The notes beneath the pieces are model-generated. The model did not search any database. It was not told the DNA's origin and saw only the letters and a list, made by a program, of their open reading frames with translations. From a virus, in the IMG/VR virus record IMGVR_UViG_3300005841_000011, positions 1-44,339 of that record: a DNA stretch of 44,339 nucleotides; one strand, given 5' to 3'. A program made the position numbers and the translations under genes. The stretch's first letter is position 1. Each line of letters begins with the position of its first letter. Positions 1 through 44,339 of this stretch are shown here, piece by piece.

Positions 1-100
1 CGTTTCTCTTGTCGTGGTTGGCCACACGTCCTCCGACGGCGCGAAGAGTCATTCGTAATCGCTGCTCTCGCTCTGGTCGTGCTGCTTGACCTTCACGCGA
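1..100. repeat. Terminal direct repeat (circular join), left copy
   Basis: These 100 bases are identical to 44240-44339. The helicase start codon at 44289-44291 corresponds to 50-52 here, where it overlaps the stop of the 49-456 gene in the ATGA manner seen throughout the genome. The repeat is therefore best read as the assembly overlap of a circular or circularly permuted molecule. A true 100-bp physical terminal repeat cannot be excluded from sequence alone. Confidence 0.9.
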
Positions 101-456
101 TCGACGGCCTCGAGGTTGATCTCGATGCCGAGCCCGCGGTTCACGTACGTGGTCCGCTTCTTCGCCTTCATCTTCTGGATGAGGACGTCCTTGCGCTCCT
201 TCACGTAGTTGGTCGCGCTCTTCGCCTTCTCCTCGGCGAGCGTGACCTTGCCGGCGAGATCGTCGAGCTCGGGGTCGAGCTTCTCGACCATGCCTTTGCC
301 GGGCAAGTACTGCTGCACGGGCGCCGTCGCGGCCGTGCGGTCCTTCAGCACTTCACCCGTCTTCTTGTCGACGACCTTGTCCGCGGCGTCGAGCACGCGC
401 GACGAACCGCGTATCTTCAGCTTCGCGCGGTCGATCTTCTGCTCGGGCTTCTTCAT
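49..456 (-). CDS. Conserved-type small phage protein upstream of helicase
   Basis: A 135-residue, strongly charged protein with Lys/Glu-rich helical stretches (about residues 55-115) and an acidic C-terminus (SESSDYE). I do not recognise the family. The composition and the Lys-rich YVKERKDVLIQKMKAKKRT segment suggest a helical protein that binds nucleic acid or another protein. The ATG at 454-456 follows an AAGGA Shine-Dalgarno seven bases upstream; a longer upstream extension in this frame has no such support. The ATG overlaps the stop of the DUF2158-like gene. Across the circular join its stop (49-51) overlaps the helicase ATG, so it is probably co-translated with the replicative helicase and may assist replication (inference). 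Confidence 0.75.
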   Translation of the reverse strand: MKKPEQKIDRAKLKIRGSSRVLDAADKVVDKKTGEVLKDRTAATAPVQQYLPGKGMVEKLDPELDDLAGKVTLAEEKAKSATNYVKERKDVLIQKMKAKKRTTYVNRGLGIEINLEAVDRVKVKQHDQSESSDYE

Positions 457-641
457 GATTCGTCCTTCATGAGAACGAGCGCAGCCGGTGAAACCTTGGT
501 GCGTTGCAACGTCCATTTTTGCGAACCGAACTTATCAACCTGACGATCGAACCAGATCACGACGACCTGCCCGCCTTCATGCTGTTCGACGGTCAGGACC
601 GGCGACAGGCCATGAAGACGAACGGCGCTCCCCGGCGTCAC
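453..641 (-). CDS. DUF2158/YodC-like small protein
   Basis: A 62-residue protein starting GTG (639-641), which overlaps the stop of the upstream Acb2-like gene (GTGA). The order of features resembles DUF2158 (YodC) proteins: an N-terminal PGSAVRLHG, then SPVLTVEQHEGGQVVVIWFD. That family shows a G-x-x-V-x-L strand, a MTV-like strand and a V-x-x-W-F motif. The KSGG signature is replaced by HGLS here, so assignment is tentative. Function of the family is unknown. Its stop overlaps the ATG of the 135-residue gene. A longer frame to 974 exists but is the shadow of neighbouring genes. Confidence 0.6.
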   Translation of the reverse strand: MTPGSAVRLHGLSPVLTVEQHEGGQVVVIWFDRQVDKFGSQKWTLQRTKVSPAALVLMKDES

Positions 642-841
642 GGCGTCACGTCCCGCGCGAGCTTCGCGCGAACGGCCGCGTCCTTCGCCTCGAGCAGCTT
701 GCGAAGAGCGACGGTGCGCTCGGGATTGCGCGGCAACGTCGCGATGATGAGCGATGCGAGATCCGCGAACGGCCTCGACACATCCTGAAGATGCGGCGGC
801 AGATGCGAGTACGTGAAGAACTGCTCGATGTGCTCTGTCAT
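638..841 (-). CDS. Acb2/Tad1-like cyclic-nucleotide sponge (putative)
   Basis: A 67-residue protein. It opens with a short segment containing FFTYSHLPPHLQ, then a helix (VSRPFADLASLI), a turn with LPRNPERT, and a second helix, ALRKLLEAKDAAVRAKL. This pattern (FTY near the N-terminus, a P-x-x-x-E-R-x-x-A-L-x-x-L-x-x-A-x-x-A second helix) is what I know from the Acb2/Tad1 hairpin family. Members of that family form oligomers that sequester cyclic di- and trinucleotides (anti-CBASS) or, in Tad1, gcADPR (anti-Thoeris). Which ligand this one binds cannot be read from sequence. The ATG at 839-841 overlaps the stop of the RusA-like gene and follows GGAAAGGG. It lies in the early/replication operon, so it would be made early in infection, as expected for an anti-defence factor. 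Confidence 0.65.
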   Translation of the reverse strand: MTEHIEQFFTYSHLPPHLQDVSRPFADLASLIIATLPRNPERTVALRKLLEAKDAAVRAKLARDVTP

Positions 842-1605
842 GGGGTCCCTTTCCAGGTGAGCTCGATCCGGACGCCGCGGACGCCGCGGCGGTGCGGCGA
901 CTCGCGTTCGTACGTGATCGGAATCGTTCCGGCGCGCGACGGACTGTCTGCGAGCTCGGCGTCGTTGAAACCAAGCGCCTCGGCGATGCCGTCGACGACG
1001 TACTTCAGCGCGCCGCGCACGTTGTCGTGTCGGTCGATCTTGCCGGTGGAGATGCGCGTGAGCTTGATCGAAGACGGCCGGCCGAACGACGCGACGCCGG
1101 CATCCGCGATCGCCATCATCGCGCGGCCGCTGCACGTCTCCTTGTAGTCCGCATCGATCGCCATGTTTCGCCACCGCGTGTTGCGTTGCGGCGCCTGGAA
1201 GTCGTTCGGCGACTTCGTGCGGAGCTGCGAGAGGTAGATGGTGAGCTTCGTCGGCGCGCAATAGCTCGCGTCGTACGCGCACCGGCCGTTGCAGATGTGC
1301 GGCTCGAGCAGCGCCCACCCAAACGTGCGCACGAGTTTCTGCTTCTCGGTCTCGCGCTCGAGGATGATCGCGCCGTTCGGCGGACACAGGTGCGCGGGGA
1401 TCTCGACCGGGCGCCTCTTCATCGGACGGCCGCGTTTGCACTGCCCGCATCGCGAGCACGCGCCGCCGTGCTTCTTCCCGGCATGGCCGCGGAGCTCGCA
1501 GCCGCACCTGCACATCTCCTCGCGCGGGTTCGCCTTGCGCTTCTTCGGCTTGAGCGGGAGGCCTCCGAAGACCTCGTCGAGGTCGAGCTGCTGCGCCGCG
1601 CTCAC
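838..1605 (-). CDS. RusA-like Holliday-junction endonuclease with Cys-rich N-terminus
   Basis: 255 residues from a GTG (1603-1605) overlapping the preceding stop. The C-terminal third contains KIDRHDNVRGALKYVVDGI, followed by ALGFNDAEL (about residues 189-218). This matches the RusA layout D-x-x-D-N-x6-K-x-x-x-D plus a later D, the carboxylates that bind catalytic metal in RusA-type resolvases, which cut four-way junctions and branched replication intermediates. Residues 30-60 hold a run of Cys and His (CRCGC...H...CSRCGQC), probably a zinc-binding extension not present in the classic about 120-residue RusA. Three more Cys lie near 105-116. It lies in the operon with the helicase, consistent with debranching DNA before packaging. 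RusA assignment rests on the motif only. Confidence 0.6.
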   Translation of the reverse strand: MSAAQQLDLDEVFGGLPLKPKKRKANPREEMCRCGCELRGHAGKKHGGACSRCGQCKRGRPMKRRPVEIPAHLCPPNGAIILERETEKQKLVRTFGWALLEPHICNGRCAYDASYCAPTKLTIYLSQLRTKSPNDFQAPQRNTRWRNMAIDADYKETCSGRAMMAIADAGVASFGRPSSIKLTRISTGKIDRHDNVRGALKYVVDGIAEALGFNDAELADSPSRAGTIPITYERESPHRRGVRGVRIELTWKGTP

Positions 1606-1706
1606 GAACGCCTCTTGATGATCAGCGCGACCACGATCGCGGTGATCGAAAACATGAACACGGCGAACTCGGCCGCGTCGACCCACGTGTCGGGCGTGTG
1701 CGTCAT
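1602..1706 (-). CDS. 34-residue single-span membrane peptide
   Basis: Starts ATG at 1704-1706, overlapping the upstream stop (ATGA), and ends overlapping the RusA-like GTG. About residues 14-30 (FAVFMFSITAIVVALII) form one hydrophobic span, followed by a KRR positive tail that would stay in the cytoplasm. Too short for family assignment. Support comes from the two coupled overlaps and its amino-acid composition. Confidence 0.55.
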   Translation of the reverse strand: MTHTPDTWVDAAEFAVFMFSITAIVVALIIKRRS

Positions 1707-1900
1707 CGCTTCGCGCCGATCAGCACGCCGCCATGCAAGCGCGCGACGCGGTTCGCCGCGCGCTGGCGATCGCACGCATTCATGTCGACGCAGCGCGGGA
1801 GCAGCGAAGACGTGACGACGACGTCCTGTGCGCCGCAGGTCGCGCATGTGCCCTTGCGCGCGCTCGACACGATCTCGTCGGTCTTCGGCTGCTCGAACAT
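1703..1900 (-). CDS. Small CxxC protein, function unknown
   Basis: 65 residues. The pair CATCG at residues 19-22 and later Cys at about 37 and 43 (PRCVDMNACDRQR) suggest a small zinc ribbon. ATG at 1898-1900 shares one base with the previous stop (TGATG). The stop overlaps the start of the 34-residue membrane peptide. No family recognised. Confidence 0.6.
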   Translation of the reverse strand: MFEQPKTDEIVSSARKGTCATCGAQDVVVTSSLLPRCVDMNACDRQRAANRVARLHGGVLIGAKR

Positions 1901-2109
1901 CAGCCTGGCCCTTTCACGCGATCGCGCTTACGGAAGCGCTTCGGGTCCGTGCACGTCGCGAAGTGGCTCTGCCCGCGCTTCTCACCCTCAGCGTCGACCG
2001 GCATGCGCTTGTTCTTCGAAGTGAGGACGAAGACGATCGGATGACCGCACGCACGACACAACACGCGTGGGGCCTGGGCGGGCACGTCAAAGACGAGCGG
2101 CGCGTTCAT
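1900..2109 (-). CDS. Small zinc-ribbon-like phage protein
   Basis: 69 residues. CRACGHPIVFVLTSKNKRMPVDAEG is followed by SHFATCTDPKRFRKRD. The CxxCG...KRMPVD...SHFATC arrangement is a common type of uncharacterised phage protein: a C-x-x-C knuckle, a short beta strand and a later H-x4-C that could complete a metal site. ATG at 2107-2109 overlaps the upstream 28-residue ORF's stop. Function unknown. Confidence 0.65.
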   Translation of the reverse strand: MNAPLVFDVPAQAPRVLCRACGHPIVFVLTSKNKRMPVDAEGEKRGQSHFATCTDPKRFRKRDRVKGPG

Positions 2110-2192
2110 CGAGGACCTCCGAGCAGCGCGAGCGACACGAGCAGCGTCGTCGAGAGCGCGAAGAAGATGAGAGCGTTGCGCGCGATGATCAC
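2106..2192 (-). CDS. 28-residue membrane peptide
   Basis: GTG at 2190-2192 overlaps the previous stop (GTGA) and its TGA overlaps the next ATG. The product from MIIARN onward is almost wholly hydrophobic (ALIFFALSTTLLVSLALLGG), one transmembrane helix. It is the second tiny single-span ORF in this operon. Because it is so short, I rely on position and composition. Confidence 0.45.
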   Translation of the reverse strand: MIIARNALIFFALSTTLLVSLALLGGPR

Positions 2193-2827
2193 GTGCCGAC
2201 CTTTCGGAGATGCGTGTGCATGCCCGTGTCGGAGCCGTCGGCGTTGATCCATTCGAACTCGCCGTCGGCCCCGACCGGGTAGTGCGCGCCGCACTTCACG
2301 CAGTACGTGGCGCTGTAGAACGACGGATCACGCGCGTACGTCTCTGCGAGCTCGCGTCCCATCGTCGTGATCGATCCGCACTTCGTGTGTCGATACGAGT
2401 GCCGCACCGGACGCACGAAGCCCTTCGCGCGCTCCGCCGCGGTGAGCACGATGTAGTCGTCGTGCATGCCCGTCGGCTGCGCGGCTTGCTTCTCGCGAAG
2501 CTCGTCGATCGGTGTGCCGTGTAGCGTCGTCTGCTGGGAACGATCGACGGGGGGCGGAGACGGTGCGGGCGGTGGGGTCTGCACGTCGACGGTGAACGAG
2601 ACCTTCGCGCCGCACGTGGGCATCACGATCCCCGGCAACGGATCACGACCGAGCCCGTCGGCCTGATGCTGACACGGGTAGCCAGGCATCACGAACCCGA
2701 GCGATCGCAGAACTCCGCCACACATGAGCACGCCGTGGTCGTGCACCATGTCTTCGTTGAAGCTCGCGCCGTACGTGAGCGTCTGCTCGTGCCCGTTCGC
2801 GCAACGCATCTTGAGCTGCAATGTCAT
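2189..2827 (-). CDS. Zinc-ribbon-type protein of unknown function, 212 residues
   Basis: ATG at 2825-2827 overlaps the upstream stop. The N-terminal part has Cys and His pairs (MRCANGHEQ near residue 7, CGGVLRS near 36, YPCQHQ near 50). A Pro-rich linker follows (PPPAPSPPPV). The C-terminal domain holds HTKCGS...YCVKCGAHYPVGADGEFEW, a CxxC zinc ribbon ending in a beta hairpin. That C-terminal segment looks like a recurrent phage domain, but I cannot name it. The ORF can be extended to 2971 but the extension is the antisense-like shadow of the neighbour. Confidence 0.7.
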   Translation of the reverse strand: MTLQLKMRCANGHEQTLTYGASFNEDMVHDHGVLMCGGVLRSLGFVMPGYPCQHQADGLGRDPLPGIVMPTCGAKVSFTVDVQTPPPAPSPPPVDRSQQTTLHGTPIDELREKQAAQPTGMHDDYIVLTAAERAKGFVRPVRHSYRHTKCGSITTMGRELAETYARDPSFYSATYCVKCGAHYPVGADGEFEWINADGSDTGMHTHLRKVGT

Positions 2828-3285
2828 GGGGCCTCCGGAACGGCGATCGCGAGCTCCGAGCGCACGATCGCGAAGTACTCGTCGGTCACGCGCACCGACG
2901 CGCAAAGGCCGCCCGTGCCGTACGGCGAGAGCGGATGATCCGGGCAGCGCTTGATCGACGCGACGAGCCACTTCGCAGCGACGCGCACCTGGCCGAGGAG
3001 ATCGTCCGGCGTCTCCGCGCGCGGCGTCTGCCCGAAGCCTTTCGAGCGGCCGTGATCATTCAGGCCGCGCGGATGCGTCGAGTAGCCCGACTCGCGAGCG
3101 CCGATGACGTCGAGTTCGGCGGCGATGATGCGCGGATCGATGAACGGCTCGCGCTCGGCGACCTCGAGGGCGACGGTGACGATCGCATCGATGGCGTCGT
3201 GCGGGCGACGGATGCCGCGACCTTCGGAGTCGGGCACGCGCGGCAAGAGCGCAAACCAAGCGAGAAGCGCGGCGCGACCAATCAT
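2824..3285 (-). CDS. Secreted lysozyme-like (SLT/goose-type) protein
   Basis: 153 residues. Residues 1-20 form a hydrophobic leader after one Arg (MIGRAALLAWFALLP). The core shows an ARESGY motif (Glu 65) followed by a glycine-rich loop (LNDHGRSKGFGQ). That combination of catalytic Glu in E-S-G and a downstream G-x-x-Q is typical of the lysozyme-like fold in soluble lytic transglycosylases and goose-type lysozymes, which cleave the glycan strands of peptidoglycan. Two Cys (about 114 and 128) could pair in the periplasm. Start ATG 3283-3285 overlaps the previous stop. Being in the early/replication operon rather than beside the lysis genes suggests a role in host-envelope remodelling or simply a displaced lysin; this is open. 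Confidence 0.55.
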   Translation of the reverse strand: MIGRAALLAWFALLPRVPDSEGRGIRRPHDAIDAIVTVALEVAEREPFIDPRIIAAELDVIGARESGYSTHPRGLNDHGRSKGFGQTPRAETPDDLLGQVRVAAKWLVASIKRCPDHPLSPYGTGGLCASVRVTDEYFAIVRSELAIAVPEAP

Positions 3286-3347
3286 CGCCCGAGCCCTTTC
3301 AAGATGCCGCCAACGATCGCGGCGACGAACGGACAATCACGCTTCAC
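3282..3347 (-). CDS. Possible independent 21-residue ORF
   Basis: A GTG at 3345-3347 has a textbook AAGGAG Shine-Dalgarno six bases upstream and is in frame with the end of the long ORF. The peptide MKRDCPFVAAIVGGILKGLGR has a short hydrophobic middle and basic ends. Its stop overlaps the ATG of the lysozyme-like gene. It could be the true gene here or only an internal start. Confidence 0.35.
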   Translation of the reverse strand: MKRDCPFVAAIVGGILKGLGR

Positions 3348-3995
3348 GACACGCTCCTTTCGAGCGGGCATGCTCGTTGCCCCCCCCCGTTTCGTTTTCG
3401 ACCCCTCGCGGGGTGCCCGCATCACGACACGACGCTTGCGCGTCCGAGGTCCGGGACTCCGAACCTTGCCCGCCGGCAAACATGGAAACGGCGCGCCCGC
3501 TTGCGTGTCCGCGCCCAGTCTGACGCGGTCGTTCTTTGCGCGCTTGCACACGCGCGTGCACGCGCTAACGGATGCGCGGGTTGGATTCCCGCAGTCGACA
3601 TCTGCTGACATCCCATCGCCGCCCGCCGATGCTCCGAAGAGCGGGCCCCCGAAAGGGGAGAAGCCGTCTGCCTGCGACTCCGAAGTCTTCTCGGCCACAG
3701 GTGTGGCCACGTCGATTGAGGCCTGATCGCTCGAAGCGACCGCGCGACTTTCCTCGCGCCTGGCGCCATGCGGCACCTCCAGCTCTGCGACGAAGTACCG
3801 CCCCAGCGGCTCCTCGAGCGCGTGCACGTCGACGAGCTGCTCGACCATGCTGATGTCGCCGCTGACGTGCGCGATGCTCACGGCGCCGACGGCCTCGAGA
3901 TCCTCGAGCGCCTGCTTGAACGCATACGGAAGCATCGTCGGCGGACGACGCACCGAGACGAGACGCGTGTGCGCGATGTTCGTCGCGGCGTTCAC
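3282..3995 (-). CDS. Hypothetical protein; coding signal fades in its second half
   Basis: 237 residues if read whole from GTG 3993-3995, which overlaps the previous stop. The first 85-90 codons show the G/C-rich third positions of neighbouring genes and make a plausible small domain (LPYAFKQALEDLEAV...YFVAELEVPHG). From about 3740 down to 3350 third-base choice becomes mixed, and the product turns Arg/Pro/Cys-rich. A nine-C run at 3380-3388 sits in this part and is a likely place for a sequencing indel. I think the true gene may be shorter, with an untranslated or decayed stretch before the tiny ORF at 3282-3347. No function recognised. Confidence 0.5.
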   Translation of the reverse strand: MNAATNIAHTRLVSVRRPPTMLPYAFKQALEDLEAVGAVSIAHVSGDISMVEQLVDVHALEEPLGRYFVAELEVPHGARREESRAVASSDQASIDVATPVAEKTSESQADGFSPFGGPLFGASAGGDGMSADVDCGNPTRASVSACTRVCKRAKNDRVRLGADTQAGAPFPCLPAGKVRSPGPRTRKRRVVMRAPREGSKTKRGGATSMPARKERVVKRDCPFVAAIVGGILKGLGR

Positions 3996-4210
3996 GTGCG
4001 ACGCCCTCCGTCGTTGAGCACCGCCGCGATCTCCGCCGGCGTCGGGTAGTAGGCTCGCGAGCTCGGCTTGTGACCCCATCGGCGCTCGACGTCATCGCGC
4101 ATCCGAAGATGGCGCTCGCAGAGCGGCACGTCAGGATCGCTCGCGGGCGACGCAGGCGCGTTGCAGCGCGGGACGTCGACAGAGACGCGAGCGCCGCAGA
4201 GCGCGGTCAC
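3992..4210 (-). CDS. Small Cys/His protein, 72 residues
   Basis: GTG at 4208-4210 with GGAGG four bases upstream, a good ribosome site that fixes the start. Cys at residues 5, 16 and 31 with a nearby His (LCERHLRM) could bind zinc. The second half is helical (PTPAEIAAVLND). It is the first gene after the repressor-like gene on this strand. No family recognised. Confidence 0.6.
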   Translation of the reverse strand: MTALCGARVSVDVPRCNAPASPASDPDVPLCERHLRMRDDVERRWGHKPSSRAYYPTPAEIAAVLNDGGRRT

Positions 4211-4375
4211 GACGCCTCCGAAGAATTTAGAATCCGATCACTCCGTTCAGATCCGCTCGCGCGTGCAGGTGCGATTGACAACCCGATCGCCACGCGCAAC
4301 GCACGTGCAGTACTGCAGGCCGAGGGCCTGTTCAGCGGCGACGTGGCCGCGCAGCGTGCACGGTAGAGACGCATG
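4211..4375. other. 165-bp leader region between repressor-like gene and early minus-strand genes
   Basis: No gene called. On the minus strand the frame of the HTH gene stays open after its TAG (4376-4378) for 42 codons and encodes a Cys/His-bearing stretch (CTLRGHVAAEQ ... YCTCVARGD) without any start codon. A 55-codon ORF in another frame begins ATG near 4371 but looks unconvincing. The region could hold a leader or promoter for the early operon; I see no clear -35/-10 pair. Confidence 0.4.
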
Positions 4376-4657
4376 CTACGCGGCTCTCTTGACGGCCTTG
4401 GCGAATCGAGTTCGAAACAACTTCGTCGGCGGCTTCGCCCAGGCATCGAGCGCGATGCCGCAGATGACGTGCAGCTTGATCGCGAACGGCAGGCTCGGGC
4501 GCTGGTGCCCACGGAGCCACTTGCTGATCAGGCCGTCCTGAACGCCGACGAGCTTCGCGAGCGCGTACTGGCTTGTTCCCGTGCGCTGCAGCCAGCCAAA
4601 GAGGCGCTCGCACCCAAGGGAGACGTTGTCGCCGAGCACGTCGCTTCGCAAGCTCAC
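4376..4657 (-). CDS. Helix-turn-helix repressor/Cro-type protein
   Basis: 93 residues. TSQYALAKLVGVQDGLISKW at about residues 28-47 is a clear XRE/Cro-type helix-turn-helix, followed by a recognition extension (LRGHQRPSLPFAIKLHVI). No C-terminal oligomerisation or peptidase domain, so it is Cro-sized. GTG at 4655-4657 lacks a Shine-Dalgarno and lies only about nine bases from a candidate -10 box (4666-4671), so its mRNA could be nearly leaderless, as with lambda cI from PRM. An alternative GTG lies at 4637-4639. It is divergent from the HTH gene at 4742; together they probably form the lysis-lysogeny switch (inference). Confidence 0.75.
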   Translation of the reverse strand: MSLRSDVLGDNVSLGCERLFGWLQRTGTSQYALAKLVGVQDGLISKWLRGHQRPSLPFAIKLHVICGIALDAWAKPPTKLFRTRFAKAVKRAA

Positions 4658-4665
4658 GAAGACCA

Positions 4666-4695
4666 GAGTTACCTTACACGAGGAAAGGTCGTCAA
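4666..4695 (-). promoter_or_regulatory. Candidate switch promoter with internal operator
   Basis: On the minus strand TTGACG (4695-4690) and TAACTC (4671-4666) are separated by 18 bp. That spacer is filled by an inverted repeat, ACCTT-9-AAGGT (4671-4689). A palindrome between -35 and -10, upstream of a repressor-like gene, is a plausible operator. The -10 match is weak. Confidence 0.35.
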
Positions 4696-4741
4696 CTGGA
4701 AGGCTTACGGCCGCAGAAAACAGCCTCTACCATCACAACCG

Positions 4742-5404
4742 GTGGGAGCTCCGAAGGCGAAAACGCCCCTGGGCCCGCTCTCCGACTTCGGGAAGCGGAT
4801 ACAGGAGGCATGTGAGGATCTGGGGATGACGACGTGGAGGCTCGCTCAGATCCTCCACATCTCTGACGCCTACATGGCGCGCGTTCTTCGCAAGAAACCG
4901 ATCCGCGGCGACACGCGCAGCTTCTCGATGGGGCCGGAGTGGACGTACGGTTTGCCGCACGTGCTCGGCGTGCGTTGGCAATGGCTCTTCTTCGGAGAGG
5001 AACCGAAGTGGCCGCCGGACGGAGCGCCGACGGCGCAGAGCGCGGGCATCAAGATCGCCGAGCTCGAAGAGTCGCGCGAATACCCGACGCTCATGGTCAA
5101 CGAAGCCGTCGTGCGCGAAGCCGCTCAGCGACTCGCGGACTCCGGCTTCACGTCGGATCATTGCTGGGAATGGGCGGCGGCGATCGGCGCAGAACGTCGG
5201 GTCATCGAGAGCGCAAAGAACGCTGCCACCGTTCGCAAGAAGATCGAAGAGGAGCGCGCTCGCGATGCGAAGCGCGGACAATCGCAGATCCGGCGCGACG
5301 CTGAAAAGCGACGTAAGCAGCTCGAAGAGACCAAGGAGCCCACGCCAGCGCCGCCGCCGGCGTCTGCGAAGCCTCGTCGCCTCGCACGCGTGAAGACGCG
5401 TTAG
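4742..5404 (+). CDS. HTH transcriptional regulator (CI-like, candidate)
   Basis: 220 residues from GTG 4742. After a basic leader, FGKRIQEACEDLGMTTWRLA then QILHISDAYMARVLRKK (about residues 14-52) form a helix-turn-helix. A middle part (EWTYGLPHVLGVRWQWLFFG) resembles the segment that follows the HTH in XRE-type proteins. The last 60 residues are a charged coiled coil (KKIEEERARDAKRG...KRRKQLEET) ending in a Pro/Ala-Arg tail. No LexA/CI peptidase Ser-Lys pair was recognised. The start is uncertain: the GTG lacks a strong ribosome site, and the upstream frame is open far into the divergent gene. It ends four bases inside the convergent lipoprotein gene. Confidence 0.7.
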   Translation: MGAPKAKTPLGPLSDFGKRIQEACEDLGMTTWRLAQILHISDAYMARVLRKKPIRGDTRSFSMGPEWTYGLPHVLGVRWQWLFFGEEPKWPPDGAPTAQSAGIKIAELEESREYPTLMVNEAVVREAAQRLADSGFTSDHCWEWAAAIGAERRVIESAKNAATVRKKIEEERARDAKRGQSQIRRDAEKRRKQLEETKEPTPAPPPASAKPRRLARVKTR

Positions 5405-5850
5405 AGCGCGTCGAGCGCTTCGGCGATGCGCAGCTTCGTCTCTTCCGGTACGTCGCCGTTGAACGAGACCAGCATCTTCGCCTTGATGTTGTAGTGGTAG
5501 ACGGGCGCAACGCCAGCATCGCCCGCGAGCGACTCCGCGATCCATTGCTCGAACGAGCCCTTGCCATCGGCAAAGCAAACGACGTTGCCGCTCGCCTCGG
5601 TCCGTTCACGCCCAGGAATCGTAAAGACGTCGACGCGATCGCCGCCGGGACCCCCGACGCACATAGGCGCGATTCCACCCTCAACTAGCTCTGCGCAGAA
5701 GGTCGACGCGGCGAGCCTTGAAAGCTTGTGCGGATGCCACGCCGGCGCCGCGCTCGAGACCGCAGGCGCTACCGAGGCGGACGCAACGGGCGATGGGGCG
5801 CTTTCGCGCGAGCAGGCGACGAGGGCGACGGTGACGAGGATTCGTTTCAT
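5401..5850 (-). CDS. Lipoprotein, probable lysogenic-conversion gene
   Basis: 149 residues from ATG 5848-5850. The N-terminus MKRILVTVALVAC is a short lipoprotein signal with lipobox LVAC and Cys 13 as the lipidation site. A Ser/Ala/Pro linker (SAPSPVASASVAPAVSSAAP) then leads to a compact domain with two more Cys. This architecture places it on the outer face of a membrane. It is the only minus-strand gene between the regulator and the plus-strand early operon, has its own upstream region and is independent of both operons. That position is typical of genes expressed from a prophage. Superinfection exclusion or host-surface alteration are possible roles (inference). No known family recognised. 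Confidence 0.75.
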   Translation of the reverse strand: MKRILVTVALVACSRESAPSPVASASVAPAVSSAAPAWHPHKLSRLAASTFCAELVEGGIAPMCVGGPGGDRVDVFTIPGRERTEASGNVVCFADGKGSFEQWIAESLAGDAGVAPVYHYNIKAKMLVSFNGDVPEETKLRIAEALDAL

Positions 5851-5893
5851 TCGTCGAGAATCCAGCTGGTTAGCCACGGCCGCAACTTTCCAA

Positions 5894-5949
5894 TAGACAA
5901 CCCTTACAATTGACAGGTACAGATCCGTACGTACCTAAGAAGTGAGGTG
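5894..5949 (+). promoter_or_regulatory. Early promoter region with palindromic operator
   Basis: TTGACA at 5910-5915 is a perfect -35 box; the best -10 at 16 bp is only TACCTA (5932-5937). A perfect inverted repeat AGGTAC-10-GTACCT (5915-5936) overlaps the -35 and fills the spacer, as repressor operators do. A second -35-like TAGACA lies at 5894-5899, and a TACAAT at 5905-5910. A GAGGTG ribosome site (5944-5949) precedes the ATG at 5956. Confidence 0.45.
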
Positions 5950-5955
5950 ACGGCG

Positions 5956-6264
5956 ATGGCAGACAAGTACGGAACGGGGCCGCTCGTGGCCCTCAACCGC
6001 GTGCGGCAGTTTCTCGAGACGCCGGAGGTCGCGACGCCGTGGGAGGTGTCGCGCATCGCGCAACAGCTCCTCGACACGCTCACGGCGCACAGCTTGAACG
6101 AGGGCGTCATTCGCGAGCAGCAGCTCGAGCTCACGCGTCTCGAGGCGCGCGTGTCGATCCTCGCGAAGATGGTCGCCGAGACGCCGGTCGACCAGGTCGT
6201 CGCGAACGTGAAGCGCGCGGCCGACGAAGGTTTGCAGGCGCCTCGAAACGGAGCGCCGCGATGA
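5956..6264 (+). CDS. First gene of plus-strand early operon; helical protein
   Basis: 102 residues. Start ATG 5956 is chosen over GTG 5947 because GAGGTG lies six bases upstream. The middle is strongly helical with heptad-like spacing (QQLELTRLEARVSILAKMVAE), suggesting a coiled-coil dimer. No family recognised. Its position directly after the candidate operator makes it the first product of the repressed operon. Its stop overlaps the ATG of the next ORF. Confidence 0.7.
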   Translation: MADKYGTGPLVALNRVRQFLETPEVATPWEVSRIAQQLLDTLTAHSLNEGVIREQQLELTRLEARVSILAKMVAETPVDQVVANVKRAADEGLQAPRNGAPR

Positions 6265-6425
6265 TCCGCCCGAGCATCTTCACGGCGACCTCGCGCCCGG
6301 CCGTGCTCGCGGGAAAGTTCCTCGTCCCGGTGTGGGCGCCCTGCAGCGCGCTCGTCGCGCTGGCGAACGGTGTGATTCGGTACGCTCTCAACGCCGGCGA
6401 TCCGTTGCCGAGGGGGCGAGCGTGA
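6261..6425 (+). CDS. 54-residue hydrophobic ORF
   Basis: ATG 6261 overlaps the previous stop (ATGA), and its TGA overlaps the next GTG. Residues 14-40 are hydrophobic (AVLAGKFLVPVWAPCSALVALANGV), possibly one membrane span. Supported by the double coupling and little else. Confidence 0.45.
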   Translation: MIRPSIFTATSRPAVLAGKFLVPVWAPCSALVALANGVIRYALNAGDPLPRGRA

Positions 6426-6706
6426 GCTGCCTCATCTGCGTGCAGCTCAATCCGGGCGGCGCTTGCCATGCGCGACCGGAGCACACCTACGTCTCCGCGC
6501 ACCTTGGCGCCCTCTACATCGTGATGTCGATGCGCGCGAGCATCGAGGAGCACTTCAATCGCTTCCTCGGTTCGCTTTGCCACGAGCATCTTCACCTTGG
6601 CCAGGGCTTCATGGCCGCGCTCATCGCGGACGAAGATGATCTCGCGGTACGGCGGCGTCTCGAAGCTGTGCTCTCGACGGTCGCCACAAAGGTGGTGCCG
6701 TCTTGA
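6422..6706 (+). CDS. Small Cys/His protein, 94 residues
   Basis: GTG 6422 overlaps the preceding TGA. Cys 3 and 6 with further Cys and His (GACHARPEH, SLCHEHLHLGQ) could coordinate a metal. The C-terminal half is helical. Family unknown. It ends overlapping a TTG start. Confidence 0.55.
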   Translation: MSCLICVQLNPGGACHARPEHTYVSAHLGALYIVMSMRASIEEHFNRFLGSLCHEHLHLGQGFMAALIADEDDLAVRRRLEAVLSTVATKVVPS

Positions 6707-6957
6707 GCGCCGCTGCTCGCCACGTTGCCGCCGTCGCGCCCTCGAGCGTGACGATCGGCGTGAAGGCCGACGAGCATGACCTCGTGCAGGTGCGCTACCT
6801 CGAAGGCGGCGGCGTTCGCCAGCTCGAGCTCGGCGACTTCCTCGACGCGAACATTCGCGACATGACGGACGAGGAAGTCGACGCGCTGTACGCCGGCGAC
6901 AAGGTCGTCGTCGAGTCGCCCATCATGGGCCCGTACGAAGTTCAGGTGCTCCGATGA
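6703..6957 (+). CDS. Small acidic beta-rich protein
   Basis: 84 residues starting TTG at 6703, which overlaps the stop of the previous gene (TTGA). After a short Ala-rich leader come beta-strand-like segments (SVTIGVKADE, LVQVRYLEGGGVRQLELGDF) and an acidic patch (DMTDEEVDALYAGD). Unknown function. Confidence 0.55.
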   Translation: MSAAARHVAAVAPSSVTIGVKADEHDLVQVRYLEGGGVRQLELGDFLDANIRDMTDEEVDALYAGDKVVVESPIMGPYEVQVLR

Positions 6958-7334
6958 GCACAACGCCGAAGCTCACGCGAGCGATGCGCTACGCGCTCTA
7001 CGACGTCTGCAGCGGCGCGCGGATGACGACGGCGCGATGGCGCGAGTACTTGCCACTCTCGAAGCGTGGCCTCGTCGACATCTTGGATAGCGGTCGCGCC
7101 TTCGGGCAGCTGTTCGGCATGTCGACGCGCGACGTTGAGCCAACGTCGAAAGGGCGCGAGCTCGCGCGCGAACTCGTGAAGAGCGACGTCGACGCGTGGG
7201 CGACCGCGATCGCTCACGCCGAGCACGGCCGTGCGAAGTTCCCGAATCGCCGCATGTGCATGTGCGGGCCTTGTCTCGCTGTCTGCAACGTGTGGCGTGA
7301 CGCCGGGTACGTCTGGCCGAGGAGCGCCGCATGA
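6954..7334 (+). CDS. Winged-helix-like protein with C-terminal Cys cluster
   Basis: 126 residues, ATG 6954 in an ATGA overlap. Residues 5-75 read like a small winged-helix or vegetative DNA-binding fold (RAMRYALYDVCSG... LSKRGLVDILDSG...TSKGRELARELV). The C-terminus carries a C-x-C-x2-C-x3-C run (MCMCGPCLAVC) that could bind zinc. No family named. A regulatory role in the early operon is possible. Confidence 0.6.
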   Translation: MSTTPKLTRAMRYALYDVCSGARMTTARWREYLPLSKRGLVDILDSGRAFGQLFGMSTRDVEPTSKGRELARELVKSDVDAWATAIAHAEHGRAKFPNRRMCMCGPCLAVCNVWRDAGYVWPRSAA

Positions 7335-7690
7335 TGGCGTTTCGCACACGCCGCAAGTGGGCTCCCGACGTCATCCGGTTGTGCACGGCGTTCGCTGGCA
7401 CGTGCCGCGTCTGTCACCTCCCGATCGAGCAGGGCTCGAAGGTGTGGCGCTTCACGTGGTCAGAGGAGCGCGGGCAAGCGCACGCGGACTGTGGCTTTTG
7501 GAACCTCGAGGACGAGGAGCAGGTGCGCGCGGCCCGCGAGCTGCTCGCGCTCACGCCGCAGTCACCCGTTCCGCGCGAGCTCCTCGACTTCGCACGCAAG
7601 CACAGCATCGTGACGAAGCGCGCGGACGGCGAGGTTTCTCCGACTGCGATCGGCTTCGCGCTGATGAAGCTGATCCGAGGTGCGCGATGA
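7331..7690 (+). CDS. Zinc-ribbon protein, 119 residues
   Basis: Begins ATGATG at 7331 within an overlap. CRVCHLPIEQGSKVWR...GQAHADCGFW (about residues 25-56) has the C-x2-C ... H-x2-C spacing of a treble-clef or PARP-type zinc finger, a pattern seen in many phage proteins of unknown role. The second half is helical. Possibly nucleic-acid binding. Confidence 0.65.
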   Translation: MMAFRTRRKWAPDVIRLCTAFAGTCRVCHLPIEQGSKVWRFTWSEERGQAHADCGFWNLEDEEQVRAARELLALTPQSPVPRELLDFARKHSIVTKRADGEVSPTAIGFALMKLIRGAR

Positions 7691-7944
7691 TCTCGCGGCG
7701 CTCCGAACCGAGGCACCTGTGGACGCGTAAGGGTCCGTCCGGTCGTCCGCGCAAGTACGACGAGCCGAAGATCGGCGAGCGGTATGGCGTGTGGAAGGTC
7801 GTTGCGCTACTTGGTCGCGGTCACCGAGGCCGCTCCGATCTGCGCATCGAGATCCAGTGCGTCTGCGGACGACGCGCCGAGACGTACGAGTTCAACCTTC
7901 GCGCGCGCCGAGCGTCGACGTGCAAACACGGGAGCGCGCGATGA
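7687..7944 (+). CDS. Small basic Cys-bearing protein
   Basis: 85 residues. ERYGVWKVVALLGRGHRGRSD, then CVCGRRAETYEFNLRARRASTCKHG, repeats a G-x-W-x-V...C-x-C-G...S/T-C pattern that I have seen in phage proteins next to HNH-type nucleases, although no HNH motif is present. Basic overall, likely DNA or RNA binding. ATG 7687 in an ATGA overlap. Confidence 0.6.
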   Translation: MISRRSEPRHLWTRKGPSGRPRKYDEPKIGERYGVWKVVALLGRGHRGRSDLRIEIQCVCGRRAETYEFNLRARRASTCKHGSAR

Positions 7945-8168
7945 AGTCGGCGGACGACGTCGCGCGCGCGTTCCTGCTCTCGAACGGCGTGCACCTCTGC
8001 GCGCGCGGCTCGTGCGACTGCGTCGCCGAGCTCACGACGATCATCGAGAACGAACGCGCCGCGGCAATCGCGAGCCACCGCTTTCGCGAGCATCGGTTGA
8101 AGCTCGCGAAGCCGCGCATCGCCGAGGCGCTCGAGGAGACACGCGAACGGGTACGGAGGCGCGCGTAG
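7941..8168 (+). CDS. 75-residue helical protein
   Basis: ATG 7941 overlaps the previous stop. LCARGSCDC near residue 19 gives three close Cys; the rest is helical and Arg-rich (FREHRLKLAKPRIAEALEETRERV). Last gene before the only intercistronic gap of the operon (8169-8269). Function unknown. Confidence 0.55.
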   Translation: MKSADDVARAFLLSNGVHLCARGSCDCVAELTTIIENERAAAIASHRFREHRLKLAKPRIAEALEETRERVRRRA

Positions 8169-8174
8169 GTTCGC

Positions 8175-8240
8175 GGGCGACGTGATCGGTCGGCCCTCCT
8201 AGGCCAGCGCTCGCCGCGCTCCTCGCCGACCACGTCGCCC
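8175..8240 (+). promoter_or_regulatory. Long imperfect stem-loop in the operon gap
   Basis: GGGCGACGT (8175-8183) and GGTCGG (8188-8193) pair with CCGACC (8226-8231) and ACGTCGCCC (8232-8240). This gives 15 bp with a 4-nt GATC bulge and a 32-nt loop. It lies between genes in an operon that otherwise has none or a few bases between cistrons, 30 bp before the next ATG. It may be an attenuator, an RNA-processing site or a protein-binding element. No U-tract follows, so a simple terminator is unlikely. Confidence 0.5.
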
Positions 8241-8269
8241 TCGAGCCCACGAGCTCGAAGGGAGAGAAC

Positions 8270-8527
8270 ATGGCAGCGGAGATCAAACTCAGCATCACGT
8301 GCGATCGGTGCAAACGCATCGAGATGCGCGACGCGCCGGACGCGAGCTCGACGGCGCGCGCGACGCAGTTCAAGGCGACGCTCACGACGAGCAACGGCAA
8401 GGCGCACGAGTACTCCTTCGTGGACCTCTGCGGGCCCTGCGAGAACACGGTATCGAACCTCCTCGGATCGATCGCGAAGAAGGTCGAGAAGAAGTCGCCC
8501 GATCGCAAGGCGGCGAAGAAGTCGTGA
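8270..8527 (+). CDS. CxxC protein upstream of recombination genes
   Basis: 85 residues, ATG 8270 after AGGGAGAGAAC. ITCDRCKRIE at residues 9-18 and DLCGPCENT at about 52-60 give two C-x-x-C pairs, a zinc ribbon. The tail is Lys-rich (KKVEKKSPDRKAAKKS), typical of nucleic-acid binding. It begins the recombination sub-operon and ends overlapping the next GTG. Confidence 0.65.
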   Translation: MAAEIKLSITCDRCKRIEMRDAPDASSTARATQFKATLTTSNGKAHEYSFVDLCGPCENTVSNLLGSIAKKVEKKSPDRKAAKKS

Positions 8528-8721
8528 AGGTCACGTGGGAGAACGCGAAGCACATCGCGACAGGCGAGCTCTTCGAGCTCGTCGCCGAGGGCCTTCGCCA
8601 AGGCGCGACGGCCGACGTCGACACGTACCTCGGTGCGCACGCGGCGCTCTTCGAGCTCGTGGTGCGCGCGAACGCGGGCAAGGTCGCGAAGGAAGAACTC
8701 GAAAGGAAGAAAGCAGCATGA
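8524..8721 (+). CDS. 65-residue helical protein
   Basis: GTG 8524 overlaps the preceding stop and the TGA overlaps the ERF gene's ATG. Two or three amphipathic helices, no recognisable motif. Its coupling to the ERF gene suggests it may be an accessory to recombination (inference). Confidence 0.55.
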   Translation: MKVTWENAKHIATGELFELVAEGLRQGATADVDTYLGAHAALFELVVRANAGKVAKEELERKKAA

Positions 8722-9488
8722 CGACGACGAAACTACCGAGCACGGAGCTCGCAACGCACGCTCCGCATCATCTCTCGCAACCAGCGCAGACGTCGCAGTC
8801 GCTTCTCGAGCTCATCGCGAAGCTCGTGACCACGCCGGGCGCGGACATCGACAAGGTCGAACGCGTCCTCGCGATGCAGGAGCGCATCATCACCGATCAA
8901 CGCAAGTGCGCCTACGCGGAGGCGATGGCTCGCGTGCAGGAGCAGGTGCCGCAGATCGGCAAGAGCACGCACGTGAAGATCGACGGCAAGGTCCGGAACA
9001 AATACGCGAAGCTCGAGGACATCGACGAGGTGGTGAAGCCGATCCTCTCGGCCGAGGGCTTCTCGCTCAAGTACGGGAGCACGTCGACGGACGGCAAGAT
9101 CCACGTCGTCTCGCTCACGATCTCGCACCGCGACGGATGGTCTGAAAAGGAGACCATCACGCTCCCCACGGACACGATGGGCGCGAAGTCGCCGGCGCAA
9201 GCCGTCGGGTCGACGATGAGCTACGCGCGGCGAACGCTCCTCAAGATGATGCTCAACATCGTCGAACGCGACGAGGACGACGACGGCAACGGAACGGCGC
9301 GCGGGCCAGAGGGCTTCGTCACGGCCGACCAGGTCGCAGAGCTGCAGGACCTCATCTCGTCGACGAGCAGCGACAAGGCGAAGTTCCTCAAGTGGCTCCG
9401 CGTCGAGACGCTCGAGCAGATCCCCGCGCGCGACTACGAGGCCGCGCGCAAGGCGCTCGAGGAGAAGATGCAGAGGGCGCCGCGGTGA
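8718..9488 (+). CDS. ERF-family single-strand annealing protein
   Basis: 256 residues. The core at about residues 60-180 has the ERF signatures: the AYAEAMARVQEQVPQI helix, then KYAKLEDIDEVVKPIL followed by GFSLKYGS, an aromatic/hydrophobic strand, and AVGSTMSYARRTLLKMMLNI. ERF proteins form rings on single-stranded DNA and anneal complementary strands in phage recombination and genome circularisation. A C-terminal region (GFVTADQVAELQDLI...LKWLRVETLEQIPA) resembles the small helical domain often fused to recombinases to contact partners. ATG 8718 overlaps the previous stop; the stop overlaps the exonuclease GTG, and the pair forms a Red-like two-component system. Confidence 0.88.
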   Translation: MTTTKLPSTELATHAPHHLSQPAQTSQSLLELIAKLVTTPGADIDKVERVLAMQERIITDQRKCAYAEAMARVQEQVPQIGKSTHVKIDGKVRNKYAKLEDIDEVVKPILSAEGFSLKYGSTSTDGKIHVVSLTISHRDGWSEKETITLPTDTMGAKSPAQAVGSTMSYARRTLLKMMLNIVERDEDDDGNGTARGPEGFVTADQVAELQDLISSTSSDKAKFLKWLRVETLEQIPARDYEAARKALEEKMQRAPR

Positions 9489-10171
9489 TCGTTCATTCCG
9501 TCACGCAGGGCAGCGCGGACTGGCTCAAGCTCCGCGCGGGAATTCCGACGGCGTCGGCGTTCGACAACATCGTCACGCCGACGGGCGCGAAGTCGAAGTC
9601 GCGCGAGCGCTATCTGCACGCGCTCCTCGCGGAGCGCATGCTTGGGCGACCGCTCACCGAGCACGTCTCGGAGTGGATGGCGCGCGGCTCGACAGCGGAG
9701 GCCGAGGCCGTCGCGTACTACGAGCTCCAAGTCGACGCGGCGACGACGCCCGTCGGCTTCATCACGAACGACGCGAAGACGATCGGCGCGTCGCCGGACC
9801 GTCTTGTTGGCGACGATGGCCTCGTCGAGATCAAAGTCCCGAAGGACCATGTGCACGTCGGCTACCTCCGCCTGAAGAAGGCTGACAAGACGTACTTTCC
9901 TCAGCTTCAAGGGCAGCTCTGGATCACCGGCCGCAAGTGGGTGGACATCATGAGCTACCACCCCGAGCTCCCGACGGCGCTCGTGCGCGTCGAGCGCGAC
10001 GAGAAGTTCATCAAGACGCTCGAGGAGGAAGTCACCGCCTTCTCAGAGGAGCTCGAGAAGCTTGCCGAAAGCTTCGCCGCGCGCGGCTGGATCAAGAAGC
10101 CGCTCTTTTGGCCGGAGCCGACGGACAAGTTCGAAGTGATCGACCTCGGCGATGCCGAGCCCAACTTTTGA
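9485..10171 (+). CDS. YqaJ/lambda-exonuclease family 5'-3' exonuclease
   Basis: 228 residues from GTG 9485. The fold elements are in order: SADWLKLRAGIPTAS near the N-terminus, GASPDRLVGDDGLVEIKVPK (Asp 105, Glu 115, Lys 117, the D...E-x-K metal site), then YFPQLQGQLWITG with the motif III glutamine. These mark the lambda-exo/YqaJ nucleases, which resect double-stranded ends to give substrate for the annealing protein encoded just upstream. Length is normal for the family. The C-terminal helix is charged (EEEVTAFSEELEKLAE). Ten bases separate it from the ParB-like gene. Confidence 0.92.
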   Translation: MIVHSVTQGSADWLKLRAGIPTASAFDNIVTPTGAKSKSRERYLHALLAERMLGRPLTEHVSEWMARGSTAEAEAVAYYELQVDAATTPVGFITNDAKTIGASPDRLVGDDGLVEIKVPKDHVHVGYLRLKKADKTYFPQLQGQLWITGRKWVDIMSYHPELPTALVRVERDEKFIKTLEEEVTAFSEELEKLAESFAARGWIKKPLFWPEPTDKFEVIDLGDAEPNF

Positions 10172-10181
10172 AAGGAACACC

Positions 10182-11834
10182 ATGCAGACCGAACAAGTGA
10201 AGACGAACGGAACGAACGGCCACGCGAAGACAGCGCCGGCGAACCTCGCGATGCTCGCGCTCGAGGACCTCGACGCGCACCCCAACAACCCGCGCAAGAC
10301 GTTCACCGCGATCGACGAGCTCGCGGACAGCATCAAGGCGCACGGCCTGCTCGAGCCGATCATCGTGCGACCGAAGGGCAAGCGCTACGAGATCGTCTGC
10401 GGCGAGCGCCGCTTCCGCGCTTCGAAGAAGGCGAAGGCTTCGACGATCCTCGCGCTCGTGCGCGACCTCGACGACAAGACGTGCGAAGTCCTCATGGTCG
10501 AGGAGAACACGAAGCGGAGCGACCTCCACCCGCTCGAGGAGGCCGAGGGCTACGAGCGGCTCCGCAAGGTGCACGGCATGACCGTCGAGGAGATCGCCGC
10601 GACGGTCTCGAAGACGCCGGCGACGGTCTACGCGCGTATGAAGCTCTGCGCGCTCTGCAAGCCGGCGCGCGACGCGTGCTACGCCGGCACGATCTCGGCG
10701 GCCGTCGCGCTCCACATCGCTCGCATCCCAAGCGAGAAGCTGCAGCTCGAGGCGCTCAAGGAGCTCGAGAAGCGCGCGAAGGAGATCGACGGTTTCGATC
10801 AGCAAGACGAGGACGACTTCTTCGACGGCGGCGTGGAGAGCGCAGTGAAGCTCACCACGCCCGTGAGCGAGCGTCAGGCCTTCGCGCTCATCCGGTCGAA
10901 GTTCATGCTGCGACTCGTCGACGCGCCGTTCGATCTCGCGGACGCATCGTTCAAGGCCGGCGCGTGCACGGTCTGTCCGAATCGCACAGGCAATCAAACC
11001 GAGCTGTTCGCGGACGTGAAGAGCGCCGACGTCTGCACGCTGCCCTCGTGCTTCGTCGAGAAGCGTGATGCGGCGTGGAAGGTGCGCGTGGCGCGCGCGA
11101 AGACGGACGGTGTCGACGTCCTGTCCGACGCCGAAACGAAGAAGCAATTCAACACGCACGACGGCTCGTTGTCGTGGAACTCCGCGTACGTCGACCTCGA
11201 CCGCGAAGGTTACATCGACGGCAAGAACACGACGTATCGCAAGAAGCTCGGGACGAAGCTTCCACCGATCACCATCGCGCGCGATCCCGAAGGCGGTATC
11301 CACGAACTCGTCAAGAAGTCGGACGTCGAGAAGAAGTCGACCGCGGCGAAGGCCTCGCCCGCCGAGCGTGAGCGCGAGAAGAAAGAGCGCGAGGCGAAGA
11401 AGAAGGAGAAGACGAAGGACGCGATCGAGCGCCGCTGCATCGAGCTAGCGATCGCGGCGATCGCCGAGAAGGCCGAAGGCAAGCCCGCGACCGTCGAGCT
11501 GTGGCGCGCGCTCCTCGTCGAGAAGCTCTCGGCGATGAGTCAGCTCAAGGCGGAGGTCCTCGTCGAGCGGAAGCTCGTGAAGGACACGCAGGACGCCTAC
11601 GACCTCGAGGTAAAGGGCGTCGTGCGCATCGCGTCGAAGCTGAGCGAGAAGACGGCGCGCGCAATCCTCATCAACATCGTCGCCGAGGAGTCGGCGTTCG
11701 ATCACTACGGCACGCGGTCGGAGCTCGCGGAGGAGCGCGGCGCGTTCGACATGCTCTGCGACTTCTACAAGGTCGATCCGAAGAAGTTCCAGGCCGAGGC
11801 GAAGGCCTCCGTCGGCGCGGGAGCGAAGTCATGA
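10182..11834 (+). CDS. ParB/Spo0J-like nuclease-domain protein
   Basis: 550 residues from ATG 10182, preceded by GAAAGGAA. Residues 28-125 are a ParB N-terminal domain: HPNNPRK, LADSIKAHGLLEPI, GERRFRA (74-80), then MVEENTKRSDLHPLEEAEGY. Residues about 133-155 give a helix-turn-helix (TVEEIAATVSKTPATVYARM). A cysteine-rich part follows (CTVCPNRTGNQ ... VCTLPSCF), probably zinc binding. A long Lys/Glu coiled region (about 400-430) and a helical C-terminal domain complete it. ParB proteins bind parS-like sites and hydrolyse CTP. In phages they can serve partition, replication control or DNA modification. No parA partner is visible nearby, so a role in partition alone is doubtful. Confidence 0.85.
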   Translation: MQTEQVKTNGTNGHAKTAPANLAMLALEDLDAHPNNPRKTFTAIDELADSIKAHGLLEPIIVRPKGKRYEIVCGERRFRASKKAKASTILALVRDLDDKTCEVLMVEENTKRSDLHPLEEAEGYERLRKVHGMTVEEIAATVSKTPATVYARMKLCALCKPARDACYAGTISAAVALHIARIPSEKLQLEALKELEKRAKEIDGFDQQDEDDFFDGGVESAVKLTTPVSERQAFALIRSKFMLRLVDAPFDLADASFKAGACTVCPNRTGNQTELFADVKSADVCTLPSCFVEKRDAAWKVRVARAKTDGVDVLSDAETKKQFNTHDGSLSWNSAYVDLDREGYIDGKNTTYRKKLGTKLPPITIARDPEGGIHELVKKSDVEKKSTAAKASPAEREREKKEREAKKKEKTKDAIERRCIELAIAAIAEKAEGKPATVELWRALLVEKLSAMSQLKAEVLVERKLVKDTQDAYDLEVKGVVRIASKLSEKTARAILINIVAEESAFDHYGTRSELAEERGAFDMLCDFYKVDPKKFQAEAKASVGAGAKS

Positions 11835-12331
11835 ACACGCCGGCGAACAAGAAGGCGGAGAACCTGACGCTCGGCGATCTCGTGAACAAGGAGGAGATCG
11901 TTGAACGTGCCGTCGACATCCTCATTCACGGCACGGCGGACAATCTGCGCGAAGAGGTGCGAAAGAGCGTAGCAGCTCAACTCGGAAAGCTCGTCGAGCA
12001 GATCACCGAGGAAGAAGTCCGCCGCATCGTTCTCAACGAGATCAAGGACGGCTGGCCTGAATACACGCGTTGGGGCTCGACGACGAAACGCGTCACCCTC
12101 GCCGAGAGCGTCACGACGATGCTCGAGCACCAAGCTGACTGGGAAGGGTACGGCCGCGGACGTTCGACGTGGCTCGAACACACGATGCGGAAGATCCTCT
12201 CGAACGTCGTCGAGAAGGACCTCAAAGAGGAGGCCCAGGCAGCGCGTGTGAAGTTCGCGGCGATGGTCGACGAAGTGATCAAGTCGAAGTTCGCGGAGAC
12301 GATCCGCAATGCGCTGGGGGGGAAGTCGTGA
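11831..12331 (+). CDS. Helical protein, 166 residues, unknown
   Basis: ATG 11831 in an ATGA overlap with the ParB-like gene. Mostly alpha-helical with alternating charge (VRKSVAAQLGKLVEQITEEEVRRIVLNEI) and a central aromatic patch (WPEYTRWGSTTKRVTL). It could be an oligomeric partner of the ParB-like protein given the coupling, but no motif proves it. Confidence 0.65.
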   Translation: MNTPANKKAENLTLGDLVNKEEIVERAVDILIHGTADNLREEVRKSVAAQLGKLVEQITEEEVRRIVLNEIKDGWPEYTRWGSTTKRVTLAESVTTMLEHQADWEGYGRGRSTWLEHTMRKILSNVVEKDLKEEAQAARVKFAAMVDEVIKSKFAETIRNALGGKS

Positions 12332-12552
12332 GCGACACCCCGCTCAATCTCTACGCGTCGATCACGGACGACGACCGCGACCGCTCGAACGTACTCATCC
12401 GCGCCGGGTATATGTGGGGCATCGCGAATAGCGATCGCCCCCTCAGCGCGGAGGACCGCGAGATGCTCGCGCGCACGTCGAAGTCGCTGCGCGCGTACGC
12501 GGAGCTGCTCGACAAGGAGGCGCCGGCGGACGCAGCCGGCGAAGACGCGTGA
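12328..12552 (+). CDS. 74-residue acidic helical protein
   Basis: GTG 12328 overlaps the preceding TGA. Asp/Arg-rich start (ITDDDRDRSNVLIRAGYMWG) and a C-terminal helix. Unknown; kept for its coupling and codon use. Its stop shares one base with the next ATG. Confidence 0.55.
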   Translation: MSDTPLNLYASITDDDRDRSNVLIRAGYMWGIANSDRPLSAEDREMLARTSKSLRAYAELLDKEAPADAAGEDA

Positions 12553-12689
12553 TGTGGATCGTCGAAGTCGGCGGCAATTTGTATGGGCCGTTCCGCACGG
12601 CCAACATCGCGACCAAGTGGGCCGACAAGGCGCTGAGCTCGTACGCAACGTGGAAGCTCATTCGACTGCGTTCCGCGGAGCAAGCGTGA
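12552..12689 (+). CDS. 45-residue ORF of a common phage type
   Basis: ATG 12552 overlaps the stop of its neighbour (TGATG), TGA 12687-12689. The product starts MWIVEVGGNLYGPFRT, then a helix and WKLIRLR. The W-V-V/I-E...G-P-F/Y...A-x-x-W pattern resembles small single-domain phage proteins of unknown role. It sits exactly between two coupled genes, which supports reality. Confidence 0.6.
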   Translation: MWIVEVGGNLYGPFRTANIATKWADKALSSYATWKLIRLRSAEQA

Positions 12690-12690
12690 C

Positions 12691-13545
12691 GTGGCGAACA
12701 AGGCCGGCGTCTGCAAGTGCGGACACGAGATCCGCTACTGGCACGACCCCGCGACGGGGCAATGCATGGTCGGTCGCGAGTGGAAGGGTCACGCGCCGAG
12801 CGTCGCCGGCGCGTGCGACTGCGTGAGGAAGGTCAAGGCGAAGAAGATGAACGGCACCACGAAGACGACGCACACCGTCACGGTCGATGGCGACGGAGTA
12901 CTCGCCGCGTTCGATGCGCTGATCAAGGCGCACGAAGTCGGTTTGCACGCGCTTCGCAATTTACGCGCGGCGCTCCTCGCGGGCCGCACGAAGACGGAAG
13001 GGACGAGGCCGATCACGCAACTGCTCGAGCCCGCCCCGGCACCCTCGAGCCGCGCCGAGGTTCCGGCAAGCGCGGCCCCCTCGCGGGGTGACGACGCGAT
13101 CAACGACATCAGCGCTGGCGCGCGCGAGGTTCTCCACGCGATCGCGCAGTGGAGCGGAGCGGCGGACACGGCGCAGCTCGTCATCGCGACCGCATATGCG
13201 CCGCGCACGGTGAGCGACTACCTCTCCGAGCTCTCCAGCGCTGGCCTCGTAAAGCGGAGCGCCGGTCGTGCGACGCTCGTCACGCAATATCAGAACTGGC
13301 CGGCGAAACCGACGCTGGAGCAGCTTCGAGCGAAGTGCCTCTCGTCGCTCAATAGTGGCCAGGCCGAAGTACTGCAGGCCCTTTTCGCCGCCGGCGGTGA
13401 GGAGACAACCGAGGGGCTCGCGAGCGCTACGGGCTTCGCCCATCGAACCGTGAGCGATTACCTCTCGGAATTGTCCTCGAGAAAGCTTCTCACGCGCGCG
13501 CAAGGTCTCGCGACGCTGCACCGCGATCTCGGAGGCCCGCAGTGA
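12691..13545 (+). CDS. Double winged-helix DNA-binding protein with zinc-ribbon N-terminus
   Basis: 284 residues from GTG 12691. Residues 8-44 contain CKCG, a later Cys and His, and CDC, a likely zinc ribbon. Two near-copies of a winged-helix unit follow. The first (about 148-200) and the second (about 222-275) both contain RTVSDYLSELSS then a wing with K-R-S/A or T-R-A...ATL. The shared R-T-V-S-D-Y-L-S-E-L-S-S block shows internal duplication. Two linked recognition helices would fit a palindromic or direct-repeat operator as a monomer. It is a good candidate for an operon or late-gene regulator. No named family assigned. Confidence 0.7.
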   Translation: MANKAGVCKCGHEIRYWHDPATGQCMVGREWKGHAPSVAGACDCVRKVKAKKMNGTTKTTHTVTVDGDGVLAAFDALIKAHEVGLHALRNLRAALLAGRTKTEGTRPITQLLEPAPAPSSRAEVPASAAPSRGDDAINDISAGAREVLHAIAQWSGAADTAQLVIATAYAPRTVSDYLSELSSAGLVKRSAGRATLVTQYQNWPAKPTLEQLRAKCLSSLNSGQAEVLQALFAAGGEETTEGLASATGFAHRTVSDYLSELSSRKLLTRAQGLATLHRDLGGPQ

Positions 13546-13727
13546 TCGCCATCGACGACCCGAAGCGTCACGCTTGGTTCCCCGTGCGAGGTCGCGAGCA
13601 GGTCGAGGCCGACGGCTTCAAGCGCTGCTGTGGATGCGGGCGTCCGCGGAGCGCGCATCGTCGCGCGTACGATCAAAAGAACGGCGGCCTCGTCGACGTC
13701 GCGACGGGACGGAGCAGCGTGCCGTGA
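13542..13727 (+). CDS. 61-residue Cys-pair protein
   Basis: GTG 13542 overlaps the previous stop. KRCCGCGRPRSAHRRAYD near residue 27 is a small metal-binding knuckle surrounded by Arg. Unknown. Confidence 0.5.
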   Translation: MIAIDDPKRHAWFPVRGREQVEADGFKRCCGCGRPRSAHRRAYDQKNGGLVDVATGRSSVP

Positions 13728-13900
13728 CGGACATGCGCGCGCCTCCGCGTCTGCGCTCGGAGCGACTCGATCGCTGGGCGCAACGGCTCGCCGAGGTGCG
13801 CGGGCTCGACGCATCAGATCGGCTCGCGCTTTCGGAGGTGATCCACGAGCTTCACCTGGCATGGCGTGACGAGCTCGCGGCGGAGGCTCGCGGAGCATGA
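13724..13900 (+). CDS. 58-residue helical ORF
   Basis: GTG 13724 and stop both in 4-bp overlaps. Arg-rich N-terminus, then a helix ending LHLAWRDELAAEARG. Unknown; moderate support. Confidence 0.45.
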   Translation: MTDMRAPPRLRSERLDRWAQRLAEVRGLDASDRLALSEVIHELHLAWRDELAAEARGA

Positions 13901-13998
13901 CGCCGACGGAACGCGCCCTCCTCCTCGAGGCGCTCCTCGCACTCTCGGGCGCGTACGAGCGGCACGCGCAAGCGATGGCGGAGCGTCGAGGAGCATGA
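13897..13998 (+). CDS. 33-residue helical ORF
   Basis: ATG 13897 overlaps the previous stop and its TGA overlaps the next ATG. One predicted helix (ERALLLEALLALSGAYERHA). Included because it is precisely framed by two ATGA overlaps. Confidence 0.4.
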   Translation: MTPTERALLLEALLALSGAYERHAQAMAERRGA

Positions 13999-14189
13999 AC
14001 CGCGCGCGCACCGCCATCCTCTACCGCCGCGTCGCGGAGCTCTTCGTCGAACTCGCCGTGGAGCTCGAGACGGAGGACGAGAAGCCTGCGAAGCGCGGCC
14101 GAGTCCTTCCCTTCCCGACGGCGCCCATTGACGAAGTGGCGGCCGCCGAGGCAAAGCGAATCCTGGAGAGAAAGAGGCTGAAGCGATGA
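13995..14189 (+). CDS. 64-residue charged protein
   Basis: ATG 13995, coupled both sides. A helical first half (RRVAELFVELAVELETED), a Pro-containing middle (RVLPFPTAPID) and a basic helical tail. No family. Confidence 0.5.
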   Translation: MNRARTAILYRRVAELFVELAVELETEDEKPAKRGRVLPFPTAPIDEVAAAEAKRILERKRLKR

Positions 14190-14488
14190 GTGAACGGAAA
14201 GAGCGCGAACGCACGGACCCGACGGACCACGAGATTGCGTCGGCGTTCGTCTACGGAAACGGGAATGCTCACCGGGACGACGTCGCCGTGTCTGCGCTCG
14301 AAGGTGTGATCGCCAACATCAGACGCGACGAGCGCTACAAGATTGGACTGGAACTCGGGCGCGTCGCGAACCAGATCTACAACGAGCAGGAAAAGGACTT
14401 CCCGAGCAACGTCCTCGACCGCGTCGCGGCGTCGCTACGTTGCAGTGAGCCCCTTATCGCCGCCGTGATCGCAAAGAATCCGCGATGA
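14186..14488 (+). CDS. 100-residue protein immediately upstream of integrase
   Basis: ATG 14186 overlaps the previous stop, and its TGA overlaps the integrase ATG (14485). Two helical segments; the last part (LDRVAASLRCSEPLIAAVIAKN) could be a helix-turn-helix-like unit. Its place beside int makes an excisionase or directionality factor possible, but I see no MerR-type excisionase motif, so this is a guess. Confidence 0.55.
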   Translation: MSERKERERTDPTDHEIASAFVYGNGNAHRDDVAVSALEGVIANIRRDERYKIGLELGRVANQIYNEQEKDFPSNVLDRVAASLRCSEPLIAAVIAKNPR

Positions 14489-16146
14489 CGCGACGTCGCC
14501 AAGGCACTGGCACGATCGAGGAGCGCAAACAGCGCGACGGATCGATCCGCTTCATGCCGCGCCTCCCCGACAAGAGGCGCACGCCGCTCGGCACCTTCGA
14601 GTCGCGCGAGTGGGCCGCGAAGATCCTCGACGCAGCGGTCTACGAGCTCGCCGTCGGCCGCCTCAAGACGTCGAACACGCTCGACGCGTACGCCGAGACC
14701 GTCTTCGACCAACGCGAGCTCGAGGGCAACAAGTCCGTCGGCACGGAGCGCGAGCGGTGGCGCTACGTCACCGGGCACGAGAAGCTCGGGCGAAAGCGCT
14801 GGGCGTGCGCGGACTGGCCGCTCGAGGCGATCAAGAAGAAGGACGTCGTCGAATGGCGCGACGCCCTCGCGACCCTCGGCCTCTCGCGCTCGACACGGAA
14901 GAACGCGCTCTCGACGCTCCGCCTCGTCTTCGCGGCCGCCGTCGACGCCGGCAAGCTCGAATACAACCCCGCGGCCGACGTGCACGTGAAGGGCAAGAGC
15001 GCGGCGAAGATGCGCCCGCTCACGCTCGACCAGCTCGCAGCGCTCTTCTGGAACGCCGACGACGAAGGGAAGCACCTCGTCGCGATCGCCGTCGGGACGT
15101 GCATCCGCCAGGGCGAGCACCGCGCGATCCTCACGAGCGAAGTGCACCTCGATGCGCGCGCGCCGTACATCGAGATCAACCGGAGCGGCCCGAGCTCGGA
15201 GACGACGAAGAGCGAGCGCTCGCGCAACGTCCCGCTCTTCGGCTTTGCGCTCGAGGCGATGCGCTCGTGGAAGCCGACGCCGAACGAGCGCGGGCTCCAC
15301 TTCGCGACGTCGAAGCCTCGCTTGAGCGGCTGGCACAATCAGACGCGCGTGTCGAAGTTCGTCGGCTCGCCTCGTCCCAAGGGCGCGATGGTTCCGCGCA
15401 AACGCTGGCTCGCATGGCTCGCCGCGGCCGGCATCGATCGCAAGGTGCGATGGCATGATCTCCGTCACACGGGCGCGACGCTCCTTCTTACCGGCGCGCT
15501 CGGTCGTGCGTGGTCGCTCGAGGAGCTGAAGGACTTGCTCGGTCATTCGAGCTTGAGCGTCACGGAAAGGTACGCCCGCGACCTGAACGTGCTCGCGATG
15601 CGTGCGGCGAAGGATCACGGAGGCAATGATGAGAGTTCGCGTGAAGAACGACGAGAAGAAGGGCGGCCGAAACCTGCGCGTGAGAATCACGTACGGCCTT
15701 CACACGATCAAGGACTGCGGACTCCTCAAGCCAGGCGAGGAACGCTCGATCCAGATCTCTTCGTTCAGAGACTTGCTGGTGGAAGCGGAGTAGGTGACGA
15801 ACGAAGCCACACCGAAGCCACACGCCACGCAGCCGAAAACGTAACTGCGCGAAACTTTGAGCCGCCTTCGAGATTTGAACTCGAGACCTACGGTTTACGA
15901 ATTTCGGACGTTTCTGAGTCGGTGCGCGCACTTATCTCTAGCGCGTGGCTCCGCGGTGGAACGAACGAGATGCTCGTCGACGTGCGCGCGTTCGCGCTAG
16001 CGCTCCTCGAGCGCGCGGCGACGCGGAAGGACGTCTCGAGGCGCGTCGTGCAGCTCGCCGGCGCCCTTCTCGAGGCCGTTGACGAAGCACGCGTCGTCGA
16101 CGTCGTTGTAGACGGCTGGAAGCGGCCTGCGAAGCGAGGCGCGTGA
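14485..16146 (+). CDS. int: Tyrosine integrase, frame open through attP
   Basis: The first about 380 codons are a complete tyrosine recombinase. There is a core-binding helical domain (about 60-170), then a catalytic domain with Arg 208 (CIRQGEHR), HDLRHTG (His 324, Arg 327), GHSSLSVTERY (His 354, nucleophile Tyr 363). A normal enzyme would end near residue 380-390. Here no stop occurs in this frame until 16146. The remaining stretch reads across a separate small gene (15629-15793) and the tRNA-like attP core. It finally coincides with the start-bearing ORF at 15970-16146. The extra C-terminus has no protein-like pattern before 15970. Either the enzyme has a long tail, or a stop was lost, or it acquires its natural end only after integration. 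The catalytic call is firm; the end is not. Confidence 0.85.
   Translation: MTRRRQGTGTIEERKQRDGSIRFMPRLPDKRRTPLGTFESREWAAKILDAAVYELAVGRLKTSNTLDAYAETVFDQRELEGNKSVGTERERWRYVTGHEKLGRKRWACADWPLEAIKKKDVVEWRDALATLGLSRSTRKNALSTLRLVFAAAVDAGKLEYNPAADVHVKGKSAAKMRPLTLDQLAALFWNADDEGKHLVAIAVGTCIRQGEHRAILTSEVHLDARAPYIEINRSGPSSETTKSERSRNVPLFGFALEAMRSWKPTPNERGLHFATSKPRLSGWHNQTRVSKFVGSPRPKGAMVPRKRWLAWLAAAGIDRKVRWHDLRHTGATLLLTGALGRAWSLEELKDLLGHSSLSVTERYARDLNVLAMRAAKDHGGNDESSREERREEGRPKPARENHVRPSHDQGLRTPQARRGTLDPDLFVQRLAGGSGVGDERSHTEATRHAAENVTARNFEPPSRFELETYGLRISDVSESVRALISSAWLRGGTNEMLVDVRAFALALLERAATRKDVSRRVVQLAGALLEAVDEARVVDVVVDGWKRPAKRGA
15629..15793 (+). CDS. 54-residue basic ORF overlapping the integrase tail
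   Basis: ATG 15629 has GGAGG five bases upstream, one of the best ribosome sites in the window. The product (RVRVKNDEKKGGRNLRVR then YGLHTIKDCGLLKPGEERS) looks like a beta-rich basic protein. It starts just where the integrase catalytic domain ends, in another frame. It lies between int and attP, where small directionality or arm-binding proteins are sometimes found. Confidence 0.6.
   Translation: MRVRVKNDEKKGGRNLRVRITYGLHTIKDCGLLKPGEERSIQISSFRDLLVEAE
15802..15823 (+). repeat. Perfect 11-bp tandem repeat beside attP
   Basis: CGAAGCCACAC occurs twice in direct tandem at 15802-15812 and 15813-15823, about 37 bp from the tRNA-like core. Paired direct repeats of 10-11 bp near the core are the usual look of integrase arm-type sites (known from lambda-type systems); this reading is inference. 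Confidence 0.5.
15860..15901 (-). other. attP: attP core: 3' part of a tRNA-Thr(CGU) gene
   Basis: On the minus strand the order is anticodon loop TTCGTAA (15901-15895), stem half ACCGT, variable loop AGGTC, T-arm TCGAG-TTCAAAT-CTCGA (15884-15868), acceptor half AGGCGGC (15867-15861) and a T discriminator at 15860. The T-loop is canonical. The 5' stem half expected before the loop (ACGGT) is absent, so the tRNA identity starts at the anticodon loop, as in phages that integrate at a tRNA and restore its 3' end. The anticodon CGT reads ACG. It lies on the complementary strand, downstream of int. Confidence 0.8.
15970..16146 (+). CDS. 58-residue helical ORF right of attP
   Basis: ATG 15970 lies in the same frame as the integrase read-through. 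The product (VRAFALALLERAATRKDVSRR...VDEARVVDVVVDGWKRP) has normal amphipathic helices and phage-like codon choice, unlike the stretch just before it. In a prophage it would be separated from int, near the opposite end. Stop overlaps the next GTG. Confidence 0.55.
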   Translation: MLVDVRAFALALLERAATRKDVSRRVVQLAGALLEAVDEARVVDVVVDGWKRPAKRGA

Positions 16147-16442
16147 TGCTCGAGCTCGGCATCAGGTCGATCACGCAGACGCTCGAAGCGTGCCCCGTGC
16201 AATACGAGGGCGTGCTCGGCGACGGCCGCATCTTCTACTTTCGCGCGAGACACGAGGGTTGGAAGTTCGGCGTCGGCGAGACGAAGGACGAGGCCGTCGG
16301 CGCAGCGATGGGCTTCAACGAGGGCGTCTTCGCGATGTTCGGCGATCACGACAACGCGAGCTGGATGCCGGCGGCCGAGGCGGAGCTGCTCATCGCCGAT
16401 TGTGTCTTCGAGTACTTCGAGAAGAAAGGTGCGACGTCATGA
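16143..16442 (+). CDS. Hypothetical protein, 99 residues
   Basis: GTG 16143 (or ATG 16146) in an overlap. A GVLGDGRIFYFRARHEGWKFGVGETKDEAV segment gives two beta strands and a helix of a type common in uncharacterised small proteins. The C-terminus is acidic with an aromatic end (VFEYFEKK). Unknown role. Confidence 0.65.
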   Translation: MMLELGIRSITQTLEACPVQYEGVLGDGRIFYFRARHEGWKFGVGETKDEAVGAAMGFNEGVFAMFGDHDNASWMPAAEAELLIADCVFEYFEKKGATS

Positions 16443-16507
16443 CGCTTCGACCCTGCAACCAAAGTTGCGTTGTGCCCGTCGTTCGCAGCCGGCGAACCTG
16501 TCCGGTG

Positions 16508-16756
16508 ATGAGATCGATCTCGTTCGCGCTTCTCCTCGTCGCGTGTGGCGGGCAAACGCAGTCGCCGAACGCGTGCGCGACGCCGAGCCGCGTCGTCACG
16601 TGCGACGAGCAGAACTTCTTCACGTTCACGCTCTCGAGCGACGACGGCGGACATCCGACGTGGACGGGCTCGCAGTGCCGCACCACGCCTTGCATGCACG
16701 GCGACGCGTGCGAGGTCGAGATGAACGGAACTTTCGTCGAAGGCGTCTGCGAGTAA
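16508..16756 (+). CDS. Cys-rich lipoprotein at the phage end of the prophage map
   Basis: 82 residues from ATG 16508: MRSISFALLLVAC is a short signal with lipobox LVAC and Cys 13. The mature part carries seven more Cys (for example CATPSRVVTC, QCRTTPCMHGDAC, GVCE), so it is probably disulphide-stabilised outside the cytoplasm. An ATG at 16439 overlaps the previous gene but adds 23 residues ahead of the signal, so I prefer 16508. In the integrated form it would lie close to attP, on the side opposite int, a usual place for lysogenic-conversion genes. It abuts the convergent tail-fibre stop with no gap. Confidence 0.65.
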   Translation: MRSISFALLLVACGGQTQSPNACATPSRVVTCDEQNFFTFTLSSDDGGHPTWTGSQCRTTPCMHGDACEVEMNGTFVEGVCE

Positions 16757-18277
16757 TCAGTCGAACAGCTCGCCGTACATCAGCGCTCCGTCGATCTCGC
16801 ACGTTCCCGTTCCGCCCGTGGTGATCGATGCGTGGATTGCGGGCGCCATGAAGACCGTCGTCGCCGGCGGCGTCGTCGTGCACGAGCCGCTGGCCGTCGT
16901 CCCCGCGGTGATGTCGTTCACGGTCCACTGAATCGTGCCGTTCGGGGTGCAGTAGAGGATCAATTCGATGAGGTTGCCGTGCGTGACGGCGATCCCCGTG
17001 TCGGTGAGCGTGTTCGTCGTGCCGTCGCACTCGGAGATCTTCCAATTCGTCGCCGCCGGCACGGCGCCGCCAGCCGTCGCGGTGTACGCCTGAACGAGCA
17101 TCACGCGCTTCGCCGTGGTGTTCGTCAGATAGTTCACGGATCCAGGGCCGTTTTGGTCGTCGAGGCCATAGTGGTGCACCCACACGGAGTTATTGCCCGA
17201 CGAGACCACGGCGAAGCGGAACACGCACTTGAAGCCGCCGCGTCCCGCTGCGTCGCCTCGCCACGCGTAGCGACTGCCTGCACCGTTGAACGCTTCGAAG
17301 ATCCCGAGCTGCGACGTTGCAGACGTAACCGTGTACTTCGTCCGGCGCGTTCCGTTCAGCTTCGACCCACTCGACGGCGTTGCCTCCGCCTGCGTTCCGG
17401 ACTGCGATAGCTGCTTGAAGCCGATCGCAAACGTGCCGTTCGATGTCGTGTTGAGGCCGCACCAGTAGAAGATGTGATGGTTTTGGAGGTTCGCGAACGG
17501 AAGCGTCGGCGTGCCGGACGTCGGATCCGTCCACTGCGCCGCCGTTGTGCTCGTCGCCTGAAGGAGAGAATTCGCCGCGGGCGTCGCTGGCACGCTCGTC
17601 CCGTTCACCTTCGCGACGGTGGCGGCCGCGGTCGTGCCAATGAGGTCGCCGCCGACGTCCTGCGATGCTTGGTTGCCCTTCGGAAGAAGACCCGTCACGT
17701 AGTTCGCGCCGCCGGCGAGATTCAGCGGACCATAGGAGAGCGCGCTCACGCCGCTCACCTGCAGGACGTTGCCCGTGGTGAGCGAGCCGGCGGCCGGCAC
17801 CGACGCGCCGTTGATCTTCCCAACGGCGACGGCGCCGGCGTTCGACATGCTGATGTCGCCGGAGATCGAACGCGCCTTCCACGCCGTCGAGCCGTTCACG
17901 TACACCGGGATTTGCCCGTCGGTCGGCAATCCCATGGTCGTCGGGTCGAGCGCTTCGCCGAGCCACGCGATGACGGTCTGCGAGCTCGAGCTCCCGGAGA
18001 GATCGCCGCCGGCGGTGAAGCTCCCGCCGCCCGAGATGTTCGCGTTGAGGTACGTCGTGAGCGACGCGATCTTCGTCGCCGTCGACGCGTAGAGCTTCGT
18101 GACGAGGTCCGCGAACGCCGTCGGGTTGTTGAGCGCGGCCTTGTACGCGAGGATTTGTGACGGCGCGATTCCGGGATCAAGGGCTTGCGCGATCGCGAGG
18201 GCAAAGTCGCTCCCGCCGAGCGTGACGTTGCCGAGTGAATCGGCCGTCGCGGTGACCGTGCCCTCGACGAGACTCAC
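16757..18277 (-). CDS. Tail fibre / receptor-binding protein
   Basis: 506 residues from GTG 18275-18277. The middle has repeating beta-type units with GGDLSGS, GDISMSNAGAVAVGKING, GGDLIGTTAAATVAKVNG, the trimeric-fibre repeat found in many phage tail fibres. The C-terminal part (about 260-506) is a globular beta-rich domain with aromatic and glycine residues (NHHIFYWCGLN... VWVHHYGLDDQNG), probably the receptor-binding tip. The N-terminus would attach to the baseplate. It is the last gene of the structural operon and most likely the most variable. Confidence 0.8.
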   Translation of the reverse strand: MSLVEGTVTATADSLGNVTLGGSDFALAIAQALDPGIAPSQILAYKAALNNPTAFADLVTKLYASTATKIASLTTYLNANISGGGSFTAGGDLSGSSSSQTVIAWLGEALDPTTMGLPTDGQIPVYVNGSTAWKARSISGDISMSNAGAVAVGKINGASVPAAGSLTTGNVLQVSGVSALSYGPLNLAGGANYVTGLLPKGNQASQDVGGDLIGTTAAATVAKVNGTSVPATPAANSLLQATSTTAAQWTDPTSGTPTLPFANLQNHHIFYWCGLNTTSNGTFAIGFKQLSQSGTQAEATPSSGSKLNGTRRTKYTVTSATSQLGIFEAFNGAGSRYAWRGDAAGRGGFKCVFRFAVVSSGNNSVWVHHYGLDDQNGPGSVNYLTNTTAKRVMLVQAYTATAGGAVPAATNWKISECDGTTNTLTDTGIAVTHGNLIELILYCTPNGTIQWTVNDITAGTTASGSCTTTPPATTVFMAPAIHASITTGGTGTCEIDGALMYGELFD

Positions 18278-19131
18278 GTGAGAGACCGGAGCTCGTCGAT
18301 CGTTCCGTTGAAGCGGTCCGCGAGGATGTGCGGACCGCCGTAGCCGTCGACCGGGACGACGACGTTCGCGTCATCGGTCCACTGGTGGAAGCTCACGGCC
18401 GGCCAGGGCGCGACCGGCTTGTGGATGCCGCCCTTCTTCGTGGGCGCCGAGAGCCACAGCGGGCACGCCGTCCACTCCGCGCTCAGCGCCCCGTGCCCGA
18501 GCTCGGGCCAGTACGACGGGTAGAAGTAGATGATCGGCTTCGCGCCGAACGTCGACGTACAGATCGCGACGGCCGCGCGGAGGTTGTCGAGGATCTTCGG
18601 CCCGTTCGCGACGAACCATTCGACGAGCTTGGCACCCGTCAGGTCTTTCGGTGTCCACTCGAGATCGAGCGCGACGGTCCTCGAGCGCAAGCCCGCGCGC
18701 CGGCACTGCTCCGCGAGCGTGTCGATCTGCGGACCGGGCAGCGCCAGCGGTGACACGAAGTGGTAGGCGAACGTCGTGACGCCGGCGTCGAGCGACGCGT
18801 GCGCCTTCTCAATGAACGTCGAATCCTTCGACGACGCGCCGTAGCTCGCGCGAATGATCGAGAACTGGAAACCGAAGGGCGCGAAGATGTCGTTTCGCTC
18901 GAGCGGTTGATCGAGCTTCGACCAGTCCTGCGTCGCTTGGAAGTACGACGTATCGAGACCGTCGACGATGTTCATCGATGCGTCGAGCAGCTCCGCCTCG
19001 ACGTCGTCGGTGTTTCGACCCTCGAGGAAGTGCGCGAGCGCGGCCTGCGTCTTCGGTCCGTCGAGACCGTCGAGCTCTCCGGGGTCGAAGCCAAGGCGAT
19101 GAAGGTGCCGCTGCATCGTGAGCGTGTTCAT
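18274..19131 (-). CDS. GH25 muramidase endolysin with peptidoglycan-binding domain
   Basis: 285 residues. ATG 19129-19131 follows AGAGGAA. Residues 3-37 (MQRHLHRLGFDPGELDGLDGPKTQAALAHF) are a peptidoglycan-binding type 1 unit. Residues 57-280 match glycoside hydrolase family 25: GLDTSYFQ (Asp 60), FSIIRASYG, TFAYHFVSP, ALDLEW (Asp 156, Glu 158, the D-x-E catalytic pair), SFHQWT and DRFNGT near the end. It hydrolyses the MurNAc-GlcNAc bond. No signal peptide, so export needs the holin-like proteins encoded upstream. Confidence 0.9.
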   Translation of the reverse strand: MNTLTMQRHLHRLGFDPGELDGLDGPKTQAALAHFLEGRNTDDVEAELLDASMNIVDGLDTSYFQATQDWSKLDQPLERNDIFAPFGFQFSIIRASYGASSKDSTFIEKAHASLDAGVTTFAYHFVSPLALPGPQIDTLAEQCRRAGLRSRTVALDLEWTPKDLTGAKLVEWFVANGPKILDNLRAAVAICTSTFGAKPIIYFYPSYWPELGHGALSAEWTACPLWLSAPTKKGGIHKPVAPWPAVSFHQWTDDANVVVPVDGYGGPHILADRFNGTIDELRSLT

Positions 19132-19334
19132 GATTCCTCTTCGGGCCGGACCGCCGGCATCTCTCGTTCGGTGTCGTAGCGCGCGAGCTCGGGGAACTTC
19201 AGGAACAGCTCGGAGCGCTTGAAGTGGGAGATCCGTTTGCCGCCGAGGCATCCGGGGCACCGCGCGAAGTCCTTCCAGAGCTCCGGGTGCGAGCAGAGCG
19301 GACAGTCGACGCCAGCGAACTGCTGCGAGCTCAC
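19128..19334 (-). CDS. 68-residue double-CxxC zinc protein
   Basis: GTG 19332-19334 overlaps the preceding stop. CPLCSHPELW...ARCPGCLGGKR is a four-Cys zinc knuckle with 14 residues between the pairs. The rest is charged. Placed inside the lysis cassette; role unknown. Confidence 0.6.
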   Translation of the reverse strand: MSSQQFAGVDCPLCSHPELWKDFARCPGCLGGKRISHFKRSELFLKFPELARYDTEREMPAVRPEEES

Positions 19335-19780
19335 GGGGCCTCTTCGATCGCGTGCTTGTGCTTCTTCTTCGGCTCGGGAGCGTCGCCGAAGAAGAGCCGA
19401 TACGCTTCGCCGAGCACGACGAGGATTGCAGCGGCGCCGGCGACGCGCTTGCGCCACTTCACCCACGCGGCGTCCCGCTCGCGTTTCTCCTTGTCGAGCG
19501 CGGATCGCGAGATGCGTTCGTTACGCGCGGCGATGCGAGCCTTCTTCGCCCGCTTCGCCTCGGTCGCGAGGTCCTTCAGGATCGGCGTCTGGTCTTTGGT
19601 CTCCTTCTCGAGCGCGTCCACCTTCACCGCGGTCGCATCGACCTTCTGGGCGAGCGGCGCGAACGGCGCGACGACCTTCTCGACGTGCGCGATCGCCGCG
19701 TCCGTGATGCCCTTCACTTCGGCGACGACGTTGCTCTTGTGCGCCGCGAGTTCCGCACGCTCGTCCTTATCGAGCGGCAC
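19331..19780 (-). CDS. Coiled-coil protein with C-terminal membrane span
   Basis: 149 residues. Residues 1-105 are nearly continuous helix with heptad spacing and many Lys/Glu. Residues about 112-130 (VAGAAAILVVLGEAYRLFF) are a single hydrophobic span followed by a basic tail (KKKHKHA). This topology fits a holin-associated or spanin-like envelope protein of the lysis cassette, but a classical inner-membrane spanin has its span at the N-terminus. Stop overlaps the next GTG. Confidence 0.65.
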   Translation of the reverse strand: MPLDKDERAELAAHKSNVVAEVKGITDAAIAHVEKVVAPFAPLAQKVDATAVKVDALEKETKDQTPILKDLATEAKRAKKARIAARNERISRSALDKEKRERDAAWVKWRKRVAGAAAILVVLGEAYRLFFGDAPEPKKKHKHAIEEAP

Positions 19781-19949
19781 GATGCCTCCGGCGGAGCTCG
19801 TCGACGATGCGCTTCATGGCCGGAAGTGCGGCATCGGGCGCGATGTCCGTTCGCGTGTGCGTGTAGAGCGCGCGTGCGAGCCGTGTGACGAGCGATCGCA
19901 GCGCGCGCACCTCGCGACGAAGCTGGGCGACTTCACCTTTTCCCGGCAC
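19767..19949 (-). CDS. 60-residue basic helical protein
   Basis: GTG 19947-19949 has AAGGAG eight bases upstream, inside the end of the previous gene. Arg/Leu helix (LRREVRALRSLVTRLARALYTH) and a basic tail. No membrane span. Unknown; lysis-cassette neighbour. Confidence 0.55.
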   Translation of the reverse strand: MPGKGEVAQLRREVRALRSLVTRLARALYTHTRTDIAPDAALPAMKRIVDELRRRHRAAR

Positions 19950-20361
19950 GGCGCTTCTCCTTCGGTTTCTTCGCAAGCTTCGTTTCGATCCGCTTGACCC
20001 GCACCTCGATCGCGCGAATGCGGCCGGCGTGCGCTCGCAACATCGCGCCCTGCTTGGTCTGCTTCTCGGAGATCTCGACGATGCTCGCCTGCAGCGTCGT
20101 GAGGTAGCCGACGATCATCTTGTGATGCACGCCCACCTCGCCGCGGAGGCTCTCGATGCGCGACTCCGTCTTCAGACCGTCGTGATCGATGCGCGCGAGC
20201 AGATCCGTCGCCATCGAATTCATCTGCGCGAGCACTTTGATGGCGAAGCGTTCAATGCTCGGGTCGATCTCGCTCGCGATCTGTTTCGCGAGCGGCGTCG
20301 CGCGCATGGTCGGCGGCGGCGGGGGGATCTGCGGGCTTTCGGTTTCGACTTCGTCTGCCAT
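19933..20361 (-). CDS. Coiled-coil protein, 142 residues
   Basis: ATG 20359-20361. A Pro-rich start (IPPPPPTMR) is followed by a long helix (about 30-130) with Leu/Ile heptads and a very basic end (KLAKKPKEKRRAGKR). It lacks a signal or membrane span, so it is cytoplasmic. Perhaps a structural spacer or a regulator of lysis; not recognised. Confidence 0.6.
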   Translation of the reverse strand: MADEVETESPQIPPPPPTMRATPLAKQIASEIDPSIERFAIKVLAQMNSMATDLLARIDHDGLKTESRIESLRGEVGVHHKMIVGYLTTLQASIVEISEKQTKQGAMLRAHAGRIRAIEVRVKRIETKLAKKPKEKRRAGKR

Positions 20362-20369
20362 GGTGAGTT

Positions 20370-20591
20370 TCACTTCTTGAGCATGAAAAAGACCGCGACC
20401 CCGAGCGCGCCGGCGATGAGGAGCGCGATCCATCGGCGCGGCGTCCCGGTGATCCAAAAGACCGCGGCGAGGATGGCTCCCGCGACTGCGGCGAAGATCA
20501 GGGCGACGCCACCCGGCGCGTTCACCGTCGCGAGTTCGACGCGCTCCTCGATGGTGGGCGCGCCGGGATCGGTGTCGCGCTCCTCGGTCAT
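20370..20591 (-). CDS. Two-span holin-like protein A
   Basis: 73 residues, ATG 20589-20591. Acidic cytoplasmic start, span 1 about 28-48, short TPRR loop, span 2 about 53-70, ending LKK. Two spans with a tight basic turn and charged ends fit class II holins, which open the inner membrane to release endolysin. Three such small proteins lie within 1 kb, so which one is the holin and which an antiholin is not clear. Confidence 0.65.
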   Translation of the reverse strand: MTEERDTDPGAPTIEERVELATVNAPGGVALIFAAVAGAILAAVFWITGTPRRWIALLIAGALGVAVFFMLKK

Positions 20592-20815
20592 GGCGTGCCG
20601 AGCTTCAGCTTCTCGACGAGGTCCGCGAGCTTGTCGCCCGCGAGCTGCGAGGCCGCGACCGGGTCAGGCTTTTCGAGCGCGCGTTGCTGGTCGATGATCG
20701 CGAACGTGGTGTCGGCCGCCCACTTCACGACGATGCCGGCGAGCGGGTTGACGCTCGAGACGACGCCCTCGGCGACGTCGAGCGCGGACTTGGCGAGACC
20801 TTCCCATTCGATCAT
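20588..20815 (-). CDS. 75-residue amphipathic protein of the lysis cassette
   Basis: ATG 20813-20815, overlapping both neighbours by 4 bp. Residues 10-40 are moderately hydrophobic (VAEGVVSSVNPLAGIVVKWAADTTFAI), the rest charged. Resembles small phage proteins encoded next to holins. Function unknown. Confidence 0.6.
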   Translation of the reverse strand: MIEWEGLAKSALDVAEGVVSSVNPLAGIVVKWAADTTFAIIDQQRALEKPDPVAASQLAGDKLADLVEKLKLGTP

Positions 20816-21033
20816 TTCGCACCACCTTCCGCGCCGGCGTCGACGCACTGGATTTCGGACTTCACCTTGTCGCGGCACGCGTCGATCTCGAGCTTCGTCT
20901 GGAAGAGATCGACGCACTCGAGCTGTTTGGCGGTGCGATGCGAGACGCACTTCGCCGCTTCGGGATCGGGCGATTGCGCGCCCTGGCTGTTGCCGCACGC
21001 GATAGCGAGCGCGAGCACGACGGCGCGCCTCAC
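20812..21033 (-). CDS. Small lipoprotein, possible outer-membrane spanin
   Basis: 73 residues from GTG 21031-21033. MRRAVVLALAIAC is a signal with lipobox AIAC, Cys 13. The mature part has four Cys and is helical. Placement among holin-like genes and upstream of the endolysin suggests an Rz1-like o-spanin, but it is not Pro-rich like Rz1 and the inner-membrane partner is not evident. It shares the 13-residue signal length with the two other lipoproteins of this genome. Confidence 0.6.
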   Translation of the reverse strand: MRRAVVLALAIACGNSQGAQSPDPEAAKCVSHRTAKQLECVDLFQTKLEIDACRDKVKSEIQCVDAGAEGGAK

Positions 21034-21173
21034 TTGAACACCTGCATGGCGAGCGGGATGAGGACGACGAGACCGAGGACGAACGTCCCGATCCACACCG
21101 GGATCTTGGTTGCGGCAGACGCGAGCACGAGCCCGCATCCGACGAACGCGCCGATGCACAAAAGCGTGGTCAT
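21030..21173 (-). CDS. 47-residue two-span membrane peptide
   Basis: ATG 21171-21173 with AAGGAG about eight bases upstream. Spans about 2-21 and 25-44, joined by a TK-containing turn; almost no soluble part. Holin- or antiholin-sized. Stop overlaps the lipoprotein GTG. Confidence 0.6.
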   Translation of the reverse strand: MTTLLCIGAFVGCGLVLASAATKIPVWIGTFVLGLVVLIPLAMQVFK

Positions 21174-21370
21174 TTCGGTGACTCCTTTTCGGACGGATCC
21201 GTGGGAAGCGTGCTGTTGCCGCGGAAGACGTTGAACGTCGGAAACATCGAGCCGCCGATGAAGGCGACGATGGCCGAACCGGGGATGATGCCCTTCCACG
21301 CGAGAGCGCCGAGGAAGAGAGCGACGATCGCGACGAGCGCGACGACGGGCCAGGTGGGTTGAAACTTCAT
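21170..21370 (-). CDS. Holin-like protein B, 66 residues
   Basis: ATG 21368-21370 after AAAGGAAA. Span 1 at about 8-25 (VVALVAIVALFLGALAW), a KG turn, and a second hydrophobic segment at 29-47, then a polar acidic/basic tail. Fits the two-span holin group. First gene of the lysis cassette, directly after the tail esterase. Confidence 0.65.
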   Translation of the reverse strand: MKFQPTWPVVALVAIVALFLGALAWKGIIPGSAIVAFIGGSMFPTFNVFRGNSTLPTDPSEKESPK

Positions 21371-21392
21371 GTCGATTTCCTTTCGTGCTCGC

Positions 21393-22898
21393 TCACACGA
21401 GCGTCATGAGTGCGTCGGCGATGATCGTGGCCATCGCGGCGTAGGTGGGCGGCGTGGGGTGAACGCCGTCCCAGAGGACCGCGGTGCTGTCCGGGTCGCC
21501 TCCCGTCACGCCCGACACGTCGGCGCCGGCGACGTTGTACCCGGCGCCCTTGAGCGCGGTGACCATCGCACCGAACTGCGCGATGTACGTCGCGATCTCC
21601 GCATGCTGGCCGCTCGTGGCTGCACCGGACGCGACGTCGAAGATGTTCACGATCACGATGGGTGCACCCGGCCGCGCGCTGCGGATGTCGGCGCATGCGG
21701 TCGCAATGTCGGCGACGAGTTCCGCGCTTGTCCGATCGCCGGCGATGAGGTCGTTGATGCCGTAGGCGAGGATGACGCCCGTCGTCGCGGTCCCGGTGTT
21801 CGCGAGATCGGTCGCGAAAGTCGGGAGGCGATCTTGGAGCTGCTCGCCCGGATTGCCGTCGTTCCAGTAGTCGTAATCGAGCGCCGTTGCTCCGTTCGGA
21901 ACGTTCTCGCCTTGGAAGGCGAGACGCACGCCCGCGCGATGACACGCGACCTGCACGCCGCGACGCCAACCGTCGCCGCTCGTGTTGCCCGCCTGATAGC
22001 CGGCGGTGATCGAGTCGCCGCGGGCGTTGAACGTGCGCGCGCGCGATGGGACCGCGAGCAGAGATGTCGACACCGAGACGTTACCGGTTTTGGTGAGCGA
22101 GACGGCGCCATCGGCGTCGTCCCACGTCGAACCGAGGCCCGCACTCGCCGTATAGCGGTGAGTCTCGTTCGCCATCGCCACACCGACGGCCTTCTGCGCA
22201 TCCGCGAGCACCTGTGCCGCGCTCATCGCGAGCGACGATGTTGCGACCTCGATGATCCCCTGCTCGCCGACGAAGGCATGCGTCGCGTCGTTGCCCACGC
22301 CGAGAGCGGTGCTCGTTGCCTTGTTGTAGGCCGTGTACGCCGTCGGCATCCCCGTGGTCACGTTGCCAACGCCGATCTCGTAACCGTCGACGTAGACGTG
22401 CGCGTGAGTTCCGTCGAAGACGATGTGAACGGTGACGATCTCGCCGATCTGCGCGGCGAGAAGGAACTTGCGACCGATACGCGTAAGCGTGCCGTCGAGG
22501 CCCGCGTATACGACGAGCTGGCCGAACGCTGAGCCGATGCCGGTCTCTTGCGTTGCGACGAGCCAGCCTTGCGACGCGGCCGCGGTGAAGCCCGCGATCC
22601 AGTGGAAGCCCGTGCTCGGCGGGTTGAGCATCTGGAATCGAACGCGCACCGTTCCAGGACCTTCGGAGGAGAACGCGCCCGACGCACTCGCGAAGCCTGC
22701 TCCCGACGGCACCGAAACGACCGTCGTTTCGGGCGGCGGATTCGGAAGAACGAGGTGAAGCGTTCTCTCGCCGACGCTCGGATCGTCGTCCGTCGTCCAC
22801 GCCTCGAAGCCCTCGAAAGAGAGGTTCGCGATCGCTTCTTGTTTCGTCCCTTGGACGTAGATCAACTTGATCGGTACGAGCACATCTTGCTGTGTCAT
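21393..22898 (-). CDS. Tail protein with LamG-like and SGNH esterase domains
   Basis: 501 residues, ATG 22896-22898. About residues 80-245 form a concanavalin/LamG-like beta-sandwich pattern (VRVRFQML, TVHIVFDGTHAHVYVDGYEIG). Residues 288-501 are an SGNH/GDSL hydrolase: RGDSITAGY (Ser 296), YGIND (Gly 380, Asn 382) and DGVHPTPPTY (Asp 477, His 480). Those residues build the Ser-His-Asp triad that removes acyl groups from sugars or lipids. In a tail gene cluster it probably de-acetylates host capsule or O-antigen at adsorption. No signal peptide, consistent with a virion protein. Confidence 0.85.
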   Translation of the reverse strand: MTQQDVLVPIKLIYVQGTKQEAIANLSFEGFEAWTTDDDPSVGERTLHLVLPNPPPETTVVSVPSGAGFASASGAFSSEGPGTVRVRFQMLNPPSTGFHWIAGFTAAASQGWLVATQETGIGSAFGQLVVYAGLDGTLTRIGRKFLLAAQIGEIVTVHIVFDGTHAHVYVDGYEIGVGNVTTGMPTAYTAYNKATSTALGVGNDATHAFVGEQGIIEVATSSLAMSAAQVLADAQKAVGVAMANETHRYTASAGLGSTWDDADGAVSLTKTGNVSVSTSLLAVPSRARTFNARGDSITAGYQAGNTSGDGWRRGVQVACHRAGVRLAFQGENVPNGATALDYDYWNDGNPGEQLQDRLPTFATDLANTGTATTGVILAYGINDLIAGDRTSAELVADIATACADIRSARPGAPIVIVNIFDVASGAATSGQHAEIATYIAQFGAMVTALKGAGYNVAGADVSGVTGGDPDSTAVLWDGVHPTPPTYAAMATIIADALMTLV

Positions 22899-24058
22899 TG
22901 GGCGGTCCCTCCTGATGCGCCAACGACGGCGCTTGCGCACACGTGTGCATCATCACGACTGATCTCGAGCAGCTGCCCGTCTCCGGCGCGAAGCTTCAGG
23001 TTCCCGGCGGACGCCGAGTTGCCCATCGCGTTCGCGGTGACGTACGACCACGTCACGCCGCGATCGACGGAGCGGAAGATGCGGCCGCCGGCGTCGAGGC
23101 CGACGAGCACACCGTTGATCGCCTCGCAGTCGACGAGCGCCATGTCCGTCGTCACGCATCCGGTGTCGGCCCACGTGTCGCCGGCGTCCGTGCTGCGAAG
23201 CACGTGCGTCGTGTACGCACCGCTGAAGGACGCGAGCGTGACGTACCACTCGTCGTAGACGGGGTCGTATGTCGGGCGCGAGATGCCGCCGAGCGCCGCG
23301 AGGAATGGGGCGCTGAGCGTCGGGATCGTCGTGGGGTCGACCCACGTCGCGCCGCCATCGGTCGAGCGGCCGATGATGAAGTTGCCCGTGACGAGCATCG
23401 CGGCGATCGCGTCGCCGAGCTCGTTCGCCTGCACGTGCACGTCGGCCCAGCCGGCCGCCGAGGTCCACGAGCTCGGGATCGTGGCGTTCGTCGCGACGAA
23501 ACCCGAGTTCAGATAGTTGGCGTGGATCGCCGGCGTCGACGCGGCCCACACGATGATCCAATTGCCGTGCACCGGATCGAAGCAAAGTCCGGCCTTGCCC
23601 GCGACAACGTTCAAGGTCGAGAGGACGCCCGTGTGATGCGTCCACGTCACCGTCGCGAACGCCGAGCGCGCTCCGAAGTAGCCGCCGCCGGCGGTGTCGA
23701 GCGCGAGGCCGTTTCCGCTCGTGTCCGTCGCGACGGTGACGAGCGTTTTGCCGGCCGAGATCGTCGCGGAGTTCCACGAGCGGCCGCGGTCCCAGCTGCC
23801 TTTCAGCTTGTCCGTCGCGGAGCTCCCAACGATCCACCAGGCGAGGTCCTTCGATGCGTCGAAGCAACCCTCGACGGCGGCGAAGGTGGTCGACACGACG
23901 GGTTGCCAGTCGAACGCGATGCGCGCGGCCGCGGCGGCGCCGTCGGCGAGCCCTTGGAGGAACGAGAGGATGCGCTCGAGGAGCGTCTCCGGATCGTCGC
24001 CGTCCACCGGTTGCGTGTACGTCTGCTGCTCCGCCTTCGTCGGCGTGTAGGTGCTCAA
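22895..24058 (-). CDS. Asp-box (BNR) beta-propeller tail protein
   Basis: 387 residues from TTG 24056-24058, overlapping the previous stop (TTGA). Four Asp-box motifs of the S-x-D-x-G-x-T/S-W type are visible: SWDRGRSW at about 88, RSTDGGATW at 231, RSTDAGDTW at 288, RSVDRGVTW at 329. Such repeats cap the blades of sialidase-like beta-propellers. The N-terminal 40 residues would link to the baseplate. No sialidase Arg triad was recognised, so I suggest glycan binding rather than hydrolysis. Lies between the tail protein I position and the esterase. Confidence 0.75.
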   Translation of the reverse strand: MSTYTPTKAEQQTYTQPVDGDDPETLLERILSFLQGLADGAAAAARIAFDWQPVVSTTFAAVEGCFDASKDLAWWIVGSSATDKLKGSWDRGRSWNSATISAGKTLVTVATDTSGNGLALDTAGGGYFGARSAFATVTWTHHTGVLSTLNVVAGKAGLCFDPVHGNWIIVWAASTPAIHANYLNSGFVATNATIPSSWTSAAGWADVHVQANELGDAIAAMLVTGNFIIGRSTDGGATWVDPTTIPTLSAPFLAALGGISRPTYDPVYDEWYVTLASFSGAYTTHVLRSTDAGDTWADTGCVTTDMALVDCEAINGVLVGLDAGGRIFRSVDRGVTWSYVTANAMGNSASAGNLKLRAGDGQLLEISRDDAHVCASAVVGASGGTAQ

Positions 24059-24957
24059 AGCGCTGCTCCTTCGGTCGTACCGGCCCAATACAGTGCGTTC
24101 GTGTTGCGCGCGGGCACGCGGCGGCCCGGTGTCGCGCGGTCGTACTTGCTCGCCCACTTCCACGTGCCATCAGGAAGCGGCGGCGAAGACGCGGAGGGAT
24201 CGAAGGCGGTGTCGTCGAAGCAGATGATGATCGACACGCACCGCGAGCCGCCCATGCGCCACGTGCGGACGATGCGCCGAATCGCGAAGACGTCGCCCGG
24301 CGTCGCCGTCGAGCCGGCCGTCGCTGCATCGGTCCCGTAGCCGCCGCCGTTGCCGAATGAGCCGCGAAGTTGCCACGGCTGAGGGACCGCGTCCGTCGTC
24401 GGGTAGATGATGACCCAGTAGCGCGACCAAGGGATCGCGGGCCCGACGTGCCCGGTCACGCGCGTGCGCATCGTCTTCTTCTTCAGCGCGAGCCACTTCG
24501 CGCGGTCCCAATCGAACGCGCCGTGTCGGTACGTGCTCCTCGTGCCGTCGCGATCGATCGTGTACGCGTTGCCGTGGTTGTTGATGATGCGCGCGCGGAC
24601 CGGGTGCGGCGCGCAATAGCCGCGGATCTGCGTGAGCATGCTCCACGCGCCGCCGGCGAGACGTTGATCGTCGATGCCCGATTGCAGGCGCGTGACGTAC
24701 GACTCGAGCGATTCGTCCGGGCCCTGCAGGATGCCCATCCGCTGGCCCTGCTGCGAGAGAGCGTCTGCAGGCGACTGCACGCGGAGGAAGCGCGCCGAGA
24801 CGCCGTCGTTGAGGCGGTCGTAGTACTTCTGGATCTGCGTCGCCTGCGTCGTGAGGTAGCGCGAGGGCACTTCGACCGTCACGCCGTCGACGACGACGCG
24901 ATCGCGCGTGAGCCACGTCGGGCCGAGCTCGGGGATCTGATCGAGGAGCGTCGTCAC
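24055..24957 (-). CDS. Baseplate/tail-tip protein in the gpI position
   Basis: 300 residues from GTG 24955-24957, overlapping the baseplate J stop. The N-terminal half is helical (RYLTTQATQIQKYYDRLNDGV...ESLESYVTRLQSGIDDQRLAGG), as in the P2 gpI / Mu gp48-type proteins that follow baseplate J. The C-terminal half is beta-rich with aromatics. Position and size support a wedge or tail-tip role; sequence resemblance is modest. Confidence 0.65.
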   Translation of the reverse strand: MTTLLDQIPELGPTWLTRDRVVVDGVTVEVPSRYLTTQATQIQKYYDRLNDGVSARFLRVQSPADALSQQGQRMGILQGPDESLESYVTRLQSGIDDQRLAGGAWSMLTQIRGYCAPHPVRARIINNHGNAYTIDRDGTRSTYRHGAFDWDRAKWLALKKKTMRTRVTGHVGPAIPWSRYWVIIYPTTDAVPQPWQLRGSFGNGGGYGTDAATAGSTATPGDVFAIRRIVRTWRMGGSRCVSIIICFDDTAFDPSASSPPLPDGTWKWASKYDRATPGRRVPARNTNALYWAGTTEGAAL

Positions 24958-26183
24958 GTCGCGCCCCTCGGAATGATGTGAACCGTCCCGGTGACCGTGC
25001 CGATCACGCCGACGTCCGCGGTGTGCACGTTGGTGAGCGGATTCACCGTGAGGTCGAGCGCGACGTCCGACGCCGGCGACGAGAGATTGCACTTGAACGC
25101 GTTCGGAGAGACGGCCTCCGTGATCTGCGCACGGATCCACTCGAGGTAGATGAAGCCCGGCGCGTCGTCGCCGGTCTCGTTGTCTCCGCCGATGCGCCGC
25201 TTGTTCGCTTCCGCACGGAGGAACGTCTCGACGAGCGTCTTGATCGCCGCCTCGGTGAGGTTGATCGAGTCGTAGACCCAGAGCTCGTACGTGACGTCGA
25301 AGCTCACCTCGTCGGCGAGCACCGCGAGCGAGTCGACGGCAAGCGGCTCGGCCCACTTTTCCACGGTCGCTTGCGCGCGCGTCGCGTCGGGCCCGCTGAG
25401 AGCTCCGGACGATCCCGCGATGAAGAAGATGACCTCGCCGTAGTCCGAATCACCGACCGGACGCACGCGGGTGACGTTCGTGACGCCGCTTCCGTCCGCC
25501 TGCAGGCTCGCCGTCGTGACGACGTACGTATACGCCTCGACGGGACCGTTCGGCGAAAGCGAGATGAACTTCTGCTGGGCGCGAAGCGTGTACGCGTTGT
25601 CGTCCTCGCGATCGATGCCGGTCGCCGCCGTGAGGTTCGTCACCGTCACGCCGGGGAGGTTCACGAGCTCGTCGATGTCGCCGATCTCGGCGTTGCCGTC
25701 GCTTCCGGCGACGTCGGCCTCGAAGGTGACGGTCGCCGTCGCAGTCGCCGTGCCGGTCGGGCCCAAGACGATCGCCGCGGTGTTGTGGTACGTCGCGTGC
25801 GTCGACGTGTTCTCCGCCGTGACGTCATTCGGATCGAGCGTCCCGAAGTCCTGCGCGGTCGTGTTCGTGAGCTGAACGCTGCAGTTCGCGTACGTCGCCT
25901 TGTTGCGCGGCGAGTTGAAGTTGCACGTCGCGAGCGCATCGAGCCAATCATCGAACGCGTACCCGAGGAAGCCGCCGGCGATGATGGCCGGGTAGCCGAC
26001 CTTGGGATCCTCGAGGCCGCCGAGCTGAAAGCTCATCGTGAAGAGCAGCGCGCGCGTCGGGTCGCCGGACTTCCACGTCTCGGTCGCGACGCTCTGACTC
26101 TGCATCTGCGCGATCGAGTCGGTGAAGATCTCCTCTTGCGATCGCTGGCGCAGCAATTCGGAGAGCGGAGTCGGCAACGTCAA
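24954..26183 (-). CDS. Baseplate J-like wedge protein
   Basis: 409 residues, start TTG 26181-26183 in a TTGA overlap. The pattern is that of baseplate J/gp47: an N-terminal helix, then beta domains, GIDREDDNAYTLRAQQKFISLSP near the centre, YTYVVTTAS...VTRVRPVGDSDYGEVIFFIAG, and a C-terminal half with NLTEAAIKTLVETFLRAEANK. Baseplate J proteins join wedge segments around the hub of contractile tails. Order after gp25 and before the gpI-like gene is the standard one. Confidence 0.88.
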   Translation of the reverse strand: MTLPTPLSELLRQRSQEEIFTDSIAQMQSQSVATETWKSGDPTRALLFTMSFQLGGLEDPKVGYPAIIAGGFLGYAFDDWLDALATCNFNSPRNKATYANCSVQLTNTTAQDFGTLDPNDVTAENTSTHATYHNTAAIVLGPTGTATATATVTFEADVAGSDGNAEIGDIDELVNLPGVTVTNLTAATGIDREDDNAYTLRAQQKFISLSPNGPVEAYTYVVTTASLQADGSGVTNVTRVRPVGDSDYGEVIFFIAGSSGALSGPDATRAQATVEKWAEPLAVDSLAVLADEVSFDVTYELWVYDSINLTEAAIKTLVETFLRAEANKRRIGGDNETGDDAPGFIYLEWIRAQITEAVSPNAFKCNLSSPASDVALDLTVNPLTNVHTADVGVIGTVTGTVHIIPRGAT

Positions 26184-26605
26184 GACGCACCTCCGAAGTC
26201 GATGTCGAGGACCTCGATGGTGAGGTCCTGATACGCGAGGACCATCGAGAAGGAACCGCCGGCGACGAGGTCGACGTCGATCACGATCTTCAGCCGCGCA
26301 GACGTGCCCACCTTCGAGAAGATCGCGGTCACTGTCACGCCGTCGACGCGATCGTCCTTTGCGATCTCGGCCTCGAGCTCGACGGCGACGACGTCCGTGT
26401 CGCGCTGAGAGAACTCCGCGCCGAGCCGTTCGGCCAGGGCGTAGCCCCAGAATCGATCGTCGAGCAGCGTGCCCTTCGGTGTGCGGAGCAATCGAAGGAT
26501 GCTCTCGACGACGAGCTTCGCACCGCTCACGACGACGCCGTAGCGGACTTGGTCGGTCGCCGAGGTATCACGCCCGAACGGCGGCGCTTTCAGCGGCGTC
26601 GCCAT
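26180..26605 (-). CDS. gp25/GPW-like baseplate wedge protein
   Basis: 141 residues, ATG 26603-26605. VESILRLLRTPKGTLLDDRFWGYALAERLG (about 33-62) is the core gp25 signature, in which the RTPKGTLLDD-like segment forms the conserved turn. A beta-rich part follows (VTVTAIFSKVGTSARLKIVIDVDL). In contractile tails this lysozyme-fold subunit forms part of the inner baseplate. It shares one base with the preceding stop. Confidence 0.85.
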   Translation of the reverse strand: MATPLKAPPFGRDTSATDQVRYGVVVSGAKLVVESILRLLRTPKGTLLDDRFWGYALAERLGAEFSQRDTDVVAVELEAEIAKDDRVDGVTVTAIFSKVGTSARLKIVIDVDLVAGGSFSMVLAYQDLTIEVLDIDFGGAS

Positions 26606-27777
26606 CAGGACGCCTCCGCTTTCGTGGTGGCGTAAATGTTCGCGAGCCACGTCGTCATCAGCGCCTTCACCGCGGCGCCGTCGGCCGAGCTCGGCGACCA
26701 CGTGTTCAGATCGTTTTGCAGATCGGACACGCCCGTCGCGAACGCGATGGCCTGGGCGCTCGAGTCACCGAGCTTCACGTTGCCCGCGAAGATGTGGCTC
26801 TCGCTCGGGACGCTCGTCCCGCCTTCCCATTCGCCGGCGAACGAATTCACGAACGGGAGTGACGCGTCTCCGTTGATGAAACCGACGAGGACGCTCGTGC
26901 CGTTCGCCGGCGTGCCGCGCCCGCCGTAGACGCCGACGCGCACCGGGACGTTGTTCATCGACGGAAGCCCGAGCGACTTCTTCGCCGGGTCGAGATCGAG
27001 GTACCCACCGGATCCGCCACGCACGCGGAACTCGTAGAGGCCGTGGAAGAACGTCGGCCGCATGACCGCGCGCACCATGGCGATGAAGCGCTGGAGGAAT
27101 CGATCGCCAGGCGTCGTGCCGTCTGTGCCGAAGACGGTCGTGTGGAGGTGCTCGCCGGCGAGCTCGTGACGCACGGTCGCCGCGGTGAGCCCTTCGACTT
27201 GCGCGCCGGGCACGAGGTCCTTCAACGAGTCGGCGGCGATGCTGACCCAGTTGCGATCGGGCCGCGCGTCGATGAGACGGTGCGACGTCTTCCACGCCTT
27301 CTTCTCACGCGTGCCGAGGTGCGTGATGCCGTCTTCGTCGACGTACCAAGCGCCCTTGGCGATGTCCTCGAGCGTGTCGCGCGCCGTCGAGCTCGGGCGC
27401 GTGTACCAACCGCCGACGCGGAAGTCCGTGAAGGACGCGAGCTGCTCGCCTGCATCACGCGCGACGTCGCCGAGCACGGTCGACGCCTTCACGCCGGCGG
27501 CGGAGCGATACGGCTTCGGATCGACGGGCTTCCCCCAGCCGTTGTAACCGCCGATGACGCGGAACCATCCGCGCCCGAAGACGTCACCACCGTGCGGGAG
27601 GATCGTGCCTTTCAATGTGACGTCGGCGAAGACGAGCGACGCCTTGCCCGGCTTGCCGATCGCGTCTGCGAGCGCTTCGCCGTTGCCGACTTCGACGTCC
27701 GCATGCCACACGCCCGCGCCCGGAAGCACGAGCACCGCGGCGAGCGCAGTCTTCGCGTTGAGAAGGACGCTGCTCAT
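26605..27777 (-). CDS. Baseplate hub protein (gpD / gpV-like region)
   Basis: 390 residues from ATG 27775-27777. The N-terminal two-thirds resemble hub proteins of the gpD type (a series of beta domains, TRPSSTARDTLEDIAKGAWYVDEDG). Near residue 295-330, VRVGVYGGRGTPANGTSVLVGFINGDASLPFVNSF follows the OB-fold pattern of baseplate assembly protein V (V-x-V-G-F-x-x-G-D-x-x-x-P-x-V). That would place hub and spike-base functions in one polypeptide (inference). The C-terminal 60 residues may be the region that binds the spike. Confidence 0.65.
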   Translation of the reverse strand: MSSVLLNAKTALAAVLVLPGAGVWHADVEVGNGEALADAIGKPGKASLVFADVTLKGTILPHGGDVFGRGWFRVIGGYNGWGKPVDPKPYRSAAGVKASTVLGDVARDAGEQLASFTDFRVGGWYTRPSSTARDTLEDIAKGAWYVDEDGITHLGTREKKAWKTSHRLIDARPDRNWVSIAADSLKDLVPGAQVEGLTAATVRHELAGEHLHTTVFGTDGTTPGDRFLQRFIAMVRAVMRPTFFHGLYEFRVRGGSGGYLDLDPAKKSLGLPSMNNVPVRVGVYGGRGTPANGTSVLVGFINGDASLPFVNSFAGEWEGGTSVPSESHIFAGNVKLGDSSAQAIAFATGVSDLQNDLNTWSPSSADGAAVKALMTTWLANIYATTKAEAS

Positions 27778-28337
27778 GTGCGCGGCCCTCGCACGGCGTC
27801 GAGCGTTTGAAGCTTCGCGTTGAGGATCGCTTTGACGTCGGCGTTCTTGTCCTTCTTCTCGACGAAGGTACCGTCGAGCTTCGTCACGGGCTTGGGAATG
27901 AAGGGCCGATACTCGAGCACGTGAAGGCGCGCGGTGCCGCCACCGACACCGTCGGGTTTCGGGTTGCCCCACTTGCTGATCACGACGCTTGTGACCGGCG
28001 GGTCGAGATCGTCCGTCAACGGATGCGAGAATGAGAGCGCCTTCGGATCGTTTTTCTTGATGAGCGTTTTGTAGATTTTCTTGAACTTTCTGTAGTCCTC
28101 GAAGCCGTTGACCGGGTTGCCGAACTCGTCTTCGCCGACCCAGACATAAAGCTCCATGTCCCATTCGATCGGCGGCGTGCGCTTGTGGATCGTGAAGCCG
28201 CCGTTGCCGTTGGGGATCTGCTGCTCCCATCCTTCGATGCGCTCGGGCGCTTGCGGAAAGGTGCACACGCCCGGCGACTTCACGCCCGCGAGCTTGAACG
28301 AGTCGTAGTCCTCGAAGTCGTCGACGGGGTTGCTCAC
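27774..28337 (-). CDS. Tail protein between tape measure and hub
   Basis: 187 residues from GTG 28335-28337. Aromatic beta segments (FKLAGVKSPGV, EWDMELYVWVGEDEFG) and a Lys-rich middle (YRKFKKIYKTLIKKNDPK). In contractile phages this position holds the DNA-circularisation N or tail-hub LysM-type protein, or a gpU-like one; I cannot choose from sequence. Probably binds the end of the tube. Confidence 0.6.
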   Translation of the reverse strand: MSNPVDDFEDYDSFKLAGVKSPGVCTFPQAPERIEGWEQQIPNGNGGFTIHKRTPPIEWDMELYVWVGEDEFGNPVNGFEDYRKFKKIYKTLIKKNDPKALSFSHPLTDDLDPPVTSVVISKWGNPKPDGVGGGTARLHVLEYRPFIPKPVTKLDGTFVEKKDKNADVKAILNAKLQTLDAVRGPRT

Positions 28338-30289
28338 GTCGGCTCCGTTTCGGCGTCGATGCCCATCTGCAGCGCGCGACGCTCCCACCATGCCGTCAGG
28401 GCCTCGTCGAGCTTGTCGCCGATGTCTTCGGCGCCCTTCACCCCATTGATCTCGAGGTGCTCGATCACGAACCGCGGACCGCCGGCGTTCGCGTTCGCGC
28501 CTTGCGCGCTCGTCGATTGCGGCAGCTGCGGCGGCTGCACGAGCGCGTCGATCGACTGTCCAAGGCTCTGCGCGCCCGAGTCGACGCCGAGCTCGAGGCC
28601 TTGGGGGATCGTGAGGCCGATGTCTTCGAAGACGCGCGAAGGCGAGTGCGAGTCGAGTACCGACTTCATCGTCTTGATCGCGGTGCCGCCGATCTGCTTC
28701 ACCTTGTCTTCGACGCGCGTGATGCCCTTATCAAGACCGTTCACGAAGCCGTCGATGAAGTCCGTCGCGAGCTTCGACCACTCCTGCGGATCGAGCTTCG
28801 TCTTCAGCTTGTCGAAGCCGTCGGCCGCCGTGCTCGTCGTCTTCGCGACGAAGGACATCGCGACGCCGATCCCCGAGACGGTGTCCGTGAGCTTCATCGC
28901 CTCCGTCCCGCCCTTCGAGACGACATCGACGATGTCGTTGATGCGATCGTGCAGGTTCCCGAGCGGGCCGAGATCGACGTCCGTCATCGCCTCGACGGCG
29001 TTCTTGAATTTGTAGAAGTAGATCTCCGAGTCGGTGAGGACGATCTCGCTCTTGATGATGTAGCGCTCGAGGCCGACGAAGAAGTCCTCGACGAGGCTTC
29101 CGGACGTCTTGCCGAAAACGGTGTCGAAGATGTCCTGCAGGAACTTGCCGCTCGCGGTCTCCTTGTCCGTGAGATCGACCATGCGCGAGAGACCCTCGAG
29201 CACGGGTTTCACGTCGAAGTGTGATGTGATGGCCGAGAGGTTCCGCTCGAGCCTCGTCATCTGCTGATCGAGCCCGAGCATCTTCTGTTTGACGACGTCG
29301 CCGTATTTCTTGTCGACGCGATCGGCGAGCTGGTCCGCCGTCATCAGGCCGGCGTTGAATTGGTCGATGATGCTTTGCCCGGCGCCGGCGTCGTCGAGCG
29401 CGGTCGCCGTCGACGCGGCCGCACGGAGGACCGTGTCGAGGTCTTTGCTCGAGACCTGGGCGAGGCCCATCTGCCGCCGCGTCTCCGTGAGGCCGCGCGA
29501 GTACTGCAGGAGCTGATCGTTGCTCTGTCCCGTGTCGTGCCCGATGCGTTCGAACGCGGCCGCCGTGGCGTTCGCGACGTCGTTGCTTTGCGTGAGCGCG
29601 CGGAGCGTCTGCTCCGTGTTTCGCTTCGCGTTCGCCTGCTCGACGGCGTACTTGTAGACGGACGCCGCGGCCGCGACGAACGCGGCGCCAACGGCGAGCA
29701 AACCCACTGCGAGGAGCGCGAATCCTGCGACCGCGCCGACTGCGACGGCGTCCGCGGCGCTCAGGCCTTGCGTGAGGCTTCCGAGCTCGTCGACCGCTGA
29801 CATCGTGTTCTTCGCGACGCCGCCGAGCTTGCCGCCGTAGCGGTCGAGGAGTGCGGTGGCGGCCTTCGTGCGCTTGTCGTTCGCCTCGCCGGCGTCCTTG
29901 TGGTCTTTCTCGGCGTCGCGAGCGTGGCCCACTGCGTCGGCCGCGGCCTGCGTCGATTTCTTTTGCGCGTCGATCGACGTCTTCAGCTCGGCGCTCTTTT
30001 TTCGCAGCGCCTCCTCTTTTTTCGTGAGGTCGTCGGTCGACTGCGCGAGCTTCCAGAATTTCTTTTCGTCGCCCGCTTGCATCGCGCGTTGCATCTCGAT
30101 GCGGGTGTCCGCGAGCTGCTCGGAGAGCTTCTCGAGCGACTTGTCCGTGTCCGCGAAGGACTTCTCGAGCACGGTCAATTCGTCCTTCGACGACTTGAAC
30201 GTCTTCTCGAGCTCGTCGAGCTCCGTCACGGCGTCGGCGAGGCCGGCCGTGCGTGCGTCGATGTCGAGTTCGAAGTCCAGGTCACTCAC
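28334..30289 (-). CDS. Tape measure protein
   Basis: 651 residues, GTG 30287-30289 with AGGA upstream. Residues 1-140 are coiled coil (LEKTFKSSKDELTVLEKSFADTD...). About 190-225 is a strong hydrophobic block (AVGAVAGFALLAVGLLAVGAAFVAAAASV). The middle is helical with repeated amphipathic segments, and the last 100 residues are loose. This is the normal tape-measure profile; it sets tail length, chaperoned by the frameshifted protein just upstream. If helical at about 1.5 angstrom per residue it would span roughly 95-100 nm (estimate). Confidence 0.85.
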   Translation of the reverse strand: MSDLDFELDIDARTAGLADAVTELDELEKTFKSSKDELTVLEKSFADTDKSLEKLSEQLADTRIEMQRAMQAGDEKKFWKLAQSTDDLTKKEEALRKKSAELKTSIDAQKKSTQAAADAVGHARDAEKDHKDAGEANDKRTKAATALLDRYGGKLGGVAKNTMSAVDELGSLTQGLSAADAVAVGAVAGFALLAVGLLAVGAAFVAAAASVYKYAVEQANAKRNTEQTLRALTQSNDVANATAAAFERIGHDTGQSNDQLLQYSRGLTETRRQMGLAQVSSKDLDTVLRAAASTATALDDAGAGQSIIDQFNAGLMTADQLADRVDKKYGDVVKQKMLGLDQQMTRLERNLSAITSHFDVKPVLEGLSRMVDLTDKETASGKFLQDIFDTVFGKTSGSLVEDFFVGLERYIIKSEIVLTDSEIYFYKFKNAVEAMTDVDLGPLGNLHDRINDIVDVVSKGGTEAMKLTDTVSGIGVAMSFVAKTTSTAADGFDKLKTKLDPQEWSKLATDFIDGFVNGLDKGITRVEDKVKQIGGTAIKTMKSVLDSHSPSRVFEDIGLTIPQGLELGVDSGAQSLGQSIDALVQPPQLPQSTSAQGANANAGGPRFVIEHLEINGVKGAEDIGDKLDEALTAWWERRALQMGIDAETEPT

Positions 30290-30292
30290 GGT

Positions 30293-30454
30293 TCACTTCC
30301 TGTTGATCAGCACGTGGATCGCTTCGGCGATGCGGTACGCGCCCGCGAAGGCCTCCGGGCTATCTGCGGCCCACGGGAAGAGCGCGAGGATGCTATCGGC
30401 GGCGATCCCGACGTGGGCCGGGAGCCGCTGCTTCCGAATGCGATCCGCTAGGTT
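30293..30454 (-). CDS. -1 frame extension of the tail assembly chaperone
   Basis: This frame has no ATG, GTG or TTG before its last eight codons, so it cannot be expressed by itself. It can be entered by a -1 slip at the run of five A (30457-30453) in the end of the 30882-30448 gene. The added segment is 53 residues (NLADRIRKQRLPAHVG...AEAIHVLINRK). Its position before the tape measure equals the G-T extension of lambda-like and contractile-tail phages, which binds the tape measure protein. Confidence 0.75.
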   Translation of the reverse strand, partial: NLADRIRKQRLPAHVGIAADSILALFPWAADSPEAFAGAYRIAEAIHVLINRK

Positions 30455-30882
30455 TTTACCTCGCGCTTCGCTTCTCCCTCCGCCAGCTTGATCGCGGCGA
30501 CGGCGATCTTGTCCGGAACGAAGGCGTGCTCGGCGACGAGCAGCTCGTACGCCGCGGCGTCGGGCCACATCAAGATCTGGCGCGCGAGATCGATGCGCGC
30601 GTTCAAGCGGGCATCGGCCTTGTCTTGGTTGCTCATCGTGCGATAGCGCGAGGCCTCCGGCTTCGACGGCCGTCGGAAGACGACGAGCGTCGGAAGCGTC
30701 GGGCTCGTCACGTCGGGCTCGATGAACGAGTTTGCGGGGTCCGCGAGGAGCTCCGCGGCCGCGGTGAAGTCCTCCGCGCGCTTCTTGGCGATCGCTTTCG
30801 CGAGGGCCTCTTCGGCGGCTTCTCGCCGCGCGCGAACCTCCGCGACGATCTCCTCTGCGCTCTTCGGTTGCTCGTCCGACAT
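30448..30882 (-). CDS. Tail assembly chaperone (short form, gpG-like)
   Basis: 144 residues. ATG 30880-30882 after GGAGG. The N-terminus is a charged helix (SAEEIVAEVRARREAAEEALAKAI), the rest mixed helix. It lies between tail tube and tape measure, the standard place for the chaperone that coats the tape measure before tube polymerisation. The zero-frame product ends ...REVKT at a TAG (30450-30448). With the -1 slip the product is about 196 residues. Confidence 0.75.
   Translation of the reverse strand: MSDEQPKSAEEIVAEVRARREAAEEALAKAIAKKRAEDFTAAAELLADPANSFIEPDVTSPTLPTLVVFRRPSKPEASRYRTMSNQDKADARLNARIDLARQILMWPDAAAYELLVAEHAFVPDKIAVAAIKLAEGEAKREVKT
30453..30458 (-). promoter_or_regulatory. Candidate -1 programmed frameshift site
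   Basis: Zero-frame codons are GTA AAA ACC TAG. A tRNA-Lys on AAA (30456-30454) can re-pair perfectly with AAA one base 5' (30457-30455), after which AAC CTA GCG continues in the open frame. Only the second position of a canonical X-XXY-YYZ heptamer fits, so a one-tRNA slip is implied. A5 runs are rare in this G+C-rich genome. Confidence 0.65.
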
Positions 30883-30892
30883 TCGTCCTCCT

Positions 30893-31393
30893 TCAGCGGA
30901 TGATCGCGCCCTTGGAATTGCGACGCTCGACCGTCATGATCGAGATCGGAACGACGACCATGTTTTCGTCGTCGCTCTGCTTGTGGTCTTCCTCGTCGCC
31001 GAGGACGCGCACGCCGAGAAGCCCGACGCTGTTCACGAGCTGCGGGCCGACGAGCGGCGTCCAGTCGATCGCGATCTTCCACGAGAGGAGATCCCAGTCG
31101 TCCTCCGGAAGCGCAGCGGCGGCCGCGGCGAGCTTCAAGTGCCCGAGGAACGCGTAATAGGCGTCCTGCAAGAACGTGATGCTCCCGTCCTTCGCCTTGA
31201 CCGTTCCGGCGGTGCGACCGCGCGGACGACGCCCTGCGCCCATGACCTTCTTCGGCGTCCGCTCGACGCCGAACGAGACGGCGTTGAAGTCCTTCGTCTT
31301 GAACTCCGGAACGTTCGGCACCTTGCAGACGAGGTTGATCTCCGCCCACGAGGCGTACGTGCCGTCGATGCTCTGAAAATCGTCGAGGCTCAT
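30893..31393 (-). CDS. Tail tube protein
   Basis: 166 residues, ATG 31391-31393. Beta-rich with alternating patterns (AEINLVCKVPNVPEFKTKDFNAVSFGVE, WKIAIDWTPLVG). The order sheath then tube then chaperone, and the length, fit the tube subunit of contractile tails. It stacks into the hexameric ring that carries DNA. Motif support is weak; position support is strong. Confidence 0.75.
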   Translation of the reverse strand: MSLDDFQSIDGTYASWAEINLVCKVPNVPEFKTKDFNAVSFGVERTPKKVMGAGRRPRGRTAGTVKAKDGSITFLQDAYYAFLGHLKLAAAAAALPEDDWDLLSWKIAIDWTPLVGPQLVNSVGLLGVRVLGDEEDHKQSDDENMVVVPISIMTVERRNSKGAIIR

Positions 31394-31396
31394 GAA

Positions 31397-33382
31397 TCAG
31401 CTCCCGCTGTTGGCGTTGACTTCGTTGGTGATCTGCTCGAGCACGCCGAGCGGCGTCCACTTCGTCTTCGTCGGGACGAGGTTGCCCGGTTGAATGACGT
31501 TCACCGTGCGCGAGATCGTGACGGAGTCGATCGACGACGCCTGCGGCGCGTCATCGAGCGGGCCCTTCGTCATGACCTTCTGCTTGAGCTCGTTTCGGAT
31601 GTCGTCCTCGATCGTGCGCGCCGCGGCCTCCGTCAGCGTGCCGTCCTTGTTCGTCTCCGGGCTGCTGCCGAGGAGCGAGCTCGTCTTCGTCTGGACGATG
31701 TCGCTGATGATGTCGCTCACGCCCTTGTTCTGGACGCGCGAGAGAACCGCGTTGTCGTTGTCGAGCGTGAGCGCGAGCGACACGAAGACGCCGGTGCGAT
31801 CGTCCTTCGTCTCGAGGCACGAGATGCGGTGCTCGAGCAAACCGCCCATGAGGCGCTCGTCGTGCTCCTGCGGATCGCCGTTCTCGTCCTTGATCGTCAC
31901 GGCGCCGCCGGCGAGCGGGCCGTCCGACACGCGATACGGCGCGACGGCGGGATCGTGCTGCATCCAGCGGATGAGCGCGATCCACGAGGCCGGGCGGCGC
32001 TTGATGCTCCCGCTCGTGGGCGACGCGAGAAGATAGCGCCCGCCGTACGGCGAGACGCCTTGATCGACGAGCTCCGACGAGAGGTCATCGCCGACGACCT
32101 CGCCGAGCGCAGCGGTCCACGTCGCATCGAGCTCCGTCGCCGATGCCGTGATGCCGAAGACCGCCGGCGTCTCGTCGACGAGCGTCTCGGCGACCGTGAG
32201 CTCGAGCGCCGTCACCGCGGTGATCTCGTGCGGCCCGTTGTTCTCGTCGTTGACGAAGCCGGTGAACTCCGCCGTCTGGCCGACGGCGAAGCCCTCGGTG
32301 ATCCAGCTCCCGACGGTGCGCGTGTACTTCTTCGTCGACGCGGTCGCCGTGAGCGATTCTCCGAGCGTCGTGCACGCCGTGTTGGCGACGTTCGTCTCGT
32401 CGACGAGCGTCGACGCGGAGCACGTCATCACGGTCGCCGTGAGCGTCGTGATCACGTGCTCGCCGTTATTTGCCGAGTTGACGAAGCCGGTCCAGTTGAC
32501 CGTGTCGCCGACCGCGAATCCGTCGGTGAGGAAGCTCCCCGCGCTGCGCGTGTACGTCTTGCCGGACGCGTTCGTGGTGACGATGTCCGCCTCGAGCGTC
32601 GCGGCGAACGTGCGCGAGCCTTGGAAGACGGCCTTCGCGAGGTTGTCGCGCAGATTGAAGAAGAGCTGCGTGAAGCGGTTCGCCGCGCGGAGCTGGGCGG
32701 CGCGCGCGATGAGCTGCTGCAGCGTCGAGCGATCCGGGCAATCGCCGCAGATCAAGATCGCGCGCGGCTTGTCGTTGCGCGCGAGGAGAGCATCGATCGC
32801 CGCAGTGATGGCGTCGTTGTCCCACTTCGGCGAACGGACATCGCACCGCGCGACGTCGCCCGTCTTGAGCGTGCCGGTTCCGAACGTCACGGTGACGCCG
32901 AGCGCGGCGAGCGTGTAGCTGTTCGCGGTGCCGAGTCGAAGCGCGCGGCTCCAGGTGACGCCGCCGTCGTCCGACCACTGGATCGAGATGCCCGCCGTGC
33001 CGACGAGCGTTCCGTCGCCGTCGTTGCCATCGTCGGCGACCCTGACGGCGAACTGCGCGTCGTCGAGCGGCGAGCCGCTGAAGGCCGCCGTGCTCGAGCC
33101 CTTCATCCCCGTGTTGTCGACGTGGGAGATCGTTCCGGCCGTGGCGACCTCGAGGCCCGCGAAGAGGAGCTGTCCGTTCGCGAGCTCGAAGTACTGCGCG
33201 GCGAACTCGAGGCCTTCGCCCACGCCCTTGTCCGTCTTCACCTGGTCGGCGCTGTCGTAGAGCTTGAACTTCGAGGTGTCGCCCTTCTGCATGCACGAAA
33301 GGACGCCGAGCAGATAGCTGCTCGGCCCGCTCTGCGAGCTGCCCTCGGTCGCTTCCGTGTTCGCCTTCATCCGTTGCGCCAT
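31397..33382 (-). CDS. Tail sheath protein with duplicated beta-domain insertion
   Basis: 661 residues, ATG 33380-33382. The C-terminal 200 residues (for example HDPAVAPYRVSDGPLAGG, RISCLETKDDRTGVFVSLAL, EQITNEVNANSGS) are of the sheath type that lines the contractile tail. Between about residues 272 and 405 two similar units are inserted: YTRSAGSFLTDGFAVGDTVN followed by FVNSANNGEH, and YTRTVGSWITEGFAVGQTAE followed by FVNDENNGPH; each ends with LVDET. An insertion of two tandem Ig-like or beta-sandwich domains explains the large size. They probably protrude from the sheath surface. It may decorate the tail for glycan adhesion (inference). Confidence 0.8.
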   Translation of the reverse strand: MAQRMKANTEATEGSSQSGPSSYLLGVLSCMQKGDTSKFKLYDSADQVKTDKGVGEGLEFAAQYFELANGQLLFAGLEVATAGTISHVDNTGMKGSSTAAFSGSPLDDAQFAVRVADDGNDGDGTLVGTAGISIQWSDDGGVTWSRALRLGTANSYTLAALGVTVTFGTGTLKTGDVARCDVRSPKWDNDAITAAIDALLARNDKPRAILICGDCPDRSTLQQLIARAAQLRAANRFTQLFFNLRDNLAKAVFQGSRTFAATLEADIVTTNASGKTYTRSAGSFLTDGFAVGDTVNWTGFVNSANNGEHVITTLTATVMTCSASTLVDETNVANTACTTLGESLTATASTKKYTRTVGSWITEGFAVGQTAEFTGFVNDENNGPHEITAVTALELTVAETLVDETPAVFGITASATELDATWTAALGEVVGDDLSSELVDQGVSPYGGRYLLASPTSGSIKRRPASWIALIRWMQHDPAVAPYRVSDGPLAGGAVTIKDENGDPQEHDERLMGGLLEHRISCLETKDDRTGVFVSLALTLDNDNAVLSRVQNKGVSDIISDIVQTKTSSLLGSSPETNKDGTLTEAAARTIEDDIRNELKQKVMTKGPLDDAPQASSIDSVTISRTVNVIQPGNLVPTKTKWTPLGVLEQITNEVNANSGS

Positions 33383-33392
33383 GACGTCTCCT

Positions 33393-34172
33393 TCAGCTCA
33401 GTTGCGCGGGCTCGTCGTCGCTCACGGCCCACGTGAGGCCCGTGTCGATCGACGCGTTTGCGTTGGTGATCGTGACGCTCGTGTCGTCGATGACTGTCAC
33501 GATCGGGAAGTCGCCGCGGTTGCCCACGGACGCGCCGCCGTCGAGCGTGAGCGTCTTGCCGACGAAGCTCGCGTCGATGCCCGCGAGGCCGCTCACGGTG
33601 ATCGTGTCGTCCGTCTTGTCGGTGATCGCTGCGCCCGGCGTCGTCGGGATCACCATGCGATGCGCGATGATGCCGGTGTCGAAGCTCGCGGCGAGCGCCT
33701 CGAGCGCCTTCGCCTTGTTGACGCCGCGCACCCACTTGAACTTCAGCTGGTAGTAGGCGAACGCGGGATTCGCGCCGGCCTCGTCGCTCAAGTCGTCGAT
33801 CGTCGTGCCCGCGATGTCGCCGATCTGCTGCTTGTGCTGATGCGAAATCTCCTCGACGGCGATGACGATCAGATCGGCGAGCGCGTCGACGACGCCGCGA
33901 TGATCGTGCAGGTTCGCGCCTGACTTCGAGCTCGCGCCCTTGATCTTGATGAGTATGCCGACCTGCTTGCGGTAGCGCGAGGGCTGCGCGCCGCCTTGGG
34001 TCGTCGGAGCCTTCGCGTAGACGTCGCCGCTCGGGTCTTCGAGCACCTGCACGTGCGGGCCGCTCTCGTGGCTACGGGCGAAGCCTTCGTCGCCGTAGAC
34101 GACCTGGGCTTTCGTCTGCGCAGTGAGCGCGGCCGCGAGAGCGACCGTGAAGCTCTTGAGGAAGTAGGTCAC
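33393..34172 (-). CDS. Tail terminator/neck protein with C-terminal beta domain
   Basis: 259 residues from GTG 34170-34172. The first 170 residues are helical-beta, with YFLKSFTVALAAALTAQTKAQVV and HDHRGVVDALADLIVIAVEEI, as in neck proteins between capsid and sheath. The C-terminal 75 residues (TVSGLAGIDASFVGKTLTLD...GNRGDFPIVTVIDDTSVTITN) repeat the pattern of the beta domains in the sheath. The order (gpG-like, this, sheath) fits a tail-terminator role. Confidence 0.65.
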   Translation of the reverse strand: MTYFLKSFTVALAAALTAQTKAQVVYGDEGFARSHESGPHVQVLEDPSGDVYAKAPTTQGGAQPSRYRKQVGILIKIKGASSKSGANLHDHRGVVDALADLIVIAVEEISHQHKQQIGDIAGTTIDDLSDEAGANPAFAYYQLKFKWVRGVNKAKALEALAASFDTGIIAHRMVIPTTPGAAITDKTDDTITVSGLAGIDASFVGKTLTLDGGASVGNRGDFPIVTVIDDTSVTITNANASIDTGLTWAVSDDEPAQLS

Positions 34173-34576
34173 GAGCCACCTCCGAGCGCGCGAGAGATCT
34201 CCTGCTCGGCGACGTCGCGAATGACCGCGGCGCGCTCCGGCGAGAGCTTCTTGCTCGAGGGCACGAAGCGACGCGGCTGCTGGTAGCGGGCGTACCGGAC
34301 GCCGAGCACCGACGCGCGGATGAGCGTGCCGATCGCGCGGAACGCCGTGGCGGCCTGCTCGAGCGCGCCGCTCTTGTGGAGCGTCGGGACGCGGCCCGTG
34401 CGCTTGTTCGGCTTCCACGCGGCGCCGCTCGGCGAGCGCTTCGCGTCGAAGTCGCGCTTCGCGATCGCGGAGAACTTCTCAGCGACGCGGGGCGCGATCG
34501 CCCGTCCGACTTGGCGCAGCTCGATCAGGCGCTTCCGGAGCGCGCGGAGCTCGGCTGTGTTGCGGATGGTCGTCAC
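34169..34576 (-). CDS. Virion morphogenesis protein (Mu gpG / P2 gpS-like)
   Basis: 135 residues from GTG 34574-34576. The diagnostic part is FDAKRSPSGAAWKPNKRTGR, then PTLHKSGALEQAA, the G-x-x-W-x-P...L-x-x-S-G-x-L pattern of phage tail-completion proteins of the gpG/gpS family. The last half is basic. These proteins finish the connector between tail and head. Confidence 0.8.
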   Translation of the reverse strand: MTTIRNTAELRALRKRLIELRQVGRAIAPRVAEKFSAIAKRDFDAKRSPSGAAWKPNKRTGRVPTLHKSGALEQAATAFRAIGTLIRASVLGVRYARYQQPRRFVPSSKKLSPERAAVIRDVAEQEISRALGGGS

Positions 34577-35214
34577 GGGATGGTTCCCCTCCCGCGGCCG
34601 GCGGCATCTGCAGCTGAGCGCGCGATCGCGGTGTTCGCCGGCGCCGTCGCGCGGGCGTCGCGCAGCGGCGTCGTCGCGAACGAGAGGAAGTCCGCCATCT
34701 CGTCGTCCTTCTGCTTCTCGAGGTTCGGCATCGAACGACCGAGCACGGCGACGACCTTGAGCGCGGTGCGGAGCGCGACGATGTTCACGATCTCCGTGGG
34801 GAACGGCGCCGTGAACGGGACGACGTGCGCGATGCACTTACGATCGGCCCAACGCGAATAGATCTCGTTGTACTTGTCGATCATCGGACCGATGGGCACG
34901 ACGAGCGAGAACGGCGCGGTCCCGACGGTCGTGAGGTCGATCGCGGGGCCGCCCTCGGTCGTCGAGACCTGAAAGCGGTCTTCGTCGACGACCTTCGCAA
35001 AGTACGTCACGCCCAAGGACAGCGGCGCCGGGAGAACGCCGTCCGCGTCGACCTGGAAGGTCACCGGATCGTCGTCGGCCAGGCCGTGGCCCTCGAGCTC
35101 GAGCGCGTTCGACGTGGCGTCTGCGCGAGCGATCTCTCGTGACGGGCGGACGAGCGCGCCGCGAGGCACGCCCGTTCCCATCACGTCAGATCGAGTCGCA
35201 TAGGAGACGCCCAT
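34573..35214 (-). CDS. Head-tail adaptor (Mu gp36-like) with inserted beta domain
   Basis: 213 residues, ATG 35212-35214. The helical core (PMIDKYNEIYSRWADRKCIAHVVPF...MADFLSFATTPLRDA) is typical of small neck adaptors of the DUF1320 type. Between about residues 25 and 110 a beta domain is inserted (ALELEGHGLADDDPVTFQ, APLSLGVTYFAKVVDEDRFQVSTTEGG). Its HGL-x-x-x-D-x-V...G-x-x-Y/F...F-x-L/V-x-x-T-x-G-G pattern is recurrent in phage decoration domains. Length is larger than the usual about 140 residues, explained by the insertion. Confidence 0.7.
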   Translation of the reverse strand: MGVSYATRSDVMGTGVPRGALVRPSREIARADATSNALELEGHGLADDDPVTFQVDADGVLPAPLSLGVTYFAKVVDEDRFQVSTTEGGPAIDLTTVGTAPFSLVVPIGPMIDKYNEIYSRWADRKCIAHVVPFTAPFPTEIVNIVALRTALKVVAVLGRSMPNLEKQKDDEMADFLSFATTPLRDARATAPANTAIARSAADAAGRGRGTIP

Positions 35215-35223
35215 CGAGCCACC

Positions 35224-36321
35224 TCACACGCCCGTGACGTAGCGGATGGCGTGCGGGAAGACGGCGCCGAAGCCCCACCAGATGTGGTTGGAAATCGCGA
35301 TGTCGCCCGTGTTCTTGAAGAAGTCGCTCGCCTCGTCGAAGATGCGGAGCTCGAGCGAGCCTCCCGGTGCCCACTTGCCGGCGAGCCACGGCGGCATCAT
35401 CTGCTCGACGAGGTTGCGGTCGATGATGAGAACGTCCTTGCCGCTGCTGCCGCCCGTCCACTGCGGCGCGTAGATGACGTCGATCATCCCCTGATACGGG
35501 TTGGTCTCCGTCCCTGCTGCAGCGACGTCCGTCGCCGCGAGGTTCAAGATCGCCTTCACGATCTTGTCCTGCTTCATCAGGTTCGCGATCGCCTGGTAGT
35601 TGCCCGAGCTCGCGACGATCGCCCAGCGGGGATCGGTGATGAGCTTCGAGCCGTTCTCGTCCTTGACCTGGCCCATCATCGCCGTGATCTCGGTGGTGAT
35701 GTTGGCGACCACGGTCATGTCCGTCGGCGTCGCCTGCAGGTTGTCGAACGTCCCTAGCTCCGGCTTGCGCGGGTTGACCAGGTGCGCGTCGTGGAAGAGC
35801 GCGAGCTTGTCCCATCCGCACTTCGGGTTGCCGTTGATGACCGCGTCGGCGATGTTCTGCGCGACGTGCCGGGCTTCAGCAGCGCGGAGGAGCTCCGGGC
35901 CGCGCACCCACTTGCGCTGCGCGAACGTGCTCGTCTTGATCTGCGCGAGCGGCATGCGGATGCCTTCGTCGAACTCGACCGGCTTCAGGTCGAAGCTCTG
36001 CTCGCCCGGACCTTCGAACCGGTTCTCGCCCTTCGACTCCTTGAACTTCAAGGAGACGAGCGACATCGGGTACGTGATGTACGGCGACGGCAAGCTCGGA
36101 TCGATCTCGCCGAGCTCGCTCGCCCACGTCGGATCGGGCGGCAATTGCGTGCCGTCGAGATACCGATCTTGGAAGACGCGAATCGCGGCCTGCGACGTCG
36201 TCGGGAGCTCGTCGATCTCGGGGAGCGAGAGCTTCGAGCGGCCCGAGAGACCGAGCTGCTCGAGGTCTCTGTCGTCGAGCTTGTCGAGGGCGAGGAGGAG
36301 ATTTCGGAGACCCTTCTTCAT
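35224..36321 (-). CDS. Major capsid protein (Mu gpT-like)
   Basis: 365 residues, ATG 36319-36321. Helix-rich start, then SLVSLKFKESKGENRFEGPGEQSFDL, KPVEFDEGIRMPLAQIKTS, LLRAAEARHVAQNIADAVINGN, LFHDAHLVNPRKPELGTFDN and a C-terminal half ending WWGFGAVFPHAIRYVTGV. The F-H-D-A-H-L-V-N-P-like block is the mark of Mu-type major head subunits with the HK97 fold. It is preceded by scaffold and cement genes, as in Mu. Confidence 0.85.
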   Translation of the reverse strand: MKKGLRNLLLALDKLDDRDLEQLGLSGRSKLSLPEIDELPTTSQAAIRVFQDRYLDGTQLPPDPTWASELGEIDPSLPSPYITYPMSLVSLKFKESKGENRFEGPGEQSFDLKPVEFDEGIRMPLAQIKTSTFAQRKWVRGPELLRAAEARHVAQNIADAVINGNPKCGWDKLALFHDAHLVNPRKPELGTFDNLQATPTDMTVVANITTEITAMMGQVKDENGSKLITDPRWAIVASSGNYQAIANLMKQDKIVKAILNLAATDVAAAGTETNPYQGMIDVIYAPQWTGGSSGKDVLIIDRNLVEQMMPPWLAGKWAPGGSLELRIFDEASDFFKNTGDIAISNHIWWGFGAVFPHAIRYVTGV

Positions 36322-36334
36322 GATCGTCGTCCTT

Positions 36335-37009
36335 TCAGCCCATCAGCCCGGCGTTGCGGAGCGCGGTTCGGATCGCGTTGACCTGCGTCGCGAGGTCCGC
36401 GAAGTTGTTTCGCAGCGGCGGCAGGAGGTTCGCGACGATGTCGTCGCGAAGCGCGTCGGCCGACGCCGGCGTGTCCGTCGGGTTGGGCAGCGCTTCGAGC
36501 GTCGTGTTCGCCGTGCCCGCGACCGCGGTGAACGTGAGAGCGCCGACGTCGGCGGCGACCGCCGCGGCAGCGCGCGGACTGACGAAGACGCGAACGCGGC
36601 CGTCCGGCTCGAGGCCGCAGAAGAAGCCGACCGGCTGGCGACCGGTGCCTCCGTCGGTGAGCGCGATCGTGTGATCGTCGGTCCCGAAGAGCACCGTGCC
36701 GAGCGGCGTGGAGACGAGGACTTCGTCGGTGGAGGTGCCGTTCGCGAAGACGAACTCGGCATCCCACTCGACCTGAACTTCCTTGTCGCCGTCGGCCGCG
36801 CCGGAGGCCGAGTTGTCGGCTTCGTGCATCGACACGCCGACGACGGGTCCGGACGACGCCGTCGAGTACGGCACGGCCATGCCCGTCGCCGTCAGCTGCG
36901 AGATCAGCGTGCCTTCGTAGATGTGCGTTCCGGCGTCGACGCCGATGTTGAGCTTTCGCCCTTCTTTGCCAACCGACGTCGGCTGGCGGTTTGCGGCTGC
37001 GTTGGTCAT
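36335..37009 (-). CDS. Capsid decoration/cement protein
   Basis: 224 residues, ATG 37007-37009. Glycine- and Thr-rich with VGKEGRKLNIGVDAGTHIYEGTLISQLT at the start and GPVVGVSMHEADN, a beta-rich cement type (DUF2190-like). The last 60 residues are helical (LRDDIVANLLPPLRNNFADLATQVNAIRT) and may extend from the capsid. Position between scaffold and capsid is standard for a decoration protein. Confidence 0.7.
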   Translation of the reverse strand: MTNAAANRQPTSVGKEGRKLNIGVDAGTHIYEGTLISQLTATGMAVPYSTASSGPVVGVSMHEADNSASGAADGDKEVQVEWDAEFVFANGTSTDEVLVSTPLGTVLFGTDDHTIALTDGGTGRQPVGFFCGLEPDGRVRVFVSPRAAAAVAADVGALTFTAVAGTANTTLEALPNPTDTPASADALRDDIVANLLPPLRNNFADLATQVNAIRTALRNAGLMG

Positions 37010-37019
37010 GGTCGTCTCC

Positions 37020-37784
37020 TCAGCGCGCGAGGCGCAGCTTTGCGCGGGCGCGAGCCTCGTGCGTGATGTTGTTGTCCTTGCAGAACTTCTGATCGTGCGC
37101 GTTGAGCGTCACGCTCTGTCCGTCGACGACGATCGCGAGCTCGCCCGTCGCCGGCGGGCTCTTCGGCGGCTCGTGCCCGCCGCTGCCGCCGCTCGCGCCC
37201 TTCGCGGCCTTCTTCGCCGCGACGTGATCGCGCAGCTCGGAAACGCTCATGCGCGCGAACATCGGCGCCGGCTTCGTGGCGTCGGGGATGCCGTCTTTGT
37301 CCTTGGCCCAGGCCGTTGCAGGCGTCTCGGCGCCGCACGCGACGAGCTCGCGGACGAGCGTGAGGCGGTCGCGGTCCTCGATCAGCTTGTTCTTCGCCTC
37401 GATCTCCTTCTCCTTCTCGACGAGGGAGAGGTGCGACGCTTCCCAGCGCGCCATCACGCCGAAAGCCTCGGTCGCCGTCGCCACGTTCGTGCGGCGGAGG
37501 ACCTCCGACCGGAACGCGCCGAGCTCCTTGTCGGAGCCGCGCTTGTGGAGCGCGAGCGCGTAGACCTGGCCGATGCGTTTGACGATGTTCATCGCCGCGG
37601 GATCGCCCGGCGCGTCGGCCGCATCGCCGCCGGCGTCGTCGGTGGACGGCGGAGGCGCGTTGCCGTTCGCGGCGTCTTGGACTTGCTTCAGCCACGCTGA
37701 AACGGCCGCGACGACGTCTTCGAAGGTCGAATCGGGCGGAAGGCCGAAAGCTTCGGCGATCGCTTGAATCATCTCAGGGCTCAT
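37020..37784 (-). CDS. Head scaffold-like protein (C-terminal half of Mu gpI type)
   Basis: 254 residues, ATG 37782-37784. Acidic, Ala/Gly/Pro-rich linkers surround a central coiled coil (SLVEKEKEIEAKNKLIEDRDR), as in capsid scaffolds. MSVSELRDHVAAKKAAKGA lies at about 174-192. In Mu, protease and scaffold are one gene product (I) with an internal start (Z); here they are two separate ORFs with a 12-bp gap, so the scaffold is encoded on its own. Confidence 0.65.
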   Translation of the reverse strand: MSPEMIQAIAEAFGLPPDSTFEDVVAAVSAWLKQVQDAANGNAPPPSTDDAGGDAADAPGDPAAMNIVKRIGQVYALALHKRGSDKELGAFRSEVLRRTNVATATEAFGVMARWEASHLSLVEKEKEIEAKNKLIEDRDRLTLVRELVACGAETPATAWAKDKDGIPDATKPAPMFARMSVSELRDHVAAKKAAKGASGGSGGHEPPKSPPATGELAIVVDGQSVTLNAHDQKFCKDNNITHEARARAKLRLAR

Positions 37785-37796
37785 TCGCTCTCTCCT

Positions 37797-38408
37797 TCAA
37801 AAACGGTGTGCGAGGTGCGGCGGGAGATGCAGCACCGAGGTCACGGGGATCTGTTTCGAGGCGCGCGCAGGTCTGCGGGTTGCTGCGCGCGCGCGTTTGC
37901 TGGCCGCGATGAGCGCCGGCGTGTTGTGGGTCGCCGGATTCGCGCAGATCGCGAAGTTCACGAGCTCGACGATGCGGCGTTGCCCATCCTCGGTCTCTTC
38001 CCAACCGAAGTACGGCGAGACGTACCGCTGCGTCTTGCCCTTCACGCGTGCGGCGCCATCTTCATTCCACGAAAGGCCCACGGCCCAGAGCTCGCCGTTG
38101 CGGAGCTCGAGCTTCGCCCAGCCGCGCGCGTCCGGGTCGTAGTTCGGCGCCGTGTCGTCCGTCGAGAGGTGCTCGAGGTCGATCATGACGTCGACGCCGC
38201 GCGCAACGTAGTGCGCCATCACGAGACGAGCGGCTTCGGCGTCGAAGAGGTACGGCCCCTTCTCCGTTTGGTTCACGCCGGCGGTGAAGAGACGAATTTC
38301 TGTCGGAAGCTCGCCGGCGGCGCCAAGCGCCAGAGCTCCGAGGCCTGCAGCAATCGAACACGCCACGAACGTGAAACGAAGTCCTGCTCGTTTTGCTCGT
38401 TCGCGCAC
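37797..38408 (-). CDS. Head maturation protease (Mu gpI-like)
   Basis: 203 residues from GTG 38406-38408 (weak ribosome site). The segment ELPTEIRLFTAG, then VARGVDVMIDLEHLSTDDTAP, ARGWAKLELRNGELWAVGLSWNEDG, RYVSPYFGWEE and NFAICANPATHNTP is the pattern of Mu I-type proteases: V-M-I-D-L-E-H, G-W, G-L-W-A-V, Y-x-S-P, T-N-x-P-like. They cleave scaffold and capsid during maturation. A hydrophobic N-terminus (VACSIAAGLGALALGAA) precedes the domain. The usual N-terminal strand is shorter, so the start could be downstream. Confidence 0.75.
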   Translation of the reverse strand: MRERAKRAGLRFTFVACSIAAGLGALALGAAGELPTEIRLFTAGVNQTEKGPYLFDAEAARLVMAHYVARGVDVMIDLEHLSTDDTAPNYDPDARGWAKLELRNGELWAVGLSWNEDGAARVKGKTQRYVSPYFGWEETEDGQRRIVELVNFAICANPATHNTPALIAASKRARAATRRPARASKQIPVTSVLHLPPHLAHRF

Positions 38409-38570
38409 ACCAAGCGTATGAACGATTCCGGCCGGTGACGTCTACGATTTCATTCGGACCATGTGGTTCGTTTGTTTGCTGCTTTTGAGATTCGAGCCGA
38501 AACAGCGCGTTTGATTGCTGCGATTGTCGAATCTCATTCGAACCACGCGAGGCCGTGGCATCGTCCGCGC
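38409..38570. promoter_or_regulatory. Divergent intergenic region with nested repeats
   Basis: 162 bp between the structural operon (minus) and the portal gene (plus), poorer in G+C than its surroundings. Inverted repeats GTGGTTCG (38463-38470) / CGAACCAC (38539-38546) and GAGATTCGA (38487-38495) / TCGAATCTC (38527-38535). Direct repeats TTTGTTTGCTGC (38471-38482) / TTTGATTGCTGC (38510-38521) and CATTCGGACC (38451-38460) / CATTCGAACC (38535-38544). These look like binding sites for a late activator controlling both directions. No clear sigma-70 boxes. Confidence 0.6.
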
Positions 38571-40037
38571 ATGGCCAACGTCCTCACTCGCTTCCTCTCG
38601 AGCCTGAGCACGAAGACGCTCGAGCGCCTCGGTGCGACGACGAAACGAGCGCAGCGCATCCGCACGCGCGCGCAATTCGATCTCTCGCAGCTCGCGAAGA
38701 GGCCCGAAGCGCCGTATCGCCCGATCGGGAACATCGCTTGGGACATCGATGCGATCAGGAACGCGCGCGACGCGCAGCTTCGCGGCGATTTTCGCATCGC
38801 CGCTCGTCTCGCGGACGCGATCGGCACCGATCCCGGTCTCTTCGCCTCGCGATTGAATCGTCTCGCACCGATGCGCGGTCTTCCCGTCGTTCTCGAGCCC
38901 GCAAACCAGACCGCGCGCGCCCTACGCACCGCGGAGGAAGGCGAATCGCTCTTTGGACGCAAGGGCGTCGCCTTGCAGCGCGATCACATGGTCTCACTCC
39001 ACCGTCGCTACGTCGATCACGGCGTTTCGTTCGGTTACAACGTCCCGACGGTGCGTGACGACGGCTCGCGCGTCGATTTCGAGCTCCGATGTTGGCCGCA
39101 AGAGTTCGTGCGGTGGCGCGAGGCCGATAAACGCTACTACGCGCTCACGTTGAACGGCGGGGAGGTCCCGATCGAGCACGGTGACGGTCGGTGGGTGGTC
39201 TTTCAGCAAGAAAACCTCTCGCCGTGGACCGAGGGCGCGATCGTCGCGGGATCGATGCTCTGGGCGGACCGCGCTTTCGCCGTGCGCGACCGATCGAACG
39301 CGTCGCGCGCGCACGGCTCGCCGAAATTGATCGGCGAGATGCCCGCGGGCGTCGCGCTGCAGAAGGACAACGGCGACGGAGTACTCGTGCCGACGCCCGA
39401 AGCGGAGCAGATGCTCGAGCTCCTTCAGATGCTCTTCGTCGGCGAGCTGCCCTTCGGTCTTCGCCCTGCAGGCTCGAAGACGGAGCTGATGGTCTCGCAA
39501 TCGCAGGCCTGGCAGATCTGGACCGAGATCATCAAGGCGAATAACGCCGACTCCGACCGCATCTACCTCGGCCAGGACGGCACGACGCAGAACTCCGGAG
39601 GCAACTACATCAAGAGTGAGCGCCTCTTCGGCGTGCGAAACGATCTCGTCGAGTCGGACATCATGGTTTTCGCCGAAGCGATCCTCACGGGCACGATCGA
39701 GCCGTGGGCCGCGATCAACTTCGGCGATTCGAGGCTCGCGCCCGCGCGTTGCTGGCAGATGCCGGACGCGGACGAGGATGCGCGCCGCACGTCGATCGGC
39801 GAGCATCAAGAGCTCTTCTTCCGTCACGTCGACTCGATGCTCCTGCAGGGCTACCTCGTGACGCAAGAGACCGTGAACGCTCTGGCGAAGACCTACGGCG
39901 TCGACCCGCCGCAGATCGACAACGTGAAGGGGCTCAAGCCGCGCGACGCGCAGGCGGCCGCGGCGCCGATGCCCACGGCGGCGAAGGTCGTCCCGATGTC
40001 GTGGCGCACCGTGCGCCCGCTCTCGCGCGCAGCCTAG
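38571..40037 (+). CDS. Portal protein (DUF935/Mu gp29-like)
   Basis: 488 residues from ATG 38571; the longer frame to GTG 38463 runs into the repeat region and looks non-coding. Portal-like parts are a helical N-terminus, a middle with RDHMVSLHRRYVDHGVSFGYNVPTVRDDG and RWREADKRYYALTL, then WVVFQQENLSPW, LPFGLRPAG, GTIEPWAAINFG and a helical C-terminus that binds the capsid wall. The dodecameric portal is the DNA gate and connects terminase with neck. It is the only structural gene on the plus strand, and its stop overlaps that of the terminase on the other strand. Confidence 0.65.
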   Translation: MANVLTRFLSSLSTKTLERLGATTKRAQRIRTRAQFDLSQLAKRPEAPYRPIGNIAWDIDAIRNARDAQLRGDFRIAARLADAIGTDPGLFASRLNRLAPMRGLPVVLEPANQTARALRTAEEGESLFGRKGVALQRDHMVSLHRRYVDHGVSFGYNVPTVRDDGSRVDFELRCWPQEFVRWREADKRYYALTLNGGEVPIEHGDGRWVVFQQENLSPWTEGAIVAGSMLWADRAFAVRDRSNASRAHGSPKLIGEMPAGVALQKDNGDGVLVPTPEAEQMLELLQMLFVGELPFGLRPAGSKTELMVSQSQAWQIWTEIIKANNADSDRIYLGQDGTTQNSGGNYIKSERLFGVRNDLVESDIMVFAEAILTGTIEPWAAINFGDSRLAPARCWQMPDADEDARRTSIGEHQELFFRHVDSMLLQGYLVTQETVNALAKTYGVDPPQIDNVKGLKPRDAQAAAAPMPTAAKVVPMSWRTVRPLSRAA

Positions 40038-41599
40038 ATCGTTCGCTTCGGGACGAACGCCGGGCGTGCGACGTAGCCCGCCGGCGCCGCGAGCGGCCGA
40101 GGGGGGATCCGCGCGGCTGCTTTGTTCGCCGCGGCGGTGATCGCGCCGAGGCCCTTCGTCGTCTCGCGGTAGTCGACGTCTTGATCCTCGAGCTTCGCAA
40201 GGAAGTGGATCGCCCAGACGAGCGCGTCGAGTCGGTTCGGCGACGGATCGCCCGATGCTGGCTCCCACTCCGTCATCTCGCGCTCGAGCTCGGCGAGCTC
40301 CTCGCGCGGTACGTGGTGCACGCGCTTCTGTTCGTAGAGCGCGGCGACGGGCTCGGCGCGGATCGCCTTGCCCTTGCTCGCGGTCACGAGCTTGACGATC
40401 ATCGCGTCGGCCGCGCGATCGCCACGCTTCTTCGCCATCGCGCTACGGAGGACCTCGTCGACCAAATTGCCGCCGCGGTTCTTCTCCGCGACGATCGCGT
40501 CCGCTTGGTACTTGTCGTAGAGGTCGATGACGATACGGCCCCACGCGGCCGCGGAGTGTCGCGCCGTGCGATCCTCGAGCACGTACAAATCTTCGTCGGG
40601 CCCTTCGCCGACGACGACGATTCCCGTGAGGTCGCTCCTCTCCGATTGCGTGATCGCCGGATCGACGCCGACCACGACGCGCAGCTCGCGCGGAGGTGCG
40701 TCGCGGCGATTGTCATCGATCCACGCCTCGTGAAAGAGCGCGTTCTCGTCGTCGTCGAGCACGTGCTCGTCGGGCGTGAGCTCCTCGCGCTCCGAGCGCG
40801 TACCGGCGTACTTGCGCTTGCGGTTCTCGAGCCACTTCTTGTCGTTGTACTTGTTCTCCTCGCTTGCTCCGAGGATCGTGACCGTGTCGGGGTCGGCGAT
40901 GAGCTCGCGGAGGAAGCTTCCCGCGGCCGTCTTCTTCACCGTCGTCGTCACGATGATCTCGTTCGGAAAGGTCGCCGAGCGCGTCGCGTCTTCGATGTTC
41001 GAAAACAGCGTCTTCAGCTTCTTCCACTTGATCGGCTCGTCGGCCCACGCGGTGTCCAGGTTCGCGCCGCGGAACTCGGGCGTCTCGGCGCTCTCGACGT
41101 ACGCGAACGCGCCCGTGTGGAACGTGACGCGCGGATTCGGCCGACTGACGTACACCGGGCGGTGTCGCGGGTGAAACGCCTGCAAGAGCCCGTTCTCTTC
41201 GTCGTCGACTCCGATCATGTAGCGCTCGATGTCGCCGATCGTCGGGCCGATGAGCGCGAGGCGGCGCGCGCCGGCGTAGACGCGACGTCGAATGCGTTGG
41301 ATCGCCGTCTCCGACTTCCCCGAGCCGCGGCCGCCGATGAAGAGAAGGCATCGAAAGCCCGCGATGAGGTGAACGACGTCGGCTCGGAGCGTCGGGTCCT
41401 GTTTCGGACGCGCCCACGCGCGCCAGTCGTACGCGAGCCGCGCGAGATCGGACCGAGAGAGTTCTCGAAGGATGTCGTCGCGCTGCTCGCGCGGTAGGCG
41501 TGCCCATCGCTCGATCAAGCCGGGCCCGACGAGCGTTTCGGACAGCGCCGCCGCGTGCGCCATCGCGATCCGGTAGTCCTCGCGAGCGTCCGTGCTCAA
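40034..41599 (-). CDS. terL: Terminase large subunit
   Basis: 521 residues from TTG 41597-41599, overlapping the small-subunit stop (TTGA). ATPase: Walker A FIGGRGSGKSE (about 87-97) and a Walker B-like LDTAWADEP (181-189). Nuclease: VVVGVDPAI (Asp 313), DAIVAEKNRGG (Glu 372) and NRLDALVWAI (Asp 458), the three acidic residues of an RNase H-like cleavage site. It translocates DNA into the prohead and cuts the concatemer. The C-terminal tail is Ala/Pro-rich and may contact the portal. Confidence 0.9.
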   Translation of the reverse strand: MSTDAREDYRIAMAHAAALSETLVGPGLIERWARLPREQRDDILRELSRSDLARLAYDWRAWARPKQDPTLRADVVHLIAGFRCLLFIGGRGSGKSETAIQRIRRRVYAGARRLALIGPTIGDIERYMIGVDDEENGLLQAFHPRHRPVYVSRPNPRVTFHTGAFAYVESAETPEFRGANLDTAWADEPIKWKKLKTLFSNIEDATRSATFPNEIIVTTTVKKTAAGSFLRELIADPDTVTILGASEENKYNDKKWLENRKRKYAGTRSEREELTPDEHVLDDDENALFHEAWIDDNRRDAPPRELRVVVGVDPAITQSERSDLTGIVVVGEGPDEDLYVLEDRTARHSAAAWGRIVIDLYDKYQADAIVAEKNRGGNLVDEVLRSAMAKKRGDRAADAMIVKLVTASKGKAIRAEPVAALYEQKRVHHVPREELAELEREMTEWEPASGDPSPNRLDALVWAIHFLAKLEDQDVDYRETTKGLGAITAAANKAAARIPPRPLAAPAGYVARPAFVPKRTI

Positions 41600-42168
41600 A
41601 ACGGCGCCTTGCCGCAATGCTGACAGCGCGTCTCGGCCTCCGCGCGCGTCACCAGGTTACGAAACTTCGTGAGCGTGCGATCCGCGGCCTCGAGGTTTGT
41701 TGGGTCGAGCTCGGGATTCTGCTCGGCCGGCGGCTCGAGCCCCGCGAGCTCGCGGGCGTAGTCGCGCTGCAGCTTCGAGAGCCTCTCGTACACCGCGCCG
41801 GACGAATCTCCGCGCACCATGGCCTCGCGCGTCTGCGCGAGCTGCACCGTGATCGCTGCGAGCTCCTTGCGCAGAAGCTCCCTGGACGCGCCGCGCTCGC
41901 CGAGCGACGCTTCTGCCCGGGTGACCTCCGCGGCGAGCTCTGCGGGCGTGAGGGAGGGCGGCGCGGGGTTGTTTCGGGTGACCTTCTCGGCCTTGCGCGG
42001 CGCGCCGGGCTTGCCCTTCGCCTCCAGGCCGCGCGTCTTCATCCACGCGAGCACCGTCGAGTGGCTCACGTCGAGCGACGACGCAATCGCGCGGATGCTC
42101 TCGCCCGCCTCGAGCAGCGCGACGAGTCGCTTCAATCGTGCCGGCGTGATCTTCGTGTCAGCGGCCAT
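41596..42168 (-). CDS. terS: Terminase small subunit
   Basis: 190 residues, ATG 42166-42168. An N-terminal HTH (TPARLKRLVALLEAGESIRAIASSLDVSHSTVLAWMKTRG) binds the packaging site. A Lys-rich linker precedes a coiled-coil oligomerisation region (LTPAELAAEVTRAEASLGE...ELAAITVQLAQTREAM), and a short C-terminal CQHCG motif could bind zinc. It sits directly before the large subunit, as usual. The repeat-rich gap just upstream is the likely place for its recognition site. Confidence 0.85.
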   Translation of the reverse strand: MAADTKITPARLKRLVALLEAGESIRAIASSLDVSHSTVLAWMKTRGLEAKGKPGAPRKAEKVTRNNPAPPSLTPAELAAEVTRAEASLGERGASRELLRKELAAITVQLAQTREAMVRGDSSGAVYERLSKLQRDYARELAGLEPPAEQNPELDPTNLEAADRTLTKFRNLVTRAEAETRCQHCGKAPF

Positions 42169-42623
42169 GCGTCTCGGTTGGTAGTGGCGTTACGGCGTTG
42201 AGGCGGTCGTGAGGCGATCCGTCACGGTTGGAATGTGATGCGAAGCGATTACACGCGCGCGGGGCGCACCGTGGAGAGACCCTCCCCCTCCCCCTTGAAA
42301 AATTCGCGTCTCGATCGCGCTCTCTTTCAGGTTTCGAGGCGCCTGCAGACGCCCATCTCGGGTCACCTCAGAGCCAGCAAGGGACTGAGCCCTAGTTTCC
42401 TTCTCGAGTGTCCTTCCGGGGAAACTCAAAGGAAGGAAACTGACGCCAACAGACCACCCATCTTCAACACGTCCTGCGGGGTCGGCCAACGTCCTTCCTT
42501 GCGTCTTCCCCCTTCGGGGGAAAGACGCCAAGAAGGAAAGTCCGGACGCTGGCCTCGAGACCCCGCTCACCATCTCTCTCGGCGATGAGAAGGAAACAAA
42601 AGGACACTGAAGGAAACTGGCTG
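42169..42623. other. 455-bp non-coding region with repeated GAAGGAAA motif (origin or packaging-site candidate)
   Basis: No convincing gene on either strand. GAAGGAAA occurs at 42432, 42532, 42589 and 42609 on the plus strand and at 42403-42396 on the minus strand. Two copies are extended to AAGGACACT...GAAGGAAACT (42599-42618, and inverted at 42394-42415). A strong hairpin lies at 42501-42528, and a pyrimidine tract at 42280-42295. It separates the helicase from the terminases, so iteron-type origin and pac/cos site are both possible. Confidence 0.6.
42501..42528. terminator. Strong hairpin, terminator-like
   Basis: GCGTCTTCCCCC (42501-42512), TTC loop, GGGGGAAAGACGC (42516-42528): a 12-bp G+C-rich stem with one bulged A, about 100 bp downstream of the helicase stop on the minus strand. 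No T-run follows on either strand, so termination would be atypical; a structural DNA element is the alternative. Confidence 0.45.
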
Positions 42624-44291
42624 TCACACCGCCCTCCAGAGGGTCGAGTTCTTCGGACCCTTCTCGGCGGCGACGGCCGGCGGGTTGCGCTTGGCGAGCG
42701 CGTTGAGCGCGGCGTAGACGGTGTCTTTGGACACCTTGGCGAGGCGCGCCTTGATCTCGTTGCCACTGAGACCCGGCTCCTTCTTCACGACCTCGAGGAC
42801 GCGCTCGCACTTCTGCTCGAACGCCGCGGCCTCGTCAGGCGCGTTCTTCTTCTTGTCGGCCTTGCGGAGCTCCGCCAGCTGCTCGGGATCGAGGTGTTCG
42901 ACCTTGACGCCGGCCTTCGCGATGAAGGTGCGTTCGCCCGTGAGCATGTCCTCGTGATCGTCGTCGATGTCGACGAAGCGCACGCCGAACGTGTCGAGCG
43001 TGTCGGCCGAGAGCGCGGGCGACTTCACGTGATGCAGGAGCACAGGCTTGCGTTTGCCGGTGGGCTCGAGCACGTACGCAGAGCCGAGCGCGCCGAAGAT
43101 GGCCGATGATCCGCGGATCATGTTCATGAGGTCCTGGATCTTGCCGGCCTCGTCCTTCGAGTTGGGGCGCTGTCCGTTGCCCTTCTTCGCGTGGTGAATG
43201 ATGAGGACCGTGCAGCCGGTCTCCTCGGAGAGCTTGTTCAAGCGGTAGATGAGCTTGCCCATCGCGGGCGAGTTCTCTTCGGTGTCTTCGACCGAGCCGG
43301 TGAGCGCGTCGATGATGACGAGCACGTTCTTGCGCATGACGGCGCGGATCTCGGCGATGTGCTCGTCGCGATCGAGGTACGCCTCCGGATATTGGTAGCA
43401 GCGGATCTTGGGCTCGCCTTTTTCGTCGGCGAACTCCTTCCGAGAGATCTTCTTCGCCCAGAGCATGCGCGCGTAGCGGATGCGTGTGTCGAGCCACGGC
43501 TGGTCGTAGTTCAAGTGCGCGACGTTGCCGACGATGCGCGGGCGCCACAAACCGAAGACATCGCGACCGGTAGCCGTGCAGACGGCGATCTCTTGCGCGA
43601 TGAGCGTCTTTCCGGAGAACGGGAAGCCGGCGAACATGTTGGCGCGGCCGCGGATGATGCGGAGCTGCTCGATGAGCCACGGGAGCTCGGCGGGGATCGG
43701 CTCGAAGAACTCCTCGAGCGACTTGTAACGGAGCGAGCTCGTGACGTCGCGCGACACCTCGAGGATCGACTCCTCAGCGGCCGCGAGGAACGCGCGCGGA
43801 TCGTCCGTTACGTAGCCCTGATCGGCGATCGTTTGCGCCCGCGCGATCGCATTTCGCACGCGCGCCTTCTCGCGCACGATGCTGGCGTACTTGTCGACGT
43901 TCGCGACGGCGGGCGCGGCGTTCAAGAGCGCCTGCAGGTATTCCATCCCGCCAACTTGAGCGATGCGCGAGATGCCCTTGTCGTCCTTTGCGTCCTTGAG
44001 CCAATTGCCGACCATGACGACGTCGGTGCTCGTGCCGCGCACGTGAAGATCGAGGATCGCTTCCCACACGCGGTTGTGAGCTTCGGAGTAGAAGTGCCGA
44101 GGGCGCAGCCACATCAGATCGGCGACGCGCGTGCTGTCGAGCATCACCGCCGAAAGCACGGCGGCCTCCGCATCGAGATCGTGCGGCGCGACGATGCCCT
44201 CGATGTACTTCGGCTCGAGGCGCGCGCGCTCGTCGCGTCCGTTTCTCTTGTCGTGGTTGGCCACACGTCCTCCGACGGCGCGAAGAGTCAT
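42624..44291 (-). CDS. DnaB-type replicative helicase with RepA-like core and C-terminal winged helix
   Basis: 555 residues, ATG 44289-44291 overlapping (across the join) the stop of the gene at 49-456. Residues 34-160 are a DnaB N-terminal domain (HDLDAEAAVLSAVMLDSTRVADL...FYSEAHNRVWEAILDLH). Then a RecA-type ATPase with GFPFSGKT (Walker A, 222-229), VLVIIDAL (Walker B, about 323-330) and TVLIIHHAKK. The core looks closer to RepA/AAA_25 helicases than to DnaB itself. About 500-550 is a winged helix (CERVLEVVKKEPGLSGNEIKARLAKVSKDTVYAALNALAKR). It would load at the origin and unwind DNA; the extra domain may give sequence contact with it. Confidence 0.85.
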   Translation of the reverse strand: MTLRAVGGRVANHDKRNGRDERARLEPKYIEGIVAPHDLDAEAAVLSAVMLDSTRVADLMWLRPRHFYSEAHNRVWEAILDLHVRGTSTDVVMVGNWLKDAKDDKGISRIAQVGGMEYLQALLNAAPAVANVDKYASIVREKARVRNAIARAQTIADQGYVTDDPRAFLAAAEESILEVSRDVTSSLRYKSLEEFFEPIPAELPWLIEQLRIIRGRANMFAGFPFSGKTLIAQEIAVCTATGRDVFGLWRPRIVGNVAHLNYDQPWLDTRIRYARMLWAKKISRKEFADEKGEPKIRCYQYPEAYLDRDEHIAEIRAVMRKNVLVIIDALTGSVEDTEENSPAMGKLIYRLNKLSEETGCTVLIIHHAKKGNGQRPNSKDEAGKIQDLMNMIRGSSAIFGALGSAYVLEPTGKRKPVLLHHVKSPALSADTLDTFGVRFVDIDDDHEDMLTGERTFIAKAGVKVEHLDPEQLAELRKADKKKNAPDEAAAFEQKCERVLEVVKKEPGLSGNEIKARLAKVSKDTVYAALNALAKRNPPAVAAEKGPKNSTLWRAV

Positions 44292-44339
44292 TCGTAATCG
44301 CTGCTCTCGCTCTGGTCGTGCTGCTTGACCTTCACGCGA
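44240..44339. repeat. Terminal direct repeat (circular join), right copy
   Basis: Exact copy of 1-100. The helicase start and the end of the 135-residue gene are both contained in it, and they only make a continuous operon if the two copies are collapsed into one. Confidence 0.9.

Follow-up and report, generated by a model that had tools for sequence, protein, structure and literature searches.

A putative sister clade of the Acb2/Tad1 hairpin in phages: small helical proteins as candidate sponges of nucleotide immune signals

The characterised relatives within the Acb2/Tad1 hairpin superfamily are nucleotide sponges (PMC12043709). Acb2 proper is represented by Vs.4, the Acb2 of phage T4 (PMC10286901), by p26 of Pseudomonas phage PaP2 and by the structures 7uq2, 8h2j and 8h2x. 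Tad1 (PDB 7uav and 8kbb-8kbh) carries the hairpin at its C-terminus, and the hairpin itself is described by the Pfam family PF24729 (Acb2_Tad1_hairpin; curated cut-off 27 bits). Phage-borne PF24729-type hairpins of 60-70 amino acids include the members of phrog_1454, the chain 9ptq and gp101 of Mycobacterium phage StellaBean, which is annotated as 'cyclic nucleotide sequestering protein'. The window analyzed here, the complete 44,339 nucleotides of IMG/VR record IMGVR_UViG_3300005841_000011, encodes a 67-residue protein that a first-pass annotation had called a putative Acb2/Tad1-type cyclic-nucleotide sponge. In the following, relatives of this protein are referred to as family A and bona fide PF24729 members as family B. 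Homology of family A to the Acb2/Tad1 hairpin superfamily is well supported by sequence comparison, and the family is best filed as a separate sister clade of this hairpin, neither an Acb2 nor a Tad1. Like Acb2, the window protein is encoded by a tailed phage, as the window also harbors genes for DnaB and a large terminase, and relatives are carried by 317 phage records. However, it is 20-30 residues shorter than Acb2 proper and lacks the PaP2-type signatures IKGYRDLSQEE and GKTD-x-Q-x-G-x-M. With Tad1 it has only the hairpin superfamily in common, a connection that runs through family B; the N-terminal antiparallel beta-sheet of Tad1 is absent from the all-helical window model, in which the hairpin uses up the 67 residues.

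The open reading frame (ORF) is located at positions 638..841 on the minus strand, with its ATG at 841-839 and its TGA at 640-638, and its 67 codons translate to MTEHIEQFFTYSHLPPHLQDVSRPFADLASLIIATLPRNPERTVALRKLLEAKDAAVRAKLARDVTP. The strings FTYSHLPPHLQ, LPRNPERT and ALRKLLEAKDAAVRA, on which the first-pass annotation had relied, are all present in this minus-strand translation. The ORF is a genuine gene, beyond chance. The G+C content at third codon positions amounts to 82%, a Shine-Dalgarno-like AAAGGGA can be read 5' of the start codon (846..852, minus strand), and substitutions relative to 71 relatives are distributed over codon positions 1/2/3 as 764/547/1830, which is a coding-type pattern. 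Four-nucleotide overlaps couple the ORF to both neighbors, ATGA at the start and GTGA at the stop, so it is part of a tightly packed gene run. The preceding gene spans 838..1686 in its longest reading (minus strand). Downstream lies a small gene for 62 amino acids (453..641, minus strand; GTG at 641-639) that begins with VTPGSAVRLHGL, followed by a third gene of the run (49..456, minus strand; ATG at 456-454; MKKPEQKIDR...) whose start overlaps the previous stop. Searches of Pfam and PHROGs gave no matches for three neighboring ORFs (841-1686, 456-974 and 52-516). A RusA-like resolvase for the upstream gene and a YodC/DUF2158-like protein for the downstream gene were considered and dropped, since neither Pfam nor PHROGs lent them support. 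The assignment of the locus to a replication operon is likewise unproven, because the neighbors match no family and DnaB, the sole clear replication gene, is situated at the opposite end of the record. The DnaB-type helicase (42624-44291, minus strand), a large terminase (40034-41617, minus strand), a tyrosine integrase (14485-16146, plus strand) and a ParB-domain protein (10152-11834, plus strand) mark the window, by its gene content, as a temperate tailed phage that also has a gene of the partition type. Its first 5000 positions also harbor, on the minus strand, a run of small Cys-x-x-Cys-rich genes such as those at 1703-1900 and 1900-2109, most of them family-less.

Searches with the single sequence were largely empty. 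The window protein alone had no match in Pfam or PADLOC, only chance Dps matches in NCBIfam and only chance matches in the PDB, and a six-frame search of the window with PF24729 returned none. A profile of close relatives matched chance helical proteins in the PDB; with the broad A4 profile the top PDB chains were designed coiled coils, owing to repeat composition, and 9ptq appeared only with an E-value of 0.35. In profile matches against PHROGs, the window protein was assigned to phrog_1761 (E = 5.2e-30, residues 1-63) and phrog_5120 (E = 6e-20, residues 2-64) and more weakly to phrog_1454 (E = 5.5e-4). The latter family acts as a bridge, as it is also matched by T4 Vs.4 (7.1e-4) and by StellaBean gp101 (8.2e-30). 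Among the relatives, PF24729 was matched best by L337 (20.1 bits, E = 7.3e-4), and further matches below the cut-off had E-values of 0.076 and 0.011; no tested family A member reached 27 bits. Every scanned family B member, PaP2 Acb2 and Vs.4 scored well above this cut-off. When PF24729 was searched across three whole contigs, the signal was found solely at the family A gene, and the A2 profile searched across two whole contigs gave a signal solely at the family B gene.

The relationship became apparent when alignments of both families were compared. The sequences of family B (130 in the alignment) were gathered with a consensus probe, and only the real sequences retrieved entered the analysis; the alignment of family A comprised 196 sequences. 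Comparison of the two with hhalign gave a probability of 95.6% and a score of 41.8, whereas 100 column shuffles did not exceed 16.5 and a reversed profile scored 9.5. Two further alignments made from these sequence collections, A4 and A5, gave 94.4% and an E-value of 8.8e-8. Diverse members are required for this result, as shallow profiles of 38 rows yielded only 42-46%. In addition, a family B HMM recognized 100 of the 196 family A sequences at E<0.01 (calculated for 10,000 sequences), and a family A HMM recognized 53 of the 130 family B sequences, with no decoys under E = 1 in either direction. By the same HMM test, family A is linked to family B more strongly than family B is to Acb2 proper, although the latter pair shares PF24729. 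The family B profile in turn matched 9ptq, 'Acb2 homolog 43', with an E-value of 5.3e-11 and Tad1 with 1.3e-4 in the PDB. Direct similarity to Acb2 proper was not observed, as comparison of family A with a PaP2 Acb2-like set gave hhalign probabilities of 0.5-1.2% and HMM E-values of at least 35, and the link to Vs.4 exists only via phrog_1454. None of 50 family A contigs carried a canonical hairpin above the cut-off and none of 50 B/C contigs a separate family A gene; these counts would be compatible with redundancy but, for want of base rates, carry no weight here.

The structure of the window protein was predicted by AlphaFold2 with a pLDDT of 93.8 and consists of one short and two long antiparallel helices (residues 4-9, 16-35 and 40-61). 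The two-helix hairpin pattern noticed in the first-pass annotation is thus borne out by the model, with a short N-terminal helix in addition. A family B member has a near-identical predicted layout (helices 2-6, 15-36 and 41-63), and the published topology of Acb2 (PMC10419184) agrees with the predicted topology of the window protein. In a Foldseek search against viral models, the window model first retrieved its own family, after which most entries were 'Acb2/Tad1 hairpin domain-containing' proteins, with TM scores of 0.5-0.7 and weak E-values of 0.07-1. The family B model retrieved Acb2/Tad1 proteins and then family A proteins of Ochrobactrum phage OH and Dinoroseobacter phage DFL12phi1. Against PDB chains ranked by Z, Vs.4 was second and Acb2 ninth for the family B model, at Z values that are not distinctive for helical hairpins, and the window model matched generic helical hairpins (Foldseek, VIA-align), Acb2 being absent from the listing, an absence that speaks neither for nor against a relationship. 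Profile-profile comparison, two-way HMM recognition without decoys, a shared PHROG, topology and Foldseek neighbors therefore agree on the proposed kinship with the Acb2/Tad1 hairpin. The HMM search suggested for checking it was mixed in outcome, as the window protein itself had no match and its relatives stayed below the cut-off, whereas the profile homology lies above chance. Accordingly, the designation 'Acb2/Tad1-type' holds for ancestry and fold but not for membership by the Pfam cut-off or for direct similarity to Acb2. On function and on the operon, the first-pass annotation goes further than the data. Some family A members depart from the basic layout. An insertion in the turn joining the two long helices occurs in L041, L042, L061, L064 and L072, a place where Acb2 proper also has extra residues, and a longer N-terminal stretch precedes the hairpin in L247, L500 and L502 and at positions 1-77 of the phrog_1761 profile.

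The residues conserved in family A were compared with those of the canonical hairpin. Residues E41, R47, K48, L49, L50, E51, A52, K53, D54, V57 and R58 are 98-100% conserved in the 196 family A sequences, and F9, H13, L14, S22 and A29 are 96-99% conserved. The near-invariant block of the second helix, RKLLEAKDAAVR (residues 47-58), is encoded at 668..703 on the minus strand. In family B the conserved columns are F10, H13, R27, P42, R45, E46, T52, E55, W60, N62 and R67. Both families have in common, besides the short helix and the two long ones, an N-terminal F-x-Y/H...P, the aligned F, H and P, the glutamate at E46/E41, the leucine at L54/L49 and the helix-2 pattern A-x-x-K-L-x-E-A with its E-A pair; counterparts of E41, E51, A52, F9 and H13 are found in the canonical set. 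In contrast, the canonical invariants (R-E, T, E-E-A and W-A-N) are mostly replaced in family A, where E46, the second E and the A are retained. In the aligned part R27 corresponds to S22, R45 to P/A40, T52 to R47 and E55 to L50, and when the ungapped register is extended, W60 corresponds to A/C55 and N62 to V57. The invariants peculiar to family A are R47-KLLEAKD and V57-R58. Along the helix, R47, E51, D54 and R58 take positions i, i+4, i+7 and i+11, a spacing that would place them on one face. The loss of the canonical R, T, W and N means that the function may differ. A concerted swap of invariants within a conserved fold leads one to expect a change of ligand, so that the signal is probably not that of Acb2. 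The statement in the first-pass annotation that the ligand cannot be inferred is shared here.

Relatives of the window protein were detected in 317 of 50,697 GenBank phage records (tblastn, E<0.01), and at least 561 were confirmed in IMG/VR. Because phage databases are rich in them and only 82 relatives were found among 84,980 bacterial and archaeal species genomes, the gene is chiefly one of phages and prophages. Hosts in the records that carry it include Proteobacteria, Actinobacteria, Myxococcales, cyanobacteria and Planctomycetes. Over the hairpin, phrog_1761 and phrog_5120 take in both the window protein and its relatives; each of the two families is listed as 'unknown function'. Several GenBank labels are unsupported by the present analysis: 'anti-TRAP domain-containing protein' for the member of Ochrobactrum phage OH (L500), 'occludin homology domain protein' for members of Acinetobacter phages (H77 and H78) and 'endopeptidase Rz', annotated at the match position in Citrobacter phage phiNP (H9). 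Canonical Acb2/Tad1-hairpin-like proteins of Paenibacillus phages (such as H185, H186 and H189) are labelled '(putative) phosphomannomutase'.

The likeliest role of the window protein, and in our analysis a probable one, is that of a sponge for some nucleotide signal. The protein is a stand-alone alpha-helical hairpin that has a common ancestor with the Acb2/Tad1 hairpin domain, and its copies would assemble, probably as a hexamer, and thereby form pockets. These pockets may capture and retain a nucleotide immune signal produced by the infected cell, which would keep the defence effector from being switched on. The ligand is most probably other than that of Acb2, judging from the exchanged invariants, and the signal would be one that widely different bacteria share. 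An ordinary Acb2-type sponge for cA3, cAAG or cGAMP, with the same pocket and a merely divergent sequence, would have the same fold and ancestor, the F, H, P, E and A positions in common with canonical hairpins and an aromatic residue at position 11, as most family A members do. This reading is unlikely, as R27, R45, T52, W60 and N62 have given way to S22, P/A40, R47, A/C55 and V57, each conserved in its own way. The residues R47-K48-E51-K53-D54-R58 could alternatively form a charged helix that binds a host protein instead of a nucleotide, in a take-over function or as another inhibitor, and strict conservation of this helix across phages of many phyla would also be expected from a conserved protein target. 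The characterised superfamily relatives, including the solved ones, are nucleotide sponges, however, and a protein target is considered improbable. Least probable by far is that the protein is unrelated to Acb2/Tad1 and resembles it as any two-helix hairpin would. The generic helical hairpins among the PDB matches of the model and the empty single-sequence searches of Pfam and the PDB are consistent with mere resemblance, but reversed profiles of the same composition and helical period score 9.5 versus 41.8, no decoys fall under E = 1 in both HMM directions, and the viral Foldseek neighbors are specifically Acb2/Tad1 proteins.

The gene neighborhoods bear on a further alternative, namely that the hairpin was recruited for an accessory role in the head or in packaging, as a small protein that resembles Acb2 through ancestry only. 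The family A gene is located among portal, capsid and connector genes in Gordonia phage DumpsterDude and Acinetobacter phage Gln and adjoins the portal gene in Vibrio phage martha, and 13 of 80 close IMG/VR loci have an apparent large-terminase gene nearby, named from its sequence and not by family search. These settings fit a head protein. However, no neighbor family is present at more than 13 of the 80 loci, and positions beside thymidylate synthase, beside holin, near a putative endolysin endopeptidase or, in jumbo phages, amid genes without assigned function do not suit an assembly part. The varied neighborhoods thus fit a stand-alone accessory gene and argue against a fixed assembly role, which is regarded as quite improbable. 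The few bacterial copies and the lack of a fixed neighbor fit a mobile counter-defence gene, in line with the preferred reading as a nucleotide-signal sponge.

The clade formed by phrog_1761 and phrog_5120 is connected to Acb2/Tad1 by the present analysis. Tentatively, and with less than even confidence, it is proposed that they constitute a large undescribed clade of the superfamily, in which the swapped invariants would form a pocket for an immune nucleotide bound by no known sponge of the same fold, and that phages of Proteobacteria, Actinobacteria, cyanobacteria, Myxococcota and Planctomycetes may all counter one, perhaps undescribed, signalling defence. Among the small phage proteins filed as 'hypothetical', family A is one of the commoner, and public records either leave it unnamed or give it a wrong name. 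Through the link to the Acb2/Tad1 fold, its members become candidate immune-signal sponges that can be tested as a set. Its separate invariants point to a different ligand, and one small protein thus allows a direct test of the signals that phages need to neutralise.
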